Assembly (NCBI RefSeq): GCF_029338395.1
Contig: NZ_CP119809.1
Location: forward strand, 3,162,001 to 3,226,000
Origin: Halorussus caseinilyticus
GTDB taxonomy: Archaea > Halobacteriota > Halobacteria > Halobacteriales > Haladaptataceae
Reading direction: 5' to 3'
Length of the DNA stretch: 64,000 nucleotides
The position numbers and the translations under genes were made by a program. Below the pieces are notes generated by a model. It did no database searches and was not told the DNA's origin. It worked only from the letters and a program-made list of their open reading frames with translations. Below, in pieces: positions 1 to 64,000 of this stretch; position 1 is the stretch's first letter; the number at the start of each line of letters is the position of its first letter.

Positions 1-1257
1 AACGGCCACATCTGCATCGAACACACCTACCTCTTCTCGTCGTTCACCCGGACGCTCGGCCTGCCGACCCGCGAGATGACCGCCGCCCTCGCCGCGCCCG
101 GCGGGGCCTACGGTTACGACAGTTACACCTCGTGGTATCAGGAGTCGGCCGCGCAGGTGTTCTACGAGGGCCGGTGGAACTTCTACGACCTCTACATTTT
201 CGGGGAGGGCGCGCGCGACCCCAGTCGCTACCTCGACGGCTACACCGGGTACAAGCTCTGGGAGACCAACTACCGGGTCCAAGAGACCACGATGCCCGAC
301 GGGACGACTCGCTGGGGTCACGACTTCGGCATCGACTACGAGGGCGACCCCCGGACGCCCTCCCAGTGGGACTTCAACAGTTCGGTGCGCCGGTCCGGAC
401 TCCTCGTCGCCAACTACTCGCCGGTCGAGATGGACGCCACCGACGCCGACGGCCGAGGCATCGACGCCACCCTCTCGGACGGACCCGGAACCGAGGTGAG
501 CGAGACCGACCCCGAGACCGACATTCCGGGGTCGGTCCACGTCCCGAAGGGTTCGACCGGGTTCACCGACGCCGCCGACCCCGAGAGCGTCTACGACCTC
601 CGCGAGAGCCTCTTCGTCCCCGACGGGGCCGAGTCGGGGTCGCTCACCCTCGACTACGAGGGTACCGACGACGGCGAGTACACCACCGTCCTCGCGCAGG
701 TCTCCGAGAGCGACGACGGCGAGTTGGAAGTCGAGACCGAGACCGAACTTACGCTGGAAGTCACCGAGGGCGAGAGCCAACAACTCGAACTCGAACGCTC
801 CTCGGGCGGAAGCGGCGACGGCGGCAGTTCCGATGGGTTCACCATCCGGAAGATTCCCGCCTCCATCGACATCGACCCCGACGCCATCAACCCGAGAGCG
901 AAGGGGAAGTGGGTCACTGCCTACGTCGAACTCGGCGACAACAGTCTCGGCGTCGAAGTCTCCGACATCGCACTCGACACCGTGACGATGAACGGCGTCC
1001 CGGCAGTCACCGACCGGAAGTACGGGTTCGTGAAGAACCCGCCAATCGAGGACCGCGACGGCGACGGCTTCCCCGAACTCGCGGTGAAGTTCCCGCGGAG
1101 TGCGGTCGCCGCGACCCTCGACTCGGGCGGGAAAGCCGAAATCACCGTCTCGGGCGAAGTCGGCGACGTGACCTTCGAGGGGAGCGATTCGGTTCGCGTC
1201 GTGGGTGGCGGGAAGGGTCGCGGGAAGGGCGGTCGCGGCGGAAAGGGAGGGAAATGA
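1..1257 (+). CDS. Exported transglutaminase-like protein, C-terminal part (5' truncated)
   Basis: The reading frame is open from the first base, so the true start lies outside the window; at least 418 residues remain. The first 65 residues resemble the core of the transglutaminase/protease superfamily: a Cys (bases 13-15) followed by a Leu-Gly-Leu-Pro-x-Arg segment, then QVFYEGRWNFYDLY, which fits the usual strand with the catalytic Asp. The position that normally holds the catalytic His appears to be Ser (ESAAQVFY). Residues 165-260 are an acidic Thr/Glu-rich linker. The last 140 residues contain IDIDPDAINPRAKGKWVTAY and DRDGDGFPELAVKF, a beta-rich Ca-binding-like module common at the ends of archaeal exported proteins. 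The tail is Gly/Lys/Arg-rich, odd for an acidic proteome. Function is inferred only from fold resemblance. Confidence 0.7.
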   Translation, partial: NGHICIEHTYLFSSFTRTLGLPTREMTAALAAPGGAYGYDSYTSWYQESAAQVFYEGRWNFYDLYIFGEGARDPSRYLDGYTGYKLWETNYRVQETTMPDGTTRWGHDFGIDYEGDPRTPSQWDFNSSVRRSGLLVANYSPVEMDATDADGRGIDATLSDGPGTEVSETDPETDIPGSVHVPKGSTGFTDAADPESVYDLRESLFVPDGAESGSLTLDYEGTDDGEYTTVLAQVSESDDGELEVETETELTLEVTEGESQQLELERSSGGSGDGGSSDGFTIRKIPASIDIDPDAINPRAKGKWVTAYVELGDNSLGVEVSDIALDTVTMNGVPAVTDRKYGFVKNPPIEDRDGDGFPELAVKFPRSAVAATLDSGGKAEITVSGEVGDVTFEGSDSVRVVGGGKGRGKGGRGGKGGK

Positions 1258-1269
1258 GATAGACTCGAC

Positions 1270-2052
1270 CTACTCTTCCCAATCGGGATGTCGGCCGGGC
1301 GTCGGCACGAAATCCACCGAATCGCGGAGTTCGGACTCTTCGACCCACGGCCGACACCGACCGTGTAACTCGAAGAGTCGGAACTCGTTGAGGTGAACCC
1401 AACTGTACGACGCGGTGTTGTCGTGTTCGCGCTCTGCTACCGCGTCGGTGAGTTCTCCCTTCGAAACGCCGATTCCGCTCTCTTGGGCCTCTGCGACCAG
1501 CGATTCGAGTTCGTCCGCCGTCTGCTCGTCGGTCAGGTCCTCGCTGTGCCAAATCTCCATCGCGGCCGCGACGACATCCGCCTTCCCGTCGAAGTTTTCG
1601 CCGGTCATCCAGCAGTAATCCCGAGGGAGGACGTACGACTTCTCGAAGTACGGCGTCTCACTGATTTTTCCCAATTCGGTCACTTCGCCGCCAGCGTCCT
1701 GTTCGTACACGCCGACGATGTAGTCGGCGTACGCCGCCAAGAGCTGGAACCGGATTCGGAACTCCGGGAGTCTGTCGAGACCGATTTCCCGAAGGTCGCC
1801 CATGACGAAGGCGTAGGCGCTCAGTCGCTTGTTCAGTTCGTTCTCTACTCGACGCAAGCGGCGAACGTAGGGGTCTCGATAGCTTCCGAGGACGTAGTAG
1901 GTGGTCTCGGGCGTCTGGAGGTGTGGTAGTTCTTCGTTTGCGAACCCGAGAATCGAGGCGGTTTCGTGCGGTTCCAATTCGAGACCGTGGAGGGCTTCGT
2001 TTACGGCCGCCTCGATTTCGTCCGCGTTCGGTGGTATCGCTGGGTCCGCCAT
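1270..2052 (-). CDS. Protein of unknown function with a deoxyribosyltransferase/TIR-like segment
   Basis: A 260-residue protein. Residues about 47-150 alternate strand and helix (YYVLGSY, AYAFVMGDL, ADYIVGVYEQDAGGEVTELG). The last motif resembles the A-D-x-V-x-G-V...G-G-x-x-x-E-L-G signature of nucleoside 2-deoxyribosyltransferase and TIR-like NAD-binding folds, where the Glu is catalytic. The C-terminal 110 residues are not recognised. The ATG follows a TATA-like box (about 2078-2086) by 30 nt, which suits a leaderless transcript. It is divergent from the winged-helix gene at 2168, so the two promoters share about 115 bp. I do not recognise the family; the enzymatic reading is inference. Confidence 0.7.
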   Translation of the reverse strand: MADPAIPPNADEIEAAVNEALHGLELEPHETASILGFANEELPHLQTPETTYYVLGSYRDPYVRRLRRVENELNKRLSAYAFVMGDLREIGLDRLPEFRIRFQLLAAYADYIVGVYEQDAGGEVTELGKISETPYFEKSYVLPRDYCWMTGENFDGKADVVAAAMEIWHSEDLTDEQTADELESLVAEAQESGIGVSKGELTDAVAEREHDNTASYSWVHLNEFRLFELHGRCRPWVEESELRDSVDFVPTPGRHPDWEE

Positions 2053-2133
2053 TAGTCACGATTACCTACTCGACTCGCTTATGTCTTCCCAACTAATCCG
2101 GCTATTCTCTCGAAAACCAGATTGGTTGACCCG

Positions 2134-2161
2134 AAGTATTATTCGTCGCACCTTCGAAGGT
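2134..2161 (+). promoter_or_regulatory. Promoter and palindromic operator candidate of the winged-helix gene
   Basis: A TATA-like AGTATTATT at 2134-2142 lies about 29 nt before the ATG at 2168, the spacing of a haloarchaeal leaderless transcript. Between box and start is a perfect 12-bp palindrome, ACCTTCGAAGGT (2150-2161). A bound dimeric winged-helix protein there would block initiation, so self-regulation is a reasonable inference. Confidence 0.45.
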
Positions 2162-2167
2162 CGTTGT

Positions 2168-2614
2168 ATGAGCGACAGCGCGCTGGCCGGTACGTCCGGG
2201 CCGTTCGAGGAGCAACGGCGAATCTTCGAACTCCTCTCGCAGGAGACGCGCCATCTCATCGTTCAGTACGTCCTCGGCCATCCGAAACATCTCACGTCGC
2301 TCGCCGAACTGAGTTACATGATTCCAAAGAGCAAGGCGGCGATTAGCGACCAACTCGACAACCTCGTTCAGGCCGGAATTCTCGACCTGTACCGTCACGA
2401 ACCGAGCGAGGATAAACGGGATTACCCGTCGAAGTTCTACGGACCGACGGAGTACGGCGTGGAGGTTCTTTACGAGTACAACTATCTCAGAGGAGTTCCC
2501 GCCGCGCGAGCGCTGTACGAAAACACTCGGAAGTCCGAGAAAGTCGAGCGCCATCAGAACGCACCGCGCCCGGACCTCCCTCGCCCGGTCAGAGAGGCAC
2601 TGAGCACCGAATAG
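2168..2614 (+). CDS. Winged-helix (ArsR-like) transcriptional regulator
   Basis: A 148-residue soluble protein. Residues 13-90 form a winged helix: an FELLSQETRHLIVQYVL helix, a LAELSYMIPKSKAAISDQLD helix-turn-helix, then an NLVQAGILDLYRHEP wing, matching haloarchaeal ArsR-like HTH proteins. The frame can be extended upstream to 1901, but the ATG at 2168 sits 29 nt after a TATA-like box, so I chose it. It faces away from the unknown gene at 1270-2052 and may control it, itself, or both. It is followed after about 115 bp by argS on the same strand with its own promoter. Confidence 0.85.
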   Translation: MSDSALAGTSGPFEEQRRIFELLSQETRHLIVQYVLGHPKHLTSLAELSYMIPKSKAAISDQLDNLVQAGILDLYRHEPSEDKRDYPSKFYGPTEYGVEVLYEYNYLRGVPAARALYENTRKSEKVERHQNAPRPDLPRPVREALSTE

Positions 2615-2730
2615 AGGAGTGGCTACCGGAAGGTGTGACCGATTCGTGCGGACTCGTTGCTTCTCTCGCTCGGAACGAGTAACACGCTTCAGAAACCCAT
2701 TTACCCGCCGGTCGAAAACCAACGGGTAAC

Positions 2731-4506
2731 ATGTATCTCCAGTTCCGGGACGACGTGGAGGACGCGCTCGTCTCCGCACTCGAAGCGCTCGACCTCCCGA
2801 CCGACGACCTCGGTGTCGAGGACCCTCCCGAGGGGGTAAACGCCGTACTCGCCTCCAGCGCGGCGTTCCGACTCGCTGGCGAGGTCGGCGCACCCCCGCC
2901 ACAGGTCGCCGGGCAGATTGCGGGCGAAATCGACGCCGACGACTACGACCTCATCGCCGCCGCCACCGCGCAGGGACCCTACGTCAACTTCGTGCCGAGC
3001 GACGCCTACTACGAGGGAACCGTCGAGGAGGCCCAACGCGCGGACTTCGGCCATCTCGAACCCACCGGCGAGGAAGTCGTGGTCGAACACACCTCCGCGA
3101 ACCCGACCGGCCCGGTCCACGTCGGGCGGGCGCGCAACCCCATCGTTGGCGACGCCGTGGCGCGAGTCCTCTCGTTCGCTGGCCACGACGTTGACCGCCA
3201 CTACTACGTCAACGACGCGGGCCGCCAGATGGCCGTCTTCACGTGGGCCTACGAGACCTTCGAGGAGGCGGACCTCGATTCGGACCCCGAACGCGACAAG
3301 GCCGACTACGACCTCGTGCGCTACTACCGGAAGGGCAACGACTTCCTCGAAAACGGCGACCCCGAGGAGGTAGAGGAGGCCGAGACCGAGATTCAGGCTA
3401 TCATGCAGGGTCTCGAAGAGGGCGGCGAGGAGACCTACGAGCGCGTCCAAGAAGTGGTCGATACCGTCCTCGGCGGGATGCGCGAGAGTCTCGACCGCCT
3501 GCCCGCCGAGTTCGACGAGTTCGTCAAGGAGACCCGCTTTCTCCGCGACGGGTCGGCCGACGACGTGGTAACTCGGCTGAAAGAACTGGACGAGGCGGTC
3601 TACGAGGAGGAGGCGTGGCAACTCGACTTGGAGGAGTTCGACATCGAGAAGAACTTCGTGTTCCTGCGCTCTGACGGGACGACCCTCTACGCGACTCGGG
3701 ACCTCGCCCACCACGAGTGGAAGTTCGACAACTACGACCGGGCCGTCACGGTTCTCGGCGAGGACCACAAGCTACAGGCCCGGCAGATGAACGCCACGCT
3801 CGACTTGCTCGGTAACGATACCGACCAACTCCGACAGGTCATCTACTCCTACGTCAACCTCCCTGAGGGGAAGATGTCCACGCGCGCGGGCACGGGCATC
3901 GACTTGGACGACCTGCTGGACGAGGCCATCGACCGCGCCCGCGAGGAGGTCGAGACCCGACTGGACGACCGCATCCGCGACGACGACCTGACCGAGGAAG
4001 ACGTAGCGCGCATCGCCGAACAGGTCGGCATCGGCGCGGTCCGCTACGACATCGTGTCGAAGCAACCGACGAAGGCCATCACCTTCGAGTGGGACCGCGC
4101 GCTCGACTTCGAGGCCCAGAGCGCGCCCTACGTCCAGTACGTCCACGCTCGCTGTTGCGGGATTCTCGAAGAGGCCGGAATCGACTCGGCCAGCACCGAC
4201 TCGGTGGCGTCGGACTTCGACGCCTCTCTACTCGAAACCGAGGCCGAGCGGGAACTGCTGGAAGTCGTCGCGCGCTTCCCCGCCGTCATCGAGGAGGCCG
4301 CCGAGGACCTCGAACCCCACGTCGTGGCGACCTACACCCGCGACATCGCCGAGACGTTCAACACCTTCTACCGGGAGTGTCCCGTCCTCGGCGACGACGT
4401 GGACGACGACCTGCGGGACGCCCGACTCGCGCTGGTCGCGGCGTCGAAACACGCGGTCGGTAACGCCCTCCAAGTGCTGGGCGTGGCCGCGCCGCGGTCG
4501 ATGTAA
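2731..4506 (+). CDS. argS: Arginyl-tRNA synthetase
   Basis: Charges tRNA-Arg with arginine in the cytoplasm. The 591-residue length is normal for class I ArgRS. An N-terminal tRNA-binding Add1 domain is followed by the catalytic Rossmann fold with a HIGH-type motif HVGRARN at residue 130 and a KMSK-type motif GKMSTRAG at about residue 380, then the alpha-helical anticodon-binding domain ending in [13 protein letters not shown], a terminal typical of the family. A TATA-like CCATTTACC lies about 30 nt before the ATG. The tiny gene at 4507-4641 converges on it with no gap. Confidence 0.98.
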
Positions 4507-4641
4507 TCACACCGGAAGCACGAATCCCGGCGGGACGACGAGATTCCCGCCGATGAACAGAATCGCACCCGCGGCGACGGCGAGCGTCAGCAACACGAAC
4601 AACAGCACCCACCAGAGCGAAACCGAACTATCGTCTGCCAT
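4507..4641 (-). CDS. Single-pass membrane mini-protein (44 residues)
   Basis: A 44-residue frame starting ATG GCA GAC GAT, immediately after the argS stop and on the opposite strand. It has a short acidic/polar N-terminus (MADDSSVSL), one hydrophobic helix WWVLLFVLLTLAVAAGAILF, and a Pro-rich end (VVPPGFVLPV). The arrangement is typical of conserved tiny haloarchaeal membrane proteins. An AT-rich stretch just upstream (AACTCTTTAGAAG on the plus strand) may hold its promoter. Function unknown. Confidence 0.6.
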   Translation of the reverse strand: MADDSSVSLWWVLLFVLLTLAVAAGAILFIGGNLVVPPGFVLPV

Positions 4642-4682
4642 GGCGATAGATGCAACACTGAACTCTTTAGAAGTTGGCGATA

Positions 4683-6464
4683 TTACTTGAATATCGAGCC
4701 GAGACGACCCAGAACGCCGCCCTCTTCGTCCGACTCGTCGTCCGCCGAACTATCGGACTCCGAAAGGGACCGGTCGGACTCGCCGGATTCGTCCGGCGAG
4801 TCGCTGACATTCGGGTCGCTCGCGTCTGATTCGTCCGAGTCGGGGTCGTGGGGTCCAGTCTGGTTCTCGTCGTGCGAGGCGTCCGGCCCGGAGTTGCCGA
4901 ACGAGTGGCCGTCGTCCTCGAACGGGACGCCGCTCACGCCGCCGTCTTCGTCGTCGCTCGCTTCGTTCCGCTCCGACCCGTCCGCGGTGTGGTCGCTGGC
5001 GGCGTTGTCGTCCGGGGTACGGTCGCTCGTGGCGCTGTCGTCCGTCGCTCGGTCGTCCGCGTCGAACGAACCCGCGGCCAGCGGGTCGTCCTCTCTGTCG
5101 GCGAAGAGGTCGTCGGTCGAATCGTCGGTCCCGCCCATCTGGGCTAGCGGGTCGTCGTCGCCGTCGTCGGCCGACCCGCCCGTCTCGCCGAGACGCTCGT
5201 CGCTGATGTGTTCGTTGATGAGGTCGTCCACGCTCCGGGCCTCGCTCGAACCTCCCAGTTTACTCGTCGCGGCCGAGTCGTCCGCCGTCCCGTCGGCCGA
5301 TTCGCTCGACCTCGACGTGTCCGACGGACTCGCCGCGGAGTCGTCCGAGTCCGCGCCGGACTCGGACGACTCCGCGGCGTTCCCGCCGCCGAAGAGGGCG
5401 TCGGTCTCCCCGTCGGAGTCGCCGCTGATTGCGTCACGGACGTTCTGGGCCGCGTCCGCGCTGAGCGGGTCGTCGGTGCCTTCCGAATCGGGCATCCCGG
5501 TGCCGGGAATCTCCCCGTCGTTCGCTTCGTCGTCGGCCCCGGCAGGGGTTTCGTCTTCGACTGCCGCCCCGTCGGATGCTTCCGACTCGCTCGCCTCGGC
5601 GTCGGATGCGTTGGCGTCGGGCCTTTCGGTCTCGAGTGTCTCGGCGTCGGGCGTCTCGTCGCGGGGAGTCTCGGTGTCGGGTGTCTCGGTCTCGACTGCC
5701 CTCGGGTCTGGGGCTTCGGTCTCGGCGTCGGCGACCGCTTCGAGTTCGGGGTCGGGGTCGGCTTCGCCGGTCAGCACCGCGGCGAGGTCCCGGTAGGCCC
5801 GGCCTGCGGGCGCGTTCGGCGCGAACGACGCGAGGGGTCTCCCGGCGTCGATGCCCATCGGGACCGCCTCGTCCTGCGGGATGACCGCGAGTACGTCGGT
5901 GCCGAGGGTCGCCTCCACGTCGTCGGCGTTGAGAATGTCGCTACTGCGCTGGGTCAGAACCGCGCCCGTGACCTCGCTTTCGACGCGCTCGGCGAGTTCG
6001 CCGGTCTTGGCGGTGTCCCGGACCGAGGCAACGTCGGGCGTGGCGACCAGTAGAACGCCGTCCGCGAGCGCCAGCGGAACCAGCGTGTCGTAACTGACGC
6101 CCGCGCCGGTGTCCAACAGGACGTAATCGTACTCCTCGCGGAGGTCCTCGACGACCGTTTGCAGGTTCGCGGGGTCGGACTTGACGAACGCCTCGATGTC
6201 GGTGGCGCTCGGCAGAACGTCGATGTCGCCCGGCGCTCGGTAGATGGCGTCGTCGAACTCGGCTTCGCCCGCCAGCACCTCGTGGAGGGTCGGCGTCTCG
6301 ATTTCGAAATCGAGGAAGTCCGCGAGGTTCGCCATCCCGAGGTCGGTGTCCACGACGACGACCGAGTGACCCCGGTCGGCCAGCATCGCTCCGAGGTTGA
6401 TGGCAGTCGTCGTCTTCCCGACACCTCCTTTGCCGCTCGCTATCGCGTATACCGTGTCGGACAT
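4683..6464 (-). CDS. minD4: MinD-family ATPase with long acidic tail (MinD4-type)
   Basis: 593 residues from the MSDTVYAIASGKGG start; an upstream extension of 61 codons has no family support. Residues 1-260 are a ParA/MinD P-loop ATPase with a deviant Walker A (GKGGVGKTT at 11-19) and LLDTGAG. Residues 260-580 are low-complexity Asp/Glu/Ser/Thr, including repeats such as TETPDTETPRDETPD. The C-terminus (GVLGRLGSIFK) is a short amphipathic, membrane-targeting-like segment. In Haloferax volcanii the MinD homologue with a long tail (MinD4) oscillates and positions archaella and chemosensory arrays; its gene also lies near argS and the atp genes, as I recall. A TATAAAA-like box lies at about 6497-6505. 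Divergent from prf1. Confidence 0.85.
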   Translation of the reverse strand: MSDTVYAIASGKGGVGKTTTAINLGAMLADRGHSVVVVDTDLGMANLADFLDFEIETPTLHEVLAGEAEFDDAIYRAPGDIDVLPSATDIEAFVKSDPANLQTVVEDLREEYDYVLLDTGAGVSYDTLVPLALADGVLLVATPDVASVRDTAKTGELAERVESEVTGAVLTQRSSDILNADDVEATLGTDVLAVIPQDEAVPMGIDAGRPLASFAPNAPAGRAYRDLAAVLTGEADPDPELEAVADAETEAPDPRAVETETPDTETPRDETPDAETLETERPDANASDAEASESEASDGAAVEDETPAGADDEANDGEIPGTGMPDSEGTDDPLSADAAQNVRDAISGDSDGETDALFGGGNAAESSESGADSDDSAASPSDTSRSSESADGTADDSAATSKLGGSSEARSVDDLINEHISDERLGETGGSADDGDDDPLAQMGGTDDSTDDLFADREDDPLAAGSFDADDRATDDSATSDRTPDDNAASDHTADGSERNEASDDEDGGVSGVPFEDDGHSFGNSGPDASHDENQTGPHDPDSDESDASDPNVSDSPDESGESDRSLSESDSSADDESDEEGGVLGRLGSIFK

Positions 6465-6683
6465 GATACTCGTTGTCCCAACCGAACCATGACACGCATA
6501 TAAAATTAGTCCGTTAGAAGCGACACTTCCCGCCCCAATCGACGGGTGGCCGACGAAATCGACCGTCTCCGACGCAAGACGAGGATGGAGAGACGTTCGA
6601 CTCGGCGACTGGCCCCGGTGGGTCTCGGCTAGCAACGCCGAGGTCAAAGATTACTTACCCTCTGGCGGGTCTAGAAGGAACTA

Positions 6684-7925
6684 ATGAGCGAGCAGGAAGG
6701 CGAGCAGTCCGACCGGAAGAAGTACGAGTTCCAGAAGGTCATCGAAGACCTGCGGGACTACGAAGGTTCCGGGACTCAGCTCGTTACCATCTACATTCCG
6801 CCGGACAAGCAAATCAGCGACGTGGTTGCCCACGTCACCCAAGAACACAGCGAAGCGAGCAACATCAAGTCCAAACAGACCCGGACGAACGTCCAAGACG
6901 CGCTCACGTCCATCAAGGACCGCCTGCGCTACTTCGACACCTACCCGCCGGACAACGGCGTCGTCCTCTTCAGCGGCGCAATCGACACCGGCGGCGGCCA
7001 GACCGACATGGTGACGAAGGTTCTGGAGAACCCGCCCGAACCCGTCCAGTCGTTCCGCTACCACTGTGACTCGGCGTTCCTCACCGAACCGCTCGAACAC
7101 ATGCTGGCCGACAAGGGTCTCTACGGTCTCATCGTCTTAGACCGGCGCGAGGCCAACGTCGGGTGGCTGAAGGGCAAACGCATCGAACCCGTCAAGTCCG
7201 CGTCGTCGCTGGTGCCGGGCAAACAGCGCAAAGGTGGTCAGTCCGCCCAGCGTTTCGCCCGCCTCCGCCTCGAAGCCATCGACAACTTCTATCAGGAAGT
7301 CGCGGAGATGGCGAACGACCTGTTCGTCCCCGAACGTGGTGACTTGGACGGCGTTCTCGTCGGTGGTCCCTCGCCGACGAAAGACGAGTTCCTCGACGGC
7401 GACTACCTCCACCACGAGATTCAACAGCAGGTCCTCGGCAAGTTCGACGTTGCCTACACCGACGAGTCGGGTCTCTACGACCTCGTGGACAGCGCCGAGG
7501 ACGCGCTTGCCGACGCCGAGGTGATGAAGGACAAGAAGGAGATGGAGGAGTTCTTCGAGCAACTCCACGACGGTAACAAGGCCACTTACGGCTTCGAACC
7601 CACCCGCCAGAACCTCATGATGGGGTCGGTTGACCGTCTCCTCCTGTCGGAGGACCTCCGCAAGGACGTGGTGGTCTACGAGTGCGGCGACAAAGAGGAG
7701 TACGAGTTCATCGACCAGCGAGCGAACACCCCGGACCACACCTGCGAGGACGGCGCAGAGGCCGAGATGCAGAAGCGCGAGGACGCCATCGAGTTCCTGA
7801 TGAACATCGCCGAACAGCGCGGCACCGAGACGAAGTTCATCTCCACCGACTTCGAGAAGGGCGAGCAGTTGAAGTCCGCGTTCGGCGGCGTCGCCGGGAT
7901 TCTGCGGTACTCGACGGGCGTGTAG
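6684..7925 (+). CDS. prf1: Peptide chain release factor aRF1
   Basis: Recognises all three stop codons and triggers hydrolysis of peptidyl-tRNA on the ribosome. The 413 residues are the usual aRF1 length. The stop-codon-recognition motif NIKS is at residues 60-63, and the catalytic GGQ loop (KGGQSAQRFARLR) at 184-186. The C-terminal domain interacting with the GTPase partner follows, with a small C-x-n-C insert near residue 335. A TATA-like GATTACTTAC lies about 31 nt upstream, and AAGGA before the ATG could be a weak ribosome-binding site. Confidence 0.97.
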   Translation: MSEQEGEQSDRKKYEFQKVIEDLRDYEGSGTQLVTIYIPPDKQISDVVAHVTQEHSEASNIKSKQTRTNVQDALTSIKDRLRYFDTYPPDNGVVLFSGAIDTGGGQTDMVTKVLENPPEPVQSFRYHCDSAFLTEPLEHMLADKGLYGLIVLDRREANVGWLKGKRIEPVKSASSLVPGKQRKGGQSAQRFARLRLEAIDNFYQEVAEMANDLFVPERGDLDGVLVGGPSPTKDEFLDGDYLHHEIQQQVLGKFDVAYTDESGLYDLVDSAEDALADAEVMKDKKEMEEFFEQLHDGNKATYGFEPTRQNLMMGSVDRLLLSEDLRKDVVVYECGDKEEYEFIDQRANTPDHTCEDGAEAEMQKREDAIEFLMNIAEQRGTETKFISTDFEKGEQLKSAFGGVAGILRYSTGV

Positions 7926-7971
7926 AGTCTCTCTTTCGTTTCCGTGTCGTCCGGTTCGCTGACCGATAGTT

Positions 7972-8103
7972 TTACTTATCTCGGCGATATAGTCGATAAT
8001 GGTGCCAACGGTCCACCCATAGGAGAAAAGCCTCTGAACAGTCCGTATGGCTTCGTCCGAGGAAATCGGATTGACTCACGCCGCTCTCCGTGGTGGATGG
8101 CAT
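7972..8103 (-). CDS. Doubtful 43-residue ORF starting in the 24-nt repeat
   Basis: ATG at 8103 lies inside repeat copy 1. The product is hydrophilic with a Trp/His/Arg-rich end and no recognisable domain. The only support is that an equivalent ATG in repeat copy 2 opens a second small frame. Could easily be chance. Confidence 0.2.
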   Translation of the reverse strand: MPSTTESGVSQSDFLGRSHTDCSEAFLLWVDRWHHYRLYRRDK

Positions 8104-8117
8104 TTTCTCATTACCGT
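8094..8117 (+). repeat. 24-nt direct repeat, copy 1
   Basis: TGGATGGCATTTTCTCA followed by T or C and TACCGT. Copy 2 is at 8343-8366 and differs at one position. On the minus strand both copies read GAGAAAATGCCATCC, so each supplies the start of a small frame. Confidence 0.75.
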
Positions 8118-8205
8118 CCTCGAATTGACGAAGTGTATCCCACGACGCAAACCTTCATAGAGGAGTATTAGTCCTCTCCGGTAGTTGCTCGTGTTACAAG
8201 CCGGG

Positions 8206-8352
8206 TCAGTTAGCCAGCAACGAGGCTAGCATGACCAGAAGCTTGACCACGTTTGTTACGAACCGAACTACGAGGTTTATAGTTCGCAGATACCGACTTG
8301 TTTTAGTAGTCGGCTTCGACTCGGAGTTGGTTCGGTCGTGTTTGGATGGCAT
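8206..8352 (-). CDS. Doubtful 48-residue ORF starting in the second 24-nt repeat
   Basis: ATG at 8352 lies in repeat copy 2 (an upstream in-frame start at 8400 also exists). A basic, polar N-terminus (MPSKHDRTNSESKPTTKTSR) precedes a hydrophobic/amphipathic C-terminus (LVVRFVTNVVKLLVMLASLL). The composition would suit a small membrane-active peptide. No family is recognised. Confidence 0.3.
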   Translation of the reverse strand: MPSKHDRTNSESKPTTKTSRYLRTINLVVRFVTNVVKLLVMLASLLAN

Positions 8353-8366
8353 TTTCTCACTACCGT
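8343..8366 (+). repeat. 24-nt direct repeat, copy 2
   Basis: Second copy of the 24-nt repeat at 8094-8117 (23 of 24 identical), 249 bp apart. Confidence 0.75.
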
Positions 8367-8613
8367 ATCGCTGGAGGTTCTTCCGGTGAGCCGATGCCAA
8401 TGGACCACCAACCTCCAGAAACTATATCGACTATATCGACTCACTTTACTCCGTTCTTTTCTTCTCGTTACTTTTTCGTCCTTATTCGGCTCGTAGACAC
8501 GCTATACCTGTCCAAAGAAAACAAAAATATATGTGAATAAAAGAAATACATGGCTAAAACGTTAGCGTAGGTGGCTTTAGGACTCGATACCCTTCTGCGC
8601 TACGTCCGCTCGA

Positions 8614-8679
8614 CCACCTTTTCCCGCGCTCGGTCGCTCACTCCGTTCGCTCCCTCGCTGGCAAAAGCTGGACCAAAAA
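8614..8679 (-). repeat. Dispersed 3'-flank element, copy B1
   Basis: On the plus strand CCACCTTTTCCCGCG, a GC-rich quasi-palindrome with CGCTCACTCCGTTCGCTC, then GCAAAAGCTGGACCAAAAA. It starts 33 nt past the stop of the minus-strand radical SAM gene, so read with that gene it begins with a T run and GGTCCAGCTTTTGC. Two relatives lie at 12806-12864 and 33657-33713, each downstream of a gene in the same relative orientation. The T run plus hairpin suggests a terminator or 3' processing element. Confidence 0.6.
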
Positions 8680-8711
8680 TCTGCTCGCTCACTCCGTTCG
8701 CTCGCAGACAC

Positions 8712-9704
8712 TCAGGCTAACGGCGTCCGTTCCACGACCTGACCGTCCACCGTCGGGTACTGCTCCACGATTTCGCCGCGCTCCACGTCGCCCTCCGCTA
8801 TCATCTCTTCGAGTAGCCACCACGCGACTTCCACGTGGTCGGACTTGACCGTGTAGAACTCCTCGGGGACGCCCAACTCCTTCAGACGCTGTTCGTCGGC
8901 CCACGTCTTGCCGTAGACCAGCGTGCCGTCGTCGGTCACGTCGTCGAACTCCCGGCGGATGTTCTCGGCCATCCGCTTCAGTCGGTTGCGGTGCTGGGCG
9001 GCGTCCTTGAAGACCGAGGTGCAGAAGTAGACTCGCTCGTGGTCGCCCATTTGGTCGAGAATCTCTTTGGACCCCTCGACGGCGCTCATGTGGCCGTCCT
9101 GCAACTCGTAGCCTTTCTCCTGCATCCGGCGGAAGTTGCCTTGGCTCATCTCGAACTCGTTGATGTTGCAGAACTCGGCCGCGCCCTCGTCCAAGAACTC
9201 GATGAACTCCTCTTCGGCGCGGATACCCGGAATCTCGAACGCGGGAGTCAGTCCCTCCTCGCGGGCGATGTACAGAATCTCTTCCCACTCGGTGCCGTGC
9301 ATGTCGCCCCAGAGGTCCAGCGGCGGGTGGAACCGAATCTCGTCCAAGCCCGCTTCCGAGAGGCGACGCATGTTCTCCCGGCCGCCCGTGATGCCGGTGT
9401 AGAGGTGCGTGTGGTGGTCCTCGCCGAACTCGTCTTTCAACAACGAGAGGTACCGACAGGTCTTGGCCATCGCCTCCTGCGGTTCCCCGCCGGTGATGGA
9501 GGTGCCCAGCGCGTCCATGCGCTTGGCCTCCGTAATCACGTCCTCGTCGGACTCGACCTTCCGCTCGTTGGCGTACACGTCGGTCACGTTCTTGCGGTTT
9601 TCACCGAGGGGGCAGTAGAAACAGTCCCGCTGGTCGCAGTAGCCGTAGACGAAGAGGACCATCTTGCCTCCCTTGGCGCACTGTTCGCAACCCTTCGAAA
9701 TCAT
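8712..9704 (-). CDS. Radical SAM protein (COG2108-like)
   Basis: 330 residues. An N-terminal C-E-Q-C pair (residues 6 and 9) is followed by C23-D-Q-R-D-C28-F-Y-C31-P, a cluster motif spaced CX4CX2C rather than the canonical CX3CX2C, then the SAM-binding ITGGEPQEAM segment and a TIM-barrel-like series (DEIRFHPPLDLWG, TPAFEIPGIRAEEEF). It matches my memory of the archaeal family annotated as related to pyruvate formate-lyase activase, whose substrate is unknown. It likely binds a 4Fe-4S cluster and cleaves SAM. A dispersed repeat follows its stop codon. Confidence 0.85.
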   Translation of the reverse strand: MISKGCEQCAKGGKMVLFVYGYCDQRDCFYCPLGENRKNVTDVYANERKVESDEDVITEAKRMDALGTSITGGEPQEAMAKTCRYLSLLKDEFGEDHHTHLYTGITGGRENMRRLSEAGLDEIRFHPPLDLWGDMHGTEWEEILYIAREEGLTPAFEIPGIRAEEEFIEFLDEGAAEFCNINEFEMSQGNFRRMQEKGYELQDGHMSAVEGSKEILDQMGDHERVYFCTSVFKDAAQHRNRLKRMAENIRREFDDVTDDGTLVYGKTWADEQRLKELGVPEEFYTVKSDHVEVAWWLLEEMIAEGDVERGEIVEQYPTVDGQVVERTPLA

Positions 9705-9796
9705 TCGTTAGTGGTGGTTTATTCGTCCGACGCTGAAAAAGCGTGCGAATTACCCGTTCTGTGACGAACGGGGAAAGTATAACGTCCGTCGGAATC

Positions 9797-9994
9797 TCAA
9801 AAGAGACTTCGAATGCGGTCGGCGAGGCTCGGTGCATTGGCAGGTTCGCGCCATTCGACGGAATAGGCGTCACGCTTTTCCTCTTCTGAACGGCCTGCGG
9901 AGATGAGTATCATCTCTTCGCCTTCTTCAGGCGGGCCGCTTCCATCTACATCTGCGGTCATATTTCTTCGATGGGTTACCGTTCCACCTATCAT
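9797..9994 (-). CDS. Small acidic haloarchaeal protein
   Basis: 65 residues from the ATG at 9994, or 54 from an internal ATG at 9961. The upstream start is preferred because TATTAT lies about 25 nt before it, as in leaderless genes. The product is acidic and polar, ending in ADRIRSLF, without domain, signal or Cys motif. It lies in the same direction as, and about 90 nt upstream of, the radical SAM gene. Function unknown. Confidence 0.45.
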   Translation of the reverse strand: MIGGTVTHRRNMTADVDGSGPPEEGEEMILISAGRSEEEKRDAYSVEWREPANAPSLADRIRSLF

Positions 9995-10089
9995 CTAGTT
10001 TGGTACAATAGTCGATAATACAAAGGAGTTGCGCGAACCGTATTCTAATCCCCGAAAAGAGTTAAACCCCGGACGCATAGCCCCGAGTA

Positions 10090-11178
10090 ATGCTGTTGGT
10101 CCTCTGTGTGGACCTCGACGACGACCTCGGTCGCAAGACCGACTTCGACACCCCCGTCATCGGCCGCAACAACGTCGAAGCCGCCGCGGTGTCGTTAGCG
10201 ACGGCTGACCCCGAGGACAGCGACGTGAACGTCATGTTCGAGGGCGTCCACCTCGCGGACCGAATCGAGGACGAGACCGTCGAGGTCGCAGTCGTCACGG
10301 GTACAGAGGGCGGCGACATCGCCGCGAACCGGGCGGTCGGCGACGAGGTGGACGAGGTACTCGCCAGCCTCTCGACCCGCGAGGAAGTCCAAGCGGTCAT
10401 CGTCACCGACGGTGCCCAAGACGAGAGCGTCATCCCGGTCATCCGCTCGCGGGTGCCCATCGACGGCGTGCGCCGGGTCGTCGTCCGGCAGGCCCAAGAC
10501 CTCGAATCGATGTACTACACCATCAAGCAGGTGTTGGACGACCCCGAGACTCGCGGGACCATCCTCGTTCCGCTGGGCATCCTCCTGCTCATCTACCCGC
10601 TTTCCATCGTCTCGGACCTGCTCGGACTCCCCGGCGCGGCGGTGTTCGGCGTCACCTCCGGTTTGCTCGGTCTCTACGTCCTCGGGCGCGGACTCGGCGT
10701 CGAGCGACTCCTCGATAGAGCCGCGGAGAAGGCCAGAAACAGCCTCTACGCCGGTCGGGTCACGCTCATCACGTACGTCGTCGCGGCGGCGCTGTTGGTC
10801 ATCGGCGGCGTCCGGGGTGCCGAAACCCTGAACGCGGTCGAGACCACGACTGCCGGGCCGATGGGACCGCTCAAAGTGCTGGCGGCGCTGGTCAACGGGG
10901 CCGTGACGTGGTTCACCGCCGCGGGGGTCACGACGAGTCTCGGACAGATTACCGACGAGTATCTGGCCGACCGCTTCCGGTGGCGCTACCTCAACGCGCC
11001 GTTCTACGTCCTCGCCATCGCCGTCGTTCTGCACGCGGTCAGCGCCTTCTTCCTCGACGAGGTGCCCCTGACCTACCTCGCGGTGATGCTGACCGCCGGG
11101 ACGCTACTCGGACTCACGAGTACGCTCGCGTTCGCCATCGCGGAGTCCCGCCAGTCGCGGCGGGCCGACCCGAGTTAG
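10090..11178 (+). CDS. DUF373-family membrane protein
   Basis: 362 residues. An N-terminal soluble region of about 150 residues begins MLLVLCVDLDDDLGRK and contains the conserved P-V-I-G-R-N-N-V and GDIAANRAVGDEVDE segments. Five or six transmembrane helices follow, starting at GTILVPLGILLLIYPLSIV. This arrangement is characteristic of the archaeal DUF373 family, whose function is unknown. The stop lies 1 nt from the stop of convergent idsA. Confidence 0.9.
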   Translation: MLLVLCVDLDDDLGRKTDFDTPVIGRNNVEAAAVSLATADPEDSDVNVMFEGVHLADRIEDETVEVAVVTGTEGGDIAANRAVGDEVDEVLASLSTREEVQAVIVTDGAQDESVIPVIRSRVPIDGVRRVVVRQAQDLESMYYTIKQVLDDPETRGTILVPLGILLLIYPLSIVSDLLGLPGAAVFGVTSGLLGLYVLGRGLGVERLLDRAAEKARNSLYAGRVTLITYVVAAALLVIGGVRGAETLNAVETTTAGPMGPLKVLAALVNGAVTWFTAAGVTTSLGQITDEYLADRFRWRYLNAPFYVLAIAVVLHAVSAFFLDEVPLTYLAVMLTAGTLLGLTSTLAFAIAESRQSRRADPS

Positions 11179-11179
11179 C

Positions 11180-12022
11180 TCAGTGTTCGCGCGTCACCAC
11201 AAACGCCGCGAGGTCACGCAGGTAGTCGGTCGCCGTCAGGTCGGGCGTCTCGGCCCGGTCGAGGGCCGCCAGCGCCGCGTCGGACTTCTCGTGAGCGAGC
11301 GCATCGGCTTCCTCGGCGTCCAAGTCGGTCACGCGGACGATGGAGGGCCGACCCATCTCGGCGTCGTGGCCCGTGGGCTTGCCGAGTTCGGCGGCGTCGG
11401 CCGTCGCGTCGAGTACGTCGTCCCGAATCTGGAACGCGACCCCGACCTTCTCGGCGTACTCGCCGAACGCTTCTACGGTCGCGGGGTCGGCGTCGGCCGC
11501 GATTGCGCCCAACTCGGCCGCGGCCCGGAACAGCGCCCCGGTCTTCCGGCGGGCCAGTTCCATGTACTCGGTCCGGTTCGTGGGTCGGGCGACGAGTTCG
11601 GTCGCTTCGCCCTCGCCGAGTTCGACCATCGCGTCGGCGACCGCCTCCATCGCTCGGGGGTCCGGCGAGAAGAGTTCGAACGCCTCCCCGATGAGACCGT
11701 CGCTGGCGACGATGGCCGGTGAGTAGCCGTATTCGGCCCACGCGCTCGCGCTCCCGCGGCGGGTGTCCGACTGGTCGATGATGTCGTCTACGACCAGCGA
11801 CGCGTCGTGAACGAGTTCGACCCCGACCGCGAAGTCCACCGCCTCCTCGGTCTCGCCACCTGCGGCCTCGCACGACAACACCGTGACGGTCGGCCGGACG
11901 CGCTTGCCCCCCGACAGCGCGACGTGGCGGACCTCCTCGGCGAGTTCCGTCGGTTCGACGCGGTCGAGGACGACTTCGAGGCGCTCCTCGACCAGCGCCC
12001 TTCGGGACTCGGGATAATCCAT
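11180..12022 (-). CDS. idsA: Polyprenyl (geranyl-/farnesyl-geranyl) diphosphate synthase
   Basis: Builds C20/C25 isoprenoid diphosphates for archaeal ether lipids and quinones by head-to-tail condensation. 280 residues. The first Asp-rich motif D79-D-I-I-D83 and the second, DDVLD near residue 200, are both intact, with SGGKRVRP (IPP binding) at 37-44. The alpha-helical fold and length are normal, if slightly short. The start region shares a TGGCGGTCCT-N6-CGGCCAATGG element with the methyltransferase gene at 18554. Confidence 0.93.
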   Translation of the reverse strand: MDYPESRRALVEERLEVVLDRVEPTELAEEVRHVALSGGKRVRPTVTVLSCEAAGGETEEAVDFAVGVELVHDASLVVDDIIDQSDTRRGSASAWAEYGYSPAIVASDGLIGEAFELFSPDPRAMEAVADAMVELGEGEATELVARPTNRTEYMELARRKTGALFRAAAELGAIAADADPATVEAFGEYAEKVGVAFQIRDDVLDATADAAELGKPTGHDAEMGRPSIVRVTDLDAEEADALAHEKSDAALAALDRAETPDLTATDYLRDLAAFVVTREH

Positions 12023-12204
12023 TGGCCGGGACTCAGGACCGCCAAAACAAGTACGTGACGATAGTGTGGCGTTTTCCCGACCGGTCGGAGACGACTCGCG
12101 GAACTTCCGAAGGCCGAACTAGTCCGAGGAACTACGATTCGAGAGTCGGACCGTCGTCTCCCGGACCCGACGCGAACGAAATCGTGCGAAACGGTTTCGA
12201 CTGA

Positions 12205-12747
12205 TTAGAGCGCGTTCCCAATCGCCTCGCGCGCGTTCCGCGGCAGGTTCCGGAGTTGGCGAGCGCGAGCCTCTGCGCGGAGTTTCAGCAGGTCGGTGGT
12301 GTTGCCCATCAGGTTCGCAAAGTGCATCTCGTGGGCGGCCGCCAGCACGTCGTTGGCCGTCTCCGGGTCGTAGGCCTCCCGGAGATTCGCAATCACCTCG
12401 GGGTCCGGGTTCGCGTCCGCCTCGGCGAACCGCTGTGCGAACTTCAGTGCGGGAAGTTCGTCGTCCTCGACGGCGGCCTGCACGTCGTGTTCGAGTATCT
12501 GTCTGACCGTCTCCTCGGAGATGCCCGCTTCCTGCGCTTGCTCGGTGTGGTACCGGGTGCAGGACTCGCACTCGTTGACCGCCGTGACCGCGAGCGCGAC
12601 CTTTTCGAGAAGCGTCTCGTCGAGTTCGTCGCGCCGCGCGGCGCGTATCGCTCGCGGCATGTTGCGAAGCCATCGGGCCACCGTCGGGACTGCCGTCCGC
12701 CACGTGATGGTGGGCTTGTCGAACCCACCGAAGGTATCGCTCGACAT
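12205..12747 (-). CDS. AhpD/carboxymuconolactone decarboxylase-like protein
   Basis: 180 residues, all alpha. The redox motif C60-E-S-C63-T-R-Y-H67 after an EKVALAVTAVNE helix is the CXXCXXXH signature of AhpD-like peroxidase partners, with a usual downstream helix (EIVANLREAY...ANDVLAAAHEMHFANLMGN). Probably a thiol-based peroxide or redox protein. It stands alone between idsA and the etf genes, which read in the same direction, and has AT-rich upstream DNA around 12765-12795 for a promoter. Confidence 0.88.
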   Translation of the reverse strand: MSSDTFGGFDKPTITWRTAVPTVARWLRNMPRAIRAARRDELDETLLEKVALAVTAVNECESCTRYHTEQAQEAGISEETVRQILEHDVQAAVEDDELPALKFAQRFAEADANPDPEVIANLREAYDPETANDVLAAAHEMHFANLMGNTTDLLKLRAEARARQLRNLPRNAREAIGNAL

Positions 12748-12805
12748 CGGTGTTCGTACTTCTAAACGTATATATTATTTATAAATATTGCGCGTATTTT
12801 AGCGG

Positions 12806-12864
12806 TTTCAACCCGTTTCCGCTCGCTCACTGCGTTCGCTCGCGCAAAAAGCTGGACCAAAAAA
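12806..12864 (-). repeat. Dispersed 3'-flank element, copy B2
   Basis: Ends 24 nt past the etfA stop. On the plus strand it reads CCCGTTTCC, GCTCGCTCACTGCGTTCGCTCGC, then GCAAAAAGCTGGACCAAAAAA. Read with etfA it is a T run, GGTCCAGC, and a GC palindrome: the same order as copies at 8614-8679 and 33657-33713. Confidence 0.6.
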
Positions 12865-12887
12865 CCACAAAACTGCGAACCGCGGAG

Positions 12888-13838
12888 TTACTCGAACTCT
12901 TCGATGAGTTCCGGCACCACGTCGAACAGGTCGCCGACGATACCGTAGTCGGCGATGTCGAAGATGGGCGCGTTCGGGTCGGTGTTGACCGCGATGATGT
13001 TGTCGGCACCCTTCATGCCAGCGACGTGCTGGACCGCTCCGGAGATGCCGATTGCGAGGTAGACCGTCGGGGTGACGACTTTCCCGGACTGGCCGACCTG
13101 CCGGTTCTTGGGTAGCCATCCGTTGTCCACGATGGGCCGCGAGGACGCGAGGGTCGCGTCCGTCGCTTCCACGAGGTCCTCGATGAGCGGGAGGTTGTCC
13201 TCCTCCTCGATACCTCGGCCGATGGAGACGATGAAGTCGGCCTCGCTGATGTCAACGTCGCCGCCGCCGACCTCTTCGAAACCGGTGACGACCGACCCGG
13301 TGTCGGTGTCGATGTCGGCGTCGAACTCCGAAATCTCGGCGTCGCCGACGCTCTCCGCGGCGGGCCACTCCGCGCCGCGGATGGTGACGGCGTACTGGTC
13401 GCCGCCGACTTCGACGGTGGTCTCGACCTTCGACCCGTACATCTCGCGGGTGACGGTCAGGCCGTCGTCGTACTCGAAGTCCACGGCGTCGGTCGCCAGC
13501 GGCAGGTCGAGTCGGTTGGCGACCGCGGGCGCGTAGTCGAGTCCGTTGACGCTGTTGGGCATCAACAGGACCTGCGGGTCGAGGTCCGCGTGCAGGGCTT
13601 CGACGGCCTGCGCGTAGATGTCGTGGTTGAACTCCTCGCCCTCCGAGACGGTGTGGATGGCGTCCACGCCCTCGCGGTCGAGTTCGTCGGCGAACCCGTC
13701 GGTGTCGCCGCCGACGACGGCGACGTGCAGGTCGCCGCCGGTCTGGTCGGCGAGCATGCGCCCGGCCGAGAGGAGTTCGAAGCTCACGTCGCGGAGTTCG
13801 CCGCGGCGGTGTTCCGCGACGGCCAGCACGTCACTCAT
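12888..13838 (-). CDS. etfA: Electron transfer flavoprotein, alpha subunit
   Basis: Pairs with EtfB to carry electrons from acyl-CoA and other flavin dehydrogenases to the quinone pool. 316 residues. The C-terminal FAD-binding domain is clear: ADFIVSIGRGIEEEDN, LASSRPIVDNGWLPKNRQVG, GKVVTPTVYLAIGISGAVQH and NIIAVNTDPNAPIFDIADYG. The start ATG overlaps the stop of a 21-residue micro-ORF (ATGA), and a GGAGGTGA ribosome-binding site precedes it. Confidence 0.97.
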   Translation of the reverse strand: MSDVLAVAEHRRGELRDVSFELLSAGRMLADQTGGDLHVAVVGGDTDGFADELDREGVDAIHTVSEGEEFNHDIYAQAVEALHADLDPQVLLMPNSVNGLDYAPAVANRLDLPLATDAVDFEYDDGLTVTREMYGSKVETTVEVGGDQYAVTIRGAEWPAAESVGDAEISEFDADIDTDTGSVVTGFEEVGGGDVDISEADFIVSIGRGIEEEDNLPLIEDLVEATDATLASSRPIVDNGWLPKNRQVGQSGKVVTPTVYLAIGISGAVQHVAGMKGADNIIAVNTDPNAPIFDIADYGIVGDLFDVVPELIEEFE

Positions 13839-13900
13839 TCGTTCTCACCTCCGGTGAGACTCATGAGGTCGTCGCACGCGGTTTGTGCGACGGTACTCAT
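13835..13900 (-). CDS. Micro-ORF (21 residues) between etfB and etfA
   Basis: Product MSTVAQTACDDLMSLTGGEN plus a final Glu. Its ATG overlaps the etfB stop (ATGA) and its TGA overlaps the etfA ATG (ATGA), so the three frames form an unbroken chain suited to translational coupling. The GGAGGTGA inside its end can serve as etfA's ribosome-binding site. It may be a coupling device rather than a functional peptide. Confidence 0.45.
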   Translation of the reverse strand: MSTVAQTACDDLMSLTGGENE

Positions 13901-14688
13901 TCTGCCACCCCCTTCTCTCGGAGGACTTCCGCAAGTTTCCCGGCCGTCTCGCTCGCGTCACCGTCGAAGATTTCCACGTCGCTCTCGCTTTCGGGTTCGT
14001 ACATCGAAGTCAGCGTCAGGTCGCTCTCGACCGCATCGGCGTCCAGACCGATGTCGCCGAGGCTCTTGGGTGAGATTTCCTTACTCTGGGCCTGTCGGAT
14101 ACCCCGGAGGCTGGCGTACCGGGGTTCGTTGATACCCGTCTGGATGGTGAGAACCGCGGGCAGTTCGATGTCGGTCAGTTCCTCGACGCCGCCCTCCAGT
14201 TCGCGGTGGACGTGCGCGACGTTCTCGTCGGCGTCGTAGTCCAGCGCGTTGACGACCGCGCCCCACTGGAAGCCGAGTTCGTCGGCCAGCGAGACGCCGG
14301 TCGCGCCGAAAGCGTCGTCGCCCGCCTGCACGCCGGTCAGCACGAGGTCGGGGTCTTCTTCCTCGACCACGGCTTGGAGCAGGTTCGTCTTGGTCTCTAC
14401 GTCGAGCAGGTCGGGTTCTTCGAGCGCGTCGTCCCACACTCGAACCGCGCGGTCGGCACCCTTCGCCAGTGCCATCCGAATGGTCTCTTCGGACCGTTCG
14501 GGACCGATAGTGACAGTCACGACCTCTTCGGCCGGGCCGTCCTCTTTCAATTGGACGGCCTCCTCGACGGCGTAGTCGTCCCACTCGTTCAGGTCGTACT
14601 CGAGGTAGCGTTCGCCTACCTCGGTCCCCTCTATCTCGAAGTCGTCCGCGACTTCGGCGACCTCCTTCACAGTCACCAAGACCTTCAT
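13897..14688 (-). CDS. etfB: Electron transfer flavoprotein, beta subunit
   Basis: 263 residues. MKVLVTVKEVAEVADDFEI starts as in other EtfB proteins, followed by LNEWDDYAVEEAVQLKE, the AMP-binding region (LTGVQAGDDAFGATGVSLADELGF) and LPAVLTIQTGINEPRYASLRGIRQA. It lies upstream of etfA in one transcription unit, with a micro-ORF bridging the two. Confidence 0.97.
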   Translation of the reverse strand: MKVLVTVKEVAEVADDFEIEGTEVGERYLEYDLNEWDDYAVEEAVQLKEDGPAEEVVTVTIGPERSEETIRMALAKGADRAVRVWDDALEEPDLLDVETKTNLLQAVVEEEDPDLVLTGVQAGDDAFGATGVSLADELGFQWGAVVNALDYDADENVAHVHRELEGGVEELTDIELPAVLTIQTGINEPRYASLRGIRQAQSKEISPKSLGDIGLDADAVESDLTLTSMYEPESESDVEIFDGDASETAGKLAEVLREKGVAE

Positions 14689-14761
14689 GCGCGAAGAATT
14701 GCCGCCTTCGGGGTAAACGTTTACGAAACGCGCGACATCGGGTCGCGGGTTTTCGACTCGC

Positions 14762-15934
14762 TCACTCCACGTCCGTCACGTCCTCGTCGGGGAGCGTGAT
14801 GAGGTTCTCCCGGCCGATGCGGAGTTTGTCCACGTCGTCGTTGTCGTCCATCTTCGAGAGCAGTTGGGACACCTTCGCGTTCGACCAGTTGGTCTCCTTG
14901 ACGATTTGTCCCTGCTTCATCCGCCCCTCGTTGTCCCGGAGCAGTCGCAGGACGCGCTCCTCGTCGCTCAGCAGTTCCGTGTCGGGTTCGTCGCCTCCGT
15001 CCTCGTCGGTCTCGGGCGGCGCTTCGTTCTCGGGGTCCGCCGTGGCCGAGACGCCGGGCGACGACTCGGGGCGTCGGTCGTCGGACTCCCCGACTGCCTC
15101 CGGGTCGGCACCGCGGCGCTGTGCCAGCGCGTACGCGCCGAACCCGCCGAACAGGAGGAAGACGACGACGAGACCCCACGTCCCCGAGACGTTCGGGAAT
15201 CCGGTCGAAGTCTCGTTCGTGGTCGACGGTGCCTGTACGCGGGGCTTGTACGTCGCCGACAGGTCGTCGGCGTCCAACGTCCGCGGGCCTTCGTAGCGCA
15301 ACATGGTCCCGTTGACGACGCCCTGCGGCGAGTTCCAGACCACGTACCCCGGCGGGGCCTCGATGACGAGCGTCTGGTCGTCGGCCAGCGTCGGGAGCCA
15401 CGTCCCCGTCTGCGTGCTGAACACGTCGCCGAGGATGATTCGACTCTCTTCGACTCGCGTGAAGTTCGTCCACGTGAACGACAGCGAGAGGGACCCGACA
15501 GTCGCGTTGTCGAACGTGCGCGCCGACCGGTTGACGCCCCGGAGTTCCATCGGTCGGTCGGCGTCCTCGGACGCACTCTTTACTACGCGCTCGAACGTCG
15601 CTTTCCTGAGTCCGGTGTCGGCACCTCCGCTCTCGTAGTCGGTCGCTAACTGTCGAAACGCCTCGGTTTCGTTCGCGTCACGGAGGGCGAACTGCGTGGT
15701 GACGGTCCACCGAGCGCTTCCGTCTTCGTGGAGGGAGACGTACATCTCGGTGCCGTCGCTGACCGTCGCGTTCGCGGCCGTAACGTTGGCCGCGTCGGTG
15801 GCCGTCGGCACGCCCGAGACGGCACGCGCGGTGTCCGTGGCGTGCGCTCGGCCGTCGGCCGGGTGGCCTGCCCCTGCTCCCACGAGGGGGCTGACGGCGA
15901 GGAGGACGACGAGGAGGGCGACAGATAACCGCAT
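14762..15934 (-). CDS. Exported, membrane-anchored protein with cytoplasmic HTH domain
   Basis: 390 residues from MRLSVALLVVLL, preferred over an upstream ATG because a TATA-like box (15957-15969 region) lies 29 nt before it. A signal peptide (1-22) is followed by an outer domain of about 240 residues with many N-x-S/T sites, one transmembrane helix (WGLVVVFLLFGGFGAYALA), an acidic linker, and a C-terminal winged helix (EERVLRLLRDNEGRMKQGQIVKETNWSNAKVSQLLSKM). The topology matches haloarchaeal membrane-bound regulators that could sense an outside signal and act on DNA; the ligand is unknown. Divergent from the exported protein at 16089. Confidence 0.85.
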   Translation of the reverse strand: MRLSVALLVVLLAVSPLVGAGAGHPADGRAHATDTARAVSGVPTATDAANVTAANATVSDGTEMYVSLHEDGSARWTVTTQFALRDANETEAFRQLATDYESGGADTGLRKATFERVVKSASEDADRPMELRGVNRSARTFDNATVGSLSLSFTWTNFTRVEESRIILGDVFSTQTGTWLPTLADDQTLVIEAPPGYVVWNSPQGVVNGTMLRYEGPRTLDADDLSATYKPRVQAPSTTNETSTGFPNVSGTWGLVVVFLLFGGFGAYALAQRRGADPEAVGESDDRRPESSPGVSATADPENEAPPETDEDGGDEPDTELLSDEERVLRLLRDNEGRMKQGQIVKETNWSNAKVSQLLSKMDDNDDVDKLRIGRENLITLPDEDVTDVE

Positions 15935-15956
15935 ACAATCGCGTGAATGCGCCGAC

Positions 15957-16061
15957 AAGAAAATACTTTCCATCCGAAGATAAAACGTGAGAGCGCTCCG
16001 TAAAACGTCTCGTCCGTTCTCGGTTGTTCGTCACCCGTTTCATACTTCCGGGAATATTTTA
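15957..16061. promoter_or_regulatory. Back-to-back promoters of two exported-protein genes
   Basis: A TATA-like AAAATACTTTCC at about 15959-15970 serves the minus gene starting at 15934 (29 nt). ATATTTTA at 16054-16061 serves the plus gene starting at 16089 (about 30 nt). The divergent layout suggests co-regulation. Confidence 0.5.
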
Positions 16062-16088
16062 ATGGTGGATGCCCGACTACGGGACGTA

Positions 16089-17324
16089 ATGCGACTCACC
16101 CCCGTTATGCTGGCATTACTGCTCGCCCTCTCTCCCGGAGCAGTCGCGGTGCAAGCGTCGGCCCCGACACCGACCGCTCACGGCCAGACGGTCCCCTCCC
16201 AGACCGATGCCGTCCGCGCTCTCGACGACGGAAACACGACCAACGTCATGACGCTCGGGACCGACCCGAAGCGCGTCGCGTTCGACTCACCGTCGCTCGC
16301 CCTCGGGAACGCGCTCACGATGGGCCACGGCGAGTTCCGCGCGGAACTCACCGCGAAGTCGCTCGAACAACAGTTAGAGACCGCCAACAGCCCAGAGCAG
16401 AAGAAACAGATTCTGACCCGGTATCGCTACCGAATCGAGAACCGAATCATCTCGCTGAAGGCCAAAGAGCAACAGGCCACTCAAGCGTTCTCGAACGGCA
16501 CTATCTCGAACAGCGAGTACGTCCGCACGCTCGGGAGCATCGACGCGGAAGTCGCCGACATCCGGCGACTCATCTCCACGATGCGGACGCGGGCGAACTC
16601 GGTCCCGCGGTTCGGCATGGAGACGGAAGCGAACACGCTGAAGGGGAAGCTCGTCACCGTCGAAGGCCCGATTCGTGACCGAATCGCGGCGACGATACGC
16701 GGCGAGCAATCGCCGACGCGCGTCTACGTGGCGACTGGCGAGAACGGCGTCGTCCTCTCGGCCATCGTGAACGGCGAGTACGTCCGCGAAATCGTCCGTA
16801 CCGACAGACGGAACCCCGCCGCCTCCACCAAATCATCGAAGATTGCCGCGCGCGAGACGGTCATCAACCAGTACCCGTGGGCGTTCAACCACAGCAAGTT
16901 CTCGGGCGTGGACGCCCGCTACGGCAGTACCCACATCTATCAGGTGAACCTCGAACACGAACAGGGCGAACTCGTCGCCTACTACGACGGCGGCACTCGG
17001 TCGGTGTTCAAGGAAATCCAGTACAAGCAGTTGAACGGCCAGACTCCGCTCCCGACGGGACCGGCGGTCGGAAACACCTCCGAGAACGTCACGCTGGCGG
17101 TCAACCGCACCTACCCCGGCGGACCGCTCCGCGTGAAACTCACGAACGCGACGGGCGACCCGGTGCAGGGCGACGTGATGGTCGCCGGTGACTCCGTGGG
17201 TCGGACGAACGCTGACGGCGTTCTCTGGGCTCTCTCGCCCGTAAACCAGTTCCGCGTGAGCGCCACCTACGACTTCACGACGGTCAACGTGACGACGACC
17301 CCGGTAGAATCGACACGACCCTAA
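16089..17324 (+). CDS. Exported protein of unknown function with coiled-coil region
   Basis: 411 residues from MRLTPVMLALLLALSPGAVA, a clear Sec-type signal peptide; in-frame upstream starts (15987, 16062) lie before or beside the TATA-like box. Residues about 75-185 are helical with coiled-coil character (QQLETANSPEQKKQILTRYR, then IISLKAKEQQATQAFSNGTI). The remainder is beta-rich, ending in an Ig-like segment (GPLRVKLTNATGDPVQGDVM). N-glycosylation sequons are frequent. It resembles a haloarchaeal surface-protein family found beside membrane-HTH genes; no function can be assigned. Confidence 0.8.
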   Translation: MRLTPVMLALLLALSPGAVAVQASAPTPTAHGQTVPSQTDAVRALDDGNTTNVMTLGTDPKRVAFDSPSLALGNALTMGHGEFRAELTAKSLEQQLETANSPEQKKQILTRYRYRIENRIISLKAKEQQATQAFSNGTISNSEYVRTLGSIDAEVADIRRLISTMRTRANSVPRFGMETEANTLKGKLVTVEGPIRDRIAATIRGEQSPTRVYVATGENGVVLSAIVNGEYVREIVRTDRRNPAASTKSSKIAARETVINQYPWAFNHSKFSGVDARYGSTHIYQVNLEHEQGELVAYYDGGTRSVFKEIQYKQLNGQTPLPTGPAVGNTSENVTLAVNRTYPGGPLRVKLTNATGDPVQGDVMVAGDSVGRTNADGVLWALSPVNQFRVSATYDFTTVNVTTTPVESTRP

Positions 17325-17469
17325 CCACGCTCACGCTTTCTCTTACCTCATTTTACAATTTCTAGAGCATCATACACAATTGCATTAGCAATCCACACAT
17401 CACTGAAACGCGACAGCCGACCAACTGACAGGAGTGCGCTCGGGGGACCACCCGCCGTGGGTGGGATAA

Positions 17470-17583
17470 AGGGGCCGCCCGCTCGCGTTCACTGTAGTCG
17501 CCTCCGCGGGCCAGTATTCGAGCGAGTGAGCGCAGTGAACGAGCGAGAATATCCCGCGGAGCGACCGCGAGCGGACGGGGGCT
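17470..17583. repeat. Long imperfect palindrome in a 390-bp spacer
   Basis: The spacer 17325-17714 has no convincing gene. Its centre is a palindrome: CTCCGCGGG (17502-17510) pairs with CCCGCGGAG (17553-17561), extended outward by CGCTCGCG/CGCGAGCG and a G/C-rich flank. The loop holds AGCGAGTGAGCGCAGTGAACG, a version of the common haloarchaeal GCGAACGGAGTGAGC motif. Confidence 0.55.
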
Positions 17584-17714
17584 TTCGAGGACTTCGTTTC
17601 GGCTACTCCTGTTGTTGCGCTACTATTCAGGCTTTCTCCGTTCCGGTTTCTCCAATTGCGGACGATGGAGAACTAGTAGCCACCCCTCGACCTCCGTCCG
17701 AAGGTTCAAGTCCG

Positions 17715-18197
17715 ATGCCGGGACGAACCCTGCCCGTGTCGGACCGCGCCACCTCCCCGGTTCTCGGTATCGTCCTCTTGCTCGCCGTCACCGCGGCGCT
17801 CGCGGGGACCGTCGCCAGCATCGCGTTCGGAACCACGACGCCCGCCGAGTCGCCCCGCGCCGCCATCGACCTGCGGGTCGATGCCGACGCGAATCGCCTG
17901 ACGTTCGTCCACCGCGGCGGCGACGTTCTGGACGCGCGCGACCTGACGCTCCGGGTTCGCATCGACGGCACCGCGCTCGACGCGCCGCCGCCGGTCCCCT
18001 TCTTCTCGGCGACGGGGTTCCGGCCCGGTCCCACCGGGCCGTTCAACAGCGCGACGGACCCGGAGTGGTCGGCGGGCGAGACGGCGAGCTTCGAACTCGC
18101 GGGGACGAACTCGCCGACGATTTCGCCGGGTTCGGAGGTCGTGGTGGTGATTTCGGTCGGCGAGTCGGTCGTCGCGGAGGTTTCGGGGACCGGGTGA
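17715..18197 (+). CDS. Type IV pilin-like / archaellin N-terminal domain protein
   Basis: 160 residues. DRATSPVLGIVLLLAVTAAL at about residue 10 is the class III signal and hydrophobic stalk of haloarchaeal pilins (usual form RAVSPVIGVILMVAITV), processed by prepilin peptidase. The remaining 115 residues form a beta-rich head with conserved WSAGETASF and SPGSEVVVVI elements. Start chosen at the ATG closest to the class III motif. Likely a minor pilin or surface adhesin. Confidence 0.8.
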   Translation: MPGRTLPVSDRATSPVLGIVLLLAVTAALAGTVASIAFGTTTPAESPRAAIDLRVDADANRLTFVHRGGDVLDARDLTLRVRIDGTALDAPPPVPFFSATGFRPGPTGPFNSATDPEWSAGETASFELAGTNSPTISPGSEVVVVISVGESVVAEVSGTG

Positions 18198-18276
18198 GAA
18201 CCGGGGAACGAGTGAGTCGGCCGTTCGGGTTCGTGGCTATCTGTTCCGGCGCGTCCGAACAGGATGGTGTTCGTGG

Positions 18277-18408
18277 GAGCTAGCTACAGGCTTGAACCGA
18301 TGAAGACCGCACGGCACCGCCCCGCACCGCGACCGCGAACCTCTCACCTCCCCAACCTCCTCGCTCACTCCGTTCGCTCGTCCCTCGCGCGCGTTGCTCA
18401 CGCGCGCC
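18277..18408 (+). repeat. Dispersed repeat family A, copy A1
   Basis: Starts GAGCTAGCTACAGGCTTG, then AACCGATGAAGACCGCAC, a CCGCACCGCGACCGC-type tract, ACCTCCCCAACC and a hairpin GCGCGCGT-TGCTC-ACGCGCGC (18387-18407). Closely related DNA occurs at 59873-60051 (same strand) and 49606-49712 (opposite strand). It sits between the pilin-like gene and the convergent methyltransferase gene; the whole 18198-18553 spacer has no supportable gene. Confidence 0.7.
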
Positions 18409-18553
18409 GACGCGGGAAACAAAAAACAATAAAGATACGACTGATGACACGTATAAAGACACGAACGGTGAGACTTCGCAGGACGTGCGTCGCGTGGTTC
18501 GGAGCCTACGTGACCGAAAATCGCCCGTCTCCAATCTCGTCCGTTTTTCCTAT

Positions 18554-19180
18554 CTACTCGTCTTCGGGGTCGCGCCCGATGGTCGTGAGCGCCACGTCCG
18601 GGTCGTACTTCGGTCCCATCTCGTAGTGGTGGATGTCCGTGTACCCCGCCTCGCGGAACATCCGGTCGGCTTCTTCGGCGTCGTAGAACAGCATGATTGC
18701 GTCGGCGACCTTCTGCATGACCGTCGATTTGGGGTTGTTCGGCCCGACCACAAGCACCTGCCCGCCGGGTTTGACCACGCGGCGCATTTCTCGGAGCGTA
18801 GCGACCGGGTTCGGCCAGTACTCGATTGACCCCGACGACCACACCACGTCGAAGCTGTCGTCCTCGAACGGCAGGCGCTCGGCGTCCCCGCGGTAGAAGC
18901 TCACCGGGTCGTGCTTGCCGAGTTTCGCCCACGCCTTCTGGAGTTGGTGGACGCTCTGGTCGAGTCCGTGGACGTTCTCGGTGTGCTGGAGGATGCCCTC
19001 GGTTGCGAAGCCAGTGCCACACCCCACGTCTAGCACCCGGTCGCCCTCCTGAATGTCGAGCATCGCCAGCGCGTCGTCGCGCATCCGCTCGTTCCAGATG
19101 AACGGGTTGACGGTATCGTACACCTTCGAGAGGTACTTGTAGAAGAGTCGAGCGCGACTCTTGTCTTCGAGGATACCCAT
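18554..19180 (-). CDS. SAM-dependent methyltransferase (UbiE/MPBQ-methyltransferase-like)
   Basis: 208 residues from MGILEDKSRARLFYKYLSKV. The SAM-binding motif I is VLDVGCGTGFATEG (about residues 49-62), motif II LPFEDDSFDVVWSSGSIEYW, post-motif VVKPGGQVLVVGP. The FYKYLSKVYDTVNPFIWNERMR start resembles quinone/phytyl-quinol methyltransferases, so a role in membrane quinone maturation is plausible but unproven. A TATA-like box (about 19205-19213) lies 29 nt upstream, indicating a leaderless transcript. Divergent from the atp operon. Confidence 0.88.
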   Translation of the reverse strand: MGILEDKSRARLFYKYLSKVYDTVNPFIWNERMRDDALAMLDIQEGDRVLDVGCGTGFATEGILQHTENVHGLDQSVHQLQKAWAKLGKHDPVSFYRGDAERLPFEDDSFDVVWSSGSIEYWPNPVATLREMRRVVKPGGQVLVVGPNNPKSTVMQKVADAIMLFYDAEEADRMFREAGYTDIHHYEMGPKYDPDVALTTIGRDPEDE

Positions 19181-19304
19181 TGGCCGACGGTTAGGACCGC
19201 CAGCCAAATAATCCTGCTATTCGGTCTGCAGGTCGTTCGCGGCTCAATCTTGGTCCTCGAAAACACGTACCACGACGCCGAAAACCGGGGAAAAGTTCGC
19301 AAGT

Positions 19305-19314
19305 AGTATATACG
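19305..19314 (+). promoter_or_regulatory. Promoter of the ATP synthase operon
   Basis: TAGTATATAC lies about 32 nt before the atpH ATG, which leaves a leader of only a few nucleotides. It is the only strong TATA-like element upstream of the eight tightly packed genes. Confidence 0.5.
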
Positions 19315-19341
19315 CGGTTCTGCAACTTTCGGACGATTAGT

Positions 19342-19674
19342 ATGCCGAGGCCAGAGGTTCTCGAACGAATCAAGGAGGCCGAGCAAGAGGCCGACGACAT
19401 CGTCGCCGAGGCCGAGGAGGAGCGCGAACAGCGCATCTCCGACGCTCGGAAAGAGGCGGAGGACATCCGCCGTGAAGCCGAGGACGAGGCGTCCGAACTT
19501 CACGACGAACGTCTCGCCGAGGCCCGCGAGGAAATCGAGACCGAGCGCGACGAAATTCTCGCCGAGGGCGAGCAAGAGCGTGAGGAACTCGAATCGCGGG
19601 CGCGAGGGAACGAGGAGGAAGTAACCGACTACGTGGTTGACCTGTTCGAGGAGGCGGTGCATGCTCAGACCTGA
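19342..19674 (+). CDS. atpH: A-type ATP synthase subunit H
   Basis: 110 residues, almost entirely charged coiled coil (EAEQEADDIVAEAEEEREQRI). Subunit H pairs with E in the peripheral stalk holding the A3B3 head against the membrane stator. First gene of the operon; its end overlaps atpI by 14 nt. Confidence 0.93.
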   Translation: MPRPEVLERIKEAEQEADDIVAEAEEEREQRISDARKEAEDIRREAEDEASELHDERLAEAREEIETERDEILAEGEQEREELESRARGNEEEVTDYVVDLFEEAVHAQT

Positions 19675-21850
19675 ACGAATGAGTAAGGTGTCCGTGACGG
19701 GTTCGCGCGCCGTCATGGACGACGTTATCGAGACCGTCCACGAGTTGAATCTGGTTCACCTTTCCGATTACGACGGCTCGTGGGACGGCTTCGAACCGGG
19801 CGACCCGGTCGAAGGTGCCGACGACGCGTCCGAGAAACTCGTCACCGTCCGCTCCATCGAGAGCATCCTCGACGTGGACGAGGAGGACGCCGGACCGAAC
19901 CGCATCGTCACCGACGAGGCGCTCGAAGACGAACTCGAGTCCGTCCGCACGGAGGTCAACGAACTCGACGACCGGCGGAACGAACTCGAGAACGAACTCC
20001 GCGACGTGGAGGAGCGACTCGGTTCGGTCAAGCCGTTCGCGGACCTCGGCATCGACCTCGACCTGCTCTCGGGCTACGACACCCTACAGGTCGCGGTCGG
20101 CGAGGCCGAGGAAGAAGACGTTCGGCAGGCGCTCTCGGACGCTCGCTCCATCAGCGAGTTCGGCACCTTCTCGGGCGACGGCACCGTCGCCGTCTTCGCG
20201 TACCCCGCCGAGGACGCCGCCGACGACGCGCTGGACGAAGTGCTGGTCGGCGTCGATTTCGCCTCGCTGGACGTTCCCGACGCGGAGGGGAGTCCCGAGG
20301 AGTACGTCGAGGGACTCGAACACGAGCGACAGAAGCTCGAATCCAAACTCGATAGCGTCGAGAACGACCTCGAAAACGTCAAACTCGACACCGCGGGCTT
20401 CCTGCTGGCGGCCGAGGAGAAGCTGAGCATCGACGTGCAGAAGGCCGAAGCGCCGCTCAACTTCGCCACGACCGAGAACGCGTTCGTCGCCGAGGGCTGG
20501 ATTCCGACCGACCGATACACCGAACTCGCCAGTGCGCTCGGCGATGCGGTCGGCGACAGAGTGGAAGTGGACGAACTCGAACGCGCGTCGTACGACGCTC
20601 ACGGTGTCCACGGTCACGAGGAACCCGCTTCGCAGGACGAACACGGTTCGGGTGAGGTCGCCGCCGACGGCGGCACCACGATGGACGACGAGCAACCGCC
20701 GGTCGTGCAGGACAACCCCGGCGCGGTCAAGCCCTTCGAGTTGCTGGTCGAGACCATCAACCGGCCGAAGTACTTCGAGTTCGACCCGACGGTCGTCCTG
20801 TTCCTGACGTTCCCGGCGTTCTTCGGGTTCATGATTGGGGACCTCGGGTACGGACTCCTCTACTTGGGAGTCGGCTACTGGCTCTACAGTTCCTTCGACA
20901 ATCCGGCGTTCAAGAGTCTCGGCGGCATCGCGCTGTGGGCGGGCGGATTCACCGCGCTGTTCGGCGTGCTGTACGGCGAAATCTTCGGCTTGCACCAACT
21001 CGGCGAAGTCGTCTGGGGCGGCCACCCGCCAATCAAGAAGGGTCTCCAGCCGGTCAACTCTAGCTTCGCGCTGTCGTGGATGACCATCTCGGTGCTGGCG
21101 GGCCTACTCCACATGACCGTCGGGTACATCTTCGGCTTCATCGAAGAGGTCGGCCACAACCCGGTCGATGCAGTCCTCGAGAGCGGTTCGTGGGTCCTGC
21201 TGTTCGCCGGTATCTGGACGTGGATATTCAGCACGCAGGCCCAAGGCACGAAGCCCGACTTCCTGTTCAGCGTGTTCAACGGCGACCCGTTCGCGTTCGG
21301 CTTCGGAGGCTTCTCGCCCGCCGTCGGGACCATCGGTCTCGCCATCGGCGGCGTCGGGTTCCTGCTCTACCTCGCCGGTGAGGTCAAGCACTTCGGCGGT
21401 CCGGGCGTCGTCATCGGCGCGCTGGAGAGTCTGAGCGTCCTCTCGGACGCCCTGTCGTACACCCGGATTGCGGCCGTGCTACTGGCGAAAGCGGGGATGG
21501 CCTTCGCGGTCAACCTCCTGTTCTTCGGTGTCTACGTCACCGGGGAGGGTTCCCACGCCGAGTGGCACTTCGGCATCGGTCACATGCCCGAAGTCGGCAC
21601 GATGTACCACGGCCACGAGGTGACGAGCCACATGTTCGGCGGACTGGTTCACTCCGGTATCGCCGGACTGCTCGTCGGTCTCCTCGTACTCGTCATCGGC
21701 CACCTGCTCGTGCTGGCGCTCGGTATCACCAGCGCCGGTCTGCAGGCGGTCCGTCTCGAGTACGTCGAGTTCTTCGGCAAGTTCTACGAGGGCGGCGGCG
21801 AGGAGTACGAACCGTTCGGCTACGACCGGTCGTACACCACGCAGGACTGA
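19661..21850 (+). CDS. atpI: A-type ATP synthase subunit I (membrane stator)
   Basis: 729 residues from MLRPERMSKVSVTGS, which matches the usual R-P-E-x-M-x-x-V start of the subunit a/I family; a start 24 nt earlier lacks that support. The N-terminal half is cytoplasmic and coiled coil; an acidic insert near 320-345 (HGEEPASQDEHGSGE-like) precedes about seven to eight transmembrane helices from FDPTVVLFLTFPAFFGFMIG. The proton-path Arg lies in LSDALSYTRIAAVLLAKAG. Confidence 0.97.
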   Translation: MLRPERMSKVSVTGSRAVMDDVIETVHELNLVHLSDYDGSWDGFEPGDPVEGADDASEKLVTVRSIESILDVDEEDAGPNRIVTDEALEDELESVRTEVNELDDRRNELENELRDVEERLGSVKPFADLGIDLDLLSGYDTLQVAVGEAEEEDVRQALSDARSISEFGTFSGDGTVAVFAYPAEDAADDALDEVLVGVDFASLDVPDAEGSPEEYVEGLEHERQKLESKLDSVENDLENVKLDTAGFLLAAEEKLSIDVQKAEAPLNFATTENAFVAEGWIPTDRYTELASALGDAVGDRVEVDELERASYDAHGVHGHEEPASQDEHGSGEVAADGGTTMDDEQPPVVQDNPGAVKPFELLVETINRPKYFEFDPTVVLFLTFPAFFGFMIGDLGYGLLYLGVGYWLYSSFDNPAFKSLGGIALWAGGFTALFGVLYGEIFGLHQLGEVVWGGHPPIKKGLQPVNSSFALSWMTISVLAGLLHMTVGYIFGFIEEVGHNPVDAVLESGSWVLLFAGIWTWIFSTQAQGTKPDFLFSVFNGDPFAFGFGGFSPAVGTIGLAIGGVGFLLYLAGEVKHFGGPGVVIGALESLSVLSDALSYTRIAAVLLAKAGMAFAVNLLFFGVYVTGEGSHAEWHFGIGHMPEVGTMYHGHEVTSHMFGGLVHSGIAGLLVGLLVLVIGHLLVLALGITSAGLQAVRLEYVEFFGKFYEGGGEEYEPFGYDRSYTTQD

Positions 21851-22038
21851 ACCCCCTCGTCTTTCGCGGTTCGACGCGTCGATAGCACCGTCTTTCTACT
21901 CGGTTTCGTTTGGGAACCTGTAGCACAAATCCCGGTTCGTAGGGTGTGAGACGGCCCGCTGTCCGACTCTTTTGAGAAGCTTTATGACCACTGTAGCGGG
22001 AATTACGACTGTCCGGTTACGAGAGAGATACGAAAACC

Positions 22039-22314
22039 ATGCTCGAACTTGCACCTGCATTCGTCGACGCTGCCGCATTGCTCGCACAAGAAGGCGCCGC
22101 CGCCGCTCCCGCCATCCCGAACAAGGCCGCCGCCGCACTCGCAGTCGGTCTCGCGGCCCTCGGTGCTGGCTACGCGGAGCGCGGTATCGGTAGCGCCGCG
22201 GTCGGTGCCATCGCGGAAGACGAGAGCCTCTTCGGTACGGGCCTCATCCTGACGGTCCTGCCCGAGACGCTCGTCATCTTGGCGCTGGTCGCTGTGTTCC
22301 TCGTCCCGCAATAG
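22039..22314 (+). CDS. atpK: A-type ATP synthase proteolipid subunit K (c-ring)
   Basis: 91 residues with two transmembrane helices: AAAALAVGLAALGAGYAERG and GTGLILTVLPETLVILALVA. The Glu in the second helix (LPETL) is the ion-binding carboxylate. Preceded by a 188-bp gap, long for this operon, with a TATA-like GCTTTATGAC at 21977-21986, so an extra internal promoter for high c-subunit output is likely. Confidence 0.96.
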   Translation: MLELAPAFVDAAALLAQEGAAAAPAIPNKAAAALAVGLAALGAGYAERGIGSAAVGAIAEDESLFGTGLILTVLPETLVILALVAVFLVPQ

Positions 22315-22336
22315 ACCCCCTTTCCCCCTCTTATCA

Positions 22337-22918
22337 ATGAGTTTGGACACAGTAGTTGAGGATATTCGAAACGAGGCCCGCGAGCGCGCGAAGGAAATTC
22401 GTTCGGAGGGCGACGAGCGCGCAGAGGAAATTATCTCCGAGGCAGAGAGCGACGCCGACGAGATTCTCGCGGAGCAAGAACGGGAGACCGAGCAGACAAT
22501 CGCCCAAGAGCGCGAACAGAAGCTCTCCAGCGCCAAGCTGGAAGCCAAGCAGAAACGCCTCGAAGCGCGACGAGACGTGTTGCAGGACGTTCGCGCTTCG
22601 GTCGAAGAACGCATCGCCGACCTCGAAGGCGACCGGCGCGAGGAACTGACGCGCGAACTGCTCGACGCCGCCAGCGAGGAGTTCGAAGACGGCGACACCG
22701 TTCACGTCTACGGTAAGCCCGAGGACGACGAACTCCTCACCGATGTCGTGGCCGATTACGACGGCTACGAGTACGCGGGCGAGTACGACTGTCTCGGCGG
22801 CGTCGTCGTCGAGAGCGAGCAGTCCCGACTGCGCGTGAACAACACGTTCGACTCGGTGCTGGAGGATGTCTGGGAGGACAACCTTCAGGACGTTAGCAAA
22901 CGCCTCTTCGAGCAATGA
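22337..22918 (+). CDS. atpE: A-type ATP synthase subunit E
   Basis: 193 residues. N-terminal half is charged coiled coil; C-terminal half is the globular head-binding domain (VVADYDGYEYAGEYDCLGGVVVESEQSRLRVNNT region). With H it forms the peripheral stalk. Overlaps atpC by 4 nt. Confidence 0.95.
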   Translation: MSLDTVVEDIRNEARERAKEIRSEGDERAEEIISEAESDADEILAEQERETEQTIAQEREQKLSSAKLEAKQKRLEARRDVLQDVRASVEERIADLEGDRREELTRELLDAASEEFEDGDTVHVYGKPEDDELLTDVVADYDGYEYAGEYDCLGGVVVESEQSRLRVNNTFDSVLEDVWEDNLQDVSKRLFEQ

Positions 22919-23976
22919 GCGTGAAAGAGACGGACGGAACCTCGAACTACGAGTACGTCACCGCGCGGGTTCAGGCCCGGCGAGCGGCGCTGTTCTCCGA
23001 CGAGGACTACCGAAAGCTCGTCCGAATGGGTCCCAGCGAGATTGCCCGATACATGGAGGAGACCGAGTACGAGTCGGAAGTCAACGCACTCGGCTCCCGC
23101 TACGACGGCGTGGACCTCATCGAACACGCCCTGAACCGCAATCTCGCCAAGCACTTCAACGACCTGCTCCGGTGGGCAGACGGCCAGTTGTACGAGTTCA
23201 TCGCTCGATACCTCCGGAAGTTCGACGCGTGGAACGTCAAGACGGTCATCCGGGGTATCTACTCCGACTCCGAGAGTGAGGCCATCGAGGAGGACCTCAT
23301 CTACGCTGGCGAGCTAGACCGGCAGTTCCTCGACCGACTGGTCGAGTCCAGTTCCATCGAGGACGTTGTCGAGATGCTCGACCGTACGCGCTACGGCGAT
23401 GCGCTCGCCGCGGCGTACGAAGATTACGAGGAGTCGGGCGTGCTGATTCCGCTGGAGAACGCGGTAGACCGCACGTACTACGAAGGTCTCATGTCGGGCG
23501 TCACCGAGACGGACGACCGAGCGACCCAGTTGTACGTCGAGTTCTTGCAGGCCGAAATCGACTTCCGGAACGCGCGAAACGCCCTGCGAATCGCGCGGAC
23601 CGGCGCGGACTTGGACCCGGCCGACTACTTCATCGAGGGCGGACAGTTGTTCCGCGCGTCGGAACTGTCCCAGTTGTCCACGAGTGTCGACGAACTCGCA
23701 ACCTTCATCCGCGACAGCACGTACGGCGACGACCTCTCGGAGGCGTTGGACGAACTGGAGCGTGCGGAGAGTCTCATCGGCTTCGAACACGCGCTGGACG
23801 CCGCACTGTTGAAGTACTCCGACCACCTCTCGCACGTCTTCCCGCTGTCGGTGTGTCCGGTGCTGGCCTACGTGCTGGCGAAGGAGCGCGAAGTCGATAA
23901 CATCCGTGCCATCGCTCGCGGCCGTGAGGCCGGACTGAGCGAGAGCGAAATCGAGAGCGAACTGGTGATACTATGA
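22915..23976 (+). CDS. atpC: A-type ATP synthase subunit C
   Basis: 353 residues, the all-helical funnel (homologue of V-ATPase subunit d) joining the c-ring to the central stalk. Typical YEYVTARVQARRAALF start and LSVCPVLAYVLAKEREVDNIRAIARG end. ATGA overlaps on both sides. Confidence 0.96.
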   Translation: MSVKETDGTSNYEYVTARVQARRAALFSDEDYRKLVRMGPSEIARYMEETEYESEVNALGSRYDGVDLIEHALNRNLAKHFNDLLRWADGQLYEFIARYLRKFDAWNVKTVIRGIYSDSESEAIEEDLIYAGELDRQFLDRLVESSSIEDVVEMLDRTRYGDALAAAYEDYEESGVLIPLENAVDRTYYEGLMSGVTETDDRATQLYVEFLQAEIDFRNARNALRIARTGADLDPADYFIEGGQLFRASELSQLSTSVDELATFIRDSTYGDDLSEALDELERAESLIGFEHALDAALLKYSDHLSHVFPLSVCPVLAYVLAKEREVDNIRAIARGREAGLSESEIESELVIL

Positions 23977-24314
23977 GCCAGGAAATCGCAGTCGTCGGCA
24001 GTCCGGAGTTCACTACCGGGTTCCGACTCGCTGGCGTCCGGAAGTTCGAGAACGTCCCCGACGACGAGAAGGAGACGGAACTCGACGACGCAGTGACCCG
24101 CGTTCTCGAAGACGACGGTGTCGGCATCGTCGTGATGCACGACGAGGACTTAGACCACCTGTCCCGGCAGGTCCGACAGGAAGTCGAGACGAGCGTCGAA
24201 CCGACGATGGTCTCCATCGGCGGTGGCGCGGGAAGCGGCGGACTGCGCGACAAAATCAAGCGTGCAATCGGTATCGACCTTATGGAAGAAGACGAACAAG
24301 GTGACAACGAATGA
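23973..24314 (+). CDS. atpF: A-type ATP synthase subunit F
   Basis: 113 residues, Rossmann-like small central-stalk subunit: [20 protein letters not shown] and [20 protein letters not shown]. Overlaps atpA by 4 nt. Confidence 0.95.
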
Positions 24315-26077
24315 GCCAAGCAACTGAATCCGACACCGTTCGAGAGGACGGCGTCATCGAGAGCGTAAGTGGACCGGTCGTGACCGCCACTGACCTCGAC
24401 GCCCGGATGAACGACGTGGTGTACGTCGGCGAAGAAGGGCTGATGGGAGAGGTCATCGAAATCGAAGGTAACCTGACGACGATTCAGGTGTACGAGGAAA
24501 CGTCGAACGTCGCGCCGGGTGAACCGGTCGAGAACACCGGCGAACCCCTGTCCGTGGACTTGGGTCCCGGTATGTTAGACTCCATCTACGACGGCGTTCA
24601 GCGTCCCCTGACGGTCCTCGAAGACAAGATGGGCGCGTTCCTCGACCGGGGTGTTGACGCCCCCGGTATCGACCTCGAAAAGACGTGGGAGTTCAACCCC
24701 GAGGTCAGCGAGGGCGACGAAGTGGAACCCGGCGACATCCTCGGCATCGTGCCCGAGACCGAGAGCATCGACCACAAAGTGATGGTTCCGCCCGACTCCG
24801 AGGGCGGCGAAGTCGTCTCCGTCGAGAGCGGCAACTACACCGTCGAGCAGACGGTCGTGGAACTCGACAACGGCGAAGAGATTTCGATGCGCCAGGAGTG
24901 GCCGGTCCGCGAGGCCCGACCCGCCGCCGACAAGAAGACGCCGCGAACGCCGCTCGTGACGGGTCAGCGCGTGCAGGACGGCCTGTTCCCGCTGGCGAAG
25001 GGCGGTACCGCCGCGATTCCCGGCCCGTTCGGGTCCGGTAAGACCGTCACCCAGCAACAACTGGCGAAGTGGGCCGACGCCGACATCGTGGTCTACATCG
25101 GTTGCGGCGAGCGCGGCAACGAGATGACCGAGGTCATCGACGACTTCCCGGAACTCGAAGACCCCATCACCGGGAAGCCGCTGATGTCCCGGACGTGCCT
25201 CATCGCCAACACGTCGAACATGCCGGTCGCGGCGCGCGAATCCTGCGTGTATACGGGTATCACCATCGCGGAATTCTACCGCGACATGGGGTACGACGTG
25301 GCGCTGATGGCCGACTCCACCTCGCGGTGGGCCGAGGCCATGCGCGAAATCTCGTCGCGTCTCGAAGAGATGCCCGGCGAAGAGGGGTACCCCGCGTACC
25401 TCGCCGCGCGCCTCTCGGAGTTCTACGAGCGCGCTGGCTACTTCGACAACATCAACGACACCGAGGGGTCGGTGACTGTGGTCGGCGCAGTCTCGCCGCC
25501 CGGCGGTGACTTCTCGGAACCCGTCACCCAGAACACCCTGCGCATCGTCAAGACCTTCTGGGCGCTAGACGCGGACCTCGCCGAGCGTCGCCACTTCCCG
25601 TCTATCAACTGGAACGAGTCGTACTCGCTCTACAAGGAGCAACTCGACCCGTGGTTCGTGGAGAACGTGGCCGAGGACTGGCCCGAACAGCGCCAGTGGG
25701 CGGTTGACGTGCTGGACGAGGAAGACGAACTCCAAGAAATCGTCCAACTCGTCGGTAAGGACGCCCTGCCGGAGGACCAGCAGTTGACGCTGGAAGTCGC
25801 CCGCTACATCCGCGAGGCGTTCCTCCAGCAGAACGCGCTCCACGACGTGGACACCAACTGTCCGCCCGAGAAGTCCTACCTCATCATGGGTGCGATTCGG
25901 ACGTTCAACGACGAGGCCTTCGACGCCCTCGACGCTGGCGTCCCGGTGGACGAAATCACGGACATCGACGCCGCACCGCGACTGAACCGCATTGCGACGA
26001 CTCCCGACGACGAGGCCGACGAGTTCGTCGCCGACCTCGAAGACGAGATGAAAGAACAGCTTCGAGACCTCTACTAA
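24311..26077 (+). CDS. atpA: A-type ATP synthase catalytic subunit A
   Basis: 588 residues. The P-loop [20 protein letters not shown] is near residue 238; the bulge region and the [20 protein letters not shown] catalytic segment are intact. No intein is present, unlike in some archaea. Hydrolyses or makes ATP in the A3B3 head. Confidence 0.98.
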
Positions 26078-26080
26078 ACC

Positions 26081-27496
26081 ATGAAAGAGTACCAAACAAT
26101 CACGGAAATCAGCGGTCCGCTGGTGTTCGCAGAGGTTGACGAACCCATCGGGTACGACGAAATCGTCGAAATCGAGACGCCCAACGGCGACACCAAGCGC
26201 GGACAGGTCCTCGAATCGAGCGATGGACTCGTCTCGATTCAGGTGTTCGAGGGGACCGAGGGTATCGACACCAAGAGTTCGGTTCGGTTCCTCGGCGAGA
26301 CGATGAAGATGCCCGTGACCGAGGACCTCCTCGGTCGCGTCCTCGACGGTTCCGGCAACCCCATCGACGGCGGGCCGGAAATCGTCCCGGACCGTCGTGA
26401 CGACATCGTGGGTGCGGCCATCAACCCGACCGCCCGCGAGTACCCCGAGGAGTTCATCCAGACCGGCGTGTCCGCCATCGACGGCATGAACACGCTGGTC
26501 CGCGGTCAGAAGCTTCCCATCTTCTCCGGGTCCGGACTTCCGCACAACGAACTCGCGCTTCAGATTGCGCGACAGGCGACCGTGCCGGAAGAAGACGAAG
26601 CGAGCGCGGACGACGAAGGCTCCGAGTTCGCAGTGGTGTTCGGCGCGATGGGCATCACCGCGGAGGAAGCCAACGAATTCATGGAGGACTTCGAGCGCAC
26701 GGGCGCACTCGAACGCTCCGTGGTCTTCATGAACCTCGCGGACGACCCCGCAGTCGAGCGGACGGTCACGCCGCGCCTCGCGCTGACCACCGCGGAGTAC
26801 CTCGCGTTCGACAAGGGCTACCACGTGCTGGTCATCCTGACGGACATGACCAACTACTGTGAGGCCCTGCGCGAAATCGGTGCGGCCCGCGAAGAGGTGC
26901 CGGGTCGCCGTGGCTACCCCGGATACATGTACACCGACCTCGCGCAACTCTACGAGCGCGCAGGTCGTATCGAGGGTCGAGAGGGTTCGGTCACCCAGAT
27001 TCCCATCCTCACGATGCCCGGCGACGACGACACCCACCCGATTCCGGACCTGACCGGGTACATCACCGAGGGTCAGATTTACATCGACCGGAACCTCAAC
27101 TCGCAGGGCGTCGTACCGCCTATCAACGTCCTGCCGAGTCTCTCGCGCCTGATGGACGACGGTATCGGCGAGGGACTCACCCGCGAGGACCACGGCGACG
27201 TGTCCGACCAGATGTACGCCGCGTACGCGGAGGGTGAAGACCTGCGTGACCTCGTGAACATCGTCGGCCGTGAGGCCCTCTCCGAGCGTGACAACAAGTA
27301 CCTCGACTTCGCCGACCGGTTCGAGTCCGAGTTCGTAGACCAAGGCTTCGACACGAACCGCGACATCGACGAGACCCTCGACATCGGGTGGGACCTCCTC
27401 GGGATGCTCCCCAAGGAGGAACTCAACCGAATCGACGAGGAACTCATCGAGCAGTACTACCCCGAAGAAGAAGCCGAAGAAGTCGCGGCGGACTGA
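26081..27496 (+). CDS. atpB: A-type ATP synthase non-catalytic subunit B
   Basis: 471 residues. Conserved [20 protein letters not shown] replaces the P-loop, and [45 protein letters not shown] and [17 protein letters not shown] are typical. Three nucleotides separate it from atpA. A T-rich stretch (GACGATTTTTCACTC, about 27518-27532) follows and probably ends the transcript, since the next gene belongs to a different class. Confidence 0.98.
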
Positions 27497-27680
27497 CTCG
27501 CCAACTTCGGCTTTCGGACGACGATTTTTCACTCTCTCGCGCAGAGCAGACGCAGGCGCTCGACGAATGCGCACTCGTTCGTAGCGCTTTCCGGACCGAC
27601 GCGTCTGTCCGGCGACCAGATTCGTCGCTAGCGCCCGCCCCACGACCTTTTCTAGAGGATAAAAGTATGGAAAATAATTA

Positions 27681-27690
27681 ATTTTATTTT
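27681..27690 (+). promoter_or_regulatory. Promoter of the PKD/VWD exported-protein gene
   Basis: ATTTTATTTT in a markedly AT-rich 50-bp stretch, centred about 27 nt before the ATG at 27713. This argues that the inserted gene is transcribed on its own. Confidence 0.5.
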
Positions 27691-27712
27691 ACAGCCATTT
27701 GTGCGGTCGGAT

Positions 27713-30700
27713 ATGCCGAGGAAATCCCTCGTCTGTTTGTCAGTAGTGATGCTGATAATCGGGTCGACGCCCGGTTTAGCCGCCCTCGACGTACCGGGGG
27801 AGGGCGGCGCGACGCACGCACCCCGGACGACAACCACGTCTCAACCAATCCTTGCCTGCGCGACCCCCGATAGCGGTGAGAACCTGTCGGTGAGCGCGGG
27901 CGCGGACTTCGAGACGAGCAAAGACGAGACGGTCCGGTTCGTCGCGGACTTGGACCCCGACGACGCCGACGTAACCGTCGCGTCCTACGAGTGGCGCGAC
28001 AGTTCGGGCAACCGCGGCAAGAAGGGCAACGGGAACGGTAACGGCGGCGGCCAGTCGGGGGACCTCCTGTCCACCGAGAAGTCGTTCGAGACGACGCTGA
28101 AAGCGGGCGAACACACGATTACGTTGACCGTGACGCTCGCGGACGGCCGAACGTTGACCGACACGGTAGAGGTGCTGGTGCGCGGGAAAGGCGGCGGCGC
28201 GGAGACCGATAGCCCGCCGGTTGCCAACGCGGGCGACTGCCGGATGGTGATTGCGGGCGAGGACACCGAACTCGACGGCACGGAGTCGTACGACCGCGAC
28301 GGCACCGTCGAAAGCTACGACTGGGACACCGACGGCGACGGCACCGCCGACGCCACCGGTCCGACCCCGACCGTCCAGTTCACCGAGTTGGGCAACCAGA
28401 CGGTCGAACTGACCGCGACCGACGACGGCGGCAACACCGACACCGATAGCGTGACACTGTTCGTCAACGACCGGCCCGACGCGCTATTCGAGTACGCGCC
28501 GACCCGCCCGAACCCCAACGAAACGGTCGCGTTCGACGCCACCGCCTCCGGCGACGACCTCGGCGGTATCGGCGCCTACCAGTGGGACTTCGACGGCGAC
28601 GGCACCACCGACGCCACCGGCGCGAACGTCACCCACGCCTTCGAGACGCCCGGCGACCACACCGTCGCGCTGACCGTCGCCGACGCCTACGGCGTCGAAA
28701 ACACCACCACCACGACGGTTCACGTCAACGCGCCGCCGACCGCCGACGCCAGCGAGTCCGACCGACGCGCCAGCGTCGGTGAACCGCTCACGCTGAACGG
28801 CACGGCGTCGTCCGACCCCGAAGGCAACATCGTGCGCTACGACTGGGACGTAGACGGCGACGGCGCATTCGAGAAGACGGGCGCGACCGTCTCGCAGGTC
28901 TACGACACGTCGGGCGCGCGCAACGTCACCCTGCGCGTGACCGACGGCGGCAACCTGACCGACACCGATACGATTCGGGTGCGGGTGAACACGCCGCCGA
29001 CCGCGCGCATCGACGCCTCGAACACGACGATTCGCGCGGGCGAGTCGGTCGCGTTCGACGCGAGCGAGTCGAGCGACCCCGACGGCAACATCTCTGAGTA
29101 CGCGTGGGACGTGGACGGCGACGGTACCACCGACGCGACCGGGCCGACGGCCGAACATGCCTACGATGCCGACGGAACGTACACGGTCACGCTGACGGTG
29201 ACCGACGACGACGGGGCGACCGACACGGCCACGGAGACGATTACGGTCCTGCCGACGGAGGTGGGCGACGACCCGTCGAAGCCGGGTCTACCGGACCCAC
29301 CGGATAATCCCGACGGCGGGAACGGAGTGGGCGACCCCCACCTGACGACGTTCGACGGGCGCAACTACGACTATCAGGCGGCGGGCGAGTACGTGCTGGC
29401 GCGCGCACCCAACGGGTCGCTGTCGGTCCAAGGTCGCCTCGACCCCTACCCCAACGGGCCGGTGAGCGTCATCGAAGCGGCCGCCACGTCGCTCGACGGC
29501 CACAACGTCACCATCGACTCGTCCGACGACACCCCGCTGGTGGTTGACGGCACCCGTCACGCGCTCGACGCGACCGACCATCTCGAAGTCGGCAACGGCA
29601 CCATCTTCCGGCGCGGGTCGAACTACGTCGTGGTCTACCCCGGCGAGGACGGCGAGGTCGACGACGGCGACGAACGCCTCACGGTCGAACACCGCGGGCG
29701 GTTCCTCGACGTGTCGCTGACGCTGGACGACGACCGCCAGCACGCGGTCGAAGGCATTCTCGGCACGCCCGCCGAGGACGCGCCGGACATCGCACTGGCG
29801 GACGGGACGGCGGTGTCGCCGTCGGACTACGACGCGCTGTACGGCGAGTTCCGCGACGACTGGCGGGTGAAGAACCGTAGCGAGTCGCACTTCCACTACG
29901 AGGACGGCGAGTCGCCCGAGAGCTTCTACGACCCGAACTATCCGAGCGAGTTGGTGACGGTTGACGACCTGCCGGACGACGAGCGGTCGGCGGCCGAGCA
30001 AGCCGCCATCGACGCCGGACTCGAACCGGGCACGCCCGCGTTCGAGAACGCGGTGTTGGACTACGCGCTCACGGGCGAGGAGGCGTATCTGGAGTCGGCG
30101 GCGACCTCCCAACCGGTGAACGCTTCGTTCACGGTTGACGCCGGGAGTAGCTTCAACGCGAGCGTGAACGCGTCCACGGCGTTCGCGGCGACGATTCAGA
30201 ACGAGTCGGCAGAAGCGGTGAGCGTCGAATGGCGGTTCGGCGACGGCGCGACCGCGACCGGAACGCAGGTCGCCCATACCTTCGCCGAGACGGGCACCTA
30301 CACGGTGACGGTGACGGCGACCGGACCGGACGGCGGCATCGCCCGCGACACGCTCGCGGTGACCGTCGCCGAGAACGCCACGACCGACCAGCCCCCGATT
30401 CCGGACGTTGACGAGACCCGGCCGAACGCGACCCACGTGCGACTGGACGCCAGCGAGTCGGTGGACCCCGACGGCAACGTCTCGGGCTACGCGTGGGACG
30501 TAGACGGCGACGGCACCGTCGATTCGTACGAATCGACGGTGACGGTCCCGCTGGACTCGGACCCCGTGGAGGTGTCGCTGGTCGTGTTGGACGACGACGG
30601 GAATCGGGCGCGCGAAACCGTCGAGGTGCCGGGTCGCGGTAGTCTCAGCGGGGTCGTGGGCGAGACGGGCGAACTCTCGCTCACTGCCGACAAAGGGACG

Positions 30701-31951
30701 TGGCAGACCGTCGAGTTCGACAACACGTATCAGAACCCGGTCGTGATTGCGAAACCGCTCAGCCACGCCGGACCGGACCCGGCCCACGCCCGCGTTCGGA
30801 ACGTCACCGGCGACAGTATGGAAATCCAGATAGACGAGTGGGAGTATCTCAACGGCGGCCACGTGACCGAGACGGTCCACTACCTCGTGCTGGAGTCGGG
30901 CACGTACGAACTCGACGACGGGACGACGGTCGAAGTCGGTCACGTCACCACCGACGAGCACTCCGCCAGCGTCTCGTTCGCCCAGTCGTTCGACTCGACG
31001 CCGGTCGTGTTCACGGAACCCCAAACCCGTAACGGAGGCGACCCCGTGGTGACTCGCAACCGGGACGTGAGCGCCGACGGGTTCGAGACCTTCCTGCAGG
31101 AATCCGAGGCGCGCGGCGACCACGCCCACGAGACCGTCGGCTACGTCGCGGTCGAACCCGGCGAGGGGGCGACCGACGCGACCGAGTTCGAGGTCGGTCG
31201 CACGCCCAACACTGTGGACCACCACTGGCACCGCATCGACTTCGCCGACTCGTACAGTTCCGACCGAACGTTCGTCGCGGACATGCAGACCTTCGACGGG
31301 CCCGACACCGCCGGACTCCGGTATCGGTCGTTCGGCTCCGGGTCGGTCCAAGTCCTCGTTGACGAAGAACAGAGCACGAACTCGGAAACTGGCCACACCA
31401 CCGAGCAGGTCGGCTACTGGGTGTTCGGCAGTGAGGGCGACATCCACCGAGCGGACGCGAACGACGCGCCGACGGCGGCCCTCGTGGACACCGACTTCGA
31501 GTCCGGTACCGCGGGGTTCACCAGCGAGACCGGCAACCTCCAAACGCGGTCGGGCGACGGCATCGACGTTCTCGCGCCGAGTTGTAGCGATTGGGCACAG
31601 ACGAACCGCGTGAGCAAGACGCTCGACGCCGACGTGAACGGCTTCACGTACAGCGTCACGGTCGTTCCGCTCGACAGTTGGGACGGCGAGAGATTCAGGT
31701 TCCAGTACCGGGACGACAGTGGTTGGCACACCGTCGAATCCGATAACTACCAGCACCTCGGCACGGACGGCGACAGGTGGCCGAACGTCGATTGTTCCAG
31801 ATGGGAATCCCCGCCCGAGCGGACGTACTCGGGTACGATTAGCGACATCGATGGCACGCTGTACGAGATTCGATTCACGAACGGTCTCGAACAAGACGAC
31901 CACGACGAGTCGATGGCCATCGACCGCGTGGCGATAAACCGTACCGACTGA
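27713..31951 (+). CDS. Giant exported PKD- and VWD-domain surface protein
   Basis: 1,412 residues from MPRKSLVCLSVVMLIIGSTP; a GTG 12 nt upstream is ignored because the ATG fits the promoter. A signal peptide (1-24) precedes a PKD-like domain (about 40-150, with an NGNGNGGG loop), four PKD domains (about 167-515; repeated YDWDVDGDG/YAWDVDGDG strands), a von Willebrand type D domain (GDPHLTTFDGRNYDYQAAGE at 540), two more PKD domains (about 800-985), a pair of H-type-lectin-like repeats (WQTVEFDNTYQNPVVIAK, 1010-1240) and a beta-sandwich C-terminus. No C-terminal membrane anchor is seen. Adhesion or cell-surface role inferred. It lies between atpB and atpD. Confidence 0.88.
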   Translation: MPRKSLVCLSVVMLIIGSTPGLAALDVPGEGGATHAPRTTTTSQPILACATPDSGENLSVSAGADFETSKDETVRFVADLDPDDADVTVASYEWRDSSGNRGKKGNGNGNGGGQSGDLLSTEKSFETTLKAGEHTITLTVTLADGRTLTDTVEVLVRGKGGGAETDSPPVANAGDCRMVIAGEDTELDGTESYDRDGTVESYDWDTDGDGTADATGPTPTVQFTELGNQTVELTATDDGGNTDTDSVTLFVNDRPDALFEYAPTRPNPNETVAFDATASGDDLGGIGAYQWDFDGDGTTDATGANVTHAFETPGDHTVALTVADAYGVENTTTTTVHVNAPPTADASESDRRASVGEPLTLNGTASSDPEGNIVRYDWDVDGDGAFEKTGATVSQVYDTSGARNVTLRVTDGGNLTDTDTIRVRVNTPPTARIDASNTTIRAGESVAFDASESSDPDGNISEYAWDVDGDGTTDATGPTAEHAYDADGTYTVTLTVTDDDGATDTATETITVLPTEVGDDPSKPGLPDPPDNPDGGNGVGDPHLTTFDGRNYDYQAAGEYVLARAPNGSLSVQGRLDPYPNGPVSVIEAAATSLDGHNVTIDSSDDTPLVVDGTRHALDATDHLEVGNGTIFRRGSNYVVVYPGEDGEVDDGDERLTVEHRGRFLDVSLTLDDDRQHAVEGILGTPAEDAPDIALADGTAVSPSDYDALYGEFRDDWRVKNRSESHFHYEDGESPESFYDPNYPSELVTVDDLPDDERSAAEQAAIDAGLEPGTPAFENAVLDYALTGEEAYLESAATSQPVNASFTVDAGSSFNASVNASTAFAATIQNESAEAVSVEWRFGDGATATGTQVAHTFAETGTYTVTVTATGPDGGIARDTLAVTVAENATTDQPPIPDVDETRPNATHVRLDASESVDPDGNVSGYAWDVDGDGTVDSYESTVTVPLDSDPVEVSLVVLDDDGNRARETVEVPGRGSLSGVVGETGELSLTADKGTWQTVEFDNTYQNPVVIAKPLSHAGPDPAHARVRNVTGDSMEIQIDEWEYLNGGHVTETVHYLVLESGTYELDDGTTVEVGHVTTDEHSASVSFAQSFDSTPVVFTEPQTRNGGDPVVTRNRDVSADGFETFLQESEARGDHAHETVGYVAVEPGEGATDATEFEVGRTPNTVDHHWHRIDFADSYSSDRTFVADMQTFDGPDTAGLRYRSFGSGSVQVLVDEEQSTNSETGHTTEQVGYWVFGSEGDIHRADANDAPTAALVDTDFESGTAGFTSETGNLQTRSGDGIDVLAPSCSDWAQTNRVSKTLDADVNGFTYSVTVVPLDSWDGERFRFQYRDDSGWHTVESDNYQHLGTDGDRWPNVDCSRWESPPERTYSGTISDIDGTLYEIRFTNGLEQDDHDESMAIDRVAINRTD

Positions 31952-32067
31952 GCGCCCCCGGCGCGTCTCTCGTTTTTCCGGTGTCGGAACGGTTCGCCGG
32001 TCCCAACGCGGGGACTTCGGCTGAACAGTAAAAGGTTAACCCCCTTGAGCCACAAACTTCCCCTAAG

Positions 32068-32763
32068 ATGGCCAAGGACGTTAAGCCCACTCGGAAGAAC
32101 TTGATGCAAATCGAGGACCGCATCGAACTCTCCGAGCGGGGCCACGACACGCTGGAGAAGAAGCGTGACGGTCTCATCATGGAGTTCATGGACATCCTCG
32201 ACCAAGCCCAAGACGTACGCTCGGGTCTCGAGGAGAACTACGAGACTGCCCAGCAGAAGATAAACATGGCTCGCGCGATGGAGGGCGACGTGGCGGTCCG
32301 CGGTGCGGCGGCCGCGTTGAAAGAACACCCCGAAATCACCACCGAGTCCAAGAACATCATGGGCGTCGTCGTCCCCCAAATCGAGTCCAGCAAGGTACGG
32401 AAAGGGCTGGACGAGCGCGGGTACGGCGTCCTCGGAACCAGCGCGCGAATCGACGAGGCCGCGGAAGCCTACGAGGAACTTCTAGAGAGCATCATCCTCG
32501 CCGCGGAAGTCGAAACCGCGATGAAGAAGATGCTGACCGAAATCGAGACCACCAAGCGCCGCGTCAACGCGCTGGAGTTCAAGCTTCTGCCCGAACTCAA
32601 GGAGAATCAGGAGTACATCGAGCAGAAACTCGAAGAGCAGGAGCGCGAGGAAATCTTCCGCCTGAAGAAAATCAAGGCCAAGAAAGAGCAGGAAGCCAAA
32701 GAAGAGCGCGAGGCCGCGGAAGCCGCCGCCGCGGAAGGCGAGGAAGTCGTCACCGCAGACTGA
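32068..32763 (+). CDS. atpD: A-type ATP synthase subunit D
   Basis: 231 residues, the central rotor coiled coil: [20 protein letters not shown] start, middle [15 protein letters not shown], and long C-terminal helix [20 protein letters not shown] with an acidic Ala/Glu tail. It lies 4.6 kb beyond atpB, cut off by the PKD/VWD gene, so it needs its own promoter: AGTAAAAGGTTAACC at about 32027-32041, 30 nt before the ATG, is a candidate. Confidence 0.97.
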
Positions 32764-32827
32764 CCGAGGCGCTCTCTCTGCGATTCGCTCCACCGACGCT
32801 TTTCACCGTTCGGACCGACTCGCCAGT

Positions 32828-33238
32828 ATGACCTGTCCCGACTGCGGTAACGAGCGGGTGGCGTTCCGGGTTCCGGACGACCTGCGCGAGTACCTGCCAG
32901 AGGACACCGACTACGCCGCGATTTGCACCCGCTGTCTCCGACTCGACCCGTCGGAGTCGTCCGCGGGCGTCTCGTCGGCCGACGAGACGCCCGACTTCGC
33001 GGCGATTTCCGACTCGTTCCCCGACGGCGAGACGGGCGCGGCGATGGCGCTCGCGGTCGGACTGCTCGACTCGCTGGCGCTCTACCGGTCCGAGATTTCG
33101 GCCCTGCTCGAACGGGTCGAGCGCGGGGGCACCGACCCACTGCTGGTGTTGGACCGACTGACGACCGACCCCGGAGTCGAACCCGCGTTCGACCTCTCCC
33201 GGCGGCGGACGCAGGCCGAGCAACTGCTGTACGGGTAG
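32828..33238 (+). CDS. Zinc-ribbon haloarchaeal protein (DUF6276-like)
   Basis: 136 residues. MTCPDCGNERVAF and ICTRCLRLDP give a four-Cys zinc site; then an acidic linker and an alpha-helical half (AAMALAVGLLDSLALYRSEI, LLVLDRLTTDPGVEPAFDLS). From memory this fits the haloarchaeal DUF6276 family; function unknown. Confidence 0.75.
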   Translation: MTCPDCGNERVAFRVPDDLREYLPEDTDYAAICTRCLRLDPSESSAGVSSADETPDFAAISDSFPDGETGAAMALAVGLLDSLALYRSEISALLERVERGGTDPLLVLDRLTTDPGVEPAFDLSRRRTQAEQLLYG

Positions 33239-33280
33239 GTGGCCGACGCCGTTAAACCGGACGGGACCGTTCGAAGTCCC

Positions 33281-33490
33281 ATGCCACACCCAGTGTTCAA
33301 CCGCGAGACGCTTCTGGACATCTCGGTGAACATCGTCCCGCTGTTCATCCTCGCGTTCTTCATCGCGGTGCTTCTGCTCACCTCGCCGTGGCCGTCGTCG
33401 CTGTTCGTGACGGCGATTGCGCTCGGTCTCCACCTCGTCCCGCTAATCCTGCTGGCGGTCCTGACCTACGTCGCGGCCTACTACATCTGA
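33281..33490 (+). CDS. Small two-helix membrane protein
   Basis: 69 residues. MPHPVFNRETLLDISVN precedes two transmembrane helices, IVPLFILAFFIAVLLLTS and LFVTAIALGLHLVPLILLAV. The size and start resemble a small haloarchaeal membrane family (I think DUF6684). Function unknown; downstream lie palindromes and element B3. Confidence 0.65.
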   Translation: MPHPVFNRETLLDISVNIVPLFILAFFIAVLLLTSPWPSSLFVTAIALGLHLVPLILLAVLTYVAAYYI

Positions 33491-33572
33491 GGACGGCGGT
33501 CTCTGCGGACGGCGGTTCGGCGGACGGTCCACCTGCAACTCTACCCGATAACTCCACCCCGCAACTCCACCG

Positions 33573-33656
33573 CGAGCGAACGAGCGAAGCGAGTGAGCGA
33601 GCGGGCCGAGGAACCCTCGAACGAGCGCCGAAGGCGCTCGTGGGGGTGACGACGGC
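33573..33656 (+). repeat. Palindrome cluster upstream of element B3
   Basis: Contains GAGCGAACGAGCGAAGCGAGTGAGCGAGC and the perfect hairpin CGAGCGCC-GAA-GGCGCTCG (33622-33640). The spacer 33491-33752 has no gene; it holds only these palindromes, B3 and the promoter of the next gene. Confidence 0.55.
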
Positions 33657-33713
33657 TTTGGTCCAGCTTTTGCGAGGGCGGCGCGCTCGTGCGCCGCCCG
33701 CGGCAAAAGGTGG
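33657..33713 (+). repeat. Dispersed 3'-flank element, copy B3
   Basis: TTTGGTCCAGCTTTTGC (33657-33673), a 9-bp hairpin GGGCGGCGC-GCTCGT-GCGCCGCCC (33676-33699), then CGGCAAAAGGTGG. It lies downstream of a plus-strand gene and reads in its direction, the same relative orientation as copies B1 and B2. Confidence 0.6.
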
Positions 33714-33752
33714 AAGGTAAAGGTTTAGGCCGACCGGCAAGTATCCACAGCC

Positions 33753-34223
33753 ATGTCGGACTGTCCACTCGCCGACGACTGCCCGAGTTTTCAGGAGCGC
33801 ATCGAGGGAATGGGTTGCCAACACTACGGCGACCGCGGCGGCGCGGAGTGGTGCCAGCACTACAACCAGCCGATTTCGGACCTCAAGACCGCTCCCGTCC
33901 AACCGGGTGAGGAAGTAATCGTAGATGTCGAGGACATCCACGAGAGCGGTGCCGGTGTCGGTCGAACCGACGACGGATTCATCGTCCTCGTGGACGGCGT
34001 CCTGCCCGACGCTCGCGCGAAGGTCAAGATTACCAACGTCCACAGCAACCACGCGCAGGGCGAGGAAGTCGAACGCCTGCCCGACGACGAAGACGCGACC
34101 GAGACCGACCCCGCCGACGAGCGAAGCGGTGACCCCGCCGCCGACGACGACGCGGACGAGTCGGACGACGACGGCCCGTCGCGGCCGCAACTCGGAAGCC
34201 GCGACAACTTCTGGGGTAGCTAA
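33753..34223 (+). CDS. TRAM-domain RNA-binding protein
   Basis: 156 residues. Cys-rich start (C4, C10, C22, C34; CPLADDCPSFQERIEGMGCQ) may bind zinc, followed by a TRAM OB-fold at about 48-108 (VDVEDIHESGAGVGRTDDGF, ARAKVKITNVHSNHAQGEEV) and an acidic tail ending SRDNFWGS. TRAM proteins bind tRNA or other RNA and act as cold/stress RNA chaperones in archaea. TATA-like GGTTTAGG lies about 28 nt before the ATG. Confidence 0.88.
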   Translation: MSDCPLADDCPSFQERIEGMGCQHYGDRGGAEWCQHYNQPISDLKTAPVQPGEEVIVDVEDIHESGAGVGRTDDGFIVLVDGVLPDARAKVKITNVHSNHAQGEEVERLPDDEDATETDPADERSGDPAADDDADESDDDGPSRPQLGSRDNFWGS

Positions 34224-34421
34224 CGCCGGACGACTAGCCGGTCACGGCGGGGTGGACAGTCCCAACAGCGTTCTTCGCCGCGAACCGGGCGTTTCACCGC
34301 GAGCGCGGTTCTCCCGCCGCGGGTTTTTTTCCGACGAGTGCGTAGCGGCGTGCATGAGCGCACGCCACGAGGGGTCGCGGGCGTCGGAGACGCCCGCGAC
34401 GACCGAAGCGGAGGGTCGGCC

Positions 34422-34904
34422 GTGAGCGACGAGTACGACGTAGACGACATCTTGGACCGCGCGGGGTTCGACGCCGAGACCAGCGTCCTGACCCGCCGAC
34501 AGGCCGAGGTGCTGGCCCTGCGCGAGCGAGGAGTCGCGCAAGCGACCATCGCCGAGTCGCTCGGCACCTCGCGCGCGAACGTCTCCAGCGTCGAGTCCAG
34601 TGCCCGCGAGAACGTCCGGAAGGCCCGCGAGACGGTGGCCTTCGCCGAGGCGTTGCGCGCGCCGGTCCGGGTGGTCGTGACCGGAGGGACCGACCTCTAC
34701 GACGTTCCCTCCCGGGTCTACGACGCCTGCGACGAGGCCGGGGTGAAGGTCAACCACGCCGCGCCGGAACTGATGAAGCGCGTGAGCGACGAGGCCGGAG
34801 ACGCCGTGGAGGGCCGGGAAGTGAACGAGGACCTGCTCATCGGCGTAACCACCGACGGCGAGGTGACGGTCCGCAAGTCTCGGGAAGTGAGCCGAGAGAC
34901 GTGA
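34422..34904 (+). CDS. Tfx-family DNA-binding transcription regulator
   Basis: 160 residues from a GTG start (VSDEYDVDDIL); upstream in-frame GTG at 34338 gives a basic, unlikely extension. Residues 24-70 are the LuxR/sigma4-like helix-turn-helix (LTRRQAEVLALRERGVAQAT, LGTSRANVSSVESSARENVR), then the Tfx C-terminal domain. Tfx in methanogens activates the molybdenum formylmethanofuran dehydrogenase operon; the haloarchaeal target is unknown. Confidence 0.85.
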   Translation: MSDEYDVDDILDRAGFDAETSVLTRRQAEVLALRERGVAQATIAESLGTSRANVSSVESSARENVRKARETVAFAEALRAPVRVVVTGGTDLYDVPSRVYDACDEAGVKVNHAAPELMKRVSDEAGDAVEGREVNEDLLIGVTTDGEVTVRKSREVSRET

Positions 34905-35024
34905 TTCCTCGTTTCTTTTAGCATTAATTTTGATTTCCTAGAATATCTATAGATGTGTCTGAAACGTGCTAAAGTGGCTACTCGGCGTACGGTGTCGCTT
35001 GGGGAACCGAAACCGCCGATACCC

Positions 35025-35065
35025 CGAGTGCCACTGGCCCGCGAGCGCCGACGGCACTCGCGGGC
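35025..35065 (+). repeat. Two mutually exclusive hairpins
   Basis: CGAGTGCC (35025-35032) can pair with GGCACTCG (35053-35060), or GCCCGCGAG (35037-35045) with CTCGCGGGC (35057-35065); the right arms overlap, so only one can form. In the 279-bp gene-free spacer before the winged-helix gene at 35184. A TATA-like GGTTTAATGC follows at 35150-35159. Confidence 0.5.
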
Positions 35066-35183
35066 GCGTGCGTCGGCCGTGAAGACTCGCGTCGGCGGCG
35101 GTCCCGCAGAAAGACCGCCTCGCCCGCCCCGAAGTGCGTAACGTCCCTTAGGTTTAATGCAACGCAATTACGTAACGTCTGGT

Positions 35184-35717
35184 ATGGCGGAAGATACGGA
35201 AAACGCCGGGCCGGGAGAACTGGACGACCAGTTACGGACGAGCGGTCACATCGAGCGTACGATACTCCACCACATGGCGGGCGGCGACTACGACCGGTAC
35301 GCGCCCACCACCGTCAGCAACGTGTTAGACGACATCACGGCGGTCGTCGAACGCGGCGACTACGCCAACGTCGGCCCGGAGGGTGCCGCGGGTGCGACCG
35401 TCCGGAAGTCCGCGGTCCGTCGGACGTTCACGCAACTCCACGAGAAGGGTCTCGTCCGGCGCGTCGAGGAACTCGCCGCGTCGGACCTGCGCGCCGAGCG
35501 GTTCGACTTGGGACCGCTCGCCGCCGACGGCGACCCCGACGACCCCGCGGCCTACGCCCGCACGTCCGACGACGCCCGCGTCACCGACTGGATACTCACC
35601 GACGAGGGTCGCCGGGAGGTCGAACGACTCGACGCCCGGTACGCCGACGAACTGGACGAACTCGCGGCGCGCTACGGCCGTCCGCGCGGCGAGACGACCG
35701 GTCGCATCGACGCGTAA
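35184..35717 (+). CDS. Winged-helix domain protein
   Basis: 177 residues from MAEDTENAGPGELDD; an ATG at 35157 overlaps the TATA-like box, which lies 30 nt before 35184, so I chose the internal start. Winged-helix at about 20-95 (HIERTILHHMAGGDYDRYAP, KSAVRRTFTQLHEKGLVRRV) and a C-terminal ADELDELAARYGR helix. Resembles haloarchaeal PhiH1-like or DNA-binding repressor proteins. Target unknown. Confidence 0.75.
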   Translation: MAEDTENAGPGELDDQLRTSGHIERTILHHMAGGDYDRYAPTTVSNVLDDITAVVERGDYANVGPEGAAGATVRKSAVRRTFTQLHEKGLVRRVEELAASDLRAERFDLGPLAADGDPDDPAAYARTSDDARVTDWILTDEGRREVERLDARYADELDELAARYGRPRGETTGRIDA

Positions 35718-35803
35718 CGTCGCCAGTCCGACGGCCGCACTCCGCTACCGAACGGATAGCCGCCACCCCGAGAGCTTTCACCTCGGCCTCCGAACCACGA
35801 GTC

Positions 35804-36589
35804 ATGGACCTCGGATTAACGGGTAACTCCGCACTGGTAACGGCGAGTTCGAGCGGTCTGGGCCGCGCCTCTGCGAAGGCGCTCGCGGCGGAAGGCGCGA
35901 ACGTCGCCATCTGCGCCCGCGGCGAGGAGCAACTGGCCGACGCCGAGGAGGAAATCGACGCGGCGGGCGACGGCGACGTGGTGGCCGTGCCGACCGACAT
36001 CACCGACCCCGACGAAATCGAGGCGCTGGTGGACGCCACCGTCTCCGAGTTCGGGGGACTCGACCACCTCGTCACCTCCGCTGGCGGCCCGCCGGGCGGT
36101 CCGTTCCTCGACACCACCGAACGCGACTGGTACGAGGCCTACGACCTTCTCGTGATGAGCGCGGTCTGGTTGACGAAGGCCGCCCACCCCCACCTCGCGG
36201 AGAGTGACGCTGGCACCGTCGTCAACGTCACGTCCACCAGCGTCCGGGAGGCCATCGACGGACTCGTCCTCTCGAACGCGGTCCGGCGCGGCGTCGTCGG
36301 TCTGATGAAGACCCAAGCCCGCGAGTTCGCTCCCGAAGTCCGAGTCAACGCGGTCCTTCCGGGCGCGCACGAGACGCCTCGGATTCAGGAACTCGTGGAG
36401 GCCGCGGTCGAACGCGGCGAGTACGACACCTACGACGAGGGACTGGCGGCGTGGGCCGACGACATCCCGCTGAATCGGGTGGGCGACCCCCGCGAACTCG
36501 GCGACGCCGTGGCGTTCCTCTCCAGCGAGCGCGCGAGTTTCGTCAACGGCGCGGCCGTGCCCGTGGACGGCGGCCGACTCCGAAGCTGA
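35804..36589 (+). CDS. Atypical short-chain dehydrogenase/reductase
   Basis: 261 residues with a Rossmann fold: GNSALVTASSSGLGRASAKA cofactor loop, CARGEEQL, TSAGGPPGG (in place of NNAG) and the C-terminal FVNGAAVPVDGG of SDR enzymes. The catalytic YxxxK is replaced by SNAVRRGVVGLMK, giving Ser and Arg at the Tyr and Lys positions, so normal hydride-transfer chemistry is doubtful. Its stop overlaps the next gene's start (TGATG), so the two are one operon. Confidence 0.88.
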   Translation: MDLGLTGNSALVTASSSGLGRASAKALAAEGANVAICARGEEQLADAEEEIDAAGDGDVVAVPTDITDPDEIEALVDATVSEFGGLDHLVTSAGGPPGGPFLDTTERDWYEAYDLLVMSAVWLTKAAHPHLAESDAGTVVNVTSTSVREAIDGLVLSNAVRRGVVGLMKTQAREFAPEVRVNAVLPGAHETPRIQELVEAAVERGEYDTYDEGLAAWADDIPLNRVGDPRELGDAVAFLSSERASFVNGAAVPVDGGRLRS

Positions 36590-37263
36590 TGGGGACGGTT
36601 CTCTCGTGGAGCGGCGGCAAGGACGCCGCGTACGCGCTCTGGAAGATGCGCGAGTCAGACAGTTCCGTCCGCGAACTCCTCACGACCGTCTCGGCCGACA
36701 CCGACCGCGCCAGCATGCACGGCGTCCGCCGGGGTCTCTACGAGCGACAGGCCGACGCAATCGGTCTCCCGATTCGGTTCGTGGAACTCCCCGGAGACGC
36801 CTCGAACGACGAGTACGAGGCAGTCATGGCCGACGCGATGGCCGACTACGCGCGCCGCGGCGTCGAGCGAGTCGCCTTCGCCGACCTCTACCTCGAAGAC
36901 GTGCGGGCCTACCGCGAGAGTCGCCTCGCGGACGCCGAAATCGAGGGCCACTGGCCCGTCTGGGGTCGAGACACCGAAACGGTCGCCCGAGAGTTCGCCG
37001 ACGCGTTCGCGGCCACCGTGGTCGCAGTGGACGACGACGCGCTCGACGCCTCGTTCGCCGGTCGCCGGTTCGACGCCGATTTCCTCGCGGACCGCCCGGA
37101 GAACGTGGACCCCTGCGGCGAGAACGGGGAGTTCCACACCTTCGTCCACGACGGCCCGATTTTCGACCGGCCGGTCCCGGTCGAACTCGGCGAGCGAGTC
37201 ACGAAGGAAGTCGGCCACGGCGACGCGACGATTCACTACCGCGACCTGCTCGCGGCAGAGTGA
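36589..37263 (+). CDS. Dph6-like ATP-PPase (diphthine-ammonia ligase family)
   Basis: 224 residues. The PP-loop LSWSGGKDAAYALWKM is at residues 5-20, and the family motif CGENGEFHTFVHDGPIF is at about 186-202. Dph6 adds the amide to diphthine on elongation factor 2; bacterial-type relatives without that target also exist, so the substrate is uncertain. Convergent with the next gene with a 6-nt gap. Confidence 0.85.
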   Translation: MGTVLSWSGGKDAAYALWKMRESDSSVRELLTTVSADTDRASMHGVRRGLYERQADAIGLPIRFVELPGDASNDEYEAVMADAMADYARRGVERVAFADLYLEDVRAYRESRLADAEIEGHWPVWGRDTETVAREFADAFAATVVAVDDDALDASFAGRRFDADFLADRPENVDPCGENGEFHTFVHDGPIFDRPVPVELGERVTKEVGHGDATIHYRDLLAAE

Positions 37264-37269
37264 CCGACT

Positions 37270-37539
37270 TCAGGACTCCATCTTCTCGACTATCCGCTCG
37301 GCCTCGTCTCTGGCTTCCTCGTCGTCTGTCCCGGCGGGAATCAGCACGCTCTCGACTCGCCAGTCGTCGCTGTCTTTCAGCTTTCCGGTCCGGACTTCGG
37401 CACCCTCCGCAACGTCGCTGGCGGCGTTCTCGGCCCAGTCCGGCGTCCGGATGGTGTCGAAGTCGTCCGGGTCGCGGAACCGGACGTGAACGTAGTCGTC
37501 GGTCTCTTCCACGATTTCGCCCTCGGGCGTCTCGGACAT
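37270..37539 (-). CDS. Small acidic haloarchaeal protein
   Basis: 89 residues from MSETPEGEIVEETDDYVHVR. One compact alpha/beta domain (VHVRFRDPDDFDTIRTPDWA, DDWRVESVLIPAGT) and a final charged helix. No Cys, no signal, no membrane segment. Conserved-looking but not recognised. It lies 43 nt downstream of the nucleotidyltransferase gene in the same direction. Confidence 0.65.
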   Translation of the reverse strand: MSETPEGEIVEETDDYVHVRFRDPDDFDTIRTPDWAENAASDVAEGAEVRTGKLKDSDDWRVESVLIPAGTDDEEARDEAERIVEKMES

Positions 37540-37582
37540 GGCGGCGGGCGTACGTCGCCCACCGCAAAAGTTCGACCGGCCG

Positions 37583-38599
37583 TCAGAACCGTCCTCGCTC
37601 GCGCAGTTCCGCGACGACTTCCCGCACGCGCTGGGCCTCGTCTTTCGGCGCGACCAACACTCGGTCGTCGTAGGCCGCGACGACCAGTCCATCGACGCCG
37701 ACGGCGCTGACGTGGGTCTCGCCGTCGCTCGCCACGACGTTGTTCTCGGCGTCGATAGTGAGAGCGTCCCCGAGAGTCGCGTTCCCGTTCTCGTCGGGTT
37801 CGACCACGCGCTCCACGGCGTCCCACGCGCCCACGTCGTCCCACTCGAAGTCGGCGGGCACGACGTAGGCGTCGTCGGTGCGCTCCATCACCGCGTAGTC
37901 GATGCTGACCGACTCTACCTCTCGGAATCCGCGCTCGGGACGCCCTTCGTCCAGCGCCGCGACGAGTGACCCGAGCGGCGAGTCGCGGGCCTCTCGGAGC
38001 AACGCCTCGGGCGTCCACGCGAACAGTCCGGCGTTCCAGTAGAAACCGTCCGCCACGAACTGCTCGGCGGTCTCGGCGTCGGGCTTCTCTCGGAACTGCT
38101 CGATTTCGGCCCACTCGTCGTCCGAATCGCCGGGTTCGACGTAGCCGTAGCCAGTCGCCGGTCGAGTCGGTTCGACGCCGAACGCGACCAGCCCCCCCGT
38201 TTCGACTGCGGCGCGGGCCGCGGTCCTCGCGGCCGACTCGAACCCGCCCGCGACGAGGTGGTCGCTCGGCAGGCAGAGCAGGACGCACTCGCCGACCTGT
38301 TCGCGCACGCGGTGGGCGGCGTACACCAGCGCCGGACCGGTGTCCTTGGCCGCGGGTTCCACGAGGACGCCCGCTTCCGGAGTCTGTTCGCGTACTCGGT
38401 CGGCGTGGGCCGCCGCAGTCGAGACGTAGATTTCGTCGGCGAATCCGACGCGCGAGACCGTCCGAGCGAGCAACGAGTCCCCGCCGCCGAGCGAGAGGAA
38501 CTGTTTCGGTCGGTCGGACCTGCTGGCCGGGTAGAGTCGGGTTCCGGTCCCACCGGCCATCACGAGGGCGACGAGCTGTCGGTCGAATACCCCTGCCAT
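37583..38599 (-). CDS. Mannose-1-phosphate guanylyltransferase-like enzyme
   Basis: 338 residues. Nucleotidyltransferase signature VMAGGTGTRLYPASRSDRPK at 13-32, then LCLPSDHLV, REKPD, FYWNAGLFAW and ADFEWDDVGAWDA. This is the set seen in GDP-mannose pyrophosphorylases (ManC/type II core). It would supply GDP-mannose for glycans, such as N-glycosylation of the surface proteins encoded here. Flanked by small same-strand genes at both ends. Confidence 0.9.
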   Translation of the reverse strand: MAGVFDRQLVALVMAGGTGTRLYPASRSDRPKQFLSLGGGDSLLARTVSRVGFADEIYVSTAAAHADRVREQTPEAGVLVEPAAKDTGPALVYAAHRVREQVGECVLLCLPSDHLVAGGFESAARTAARAAVETGGLVAFGVEPTRPATGYGYVEPGDSDDEWAEIEQFREKPDAETAEQFVADGFYWNAGLFAWTPEALLREARDSPLGSLVAALDEGRPERGFREVESVSIDYAVMERTDDAYVVPADFEWDDVGAWDAVERVVEPDENGNATLGDALTIDAENNVVASDGETHVSAVGVDGLVVAAYDDRVLVAPKDEAQRVREVVAELRERGRF

Positions 38600-38600
38600 C

Positions 38601-38879
38601 TTACCACGTCTCGATGCGGCCGTCGCGCACGTCTCGGACGCATCCCTCGCAGTCGGGGTGGTCGGGGTCGAAGCAGGCGGGCCGGGCCTCCCTGTCGAGT
38701 TCGACGGCCCGGCGCTCGGCGTACCGGCGACAGACGATTTTGGCCTTCCCCTCGTCGTCTTGGGGCAGGTCGGCCAAGGCGGACCGGCGCGCGCTGGCGT
38801 AGGCCCGCTTCGCGTCGGCGTACTGCCGCCCGGCGGACCGAATCTTCGAGCGGAGGAAGCTTTCGAGGCGGTCGTCCAT
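38601..38879 (-). CDS. Small haloarchaeal protein with C-terminal Cys motif
   Basis: 92 residues. A basic helical half (LRSKIRSAGRQYADAKRAYA) and a CRRYAERRAVELDREARPAC... segment with PDHPDCEGCVRDVRDGRIETW, suggesting a metal site. It ends 1 nt before the nucleotidyltransferase start, so they are co-transcribed. Fits a haloarchaeal DUF family (DUF7091, from memory); function unknown. Confidence 0.65.
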   Translation of the reverse strand: MDDRLESFLRSKIRSAGRQYADAKRAYASARRSALADLPQDDEGKAKIVCRRYAERRAVELDREARPACFDPDHPDCEGCVRDVRDGRIETW

Positions 38880-38923
38880 TTGACCGGGTGTTGGAGTCCG
38901 GGGAAGATAGGTTTGTTCGTGGG

Positions 38924-39178
38924 CTACGGTCGGTACTTCCGGTAGGCGAGGGCCGAGAGTCCGAGGACGAGGAGTCCGGCGACTGCCAGCGCGCCGCCGA
39001 GGGTCCGCTGGCCGCGGAACGCGACGAGCATGACGCCGAGCGCGAGGGCGAACAGGCCGACCTGCACCGACACCGCGAGGAGGACGAACGCCCGCAACGT
39101 CTCGGGCGCGCCGCTCCGGAGACCCGTCCGGAGGTCCCGGTCGGCCTCCTCGTCCTCGGGCGACAGCGGACCGAACAT
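38924..39178 (-). CDS. Small two-helix membrane protein
   Basis: 84 residues. An acidic N-terminus (FGPLSPEDEEADRDLRTGL) precedes two transmembrane helices, FVLLAVSVQVGLFALALGVM and LGGALAVAGLLVLGLSALA. Function unknown; typical of haloarchaeal genomes. Confidence 0.65.
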   Translation of the reverse strand: MFGPLSPEDEEADRDLRTGLRSGAPETLRAFVLLAVSVQVGLFALALGVMLVAFRGQRTLGGALAVAGLLVLGLSALAYRKYRP

Positions 39179-39281
39179 CGTCTACACTACCGCGGGCGGC
39201 GACAACAGTCGTGTGGCCGGGGGTGCAAACTGCGCCAAACGGCACACTTAACACCGACAGGGCCGACGCTCCGTCAATCGC

Positions 39282-39944
39282 ATGCTCTCGAGTATCGACC
39301 TCCACACCTATCTCCTGTTCGTCACGGCGGCGATGGCGCTGGTCCTGACGCCCGGCCCGGACACCGTGTTCGTCCTCACGCAGGGCGTTTCGGCGGGCAA
39401 ACGCGGTGGTCTCGCCTCCGCGTTCGGGGTCAGCACGGGCGTCCTCGTCCACACGAGCGCGGCCGCGCTCGGACTCGCCGCGCTCTTGCGCGCGTCCGCG
39501 CTCGCGTACGCGACGGTCAAGTATGCGGGGGCGGCCTACCTGCTCTACCTCGGCGCGAAGACGCTCTGGCGCGGCGATGACTTCGAACTCTCGGACGGCA
39601 CTGGCAGTGTCGCGGCACCCGACTCGGACCTCCGGAGCAGTTACCTCCGGGGCGTGACCGTCAACGTCCTCAACCCGAAGGTCGCGCTGTTCTTCCTCGC
39701 GTTCCTGCCGCAGTTCGTCGGCGCGGGCGCTGGCGGCGGTGCTGGCACGCCGACCGCGGAGATGCTGGCGCTCGGCGGGACCTACGCCGTGCTGACCGCG
39801 TGCTATCTCGGGACGGTCGGCCTGCTCTCGGGCGGCGTCCGGACCGCGTTCCGAACTCGCCCGCGCCTCGCCGACGGTCTGCGGTGGGTCTCGGGGTCGG
39901 TTCTGGTGGGTCTCGGCGCGGCGCTGGCGCTCGAATCTCGCTGA
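39282..39944 (+). CDS. LysE/RhtB-family amino-acid exporter
   Basis: 220 residues, six predicted transmembrane helices. The family signature LTPGPDTVFVLTQGVSAGKR at about residues 21-40 and TVNVLNPKVALFFLAFLPQF in the third loop region are intact. It probably exports amino acids or homoserine lactone-like compounds; substrate unknown. Confidence 0.9.
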   Translation: MLSSIDLHTYLLFVTAAMALVLTPGPDTVFVLTQGVSAGKRGGLASAFGVSTGVLVHTSAAALGLAALLRASALAYATVKYAGAAYLLYLGAKTLWRGDDFELSDGTGSVAAPDSDLRSSYLRGVTVNVLNPKVALFFLAFLPQFVGAGAGGGAGTPTAEMLALGGTYAVLTACYLGTVGLLSGGVRTAFRTRPRLADGLRWVSGSVLVGLGAALALESR

Positions 39945-40005
39945 GCGCGAACGGGCGGGAGAGTCGCTTTCGACCGCTCTTTCACTTTCACTCTGGTTGC
40001 GTAGC

Positions 40006-40013
40006 TTTTTATA
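40006..40013 (+). promoter_or_regulatory. Promoter of the rpa3 transcript
   Basis: TTTTTATA centred about 26 nt before the ATG of the 13-codon micro-ORF at 40036, and about 64 nt before rpa3 itself. The spacing implies a transcript beginning at the micro-ORF ATG. Confidence 0.55.
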
Positions 40014-40035
40014 GGGTAGCGCACTAACCCGTCGC

Positions 40036-40077
40036 ATGTCTCCCGGAGAAAACGACGCGGAGACTGATACACCATGA
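40036..40077 (+). CDS. Leaderless 13-residue micro-ORF coupled to rpa3
   Basis: Reads MSPGENDAETDTP and its stop overlaps the rpa3 ATG (ATGA at 40074-40077). Given the promoter position, ribosomes would start on this leaderless frame and re-initiate on rpa3. It contains CTCCCGGAG but no clear ribosome-binding site next to the rpa3 ATG. Probably a translation device. Confidence 0.45.
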   Translation: MSPGENDAETDTP

Positions 40078-41009
40078 GCGATGTGCGCCAGCACGCCGAA
40101 GAGATACGCGAACAGTTCTCCGAACACTTGGACCTGACAGCCGAGGAAATCGAGGACCGCCTCGACAACCTCGTCAACGAGTACCGGGTTCCCCTCGAAG
40201 AGGCCCGCCGGAGCGTCGTCAGCCACTACCTCGACGAAGCGGGACTCGAACGCGACGACATCCGGAGCGGCGGCGGTGGCTCCGAGCAAGTGAACGTCGA
40301 AGACGTGAACGAAGACGAGCAGTGGCTTAGCCTCACCGCCAAAGTCGTGGACCTCTGGGACCCCCGGAGCGACGCCGTGGGTCAGGTCGGTCTGCTCGGC
40401 GACGAGACGGGCACCATCAAGTTCACCAAGTGGGCCGACTCCGACCTCCAAGAGTTGGAGGAAGGGAAGGTCTACCACCTCGGAAACCTCGTCTCCGACG
40501 AGTATCAGGGCGACTACTCGGTGAAACTCAACCGCACGACCACCATCGAGGAGTCCGACGAGGACATCGAAGTCGGCGACGACACCGCCGAGGTCGAAGG
40601 CGCGCTGGTGGACATCCAGAGCGGGTCGGGTCTCATCAAACGCTGTCCGGAGGAGGACTGCACCCGCGTCCTCCAGAACGGCCGGTGTTCCGAACACGGC
40701 GAGGTCGAAGGCGAGTTCGATCTCCGAATCAAGGGCGTCGTGGACGACGGGACCGAAGTCCATCAAGTCATCTTCGACAAGGAAGCGACCGAGGAACTGA
40801 CCGGCATCGGCCTGCAGGAAGCACAGGACATGGCGATGGACGCGCTGGACACTACCGTCGTCGCCGAAGAGATGCGCGAGGAGACCCTCGGTCTGTACTA
40901 CCGCGTCGCCGGACCGACGATGGGCCGGTACCTCCTCGTGGACGAGATGGAGGAACTCGACGGGCCGACGAACACCGAGGACGTGCTTATCAAAGCGAGG
41001 TCGATGTGA
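40074..41009 (+). CDS. rpa3: Replication factor A / RPA-like single-stranded DNA-binding protein (RPA3)
   Basis: 311 residues. N-terminal helical region, an OB fold at about 85-165 (WLSLTAKVVDLWDPRSDAVG, IKFTKWADSDLQELEEGKVY), a second OB region, and a zinc site (RCPEEDCTRVLQNGRCSEHG). Binds single-stranded DNA in replication and repair. In Haloferax, RPA3 requires its partner protein encoded next door, and the same pair is seen here. Confidence 0.92.
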   Translation: MSDVRQHAEEIREQFSEHLDLTAEEIEDRLDNLVNEYRVPLEEARRSVVSHYLDEAGLERDDIRSGGGGSEQVNVEDVNEDEQWLSLTAKVVDLWDPRSDAVGQVGLLGDETGTIKFTKWADSDLQELEEGKVYHLGNLVSDEYQGDYSVKLNRTTTIEESDEDIEVGDDTAEVEGALVDIQSGSGLIKRCPEEDCTRVLQNGRCSEHGEVEGEFDLRIKGVVDDGTEVHQVIFDKEATEELTGIGLQEAQDMAMDALDTTVVAEEMREETLGLYYRVAGPTMGRYLLVDEMEELDGPTNTEDVLIKARSM

Positions 41010-41010
41010 G

Positions 41011-41685
41011 ATGAGCGAGACACCTACCCGAGAGGTCGCCCGCCGCGTGTTCGCTGGCGAGTTCAACGACGCGACCCACACGTTCAAAGAATCGGACGAG
41101 GAACGAGCGCCGGTGTACGTCCTGCTCCCGACCGGCGAGCGCGCGAACCGCGTCTTCATCGTCGGTACGCTGACCGAGACCGAAGACGTGGGCGAGGACA
41201 GCGAGTACTGGCAGGGCCGGGTCGTGGACCCGAACGGCGACCCGTTCTTCGTCTACGCCGGTCAGTACCAACCCGAGGCCGCGAGCATGCTCCGGGAACT
41301 CGAACCGCCCGAGTACGTCGCCATCACCGGCAAGCCCCGGACCTACGAGACCGACGACGGCACGACCAACGTCTCGGTGCGCCCCGAGTCAATCACGAAG
41401 GTCGGTCCCGACACCCGCGACCGGTGGGTGGTCGAGACGGCAGAGCGGACGCTCGACCGAATCGAGGCGTTCGACGGTGGAGAGATGTCGGAGACATCTC
41501 ACGAAGGCGGCACCGCCGCCGGAGTCAACGAGTACGCCCGGATGGCCCAAGAGCAGTACGACCTGCCGCTGGACCGCTACCACACGCTGGTCGTCTCGGC
41601 GCTCGAAAGCCTCCAAGACGAGGGGAGCGATACCGACGGCGGCGACGACGCCGACGCCGAAGCGGAACCCGAACCGCAGGCGTAG
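41011..41685 (+). CDS. rpap3: RPA-associated protein (RPAP3)
   Basis: 224 residues, COG3390-type. One OB fold (VARRVFAGEFNDATHTFKES, NRVFIVGTLTETEDVG, WQGRVVDPNGDPFFVYAGQY, YVAITGKPRTYETDDG) plus a helical C-terminus and an acidic tail. Forms the specific complex with RPA3; its ATG lies 1 nt after the rpa3 stop. Confidence 0.9.
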   Translation: MSETPTREVARRVFAGEFNDATHTFKESDEERAPVYVLLPTGERANRVFIVGTLTETEDVGEDSEYWQGRVVDPNGDPFFVYAGQYQPEAASMLRELEPPEYVAITGKPRTYETDDGTTNVSVRPESITKVGPDTRDRWVVETAERTLDRIEAFDGGEMSETSHEGGTAAGVNEYARMAQEQYDLPLDRYHTLVVSALESLQDEGSDTDGGDDADAEAEPEPQA

Positions 41686-41784
41686 GCGGCGACGACGCGC
41701 GGGCGAATCGACACGCGACCGACTTTCGGGGGTGATTGGGGGACGGGGAACGACCGAATACGCGCGAGAATCGGAGTACGAGTA

Positions 41785-41840
41785 GCCCAGCGACCACGCT
41801 TCGAAACGCGTCGGGTGGGACCAGCACCCGAACGCTGGGC
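41785..41840 (+). other. Three-way-junction-like inverted repeats
   Basis: GCCCAGCG (41785-41792) pairs with CGCTGGGC (41833-41840). Between them are ACGC/GCGT and CGGGTG/CACCCG hairpins. CGAGTAGCCCA occurs on both sides (about 41779-41789 and 41853-41863). This is a candidate structured RNA or terminator in the 178-bp gap after rpap3. Confidence 0.35.
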
Positions 41841-41863
41841 GTACCCACAGTTCGAGTAGCCCA

Positions 41864-42100
41864 ATGGCTACGGATACGCCACGTTTACAAGAAAGTACCG
41901 GGTCCGTCACCGGACCGCACGACGGTAGGGACAGCGACGGCGAACTCGACCACCGCTACTGGCGGTGCGAGCGGTGCGGTCTCGAAACCACCGACTCGCG
42001 CCTCCGCGAGGGGTGTTTCCGGTGCGGCGGGGGAGCGGTCGGCGGCGGCCGAACGGCCGCCGCCGGTCGGTCGCCGGACGCCGGAGGGTCGGATGCCTGA
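41864..42100 (+). CDS. Small zinc-ribbon protein
   Basis: 78 residues. YWRCERCGLETTDSRLREGC and FRCGGG give C-x2-C-x16-C-x2-C, a zinc ribbon. A disordered acidic start and Gly/Ala tail flank it. Its end overlaps the next gene by 8 nt. Role unknown; haloarchaeal zinc microproteins often influence regulation or biofilm. Confidence 0.7.
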   Translation: MATDTPRLQESTGSVTGPHDGRDSDGELDHRYWRCERCGLETTDSRLREGCFRCGGGAVGGGRTAAAGRSPDAGGSDA

Positions 42101-42440
42101 CGAACGCGAGTCGCCGAGCGCCGGATGGCGCGAGGTGTACCGCGAGATGGAAGCCGCCACGAACGCCGAGGACGCTACCCGGCCCTGTCCCGACTGCGGT
42201 CGGACGTGCAGGAACGTTCTCCGGGACGTGTACGAGTGTCCGGACCACGGCGTGTTCCGTGCGTCCGGCGCGAGAAGCGACGCTTCTCGCGCCGGAGGGA
42301 GCGAGCGAGACGGTGGCGAGAGCGGCAGGTCGGACGCCGAGGAGGGCGGCAGGTCGAACGCAGAGGAGGGCGGCGGGTCGAACGCAGAAGAGGACGACGA
42401 CAGAGAGCGTCGAACGCGAGGGTCTGCCGGGCGCGCGTGA
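42093..42440 (+). CDS. Zinc-finger protein with palindrome and repeats in frame
   Basis: 115 residues. Residues 1-60 carry CPDCGRTCRNVLRDVYECPD and HGVFRASG, a C-x2-C...C-x2-H zinc site. The rest is low complexity: SGARSDASRAGG is encoded by a 15-bp perfect inverted repeat, then GGRSDAEE, GGRSNAEE and GGGSNAEE repeats. Translationally coupled to the preceding zinc ribbon. Function unknown. Confidence 0.7.
   Translation: MPDERESPSAGWREVYREMEAATNAEDATRPCPDCGRTCRNVLRDVYECPDHGVFRASGARSDASRAGGSERDGGESGRSDAEEGGRSNAEEGGGSNAEEDDDRERRTRGSAGRA
42264..42296 (+). repeat. 15-bp perfect inverted repeat inside a coding region
   Basis: TCCGGCGCGAGAAGC, GAC loop, GCTTCTCGCGCCGGA. It lies in frame in the zinc-finger gene at 42093-42440. 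Confidence 0.85.
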
Positions 42441-42470
42441 GCGTCGTGCGCGCCGCGGCGCGCACGACGC
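42441..42470 (+). terminator. 30-bp perfect palindrome directly after a stop codon
   Basis: GCGTCGTGCGCGCCG followed by its exact reverse complement, starting at the base after the TGA of the zinc-finger gene. It could fold into a strong transcript-end hairpin. No long T run follows, so factor-independent termination is uncertain. Nothing else is visible in 42471-42557. Confidence 0.5.
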
Positions 42471-42557
42471 AAGAACGAAATCCCTTCGTCTAACGTGTAA
42501 ATAGAATTGCTTGAAAATCACATGGCTATCTAAGAGAAATAAAATCCGTTCCGGAGA

Positions 42558-42962
42558 CTACTCGCCCGCCTCTCCAGCGCCGACCACGAGCGTCGGCCGC
42601 GACCCCTCCAAGATGACCTGCTGAGTGACGCTCCCGAACAGCGCCTTCCCTGCGGGCGTTCGCTCGCGCGGCGCGAGACAGAGCAGGTCTGCGTCCAACT
42701 CGTCGGCGGTGTCGAGGATGGCTTGCGCGGCGTCCCCGCTCGACTCGGAGTATCCGACCTCGATGCCCTCGTCTTCGAGGTACTCGACGGCCCGGCGGAC
42801 CGCCGCGACCTGATGGACCGACGCGCCCTCGGGGTTGCCGTCGGCGAAGTCGTGGAACAGCGTCACCGACACGTCCCCGTTCCGCGGTAGGTCGGCGATG
42901 GCTTGTGCCTGTTCGAGCGCGCGGTCCTCGTCGGTGCCGATTGCGGCGAGTATCTGGTACAT
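42558..42962 (-). CDS. Universal stress protein (UspA family)
   Basis: 134 residues. ILAAIGTDEDRALEQAQAIA start and TPAGKALFGSVTQQVILEGS with SRPTLVVGAG end, containing the G-x2-G-x9-G-S/T ATP-binding pattern in slightly altered form. Alpha/beta fold, single domain. Likely an ATP-binding stress protein. Confidence 0.9.
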   Translation of the reverse strand: MYQILAAIGTDEDRALEQAQAIADLPRNGDVSVTLFHDFADGNPEGASVHQVAAVRRAVEYLEDEGIEVGYSESSGDAAQAILDTADELDADLLCLAPRERTPAGKALFGSVTQQVILEGSRPTLVVGAGEAGE

Positions 42963-43129
42963 GTCTCCGGATACGTCTCTCCGCCCGATAAGTCACCACT
43001 TCGACTCCCGCGCGCCAAAAACGACCGTAACGTTTTTCGGGTCGTCTCCGCCCGGTTTTCAGGTTCTGAGATTCGCTGTCCCGTTTGAAGGGATTGGCCG
43101 TCCCAGTATCACGTGTGAGGTGAAGACCG

Positions 43130-43660
43130 ATGTCCACTCGTGAACTCGAAGCGGAACTGTTCGGACGGCGCACCAACTTCCAGTACTCCGAGACGTGGGT
43201 CGGCTACGCGCTGTTCGGTCTCCGGGTCGTGATGGGCTGGACGCTGTTCTACGCCGGTATCACGAAGGTTCTCGACCCGAAGTGGTCCGCCGAGGGCTTC
43301 CTGCTCCACGCGATTCCGGAGGGCAACCCCTTCGGCGGCGTCTGGGCGACGATGGCGAACGAGTGGCTGTGGCTCATCGACCCGCTCAACCAGTGGGGTC
43401 TGACGCTGGTCGGCCTCGCACTGCTCGCTGGCGCGTTCGTCCGGTGGAGCGCGTTCTGGGGAGCGGTGATGATGCTGTTCTACTGGGCGGCGAGCCTCCC
43501 GCTCGAAAACGGTCTCGTCATCGACGACCACGTGGTCTACGCGATGCTGTTGTTCGGTCTCGGGGCGTTCGGCGCGGGCCGCATCCTCGGCCTCGACGAG
43601 TTCCTCGAAGACGCGGCGTTCGTGAAGAACAACCGATGGCTCCGGTACCTGATGGGCTGA
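43130..43660 (+). CDS. DoxX-family membrane protein
   Basis: 176 residues. Four transmembrane helices: LFGLRVVMGWTLFYAGITKV, GLTLVGLALLAGAFVRWSAF, GAVMMLFYWAASL and HVVYAMLLFGLGAFGAGRIL, the DoxX pattern. Could be part of a thiosulfate:quinone or other redox membrane protein; no partner subunit lies adjacent. Confidence 0.88.
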   Translation: MSTRELEAELFGRRTNFQYSETWVGYALFGLRVVMGWTLFYAGITKVLDPKWSAEGFLLHAIPEGNPFGGVWATMANEWLWLIDPLNQWGLTLVGLALLAGAFVRWSAFWGAVMMLFYWAASLPLENGLVIDDHVVYAMLLFGLGAFGAGRILGLDEFLEDAAFVKNNRWLRYLMG

Positions 43661-43695
43661 CGGGACTCGCCCCGTCGGACCCGCTCACCGGGGAC

Positions 43696-45300
43696 TCAGG
43701 CGAGTGATTCTCCGAGCGCGTCCTCGACTCGTTGCTCCAGCAGTCCCGACCACACCAGCGCGTCGGCGCTCTCGATGTCGTGGTGAATCGGCCGGTCCTC
43801 GACCAGCGCCGGGACGACTTCCCGGACCGCTTCGTAGGCCGCGCCGGTGCCGACGCCGTGGGCCAGACTGTCGTCCAAAAATTCGGCGGCCTGCGCGCCA
43901 CAGAGCAGTTCGATTCCGACCACGGTAATCGCGTTCTCGACGGCCGACCGCGCGTCGAAGGCGCTCTGGGCGCTCATGCTCACGTGGTCCTCCTGATTCC
44001 CGCTGACCGGCGTGTTGTCCATCGAGGGCCGCCCGGTCGCGCGGTTCTCGTTGACGAGCGCCGCCGCGGTGTACTGGGCTATCATGTACCCCGAGCGCAG
44101 GCCGCTCCCCTCCGTCAGGAACGGCGGGAGGTGCGGTTCCTGCACGTTCGGGTTCAACATTCGGTCCACCCGGCGCTCGCAGATGGCCGCCAACTCGGTA
44201 ATCGCGTTCGTCAGGTAGTCAAGCGGAAGCGCCAGCGGGTCGCCGTGGAAGTTCCCGCCCGAGAGGACCGCGGCGTTCTCGGTGCCGGAGGCTCGGCCGT
44301 CGGTCTCGTCGGCGTCGAAGATGAGCGGGTTGTCCGTCGCGCTGTTCAACTCGACTTCGACCGCCTCCCGGAGGTGGTCGATTGCGTCTCGGACCGCGCC
44401 GTGGACTTGCGGCAGGCACCGAATCGAGTAGGCGTCCTGCACCCGGTCGCAGTTGCGATGGGACTCCACGATTTTGGAGTCGGCCGTGAGGCGCTTGACG
44501 TTCCGGGCGCTCTCGGCGTGGCCGGGATGCGGCCGGACTCCCGCGATGGAGTCGTCGGCCGCCGCGGTAGTCCCCATCGTCACCTCGGTCGTGAGCGACC
44601 CCGCAACGTCGGCGGCCCGGACCGCGCGCTCGGCGTCCACGACGGCGAGCGCCGCCAGACCGACGGTCAACTGGGTCCCGTTGATGAGCGCGATGCCCTC
44701 CTTCGCCCGGAGCGTCAGCGGTTCGAGGTCGGCGGTAGCGAGCGCCTCGTCGCCGGGCAGTCGCTCGGTCCCCTCGCCAGTCTCGACCTCAGCCTCGCCC
44801 TCGCCGACCAGCACCAGCGCGAGGTGCGCGAGCGGCGCGAGGTCGCCGCTCGCGCCCAGACTCCCGCGGGACTTCACCACTGGGTGGACGCCCGCGTCGA
44901 GCATCGTCACGAGATGGTCCACGACGACCTCTCGGACGCCGGAGTAGCCCTTCACGAGCGCGTTGAGTCGCCCGAGCAGGAGCGCCCGAACCTCCTCGCG
45001 GTCCAACTCCCGGCCCGCACCGGCGGCGTGGCTCCGGACCAGATTCAACTGCAACTGTTCTACGTCCTCGCGGGGGATGCGCTCGTCCACGAGTTCGCCG
45101 AACCCGGTGTTGACGCCGTAGACGGCTTCGCCGCTCTCGACCACCTCTTCGACTCGCTCGCGGGCGGTCCGAACCTTCTCGCGTGCGTCCTCGGGCACGA
45201 CCACGCGCGCGTCCTCTCGCGCGACCCGCGCAACGTCCTCCGGCGCGAGGGTCTCGCCGTCGGCCCGAACCGGTTCCGAGTCCGGTCCCGACTCAGCCAC
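43696..45300 (-). CDS. hutH: Histidine ammonia-lyase
   Basis: First step of histidine breakdown: histidine to urocanate plus ammonia. 534 residues from a GTG start overlapping hutI by 8 nt. The MIO-forming Ala-Ser-Gly is in GSLGASGDLAPLAHLALVL; SGNFHGDPLALPLDYLTNAI and NPNVQEPHLPPFLTEGSGL are conserved. Last gene of hutU-G-I-H. Confidence 0.97.
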   Translation of the reverse strand: MAESGPDSEPVRADGETLAPEDVARVAREDARVVVPEDAREKVRTARERVEEVVESGEAVYGVNTGFGELVDERIPREDVEQLQLNLVRSHAAGAGRELDREEVRALLLGRLNALVKGYSGVREVVVDHLVTMLDAGVHPVVKSRGSLGASGDLAPLAHLALVLVGEGEAEVETGEGTERLPGDEALATADLEPLTLRAKEGIALINGTQLTVGLAALAVVDAERAVRAADVAGSLTTEVTMGTTAAADDSIAGVRPHPGHAESARNVKRLTADSKIVESHRNCDRVQDAYSIRCLPQVHGAVRDAIDHLREAVEVELNSATDNPLIFDADETDGRASGTENAAVLSGGNFHGDPLALPLDYLTNAITELAAICERRVDRMLNPNVQEPHLPPFLTEGSGLRSGYMIAQYTAAALVNENRATGRPSMDNTPVSGNQEDHVSMSAQSAFDARSAVENAITVVGIELLCGAQAAEFLDDSLAHGVGTGAAYEAVREVVPALVEDRPIHHDIESADALVWSGLLEQRVEDALGESLA

Positions 45301-46540
45301 GGTAGACCACCTCCCCGTCTTTCAGCACGGTCCCGACGGCGTTCACGCCGAAGTTGTACGGGACGTGGACGTGGGTCGGCGCGTCCAGAATCGCCACGTC
45401 GCCGGGCGCACCTTCCCGTAGCGTTCCGACGTTCTCCGGCAGGTCGAGGGCGGCCGCGGCGTTCGTGGTCGAAGCGACGAGCGCTTCGGCGGGCGTCATC
45501 CCCATCTCGACGCACGAGAGCGAGGCCGCGAAGCCCATGCTCTGACTGTAGCAGTTGGGGTTGAAGTCGGTCGCAATCGCCACGTCCCCACCGGCGTCGA
45601 GGAACGCGCGGGCGTCGGCGTACGCCGCGCCGAGACCGAACGCCGTCCCGGGGAGCAAGACCGGTACCACGTCGGCCTCCACGAGAGCCGCGATGTCCTC
45701 CTCGGTCGAGTGGAGCAGGTGGTCGGCGCTCGCGGCCCCGATTTCCGCGGCCAACTGGGTCCCGCCGATGTGGGCCAATTCCTCGGCGTGGACCTTCGGC
45801 GTCATGCCCGCGTCCTTTCCGGCCTCCAAGACTCGGCGGGACTGGTCCACGTCGAAGACGCCCTCCTCGCAGAACACGTCGCAGAACTCGGCGATGCCCT
45901 GTGACTCGACCTCGGGAATCTGGTCTTGGACGACTTCCTCGACGTACTCGTCGGCGTCTCGGCCTTCTGGCACGGCGTGGGCACCCATGAACGTCGGAAC
46001 CACGTCTACCGGGTGACGGTCGTCGGCGCGGTCGATGACCTCCAACATCCGGAGTTCCGTCTCGGCGTCGAGTCCGTACCCCGATTTGACTTCGACCGTC
46101 GTCGTCCCGTGGGCCAGCATCGTGTCGAGGTGGCCCAGCAGGTTGTCGAGCAACTGCTCGTCGCCCGCCTCGCGGGTCGCCCTGACCGTCCGGAGGATGC
46201 CGCCGCCTCCCTCCAGAATCTCCTGATACGTCTTGCCCTGTAGTTTGGCCTCGAACTCGTCGGAGCGGTCGCCCGCGAACAGCGCGTGGGTGTGGGGGTC
46301 CACGAACCCCGGAATCACGCTCTTCCCGCTGGCGTCCACCGCGTGGGCGGCGTTCTCGGGCGGGAACTCGCGGGTGACGGGACCGGTCGGTCCGACCCGC
46401 GCGACTTCACCGTCCTCCACCGCGACGGCGGCGTCGGTGTAGATACCGAGTTCGGTCTCGTCCCCGGCGTCTCCGGCGTCCTCGCCCGATTCGAGCGTGA
46501 CGATTTCGGCCGCGTCGTGGACGACTGCCGTGAGCGTCAT
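45293..46540 (-). CDS. hutI: Imidazolonepropionase
   Basis: Third step of the pathway: opens imidazolone-5-propionate. 415 residues from [14 protein letters not shown]; the upstream 48 codons are an Arg-rich shadow. The metal site is [16 protein letters not shown]; the amidohydrolase fold continues with [27 protein letters not shown] and ATDFNPNC. Start overlaps the hutG stop (ATGA). Confidence 0.96.
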
Positions 46541-47631
46541 CGCCGACCTCCCGCGGCGGGACCGGCGGTCCCGCCGCTCTCGTCTCGCTCGCTCTTCGGC
46601 CGGGCGCTCAACAGGTGGGCGACGGCCCGCGCCCCGGCCTTCGCGGTCAGATTCGCGCTCCCGGACTCCAGCGAGGGCGCACACTCCACGACCTCGAACC
46701 CGGCGAGGCGATTTTCGGCCCCCAGCAGGCGGAGCATCCGGAACAACTCGCGAGTCGAGACGCCGCCGGGCGTGGGCGCGCTCACGCCCGGCGCGAACGC
46801 GGCGTCCAGCACGTCCAAGTCCACGCTGACGTAGAGGCGGTCCACGTCGCCGAGGGCGTCTCGCGCGCGGTCGATTGCCTTCACCTCGTCGTCGCCGACC
46901 TCTTCGGCCGTGACGACTTCGCCGCCCTGCTCGCGGACGTACTCGGCGTAGGCCGTAGAGGTCTCGAAGTGGCGTGCGCCGACGCAGGCGTAGGCGTCGA
47001 GACCCGCCTCGTAGAGTTGACGGTAGGGCGTCCCGCTGGTCGCGTCGTCGCCGACCTCCCGCACGTCGAGGTGGGCGTCGAAGTTGACGACGCCCAGCGT
47101 CCCCTCCTCCAGCAGGGGCGCGGCGTTCGGGAAGGTCATCGAATTGTCGCCCCCGAGGAAAACGGGGAAGGCGTCGGCGTCGTGGACTTTCTCGGTGATG
47201 GTCCGGACGCGCTCTTGGAGGTCGGCGACCGACCCCGAACCGTCTTCGCCGTCTCGCGGCTCCGCCGTCTGCTCGCGGCCTTGGCCGCTCGCATGGTCCG
47301 AGGGACCTTCGTCCCTCGCTACTCGACTGTCCGAGGCGCGTTGCGCCTCGCTATCCCCGAGTGTCACGTCGCCGAGGTCTGCGACCGAACCCACCGGCCC
47401 GGCGTCGAAGTGGTGGGTCTTGGTGCCCGCGAGGTGCTGGCGGAGCGCGGCCGGGCCTTCGCTCGCGCCCTTCCGACCGATGACCGCCCGGTCGAAGGGT
47501 TCGCCAACCAGTACGGCGTCGAAGCGGTCGGCGTCGTCTATACTCGCCAGCTCGACCACGTGGCCGAACTGTTCGTCGTTCGAATCGTTTGAGGGTCCCA
47601 TCCAGTCGAAAGTTGGTCTGCAGTCGGTCAT
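46537..47631 (-). CDS. hutG: Formimidoylglutamase (arginase family)
   Basis: Fourth step: formimino-glutamate to glutamate plus formamide. 364 residues. The Mn-binding motifs are [20 protein letters not shown] and [20 protein letters not shown]. Residues about 91-133 are an insertion absent from most relatives, encoded partly by perfect palindromes. Start overlaps the hutU stop (ATGA). Confidence 0.95.
47275..47350 (+). repeat. Three perfect hairpins inside hutG
   Basis: GCGGCC-TT-GGCCGC (47275-47288), CGAGGGAC-CTTC-GTCCCTCG (47299-47318) and CGAGGCGC-GTT-GCGCCTCG (47332-47350) within 76 bp. They encode a hydrophilic insert and keep the hutG frame. Confidence 0.8.
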
Positions 47632-49409
47632 TCTCGGTCCCGCATCGGTACCGCGACGTTCGACTCCTCGGCCTCCGCGACTGCCTCGTCGTATCCCGCG
47701 TCGGCGTGGCGAATCACGCCCATTCCGGGGTCGGTGGTGAAGACCCGTCGGGCCTTCTCCGCGGCGAGGTCCGACCCGTCGAGTACCACGTGGTTGTTAG
47801 CGTGGAGGGCGTTCCCGATGCCGACGCCGCCGCCGTCGTGGACGCTCACGATGTCGGCCCCGGCCGCGCAGTTGAGCAGGGCGTTCAGAATCGGCCAGTC
47901 CGCAATCGCGTCCGACCCGTCGCGCATCGCCTCGGTCTCGCGGTTCGGACTCGCCACGCTCCCGGCGTCCAAGTGGTCGCGGGTGACGACCACCGGCGCG
48001 GAGATTTCGCCCGCGGCGACGAGTTCGTTGATTCGGAGCGCGAACCGAGCGCGCTCGGTGAGACCGTCGCCGTCTCCGTCGTCGGCGTCGTCCCCGGCCG
48101 AATAGCCCAACCAGCACACTCTGGAGGGGAGACCCTGAAACTCGACCTGTTCCTGCGCGAGGTCTATCCAGCGGTGGAGGTGGTCCTTCTCGGGGAACAA
48201 CTCCTTGACCGCCTCGTCGGTCCGGTGGATGTCCTCGGGGTCGCCCGAGAGCGCGGCCCACCGGAACGGTCCCTTCCCGCGGCAGAACAGCGGCCGGATG
48301 TACGCCGGGACGAATCCGGGGTAGTCGAAGGCGTCGTCCATCCCGCGGTGTTCTTTCACCTGCCCGCGGATGTTGTTGCCGTACTCGAAGGCTATCGCGC
48401 CCTCGTCCTGCATGTCGAGGATGCCCTGTACGTGGCGCTCCATCGTGTCGAGGCTCTCCGCGACGTACTTTTCGGGGTCATCCTCGCGGAGTTCGTCGGC
48501 CTCCGCGACGGTGTAGCCAGAGGGGTAGTAGCCTTCGAGTTCGTCGTGTGCGCTGGTCTGGTCGGTGATTACGTCGGGGACGAACCCGCGTTCGAGCATC
48601 CCTTCGAGCATGTCGGCGGCGTTGAGGTGGACGCCGACCGAGTAGGGTTCGCCGTTCTCGGCGGCCTCCTTCGCCTTCTCGATTGCCTCGTCTAAGTCGT
48701 CGGTCTTCTCCTGACAGTATCCCGTCTCGATGCGGCGGTCGATGCGGTCTTCGTCCACCTCCGCGGCGATGCAGACGCCGTGGTTCATCGTCACCGCGAG
48801 CGGTTGGGCACCGCCCATGCCGCCGAGTCCGCCCGTGACGACGATTTTCCCGCGGAGTCCGTCGTCGTCGGGGTAGTGTTGGTCGGCGAGTTCGGCCAGC
48901 GTCTCGTAGGTACCTTGGATGATGCCCTGCGTGCCGATGTACGCCCACGACCCCGCGGTCATCTGGCCGTACATGATGAGACCCTTCGCTTCCAACTCGT
49001 GGAAGTGGTCCCAGTCGTCCCACTTGCCGACGAGGTTGGAGTTGGCGATGAGGACTCTGGGGGCCTTCTCGTGGGTCCGGAAGCGCCCGACGGGTTTGCC
49101 CGACTGGACCAGCAGGGTCTCGTCGTCGTCCAACTCGCGCAACTCGGCCAGAATCGCGTCGTAGGCGTCCCACGACCGGGCGGCCCGCCCGGTGCCGCCG
49201 TAGACCACCAGTTCCTCGGGTTTCTCGGCCACCTCGGGGTCTAAGTTGTTGTTCAACATCCGGAGGGCGGCCTCCTGTCGCCACCCTTCGCACTCGATTT
49301 CGGTGCCGGTGGGCGAACCTCGGTACTCCTTCCACTGCTCGCTCGGTTCGCCGACGCCGTGTCCGGCGTCTCGGTTCTCGTCTGTCTGTTCCGGTTGCCC
49401 TTCGCTCAT
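47628..49409 (-). CDS. hutU: Urocanate hydratase
   Basis: Second step: urocanate to imidazolone propionate, with NAD. 593 residues from [16 protein letters not shown]; the upstream ATG gives no conserved sequence. [40 protein letters not shown] and the C-terminal [20 protein letters not shown] region are characteristic. A TATA-like box about 27 nt upstream (about 49434-49439) suits a leaderless start; first gene of the operon. Confidence 0.97.
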
Positions 49410-49528
49410 ACTACGACGTTCGGGCGCGAGAGCCAAATACCTGAATACCGCCTTAGGGAGGGTGTTTTAAGTATCTCGTTCGGTTCCGCAGTCGCTCGCG
49501 TCTCGTGTGCCGTCACGTCCTCGGACGC

Positions 49529-49603
49529 GCTCGGAGCGAAACTCACGGGACGCGCTCGGAGCGAAACTCACGGGACGCGCTCGGAGTGAAACTCACGGGA
49601 CGC
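49529..49603 (+). repeat. 3 x 25-bp tandem repeat
   Basis: The unit GCTCGGAGCGAAACTCACGG plus GACGC occurs three times (49529-49553, 49554-49578, 49579-49603), the last with one change. Twenty-five is not a multiple of three, so it is not a coding repeat. It lies between hutU and its divergent regulator, in the 350-bp spacer that has no gene. Confidence 0.9.
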
Positions 49604-49605
49604 GA

Positions 49606-49712
49606 CCGTGAGCGCCGACAGGCGCGAACGGTCGGGGAGGTCCGGGGCGCGGTGGCGGTGCGGTCGCGGTGCTGTGCGGTCCTCGTTGGCTCAAGCAGTA
49701 GCTGGCTCTGCC
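49606..49712 (-). repeat. Dispersed repeat family A, copy A3 (inverted)
   Basis: On the minus strand: CCAGCTACTGCTTGAGCC, then AACGAGGACCGCACAGCACC, a CCGC-rich tract, and GGACCTCCCCGACC. It matches copies at 18277-18408 and 59873-60051 but is more diverged. Boundaries are approximate. Confidence 0.6.
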
Positions 49713-49759
49713 GTCTCGTCGTCGGCACACCGAGTTATCCCTCCGTCACTTTACGGTCT

Positions 49760-50470
49760 GTGCCACGCCGAATCTCACAACTCGAACGCGGCGTTCAATA
49801 CTGTCGCCTCGAAATCCCGACTCGGATGCACGAAGCGGTTCTCGGAATCGAACACCCCGGCGCGTACGCCGCCGCCACCGCGGGCACCGACACGACGGTC
49901 GAACTCTGGTGCAACGACCACTGTGACCTCCTGCATGTCGGCGGCGCGGGCGGCGAGGCGGTCGTCGCCCACGTCGAGCGAGCGGTCGGCGTCCGCGAGC
50001 GAATCGCGGACGCCGACGAGCGACTGCTCATCACCGACGACTGCCTGAAGGAGCGCGACGACGACCCCATCGAGGCGACCCTCGCCGCCCACGACTGCCT
50101 GCTCGTGCCGCCGCTTCGGTACGCCGAGGGCAGGAAGTGGTGTCGCGTGCTGGCGCTGGACCCCGCGAACCTGACCGCGTTCTACCGCGACGTGGCCGCC
50201 GAGTTCTCGGTGGTCGTGGAGTCCAAGCGCGAGGTCCGGTCGGTCCGGGCCGACCGACCACTGCTCACGCTCGATTCGGCCCTGCCGGACCTCTCGGTGC
50301 GCCAGCGCGAGGCACTGCTGACCGCGACCGAGATGGGTTACTACCGGATTCCCCGCGAGGCGACCACGGCCGAACTCGCGTCGGCGATGGGCGTCGAACG
50401 CCGGACGTTCGAGGAACACCTCCGACGCGCCGAGAACAAACTCCTGCGGTCGTTCGCCGAGACATTGTAG
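49760..50470 (+). CDS. Bat-type HTH regulator next to hut operon
   Basis: 236 residues from a GTG; the true start could be the ATG at 49826. The C-terminal HTH_10 domain is clear (LSVRQREALLTATEMGYYRI, TTAELASAMGVERRTFEEHL, RRAENKLLRSFAETL). The N-terminal half is a sensor-like region. In haloarchaea regulators of this type commonly lie by the pathway they control, so regulation of hutUGIH is a good inference. Confidence 0.82.
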   Translation: MPRRISQLERGVQYCRLEIPTRMHEAVLGIEHPGAYAAATAGTDTTVELWCNDHCDLLHVGGAGGEAVVAHVERAVGVRERIADADERLLITDDCLKERDDDPIEATLAAHDCLLVPPLRYAEGRKWCRVLALDPANLTAFYRDVAAEFSVVVESKREVRSVRADRPLLTLDSALPDLSVRQREALLTATEMGYYRIPREATTAELASAMGVERRTFEEHLRRAENKLLRSFAETL

Positions 50471-50532
50471 AAATTGCTCACGAAAATGTATATATTTTCT
50501 AAAGCATCCTATATCGTTCTTTCAGACAGGTG

Positions 50533-51366
50533 CTACCAGCTCTCCGGGAGTTCGATGCCCGCCTCGTTGAACCGCCGGTTCACGCGCTGGAGGTACTCCG
50601 ACCGGATGGTGACGAACGCCTCGCGCGACGGTTGGTCTATCCAGTAGCGGGCCTGCACGCCCGCCCGTCCCTCGTCGAGTTCGACCACGCGGACGGTCGG
50701 GGTCGGTCGGTCGAGGACGTTCCCGCTCGCTTGGGCCTCCTCTACGAGGATGGTCGCCACCGCGCCGAGGTCGGTGTCGTCGCCGACGTGGAACGTGTGG
50801 GAGATGCGGCGCGGCGACTTGGCGACGGCGTTGACCACGGCGCTGGTGGCGAGTTGGGAGTTGGGCACGGTCAGCAGTTCGTTGTCGAAGGTTCGGACCC
50901 GCGTCACCCGAAAGCTGATGTCCTCGATGACGCCCTCCTTGTCCTGCCAGCGAATCCAGTCGCCGATGTTGAACTTCGGGTCCGTCACGATGAAGACGCC
51001 GCCGACGAGATTCGACGCGATGTCCCGACTGGCGAACCCGACGGCGACGGTGAGCGCGGCGACCACTGTCGGCGGGATAGAGAGCAGATAGCCGTAGTCG
51101 GTCACGTCGATCGCGAGCCGGAAGGCGGCGAGCAACACAGCGACGTGGACGGTCTTTACCACCGCGCTAGCGACTGCCTCTTGGACTCGCTGGGTGGAGA
51201 GCGCGCGCTCGACCGCCGGGAGGAGGATTCTCCGTCCGACTGCATACACCACCACGAACACGGCGATAGCCACCGCGAAGTCCCGGAGGAGGTCGAGATA
51301 ATCGCCGACCGGGAGGTCCGAGATGTCGTCCCCCTGTAGAACGAATTGCACCGCTTGCCTCGTCAC
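50533..51366 (-). CDS. MscS-family mechanosensitive channel
   Basis: 277 residues from a leaderless GTG; TATAAAATC (51391-51399) lies about 28 nt upstream, whereas the much longer upstream extension has no family support. Transmembrane helices span about 27-100, then the pore helix and beta domain (AVGFASRDIASNLVGGVFIV, FNIGDWIRWQDKEGVIEDIS, LLTVPNSQLATSAVVN). Releases solutes under hypo-osmotic shock. Confidence 0.9.
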   Translation of the reverse strand: MTRQAVQFVLQGDDISDLPVGDYLDLLRDFAVAIAVFVVVYAVGRRILLPAVERALSTQRVQEAVASAVVKTVHVAVLLAAFRLAIDVTDYGYLLSIPPTVVAALTVAVGFASRDIASNLVGGVFIVTDPKFNIGDWIRWQDKEGVIEDISFRVTRVRTFDNELLTVPNSQLATSAVVNAVAKSPRRISHTFHVGDDTDLGAVATILVEEAQASGNVLDRPTPTVRVVELDEGRAGVQARYWIDQPSREAFVTIRSEYLQRVNRRFNEAGIELPESW

Positions 51367-51416
51367 TGCGGGACCGACGACGCGAATCGGTATAAAATCT
51401 GGCCGGGCGTCGCGGT

Positions 51417-52409
51417 TCAGTAGGACTCTTCCACGTCGATGGGACCGCTGAACGCCGAGTAGAGGACGCCGAAGTAGGTCAGCACCAGCGGAATCAGGAT
51501 AGCGGCCCCGATTGTCAGCAACTCGACGGCGGGCGCGCCGATGATGGCCTCCTCGACGGTCAGACCGGTCATCGGTTCCACGACGGGGTACATCAGCACC
51601 GCGACCAGCGCCACGAGCGCGCCCGTCATCCCGCCCGAGGCACCGAGCGCGAGGTAGGGCCGCCCGGCGCGGGCGGCGACGACGTACACAACCCCGAGCA
51701 GGACCGACCCGACGACCAGCGCGATGGCCACCGGCGATAAGAGCGCCTCCCGCAGGCCGGGTCGGAGCGCCAGCAGGACCAGCGCGACCACGACCAGCGC
51801 GAGGTAGACGGCCGTCGCGCGGACGCCGTAGCCCGGCATCTCGTCGGCGAGCGCCCCGGTCGTCTTCAACCGGAGGAACGCCGCGCCCGCGGCGACGTTG
51901 AGCGCGACCACCGCGAGACCGACCACCAGCGAGGCGGGCGCGACTCCTTCGACGCCGAGCAACCAGTTCCCGGTGAAGACCCCGAGCAGGAACGGCGCGC
52001 CGACGCTCCCGACGACGAACGCCCGGCCCCACCACCTCTGCCATCCCTCGCTCTCGCGCTGTTCGAAGAACTCCGGGGCCATCCCGCGCAGGATGAGCGT
52101 GGCGAGGACGCCGAAAAGCAGGAGGTAGTGGCGACTGAACAGCGCGGCGTACACCGACGGGAAGGCCGCGAACAGGCCCCCGCCGAACACCACCAGCCAG
52201 ACTTCGTTGCCGTCCCAGAACGGCCCGATGGCCGCGAGACACTGCTCTCGCTCGTGGTGGTCCTCCCGGAGCGCGAAGATTGCCCCGACGCCGAAGTCCC
52301 ACCCGTCGAGGAACAGGAAGACTGCGAGGAACCCGAACACCACCACGAACCAGAGGTCCGAGAGCGCGACGCCGAACCACACCACCTCCAGCGCGAGCAG
52401 TTCAGTCAT
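51417..52409 (-). CDS. cydB: Cytochrome bd-type quinol oxidase, subunit II
   Basis: 330 residues, eight or so transmembrane helices. FLDGWDFGVGAIFAL and FWDGNEVWLVVFGGGLFAAFP are the conserved subunit II signatures. Start overlaps the end of cydA by 8 nt. Confidence 0.93.
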   Translation of the reverse strand: MTELLALEVVWFGVALSDLWFVVVFGFLAVFLFLDGWDFGVGAIFALREDHHEREQCLAAIGPFWDGNEVWLVVFGGGLFAAFPSVYAALFSRHYLLLFGVLATLILRGMAPEFFEQRESEGWQRWWGRAFVVGSVGAPFLLGVFTGNWLLGVEGVAPASLVVGLAVVALNVAAGAAFLRLKTTGALADEMPGYGVRATAVYLALVVVALVLLALRPGLREALLSPVAIALVVGSVLLGVVYVVAARAGRPYLALGASGGMTGALVALVAVLMYPVVEPMTGLTVEEAIIGAPAVELLTIGAAILIPLVLTYFGVLYSAFSGPIDVEESY

Positions 52410-53838
52410 CCTCGCTCGCCCCCGCCGCAGTCGGCGTGGTCGGCCGGTCGGCGTCGGGCAGTTCGTCGTCCCCGCCTTCCGGTCCTCGCCGGACTAGTCG
52501 CCCGACGACGTAGGTGTACAGCGACAGCAGGACGAGGTAGCCCCCGACGAATCCCGCGAGCGTCAGGGTCGCCTCCGTCGCCGTGAGACCGGGCGAGACG
52601 CCCTCGGTGGTCTTCATCACGCCCTGAATCACCCACGGTTGGCGACCCACCTCGGTCACTATCCACCCGAGTTCGACGCCGAGGAATCCGAGTACCGACG
52701 ACGCCATCAGCGCCTTCTGGAGCAGTCGGTCCTCGAACAGTTCCCCGGTCCACCACCGATACCCCGCCCAGAACGCCAGTAGCATGAACCAGAACCCCAT
52801 GGCGACCATCGCACGGAACGACCAGAACACGATGGCGACCGGCGGCGAGCCTTCGAACTCGTTCAGGCCGGTAATCTCGGCCTGTGCGTCCCCGCCCGAG
52901 GCCAGCCACGACGCCCCGCCGGGTATCCCGATGCCGAAGATGTCTTTCGCCCGCGGGTTCAGCAGGTCGTCCACGCTGGTCGGGAACGCGACGATGTACT
53001 CGGGGACGTAGCTGTCGGTCTCCCACACCGCCTCCATCGCGGCGAACTTCTGTGGCTGAGTCTCGGCGACGTGGCGGCCGTAGGCGTCACCGTGGAGGAC
53101 CTGCAACGGCGCGGTGACGACGAGGACGACCAGCGCGATTTTCAGGGTCGCCTCCCAGAACTCGGCGTCCAGATTCCCCTCGTCCACCACGCCGAGGTGG
53201 TGGCGACGGTAGACGTGGTAGGCCGCGACCCCGGCCATGAACAGCGCGACCGACAGGACCGCCGCGTTCTGCATGTGGACGAACATCCACGGGAACCGCG
53301 GGTTGGCGTACGCCGCGATGGGGTCGGTCAGCAGGATAGTCAACTGGCCGCTCTCGCGGGCGACTTCGAACCCCCGCGGCGTCTGCATCCACGAGTTGGC
53401 GACCAGAATCCACACCGCCGACAGCCACGTTCCGAGACCCACCATCAGCGCCGACACGAAGTAGAGTCGGTCGCCCACTCGCTCGCGCCCGAAGACGAAC
53501 ACGCCGAGGAAGGTGGCTTCGAGGAAGAACGCCATCATCCCCTCTACCGCGAGCGGACCCCCGAACAACTCTCCGGCCGCGGCCGAGAACGCCGCGAAGT
53601 TGGTTCCGAACTCGAACTCCAGCACCAACCCCGTCACCGTCCCCACCGCGAAGCTTACCGCGAATATCTTGGTCCAGAACCGGCGCAGTCGCTCGTAGAG
53701 AGCCGAACCGGTCCGAATCTCTTTCCACGTAAAGTAGACGAGGAAGGGCGCGAGACCCATGCTCATCACGGGGAAGATGATGTGAACGATAGTCGTCACC
53801 GCGAACTGGAGGCGACTCGCAGTCGCCGGGTCTACCAC
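52402..53838 (-). CDS. cydA: Cytochrome bd-type quinol oxidase, subunit I
   Basis: 478 residues from a GTG (VVDPATASRLQFAVTTIVHI); the 46 preceding codons are not family-like. Haem ligands sit in SRLQFAVTTIVH and FVHMQNAAVLSVALFMAG, and GWIVTEVGRQPWVIQG binds quinol. The oxidase takes electrons from quinol to O2 at high affinity in the membrane and has no associated cydX visible. Confidence 0.95.
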   Translation of the reverse strand: MVDPATASRLQFAVTTIVHIIFPVMSMGLAPFLVYFTWKEIRTGSALYERLRRFWTKIFAVSFAVGTVTGLVLEFEFGTNFAAFSAAAGELFGGPLAVEGMMAFFLEATFLGVFVFGRERVGDRLYFVSALMVGLGTWLSAVWILVANSWMQTPRGFEVARESGQLTILLTDPIAAYANPRFPWMFVHMQNAAVLSVALFMAGVAAYHVYRRHHLGVVDEGNLDAEFWEATLKIALVVLVVTAPLQVLHGDAYGRHVAETQPQKFAAMEAVWETDSYVPEYIVAFPTSVDDLLNPRAKDIFGIGIPGGASWLASGGDAQAEITGLNEFEGSPPVAIVFWSFRAMVAMGFWFMLLAFWAGYRWWTGELFEDRLLQKALMASSVLGFLGVELGWIVTEVGRQPWVIQGVMKTTEGVSPGLTATEATLTLAGFVGGYLVLLSLYTYVVGRLVRRGPEGGDDELPDADRPTTPTAAGASEDD

Positions 53839-54084
53839 CGTCCCACCCCCCGTCGCCGGAAGTCGCCGCGCCAGTCCAATCGGCCGACACGTCTCTCTCG
53901 GGTCATGGTCTCTCCCTACGGTCCGAACGTTGAAGAAGGGATACCCCGTTCTCGGCCGAACGGAATCGGGGTGCAACCCAAGTACGTCGAGTCCCTAGAG
54001 AGCTGTTTGGGACGGGGCTTCGGTTCCCGTCGCTCGCGCGTCTGACTAACCCTTAAGTGGTAACGCGTGGGACGTATCACCCAG

Positions 54085-54495
54085 ATGGGGAACAAGAACA
54101 AGACTATCTCCTTCCGGGTCAACGAAGATTCGTTCGAGACGCTCCGGGAGATAGCCGAGGAACGCGACCTCTCTCTGTCCGCGGTGTTCCGCGACTACGT
54201 GGACCTGCTGGTCGCCCACGACGGCAGGGTGGAAGTCGTCCCCGAGAGCGAACTCGGCGAGGAAGTCGAGGACGACGAGTTCCCGCCGAAAGTGGAGGTC
54301 CCGAAGAGTTTCGTCCGGGAACACGAACGCCTCGAACTGGAGGCCGAACACCTCCGCGAGCAGTTGCAGGAGTACAAACAGTACGTCAACAGACTCCAAC
54401 AGGAGATAAAAGACAGCGACGACGCCGACGAAGTGGTCCACTTGGAGGAACTCGACGACGAACTCGACGCCGACGAGACGTACCGACTCGGGTGA
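54085..54495 (+). CDS. Ribbon-helix-helix protein with coiled-coil tail
   Basis: 136 residues from MGNKNKTISFRVNEDSFETL; the GTG 18 nt upstream is not needed. Residues 6-50 are a CopG-type RHH DNA-binding domain; residues 85-125 (HERLELEAEHLREQLQEYKQ) are coiled coil, then an acidic end. Probably a dimeric DNA-binding regulator. Spacer 53839-54084 shows only a CTTAAG-containing AT patch near 54052. Confidence 0.85.
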   Translation: MGNKNKTISFRVNEDSFETLREIAEERDLSLSAVFRDYVDLLVAHDGRVEVVPESELGEEVEDDEFPPKVEVPKSFVREHERLELEAEHLREQLQEYKQYVNRLQQEIKDSDDADEVVHLEELDDELDADETYRLG

Positions 54496-54506
54496 GTCCC
54501 AATCGA

Positions 54507-54541
54507 GTCGAATCGGCGACTCTGCGAGTCGCCGATTCGAC
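54507..54541. terminator. 16-bp perfect inverted repeat between convergent genes
   Basis: GTCGAATCGGCGACTC, loop TGC, GAGTCGCCGATTCGAC. Placed 11 nt after one stop codon and 17 nt before the other, so it can end both transcripts. Confidence 0.6.
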
Positions 54542-54558
54542 GGGAAACGACGGTCGAA

Positions 54559-55014
54559 CTACCCGGAGAGACGCTCTTTCTTCCGTCGAGCCTTCGACTC
54601 CATCTCGTCGTCGCCCTCCACGTCGGCGAGTTCTTCGACCGCTTCGAGCGTCCGGACCGAGTTGTCGAGAAACGAGAGGATGTCGCCGGGGTAGGCGTAC
54701 ACCATGTAGTCGTCGGTCATCACGTCCACGATGGCCTCGGGACCCATCCCCTGCTCGCGCAGGCCGAGCAGGTAGCGCATGAACTTGCGCTCGGCGCACC
54801 CGCAGTAGGGGTTGCTCTGGCAGTCGCAGTCCAGAAAGTCCTCCGCGAAGTCCAGCACGCGCTCTTGGGTCGCGTCGTCCAACTGCGCGAGGTTGTCGCC
54901 CTGAAACAGCATGTCGAGGGTCGCGCCCTTGAACGCGCCCTTCGGGATGTTAGTCTCCAGTTGCGACCCGATTTGGCGGTGGTTCTTGACGTAGATTTTG
55001 TCGGTGACGGCCAC
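54559..55014 (-). CDS. Haloarchaeal protein with four-Cys motif (DUF5814-like)
   Basis: 151 residues. MAVTDKIYVKNHRQIGSQLE start, CDCQSNPYCGCAERKFMRYL metal-type motif near 63-82, then VDVMTDDYMVYAYPGDILSF and a helical end. I recall a haloarchaeal family (DUF5814) of this kind; function unknown. Confidence 0.78.
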   Translation of the reverse strand: MAVTDKIYVKNHRQIGSQLETNIPKGAFKGATLDMLFQGDNLAQLDDATQERVLDFAEDFLDCDCQSNPYCGCAERKFMRYLLGLREQGMGPEAIVDVMTDDYMVYAYPGDILSFLDNSVRTLEAVEELADVEGDDEMESKARRKKERLSG

Positions 55015-55160
55015 GCTTGGGCGTTGGTTGGGCGCTGGCGCTCAAAAGGATGTCGCCGCCCGCGCGGACACCCCGGTTTCGACTGGAGTCTGTGACAGTC
55101 TGGCAGTATCGTTTGGAGTCGTAACGTATTTTAATCGTAGGAAACTATGTCTACTTGCGT

Positions 55161-55233
55161 GTCCGGGTTGGGGTAGTGGCTATCCTTCAGCCTTGTGGAG
55201 GCTGAGATGCGGGTTCGATTCTCGCACCCGGAC
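55161..55233 (+). tRNA. tRNA-His (GTG anticodon)
   Basis: Encoded G-1 pairs with C73. Acceptor TCCGGGT/ACCCGGA; anticodon stem CAGCC/GGCTG with loop TTGTGGA, anticodon GTG. T arm GCGGG-TTCGATT-CTCGC. No CCA is encoded, no intron. Followed at once by a TATAAATT-like patch and by the HNH gene. Confidence 0.97.
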
Positions 55234-55328
55234 CTATAAATTAACTTACATTCTTCGCTGGTTCAGTGGTTACGCTGAAGATTCGTATTTCGAAACTAAC
55301 CTCTATGACTATTGTGACTATTTCCCGT

Positions 55329-56162
55329 ATGCGGCACACCTGTCCGACTTGCGACGAGGAGTTCGACACGAGGCGGGGACTCGGGGTCCACCACAGTCAC
55401 GTCCACGACGAGCGACTCTCGAACCGGGAGTGTGCGAACTGCGGCGACGAGTTCTACTGCGAGTACGAGAAGAAGTACTGTTCTGAAACCTGTCACGGCG
55501 AGGCCGTCTCGTACGAAGGGGAATCGAACCCGAATTTTCAGGACAAGAAAGAAGTCGCCGAGTGTTCACTCTGTGGTACCGAGTTCGAATATTACGAGTC
55601 CTCGAAGGTGGGTTTGTACTGTTCTGATTGTGTCGAACAGAAGTCGTGGAGACCGATTCGTGACATCCAAGGCTCGAAGAATCCCCGGTGGAACGGCGGC
55701 AAAATCGAACTGGAGTGTGCGGTTTGCGATTCGACGGTCGAACGCTATCCGAGCAACGTCACCGGTGAGACGACGGTCTGTAGCGAGGAGTGCCGGACAG
55801 AATGGCTCTCCGAGGCGTTCGCCGAGTCCGGCCACCCCAACTGGAAAGGTGGCGGGAACGGCTCCTACGGAAAGGGTTGGAACGCGGTCCGACGAAAAGC
55901 CTTGGAGCGCGACGGCTACGAGTGCGTCGTCTGTTCGAAGTCAAGGGACGAAATCGGGCGAAACCCCGACATTCATCACATCGTTCCCGTCCGAAGTTTC
56001 GTTGAGTCCTCGAACCGCGACAAGACGGACGCCCACTTTCTCGGCAACGTCGTGTCGCTCTGCATCGGTTGCCACCGAAAAGCGGACTTCGGGAAGATAC
56101 CGAAATCGGAACTCAGGGAACGCATCGACTCCGCACGCACGGCGTCGTCGGCCGCTCTCTGA
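55329..56162 (+). CDS. HNH endonuclease with zinc fingers and NUMOD-like motifs
   Basis: 277 residues from MRHTCPTCDEEFDTRRG; upstream in-frame ATGs are not needed. A C2H2 finger (CPTCDEEFDTRRGLGVHHSH), CANCGDEFYC...CSETC, CSLCGTEF...CSDC and CAVCDSTVERYPSNV...CSEEC zinc sites are followed by the HNH core (WNAVRRKALERDGYECVVC, NPDIHHIVPVRSF, GNVVSLCIGCHRK). Repeated N-P-x-W/F-x-G patterns (ESNPNFQ, SKNPRWNGG, GHPNWKGGG) resemble the DNA-binding motifs of homing-type nucleases. Immediately downstream of tRNA-His; looks acquired. Confidence 0.9.
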   Translation: MRHTCPTCDEEFDTRRGLGVHHSHVHDERLSNRECANCGDEFYCEYEKKYCSETCHGEAVSYEGESNPNFQDKKEVAECSLCGTEFEYYESSKVGLYCSDCVEQKSWRPIRDIQGSKNPRWNGGKIELECAVCDSTVERYPSNVTGETTVCSEECRTEWLSEAFAESGHPNWKGGGNGSYGKGWNAVRRKALERDGYECVVCSKSRDEIGRNPDIHHIVPVRSFVESSNRDKTDAHFLGNVVSLCIGCHRKADFGKIPKSELRERIDSARTASSAAL

Positions 56163-56483
56163 GACGACTCGACGCTATTTCAATCTCCCCGAAACACTTC
56201 AAACTCCTTCTGACGACCGCACAACCACTCCCTGCGGCCGGGAACACGGCCCATAACAAAGTCCGAACCGGCCGTTAGCAGTAGATGCGCCCGGCGGCTT
56301 GGGCGCAGAGCGTGCAAGTATACGGCCGGACCCGGCGATGCCGGAGGCTCTGGTGGTGGGCTGGCCTCCCGCTGTCGTGTCACCAACCCTCCCGCGAAAG
56401 TTCTCGTTCCGGGACGCCGTACAGTCTCGCTATCTCCTTTCGATTCCGCGTGACGGTCCCCGTTTCTATCCTTTCGACCAGCT
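56163..56483. other. Intergenic stretch, no gene recognised
   Basis: GC-rich with small hairpins such as CCGGC-GAT-GCCGG (about 56333-56345). I looked for SRP RNA, RNase P RNA and tRNA-like signatures and found none. Confidence 0.4.
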
Positions 56484-57164
56484 TCAGAACTCGTCGAGAC
56501 CCGTCTGTACGTCCTCCTCGGCGGCGACTTCTTCGAGTAGTTCCGGCGAGTCGTTCTTCGGGTCGTTGACCGCCGACGAGACGGGATAGGCGTGCATCTC
56601 CGAGGCGGGGTAGGGGTCGAGCAGGTCGGCGAGTTCGTCGGTCTCGGTTTCACGAAGCCACGCCGCTTCCTCGCCGCGGTCCAAGATGACCGGCATCCGG
56701 TGGTGGACTTCCTCGACCACGGCGTTCGGTTCGGTGGTGACGATAGTGAACGTCGCGCCTGCTCCGTTCTGTCCCGGTTCCCACAGGCCCGCGAACGCGA
56801 CGGGCGAGCGGTCCTCGCGCTCGATGCGGTAGGGCTGTTTGCCCGTGGGCGTCTCCTTCCAGTCGTAGAAGCCGTCGGCGAGAACGAGACACCGGCGTTC
56901 TGCGAACGCCTCGCGGAAACTCGGCTTCTCGGCCAGCGTCTCGGCGCGGGCGTTGATGTGGCCCGACGAGGGCGACCCGTCAGTCCACCGGGGAACCAAC
57001 CCCCACGTCGGGAATCGGATTTCGTCGGGGGCGTCGTTGCGGACCACGGGGTGTTCCTGCCCCGGCGCGACGTTGTACCGCGGTTCGAGCGGTCGGACCG
57101 GTTCGGCGTCGAATCGCTCGGCGACGAGTTCCGCCGGAGCGACGAGGGAGGTTCTGCCGCACAT
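56484..57164 (-). CDS. SRAP-domain protein (HMCES/YedK family)
   Basis: 226 residues. The catalytic Cys follows the start Met (MCGRTS), with RYNVAPGQ, HINARAETL, LVLADGFYDW and HHRMPVILD. It forms a thiazolidine crosslink with abasic sites in single-stranded DNA, protecting them from breakage. Ends 2 nt before the protease gene start region on the same strand, so they may be co-transcribed. Confidence 0.93.
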   Translation of the reverse strand: MCGRTSLVAPAELVAERFDAEPVRPLEPRYNVAPGQEHPVVRNDAPDEIRFPTWGLVPRWTDGSPSSGHINARAETLAEKPSFREAFAERRCLVLADGFYDWKETPTGKQPYRIEREDRSPVAFAGLWEPGQNGAGATFTIVTTEPNAVVEEVHHRMPVILDRGEEAAWLRETETDELADLLDPYPASEMHAYPVSSAVNDPKNDSPELLEEVAAEEDVQTGLDEF

Positions 57165-57166
57165 GG

Positions 57167-58354
57167 TTATCTCGACGCCTGTTCGCGTTCGGTCACTGGC
57201 TGTTCGGCGGGGGTGATGCGGTCGGCCCGGCCGCTCTTCTGGATGATGTCGAAGGCCGTCATCAGGTCGGACCGGGAGAGTAGCCCCGCGAGTTCGCCGT
57301 CGGCGTCGATGACCAACAGGCGACCGATACCGTGTTGCTGGAGTTTCTCGAACGCCGCCATCGCGTCGTCGGAGGCGGGTATCGTCTTCAGGTCGCTCGA
57401 CATCACGTCACCGACGGTGTAGGCGTCACGTTCGACTTCCGAGACCTGCCGGGCGTCGTCTAACGTCACCATCCCGACGAGTTGGCCGTTCTCGACCACC
57501 GGATAGCCGGTGTGACGCTGACGGAACATCGTCTCCATCAGGTCGGCGACGGAGGTGTCCGGTTCGACGGTCTTGAGGTCGTCCGCGGCCGTCATCACGT
57601 CGCGGACCCGAACGTCCTGAAACGCCGCGTTCATCACGGTCTGTTGGGCCTCGCTGGTCGCGCCGATGTAAATGAAGAAGGCGATACCGATGAGGATGAG
57701 GTTGCCTCCGAACAGGCCGAACAAACCGAGCAGGATAGCGAACAGTTTTCCCACCTCCGCGGCGGTCTGAGTCGCGTCGGAGAACGGTCGGTTTCGCGCC
57801 AACAGCGCCCGCAGAACCCGGCCGCCGTCCATCGGGAACCCCGGCAGGAGGTTGAACGCCGCGAGGGTGAGGTTCATCAGCGCGAGGTAGCCCAAGAGGA
57901 ACTTGACGGTCGGTAGCCCGTCGGGAACTACGAGGAGTCCGAGATACGAGACGACGCCGAGCGCGATACTGACCGCGGGACCCGCGATGGCGATGGAGAA
58001 CTCCTGTTTCCAGTCCTCCGGTTGCTCGGTCAGGCGGGCGATGCCGCCGAAAATCCAGAGCGTGATTGACTCGATGGGGAAACCAAAGCGCATGGCGACC
58101 AGCGAGTGGCCGAGTTCGTGGAGGACGACGCCGACGAACAGGCCCACGGCGGCGACGGCCCCGAGTATCCACTCCAGATTTCCGGCCGTGAGCGCCGCGC
58201 GGTCCAAGTCCGCCCCCCAGAGCAGGTTGAGGTTGTCCACCCAGAGACCGACCTGTGAGCCGATGAGCCACGCGAACACCGGCAGGATGAGCAGAAACGT
58301 CAGGTCGAGTTTGATGGGAATGCCGAACGCCCGCCCGACGGTGAAGCTTCTCAT
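57167..58354 (-). CDS. Site-2-protease-like M50 metalloprotease with two CBS domains
   Basis: 395 residues from MRSFTVGRAFGIPIKLDLTF. HExxH at H79-E-L-G-H83 in a membrane helix, and the second motif GFPMDGGRVLRALLAR. Six transmembrane segments, then two CBS domains (about 250-385; VRDVMTAADDLKTVEPDTSV, VMSSDLKTIPASDDAMAAFE), which may sense adenine nucleotides and gate the protease. Start is upstream of the SRAP gene. Confidence 0.92.
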   Translation of the reverse strand: MRSFTVGRAFGIPIKLDLTFLLILPVFAWLIGSQVGLWVDNLNLLWGADLDRAALTAGNLEWILGAVAAVGLFVGVVLHELGHSLVAMRFGFPIESITLWIFGGIARLTEQPEDWKQEFSIAIAGPAVSIALGVVSYLGLLVVPDGLPTVKFLLGYLALMNLTLAAFNLLPGFPMDGGRVLRALLARNRPFSDATQTAAEVGKLFAILLGLFGLFGGNLILIGIAFFIYIGATSEAQQTVMNAAFQDVRVRDVMTAADDLKTVEPDTSVADLMETMFRQRHTGYPVVENGQLVGMVTLDDARQVSEVERDAYTVGDVMSSDLKTIPASDDAMAAFEKLQQHGIGRLLVIDADGELAGLLSRSDLMTAFDIIQKSGRADRITPAEQPVTEREQASR

Positions 58355-58548
58355 ACCTTGGGGTAGCCGTGGCAGACTATTAACAGTGGGGTGCCACGCC
58401 GGGTTCCGGTACGGTGTCGCGCCGGGTTCTCGCCGGTCGTGTCGGCCGAAAAAAGTCGGTCGATTCCCCAAGTAGTCAAAGCGATTAACTTAGCACTTGC
58501 GGCCAAGCCAAAGTATTCAAGAGGCCCCCTGAGACACAGACGTACAAC

Positions 58549-59760
58549 GTGGCAGACACCGAATATTGCAGACGGACGGCAGTTACCGGACTCTCCGTGT
58601 CTCCGACGGACGCCACACGGCTTCGTGAGTTGGTCGAGGAGTGGAAACGCGGGTGCCAACTCGCGGTCAACGAGGCGTGGGGTGTCTGTCACACGAGAAG
58701 CGAAGTCCAGCAGTTAGCGTACGACCGCCTGCGCGAGGAAACCGCGCTCGGAAGCCAGCACGCAGTGCTGGCGACCCACCGGGCGGCCGAGGCCATCAAG
58801 CGCGCCCGTCAGCGCGAGGGCGAGAAACCCGAGTTCACGAGTCCTACCGTCGCGTTCGACACCCGGACGATGACCGTGTTCGACGACCGGACGGTGAGTC
58901 TCACCACCACGGGCGAGCGCGTCCGGTGTGACCTCGAACTCGCCGCCGACGGCGGGTATCAGGACCAGTACCTCGACGACGGCAAGTGGGAACCCGCCAA
59001 GAGTACCCTCCACTACCGCGACGGCGAGTTCACCTTCCACCTCGGCTTTCGGACGCCCAAGCCCGCCATCGACCCGCCGACCGAAGGCGCGACGGTCCTC
59101 GGCGTCGATTTGGGCGTCGAGAACCTCGCGGTCACCAGCACCGCCCGCTTTTTCGACGCGGGGGAACTCAACCACCGGCGCGAGGAGTTCGAGCGCGTGC
59201 AGGCGTCGCTCGAAGCCACCGGCACCAGAAGCGCGGCGCGGACGCTCAGACAGACGGGCAACCGACTCGACCGGTTCGTCCGCCAGCGCCTCCACGAGGT
59301 AGCCAACGGCATCGTCGCGGAGGCCGAGCAGTACGACTGCGAACTTATCGCGTTCGGCGAACTGAGCGAGGTCCACGACTTGCTCCCCGAGGCGGGACCG
59401 CTCCACGAGTGGCTGTTCGACCGACTGCTCTCGTTCGTGCAGTACCGCGCCGCCGAGCGAGGCATCGCCGTCGTGGAGGTCAACCCCGAGTACACCAGCC
59501 AGCGATGCATGGAGTGTGGGTTCACTCACCCGCAGAACCGGAACCTCGACGAGAACCACTTCGAGTGCCTGAAGTGCGAGGCGTCGGCCCACGACGACTA
59601 CAACGCCGCCAAGAACATCGCGTTCCGGTGCGTCCGGCGGGGTCCCCTGTCGTCGCGCGGACTGGGCGCGTCGGCGTGCGCGCTCCGGTCGGGGCTGGTG
59701 ACGCCCGACGACGGATTCATGCCCTACGCGGAGCTTTCGGAAGCGCCGCGGTCGGATTAG
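58549..59760 (+). CDS. tnpB: Stand-alone TnpB-type RNA-guided nuclease (IS605/IS1341 family)
   Basis: 403 residues from a GTG. The RuvC active site is complete: D187 (GVDLGVENLAVT), E271 (FGELSEV) and D350 (HDDYNAAKNI). A zinc ribbon (CMECGFTHPQ...FECLKC) lies between the last two. Members of the family cut DNA guided by an RNA made from the element's right end. No tnpA or clear hairpin end is visible on either side, so it may be immobile. The preceding 60 bp are AT-richer, with AAGTATTCAAGAGG. Confidence 0.88.
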   Translation: MADTEYCRRTAVTGLSVSPTDATRLRELVEEWKRGCQLAVNEAWGVCHTRSEVQQLAYDRLREETALGSQHAVLATHRAAEAIKRARQREGEKPEFTSPTVAFDTRTMTVFDDRTVSLTTTGERVRCDLELAADGGYQDQYLDDGKWEPAKSTLHYRDGEFTFHLGFRTPKPAIDPPTEGATVLGVDLGVENLAVTSTARFFDAGELNHRREEFERVQASLEATGTRSAARTLRQTGNRLDRFVRQRLHEVANGIVAEAEQYDCELIAFGELSEVHDLLPEAGPLHEWLFDRLLSFVQYRAAERGIAVVEVNPEYTSQRCMECGFTHPQNRNLDENHFECLKCEASAHDDYNAAKNIAFRCVRRGPLSSRGLGASACALRSGLVTPDDGFMPYAELSEAPRSD

Positions 59761-59872
59761 AGGCGTCGGAGTTTCGTCTTGGGACTGTCGGTGAGACGCG
59801 AAGTGGAACTCGTCTACGGATTTGTCTTGAGAGTGCTGGAACGTTCCGGAGGGGCTACTGGTTTGAACGGGG

Positions 59873-60051
59873 AGAGCTAGCTACAGGCTTGAACCAATGA
59901 GGACCGCACAGCACCGCAACCGTACCGCGACCGCAGACCACACACCTCCCCAACCGACTCCCTCACTCGTACCCTTCGGGTACTCGTTCGGTCATCCCTC
60001 GCGCGGTTGGCGCGGTCACGAGGACCGCGCCAGCGCGCGCCGACCGCAACG
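59873..60051 (+). repeat. Dispersed repeat family A, copy A2
   Basis: GAGAGCTAGCTACAGGCTTG, AACCAATGAGGACCGCACAG, CCGC tracts, ACCTCCCCAACC, TCATCCCTCGCGCG and a hairpin GGCGCGGTC-ACGAG-GACCGCGCC (60009-60031). Longest copy, same strand as A1. The spacer 59761-60200 has no other supportable gene; a TATA-like CCTTTTAC at 60169-60176 serves the cupin gene. Confidence 0.75.
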
Positions 60052-60200
60052 GGAATACACACAATTCTTAGGAATATTAGATTATTTCTAAAAAGAAGAA
60101 AAATGTTTCTTTATACTCAGTATCTCGTTCCTTCGTCGCTCGTCGCTCCGCTCGCGCGCCCGACTCAACCTTTTACTGCTCCGGCGGTCTATCTTCGCAC

Positions 60201-60575
60201 ATGAGTCAGCAACCCAAGCCACTGATTCGCCGAAGCGACGACGTAGAGTACGAGGACGTGGGCGCGGCAGACGGGATGCGCAAGGGCGTCCTGATAGACG
60301 AGAGTCGCGGCGCGCCCAACTTCGCCATCCGCCGGTTCGAACTCGACCCCGGCGCGTCGGTGCCCGAACACACCAACGAAGTCGAACACGAACAGTACGT
60401 CCTCGCGGGCGAGTACACCGTCGGCATCGAGGACGAGGAGTACACCGTCAGCGAGGGCGACTCGCTACTCATTCCCGCGGGCGTCGTCCACTGGTACCGA
60501 AACGACGGCGACGAACCCGGCGCGTTCATCTGCGCCGTGCCCAACGGCGACGACGAGATAGAACTCGCAGAGTAG
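60201..60575 (+). CDS. Cupin-domain protein
   Basis: 124 residues, one beta-barrel. Metal-binding motifs VPEHTNEVEHEQYVLAGEYT (H-x5-H-x-E type) and GDSLLIPAGVVHWYRN are intact. Leaderless start fits the TATA-like box about 28 nt upstream. Substrate unknown. Confidence 0.92.
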   Translation: MSQQPKPLIRRSDDVEYEDVGAADGMRKGVLIDESRGAPNFAIRRFELDPGASVPEHTNEVEHEQYVLAGEYTVGIEDEEYTVSEGDSLLIPAGVVHWYRNDGDEPGAFICAVPNGDDEIELAE

Positions 60576-60630
60576 CGAACATCGGAAAGACAGGACGGCG
60601 ACGGAAAACAGAGCAAACAGAACCCGCGAA

Positions 60631-60804
60631 CTACTCGTACTCCGGAAGCGAGACGAGGGCCTGAATGTCAGCGGAAATCCACGCGTCGGTGGCCGACTGG
60701 TCCTGCATCCGAATTGTCGGCGTTCCGTCCGCGTCGTCTTCTATCTCAAGCGTCACTTGTTCGTCGAACCGCTCGGGTAACCGCGTGTTGTTTCTCCCCC
60801 TCAT
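60631..60804 (-). CDS. Small acidic haloarchaeal protein
   Basis: 57 residues from MRGRNNTRLPERFDEQVTLE; a GTG seven codons upstream is less likely. It ends SATDAWISADIQALVSLPEY; the A-W-I-x-A/S-D segment resembles a widespread small haloarchaeal family (DUF7331-like). Divergent from the exported Cys-rich precursor. Confidence 0.6.
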   Translation of the reverse strand: MRGRNNTRLPERFDEQVTLEIEDDADGTPTIRMQDQSATDAWISADIQALVSLPEYE

Positions 60805-60850
60805 ATTTGGTCGTTCTATGCGCACTCGGCGCTTACCACGAAGCGGCCTT

Positions 60851-61026
60851 TGTTATTTGCCGGTTTCCGGGCGGTATTGCCGGAATAACACCCTGTAGCG
60901 GCCGTTATTCTGAGCTTACCGTCCCGTATTGACCCGTTTCTCGTCCCGCCGTCCCCCACACGGCGTCTCTCTCTGCCGTGACGACCGCCGCGGGATATAT
61001 AATATGTGCCATTACCAAAATTTATA
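60851..61026 (+). promoter_or_regulatory. Promoter region of the Cys-rich precursor gene
   Basis: Contains an inverted repeat TGTTATTTGCCGG (60851-60863) / CCGGAATAACA (60880-60890), a third related GGCCGTTATTC nearby (about 60900-60910), and two AT boxes: ATATATAATAT (60995-61005) and TTTATA (61021-61026). The latter is about 30 nt before the ATG. Confidence 0.4.
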
Positions 61027-61052
61027 CACTTGGAGGCGGTAAATAAAAACGC

Positions 61053-61595
61053 ATGACTAGTAATGGCGATGGACGGTCCGAATCGAGTAGCATCAATCGA
61101 CGTAACGTCCTCCGCGGGGCCGCGGCCGCGTCCCTGACCGGCATCGGTCTCTTCGGTTCCTCGGGCGGCGCAGTGGCCAAGACGGAACCGCTCGCGGACG
61201 AACGCGCGCGTCAGGTGTTCGAGTCCGACGCGAGCGAACTCCTCGGAACGCTTTCGGACGAGGGAGTGCTGGCGGACGCCTCCGCCGACGCACTGCCGAC
61301 CGCGCCTAACGCACGAAACGCCGCCGACGTGGGCGTCGCGCGGGCCTACAACGACGAAGGCAAGGAAGTTTACGTCGCTCGGGAGACGACCGACCGCGGC
61401 AAACTCACCGTACTCGTCAAGGCCGAAACCGGCGAGTCGCTCGGCGTCCTCTCGACTCCGGACGGCATCGAAACGTACGATTCCGAGGGTAGCGTCGACC
61501 CCCAGCAAGTCGGATGCATCTGCAGTGACACTAGTTGCGTGGGTGCCCCCGGAGTCATCAACTTCTGTTACGGCATCCCGTCCGGTTGCTGTTAG
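61053..61595 (+). CDS. Tat-exported precursor with Cys-rich C-terminus (microhalocin-like candidate)
   Basis: 180 residues. A twin-arginine signal (INRRNVLRGAAAASLTGIGL) is followed by Ala-rich signal end GGAVA, a hydrophilic propeptide (about 42-150) with short alpha/beta segments, and a C-terminal core of about 28 residues with six Cys at 155, 157, 162, 172, 179 and 180, ending GIPSGCC. Halocin C8 and similar haloarchaeal peptides are made as Tat precursors with a Cys-rich C-terminal part; sequence identity to those is not evident, and no immunity or export gene lies next to it. GGAGG at 61032-61036 is too far for a normal ribosome site. Confidence 0.75.
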   Translation: MTSNGDGRSESSSINRRNVLRGAAAASLTGIGLFGSSGGAVAKTEPLADERARQVFESDASELLGTLSDEGVLADASADALPTAPNARNAADVGVARAYNDEGKEVYVARETTDRGKLTVLVKAETGESLGVLSTPDGIETYDSEGSVDPQQVGCICSDTSCVGAPGVINFCYGIPSGCC

Positions 61596-61658
61596 AGCGC
61601 GAACTGTCGCGTTCTCTTTTCCGAACCGCTCAAATACCGCGAGCTATTACCCGCGAAC

Positions 61659-63713
61659 GTGTCGAAGCAGGTCCCGCAGGTGGACGCGCTGTTCCTCCAC
61701 GAGTCGTCCGGTCACTACACCGCGGTCGTGAACCGCGACGGCGAGCGCGTCTTCCGCGCCAAACTCGAACTACAGGAGACCAGCGCCGGGCCGCGGCCCG
61801 GCAAGTTCCGCGTCAAGCGCGGGACGAGCGAGGAACCGCGAAGCCCCGACCAGTTCGTGGAAATCGCGCGCAGAGCCGACCGCATCCGCATCTCCCAACA
61901 GACCTCCGCGGCGGGCCGCGAGGAACTGCAGGAGATGCTCGACGCCTACCAACTCGACGCGAAGGCGGTCCGGACCTGTCGCTACTGCGCGTCGGGCGGC
62001 CACTACTCGCCCATCACGAGCGAGACGGCCGTCGACGCGGGCGACGAGTACATCTGCCCCGACTGCGCGAAAGAGGAGTTGGAGCGCGAACTCTCGTTCC
62101 GGGGGGACCTCACGCGCGAAGCGCAGGACCGACTGGAGGAACTTCTGCTCGACGTGCAGGACTTGGAGCGCATCACGAACCTGCTGAAGGGTCAACTCGA
62201 CCCCGACCTCACCAAGTTCGACGAGATAAGCGCGAACGTCGAGGACGTGGACAACATCCGGGTCGATTCGCTCAATCTCCATCCGGGCATCCAGAACCTG
62301 CTCGAACCGCGCTTCGAGGAACTGCTCCCGGTCCAGAGCCTCGCGGTCCAGAACGGTCTGCTCGACGGCGATGACCAACTCGTCGTGAGCGCCACCGCGA
62401 CCGGCAAGACCCTCGTCGGCGAGATGACCGGCATCGACCGCGTGCTGAACGGGCAGGGCAAGATGCTGTTTCTGGTCCCCCTCGTCGCGCTCGCCAACCA
62501 GAAGCACGAGGACTTCGAGGACGAGTACGGTGACCTCGTGGACGTGACCATCCGCGTCGGCGCGAGCCGAGTTCGGGACGACGGCCACGCCTTCGACCCG
62601 AACGCCGACGTTATCGTCGGCACCTACGAGGGCATCGACCACGCGCTCCGGACTGGCCGGGACTTGGGCGACATCGGGACCGTCGTCATCGACGAGGTTC
62701 ACACCCTCAAAGAACAGGAGCGAGGCCACCGCCTCGACGGACTCATCGCGCGCCTCAAGCACTACTGCGAGACTCGCGCGAGCAGGCGCGAGGAGTACGG
62801 CGGCGCGCAGTGGGTCTACCTCTCGGCGACGGTCGGCAACCCCGCCAGTCTCGCCGAGTCGCTGGAGGCCAACCTCGTGGAGTTCGAGGAGCGGCCGGTA
62901 CCGCTCGAACGTCACGTCACCTTCGCCGACGGCAAGGAGAAACCCGACATCGAGAACAAACTCGTCAAGCGCGAGTTCGACACCAAGTCCTCGCAGGGCT
63001 ATCGCGGCCAGACCATCATCTTCACCAACTCCCGGCGGCGATGTCACGAGATTTCCCGCCAGTTGGAGTACAGTTCCGCGCCCTACCACGCGGGGCTCGA
63101 CTACGGCCGCCGGAAGAAGGTCGAACGCATGTTCGGGAATCAGGACCTCGCGGCGGTCGTCACGACCGCCGCGCTCGCGGCCGGGGTGGACTTCCCCGCC
63201 TCGCAGGTCATCTTCGACAACTTGGCGATGGGTATCGAGTGGCTCTCGGTTCAGGAGTTCCACCAGATGCTCGGACGGGCGGGGCGGCCGGACTACCACG
63301 ACCGGGGGAAGGTGTACGTTCTCGTGGAACCCGACGCCGCCTACCACAACAGCATGGAGATGTCCGAGGACGAAGTGGCCTTCAAACTCCTGAAAGGCGA
63401 GATGGAGAACGTCCGGACGCTCTACGACGAGAGCGCCGCCGTCGAGGAGACGCTTGCCAACATCACCGTCGCGGGCAAGCAGGCCAAGCGCCTCGGCGAC
63501 CGGATGATTGGCGAGATTCCGACCAAGCACGCCCTCGGCAAACTGCTGGAGTACGGTTTCATCGACGGACTCGAACCCACCGACCTCGGCCGGGTCGTCA
63601 CTACCCACTTCCTCGCGCCGGACGAGGCGTTCAAGATTCTCGACGGGGTTCGCAAGGACAAACATCCCTTCGACATCGCGGCCGAACTCGAACTCCACGG
63701 CGAAGAGGAGTGA
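61659..63713 (+). CDS. DEAD/DEAH-type superfamily 2 helicase
   Basis: 684 residues from GTG (VSKQVPQVDALFLHESSGHY). An N-terminal domain of about 200 residues includes a four-Cys zinc site (CRYCASGG...CPDC) and coiled coil. The ATPase has P-loop SATATGKTLVGEMTG, motif II VIDEVHTL, motif III LSATVGNP and C-terminal GRAGRPDYHDRGKVYVLVEP, as in Ski2/Hel308-like helicases. Involvement in DNA repair or RNA turnover is inferred. Confidence 0.92.
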   Translation: MSKQVPQVDALFLHESSGHYTAVVNRDGERVFRAKLELQETSAGPRPGKFRVKRGTSEEPRSPDQFVEIARRADRIRISQQTSAAGREELQEMLDAYQLDAKAVRTCRYCASGGHYSPITSETAVDAGDEYICPDCAKEELERELSFRGDLTREAQDRLEELLLDVQDLERITNLLKGQLDPDLTKFDEISANVEDVDNIRVDSLNLHPGIQNLLEPRFEELLPVQSLAVQNGLLDGDDQLVVSATATGKTLVGEMTGIDRVLNGQGKMLFLVPLVALANQKHEDFEDEYGDLVDVTIRVGASRVRDDGHAFDPNADVIVGTYEGIDHALRTGRDLGDIGTVVIDEVHTLKEQERGHRLDGLIARLKHYCETRASRREEYGGAQWVYLSATVGNPASLAESLEANLVEFEERPVPLERHVTFADGKEKPDIENKLVKREFDTKSSQGYRGQTIIFTNSRRRCHEISRQLEYSSAPYHAGLDYGRRKKVERMFGNQDLAAVVTTAALAAGVDFPASQVIFDNLAMGIEWLSVQEFHQMLGRAGRPDYHDRGKVYVLVEPDAAYHNSMEMSEDEVAFKLLKGEMENVRTLYDESAAVEETLANITVAGKQAKRLGDRMIGEIPTKHALGKLLEYGFIDGLEPTDLGRVVTTHFLAPDEAFKILDGVRKDKHPFDIAAELELHGEEE

Positions 63714-63788
63714 GAAAAGCTACAATTCCGGCGTCTGACGCTCGTCTGCCGGGTTTTAATGTGGGATAGTGGTAAACTCCCGGTATCG

Positions 63789-64000
63789 ATGGCGACAGCA
63801 GACGGCAATCGGTCGCGGACGGAACGAGACCCCGCCTACGAGACGCGTCACGAGACCGGCGGGGAAGCGTCGCTCAGCGAGACGATTATCGACGCTGTCG
63901 CAACGGCCGAGGACGTTGACCCCACGAGTTGCGACCTCGGTCTGTACGAGGCGGTGGACCTCGAAGCACTCGACACACTGTTCGACCGGCGGTCCGCGGA
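63789..64000 (+). CDS. HalOD1 output-domain protein, 5' part (truncated)
   Basis: ATG at 63789; frame open to the end of the window (70 residues). After a polar start, SLSETIIDAVATAEDVDPTS and LYEAVDLEALDTLF match the haloarchaeal HalOD1 output domain, frequently found alone or attached to sensor modules. The C-terminus lies outside. Confidence 0.85.
   Translation, partial: MATADGNRSRTERDPAYETRHETGGEASLSETIIDAVATAEDVDPTSCDLGLYEAVDLEALDTLFDRRSA

Follow-up and report, generated by a model that had tools for sequence, protein, structure and literature searches.

Few halocins have been described at the sequence level, although nearly all haloarchaea are said to produce them (PMC11509114). Halocin C8 arises from ProC8, a Tat-exported precursor of 283 amino acids that is split into the immunity protein HalI and the 76-residue C8 peptide (PMC11509114). 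HmHapP of Haloferax mediterranei (HFX_0892) is likewise a secreted haloarchaeal precursor, one that needs an extracellular protease for anti-haloarchaeal activity; the activity resides in its N-terminal, helical 45-residue part, and the text of the paper describes neither a cysteine nor a disulfide (PMC12893001). A further group, the archalans, comprises small Cys-containing class II lanthipeptides of Halorussus and relatives with anti-haloarchaeal activity (PMC10105419, PMC12144867).

The window analyzed here, a 64,000-nucleotide stretch of the Halorussus caseinilyticus genome, contains a gene whose product resembles the halocin C8 precursor in layout: a single gene encodes a Tat signal, a Cys-poor N-terminal part, and a Cys-rich C-terminal peptide, and there is no separate immunity or transport gene. 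It differs from ProC8 in its tail, which has 27 residues and six Cys compared with the 76 residues of C8, and in belonging to a family with 97 tail spacings rather than one. Relative to HmHapP, the Cys tail is C-terminal whereas the active part of HmHapP is N-terminal, so HmHapP is a precedent for processing only. Archalans depend on LanM and thioether rings, and the family of the window gene has no adjoining LanM.

Outside the archaea, the conotoxin and defensin superfamilies of animals combine a conserved signal and pro-region with hypervariable, disulfide-rich mature peptides of even Cys number, encoded by multiple genes. The family described below shares the conserved signal and pro-region, the varied even-Cys tails, and the multigene organization. 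Unlike those superfamilies, to which it has no homology, it occurs in another domain of life and uses Tat instead of Sec, and its orthologous tails look conserved, not hypermutated.

The precursor gene and its surroundings

The features of the locus are collected in Table 1. The twin-Arg motif of the precursor is NRRNVLRGAAAASLTGIGLF, and residues 14 to 28 match the Pfam TAT_signal model weakly (E 0.0097, under the curated cutoff), in agreement with the twin-Arg signal of the original prediction, which had been made from the DNA alone. That prediction also described six Cys within the C-terminal 26 residues, including a terminal Cys-Cys; the Cys are indeed residues 155, 157, 162, 172, 179, and 180, the last two ending the protein, and none lies earlier. 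Its statement that Cys is rare elsewhere holds as well, with a frequency of 1.07% (20/1871) in five Pfam-supported neighbor proteins. At this local frequency, finding at least six Cys in a 26-residue stretch has a binomial P of 2.9e-7. In a six-frame, stop-to-stop census of window ORFs of at least 60 amino acids (n = 613), no ORF other than that of the precursor carries six or more Cys within its final 30 residues. The 110-residue propeptide originally proposed was about right in length (residues 43 to ~150), but the proposal missed that this stretch is a conserved domain of a large family.

Table 1. Coordinates of the precursor gene, its parts and its neighbors in the window, with family loci beside an ABC gene pair in the last row
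Feature	Position	Strand	Basis or remark
TnpB-like protein	58549-59760	+	Pfam
Cupin	60201-60575		Pfam
TATA-like box TTTATA, BRE-like ACCAAAA just before	61021..61026	+	Sequence
Precursor CDS, 180 aa	61053..61595	+	ATG 61053 to TAG 61595
Full precursor protein, 180 aa: MTSNGDGRSESSSINRRNVLRGAAAASLTGIGLFGSSGGAVAKTEPLADERARQVFESDASELLGTLSDEGVLADASADALPTAPNARNAADVGVARAYNDEGKEVYVARETTDRGKLTVLVKAETGESLGVLSTPDGIETYDSEGSVDPQQVGCICSDTSCVGAPGVINFCYGIPSGCC	61053..61595	+	
Tat signal peptide, residues 1-42, RRNVL core	61053..61178	+	End after AVA predicted
Conserved Cys-free prodomain, residues 43-150	61179..61502	+	Profile A2, E 3.7e-27
Linker, residues 151-153 (QQV)	61503..61511	+	Pre-tail region, candidate processing site
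Six-Cys tail, residues 154-180: GCICSDTSCVGAPGVINFCYGIPSGCC	61512..61592	+	Predicted mature peptide, three disulfides
Stem-loop then CTCTTTT, possible terminator (weak)	61594..61615	+	MFE -12.9 kcal/mol, z-score -1.6
DEAD-box helicase	61659-63713		Pfam
Family loci adjoining ABC ATPase and ABC-2 permease	L154:1296-3908; L162:1429-3802; L132:161-4097; L135:2-3704; L125:3210-5595		

The TTTATA element begins 32 nucleotides upstream of the precursor ATG. TATA-like hexamers peak 31 to 34 nucleotides upstream of the ATG across the family, and the window copy lies within that peak; the spacing fits a leaderless haloarchaeal transcript and thereby supports the start codon at 61053. The weak stem-loop located just past the stop codon was not reported by a terminator scan.

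The immediate neighbors of the precursor gene are the cupin gene, an ORF of unknown function, and the DEAD-box helicase gene. No obvious immunity, transport/export, or modification gene is found among them, as had been predicted for immunity and transport. About 1.3 kb upstream of the precursor gene lies the TnpB-like gene, whose product is of the TnpB/IS605 OrfB type with a Cas12f1-like TNB domain. Farther upstream, at 55266-56162 (+), the window encodes a Cys-rich protein of 298 amino acids with several CxxC pairs and an HNH-like C terminus (HHIVP...C..CH); this protein has no Pfam match at E 0.001.

The prodomain family and its tails

For the window protein, no match above cutoff was obtained in Pfam, NCBIfam, PHROGs, or PADLOC, and single-sequence searches found no match in GTDB contigs or IMG/VR. 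The latter result is attributable to limited sensitivity, as tblastn within the genus and a prodomain profile did find a family. Using the window protein as the tblastn query, we retrieved two paralogues from its own genome and relatives from 13 of 18 Halorussus genomes (E down to 3e-11), with a common plan consisting of a Tat signal, a prodomain, and a Cys-rich tail that differs in each. The closest protein in the 17 other Halorussus genomes is 34% identical to the window precursor.

To avoid circularity, profile A2 was built on the prodomain alone, with signal and tail excluded, from 20 rows of which the window sequence is one. This profile gave 63 matches in 14 of 18 Halorussus genomes, with five matches in the window's own genome (C1: 346835, 702781, 2828657, 3159543, and the window copy). 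Across Halobacteriales, an order that was sampled and not fully covered, the profile matched 60 of the 392 genomes, distributed over 26 of 95 genera. In a phylum sample of 295 genomes, with an unstated proportion from other orders, all matches fell within Halobacteriales. Copies number up to 11 in one genome, often in tandem, and 0 to 8 per Halorussus genome. The window copy is itself matched by the profile, and pairwise tblastn also links the window protein to other members. One member (L062, G000:C1:3159543-3159902), situated ~2.1 kb before the first base of the window, has a 12-Cys tail (NCSDACGEVYDRTVCSTTCGPYSCGCVKYGIHTSCTDPSCDGCYTIDYSCCGDYNCDL).

In all, 124 distinct ORFs contain the prodomain, and 122 of them are genes with a Cys-rich tail when two frameshifted ones are counted. 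At least four Cys are present in the C-terminal tail of 120 of the 124, and 116 of these 120 have a Tat-like [RK]Rxx[hydrophobic] motif. Two of the four tail-less ORFs, L084 (G015:C3) and L165 (G169:C2:675332), have a Cys-rich tail out of frame with the prodomain, reflecting a frameshift or a sequencing error. Six further members compared with Pfam and NCBIfam matched only general Tat-signal models (one over the cutoff), apart from chance-level hits; two members in named records carry the annotation "hypothetical protein," and we found no description of the family in open-licence PubMed Central papers. On these sequence comparisons, the window gene belongs to a large, unannotated Halobacteriales family with a shared prodomain and variable Cys-rich tails. 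The prodomain gave nothing significant against the PDB. An unreliable, low-confidence AF2 model (pLDDT 48; two sequences, the window protein and its relative L192) depicts it as a helix-loop-helix followed by beta strands.

The prodomain was also compared with the pro-regions of C8-like precursors. With 120 prodomains, hhalign returned a probability of 0.1% and a score of 10.9, and column-shuffled decoys had a mean score of 8.4 and reached 13.6; the best E value from hmmsearch was 0.11. A look-alike "YGTLxxG" strand had suggested homology to HalI, a candidate relationship that was rejected because the profile comparison stood at decoy level. With no detectable prodomain relation to C8-like precursors, the window gene is not recognizable as a member of the C8 family, although its layout is ProC8-like. 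The original remark that the sequence is not a recognizable C8 was therefore borne out, by tail length and Cys pattern as well as by the decoy-level prodomain comparison.

The C8-like precursors themselves form a diverse set (L024/L199 at G009:C1:425194-426198, and L200-L228) found in 24 of 392 Halobacteriales genomes, each with a Tat signal, a Cys-poor N-terminal part, and a long hydrophobic tail with ~10 to 12 Cys. As L024/L199 in G009 illustrates, they exist separately in the same genomes as the window's family. L024 has no Pfam or NCBIfam match above cutoff; we take it to be C8-like from its architecture and the general features of C8, not from a comparison with P83716 itself.

Tail Cys counts across the family are 4, 6, 8, 10, 11, 12, 14, 16, 18, 20, and 22, and 119 tails have an even number compared with one that is odd. 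When only distinct tail Cys spacings are considered, 96 of 97 are even. The window copy likewise has an even number of Cys, all within its C-terminal tail. Cys accounts for 21.8% of tail residues and for 0.02% of prodomain residues (3 in 13,357), and the last Cys lies 0 to 8 residues from the C terminus family-wide. Even parity points to pairwise disulfides, whereas metal sites, lanthionines, or chance would not be expected to produce it; this argues strongly that the family tails are disulfide bonded. Most tails are acidic (median net charge, -5) and hydrophilic.

Paralogous tails are unrelated to one another, whereas orthologous tails are usually more conserved than the prodomain and are under purifying, not diversifying, selection. 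The dN of the tail was below that of the prodomain in 19 of 26 compared pairs (for L006/L008, 0.010 versus 0.134), a tendency rather than 26 independent tests, since the pairs share sequences. The pair formed by the window protein and L140 shows no such excess of tail over prodomain conservation. The mostly lower dN of the tail indicates that it is selected as a product. Family-wide, the 14 residues preceding the tail are rich in D/G/T/S/V/Q, and a V-[ST]-x-[QEMR]-like motif occurs there at a frequency of 20 to 35%, compared with 4 to 6% in control 14-mers. From these compositions, we infer a cut site in the acidic, Gly/Thr/Ser-rich linker before the tail.

The tail of the window protein (27 residues; CxC-x4-C-x9-C-xGIPSGCC, spacing 1-4-9-6-0) is the shortest type in the family and the most hydrophobic of 120, with a mean hydropathy excluding Cys of +0.47 compared with a median of -1.17. 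Its export is predicted, and if released it would have a mass of ~2.7 kDa, compared with the limit of 10 kDa for microhalocins. It had no match in the PDB. When the CxGIPxGCC-stop ending was searched as a DNA pattern in 84,980 species, 28 loci were returned, of which a single one is archaeal and real: L192 (the same place as L140), from Halobacteriales archaeon QS_1_68_20. The other 27 are bacterial and were taken, as a group, to be chance. L192, from another taxonomic family, is 43% identical to the window protein over the full length and retains exactly the six-Cys spacing and the xGIPSGCC end, so that the Cys are conserved; no homologue carries the tail inside a larger known enzyme. Another full-length relative, on the Halostagnicola larsenii plasmid NZ_CP007059.1 (34% identity, E 7e-12), has a four-Cys tail with a CC end. 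The joint loss of two Cys in this species is consistent with one missing disulfide; in the window protein, that bond would link Cys172 to either Cys155 or Cys157.

Partner genes within the family

The window copy has no conserved partner gene: its six-Cys relative L192 adjoins different genes, namely a histidine-utilization cluster and an MFS-like transporter (read from ORFs), unlike the window locus. This difference implies that no partner gene accompanies the unit as it is inherited or moves.

Elsewhere in the family, a prenyl-synthase-like gene directly adjoins nine members in seven places (L129 three times, L136, L137, L142, L145, L157, and L106/L234, with L234 corresponding to L106/L151). 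It has an invariant EYYDIxDD...D motif, and its profile matches part of solved trans-prenyl (polyprenyl) synthases (E 8.6e-7) but no Pfam family. A C-terminal Trp is present in eight of the nine linked tails compared with 3 of 111 others (Fisher P 1.7e-9, which is nominal since the members are related). The ninth linked tail ends in GWL, and L099, one of the three Trp-ending exceptions, comes from a genome in which the enzyme is encoded at another place. In 392 genomes, 11 copies of the enzyme were found, the seven top-scoring ones being those that adjoin the family. This pairing suggests peptide modification in at least part of the family. In Bacillus, the ComX pheromone is prenylated on Trp and is accompanied by its transferase, ComQ. 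The Trp-ending sub-branch, and only this one, recalls that system in having a Trp near the peptide C terminus and an adjoining isoprenoid-synthase-like gene; unlike ComX, its members have a Tat-exported prodomain and many Cys. The window gene lies outside this sub-branch.

In several genomes, an orthogroup with tails like CDGCACE.DWCFVG...CITDSCGC adjoins genes for an ABC ATPase and an ABC-2 permease (Table 1), and the same gene pair accompanies a different tail type at L125. The pair is possibly an exporter or a means of self-protection. ABC transporters occur near 15 loci and are probably mostly there by chance, the one orthogroup beside the ABC-2 exporter excepted.

Proposed role, alternatives, and significance

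The window gene very probably encodes the precursor of a secreted disulfide-rich peptide. That a Tat-exported precursor bears a Cys-rich peptide as a separate C-terminal part, as originally proposed, is supported, as a prediction, by the sequence analysis. To the further reading that the product is a microhalocin-like antagonist, we would give an even chance. According to that reading, the folded precursor, judging from its signal, would exit the cell through the Tat pathway. The shared Cys-free prodomain would act as a generic export or folding module that keeps the product inactive; its presence in paralogues with different tails (~97 types) suits such a generic role better than tail-specific immunity, the original suggestion having been that the propeptide might protect the producer. 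Residues ~154 to 180 would make up a compact ~2.7-kDa peptide held together by three predicted disulfides, with Cys oxidation occurring outside the cell or during export. An extracellular protease, such as a halolysin, would free the peptide, and the free hydrophobic peptide would act on the envelope of competing haloarchaea in the manner of a microhalocin. The products would differ from genome to genome, one prodomain preceding many unrelated disulfide-rich tails.

The microhalocin reading draws on the lack of partner genes at the window copy, the patchy distribution (0 to 8 copies per Halorussus genome), the extreme hydrophobicity and microhalocin-like size of the 27-residue tail, and the existence of halolysin-cut precursors of anti-haloarchaeal peptides (HmHapP, PMC12893001). 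Against it, the family tails are for the most part acidic and hydrophilic, in contrast to the usual membrane-active peptide, and the window tail is an outlier; purifying selection on orthologous tails would equally suit signals, inhibitors, or binding proteins; and there is neither a linked immunity gene nor detectable homology between the prodomain and C8-like precursors. The designation "candidate new microhalocin" undersold what is a whole multigene family and overstated the function.

Selection of this kind is also what secreted peptide signals would show. Were the tails pheromones, the prodomain would escort a species-specific, disulfide-locked peptide to be released and sensed by kin, in keeping with diverse, lineage-specific tails on a common carrier, each under purifying selection, and with the trans-prenyl-synthase-like gene beside the Trp-ending sub-branch, reminiscent of ComX and its transferase ComQ. 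Neither a receptor nor a histidine kinase is among the recurrent neighbors, however, and the window copy has no Trp end and no prenyl-synthase gene; as many as 11 distinct members in one genome would also be a large number for signals. We consider a signaling role unlikely.

The tail could instead be a stable extracellular mini-domain that is never released from its Tat-exported protein, with a role in metal binding, redox chemistry, or association with the envelope. Proteins already folded and loaded with metal can pass through the Tat pathway. Cys clusters are able to bind metal, and the cleavage site is only predicted. Metal sites do not require the even Cys number seen in 96 of 97 distinct spacings, however, and the spacings are highly variable, with no common CxxC/His pattern and with His making up 1.6% of tail residues; nor is a lipobox or membrane anchor apparent. 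A permanently attached domain is therefore rather unlikely.

Less probable still are disulfide-knotted inhibitors, whose targets could be, for example, halolysins secreted by competitors or by the producing cell. Protease inhibitors are commonly small, disulfide-rich peptides whose loops vary, and subtilisin-like proteases are among the secreted proteins of haloarchaea (PMC12893001), but the window tail has no sequence match to any solved inhibitor and protease genes are not among the recurrent neighbors. A class II lanthipeptide precursor, with the Cys in thioether rings with Ser/Thr, is highly improbable even though LanM enzymes abound in Halorussus (PMC12144867). The single LanM-type match in the window's genome (C1:220880) is far removed in coordinate from the precursor gene (C1:3223053). 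None of the genomes compared has LanM close to a family member, and the two do not strictly co-occur (family without LanM in G002, G005, G015, and G017; LanM without family in G004). In addition, the window tail offers four Ser/Thr for six Cys, and thioether rings give no reason to expect an even number of Cys.

We tentatively suggest, as a possibility that falls short of being likely, that Halobacteriales possess a combinatorial library in which one exported carrier domain is joined to at least ~100 unrelated even-Cys tails, some of them modified by enzymes of their own, such as the prenyl-synthase-like partner of Trp-ending tails, as an archaeal counterpart of the venom-peptide and defensin superfamilies that would serve killing or recognition between strains. 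In such a library, the window gene would represent the three-disulfide type of smallest size and greatest hydrophobicity.

The family would provide many candidate peptide effectors of archaea that lend themselves to direct testing, and the prodomain offers a search handle that is independent of the hypervariable tail. The family raises the questions of how as many as 11 disulfides are formed by haloarchaea at molar salt concentrations, what cuts the precursors, and whether archaeal peptides undergo ComQ-like lipidation. Should the peptides prove not to be antimicrobial, the family would still represent a sizeable unannotated class of secreted haloarchaeal proteins.
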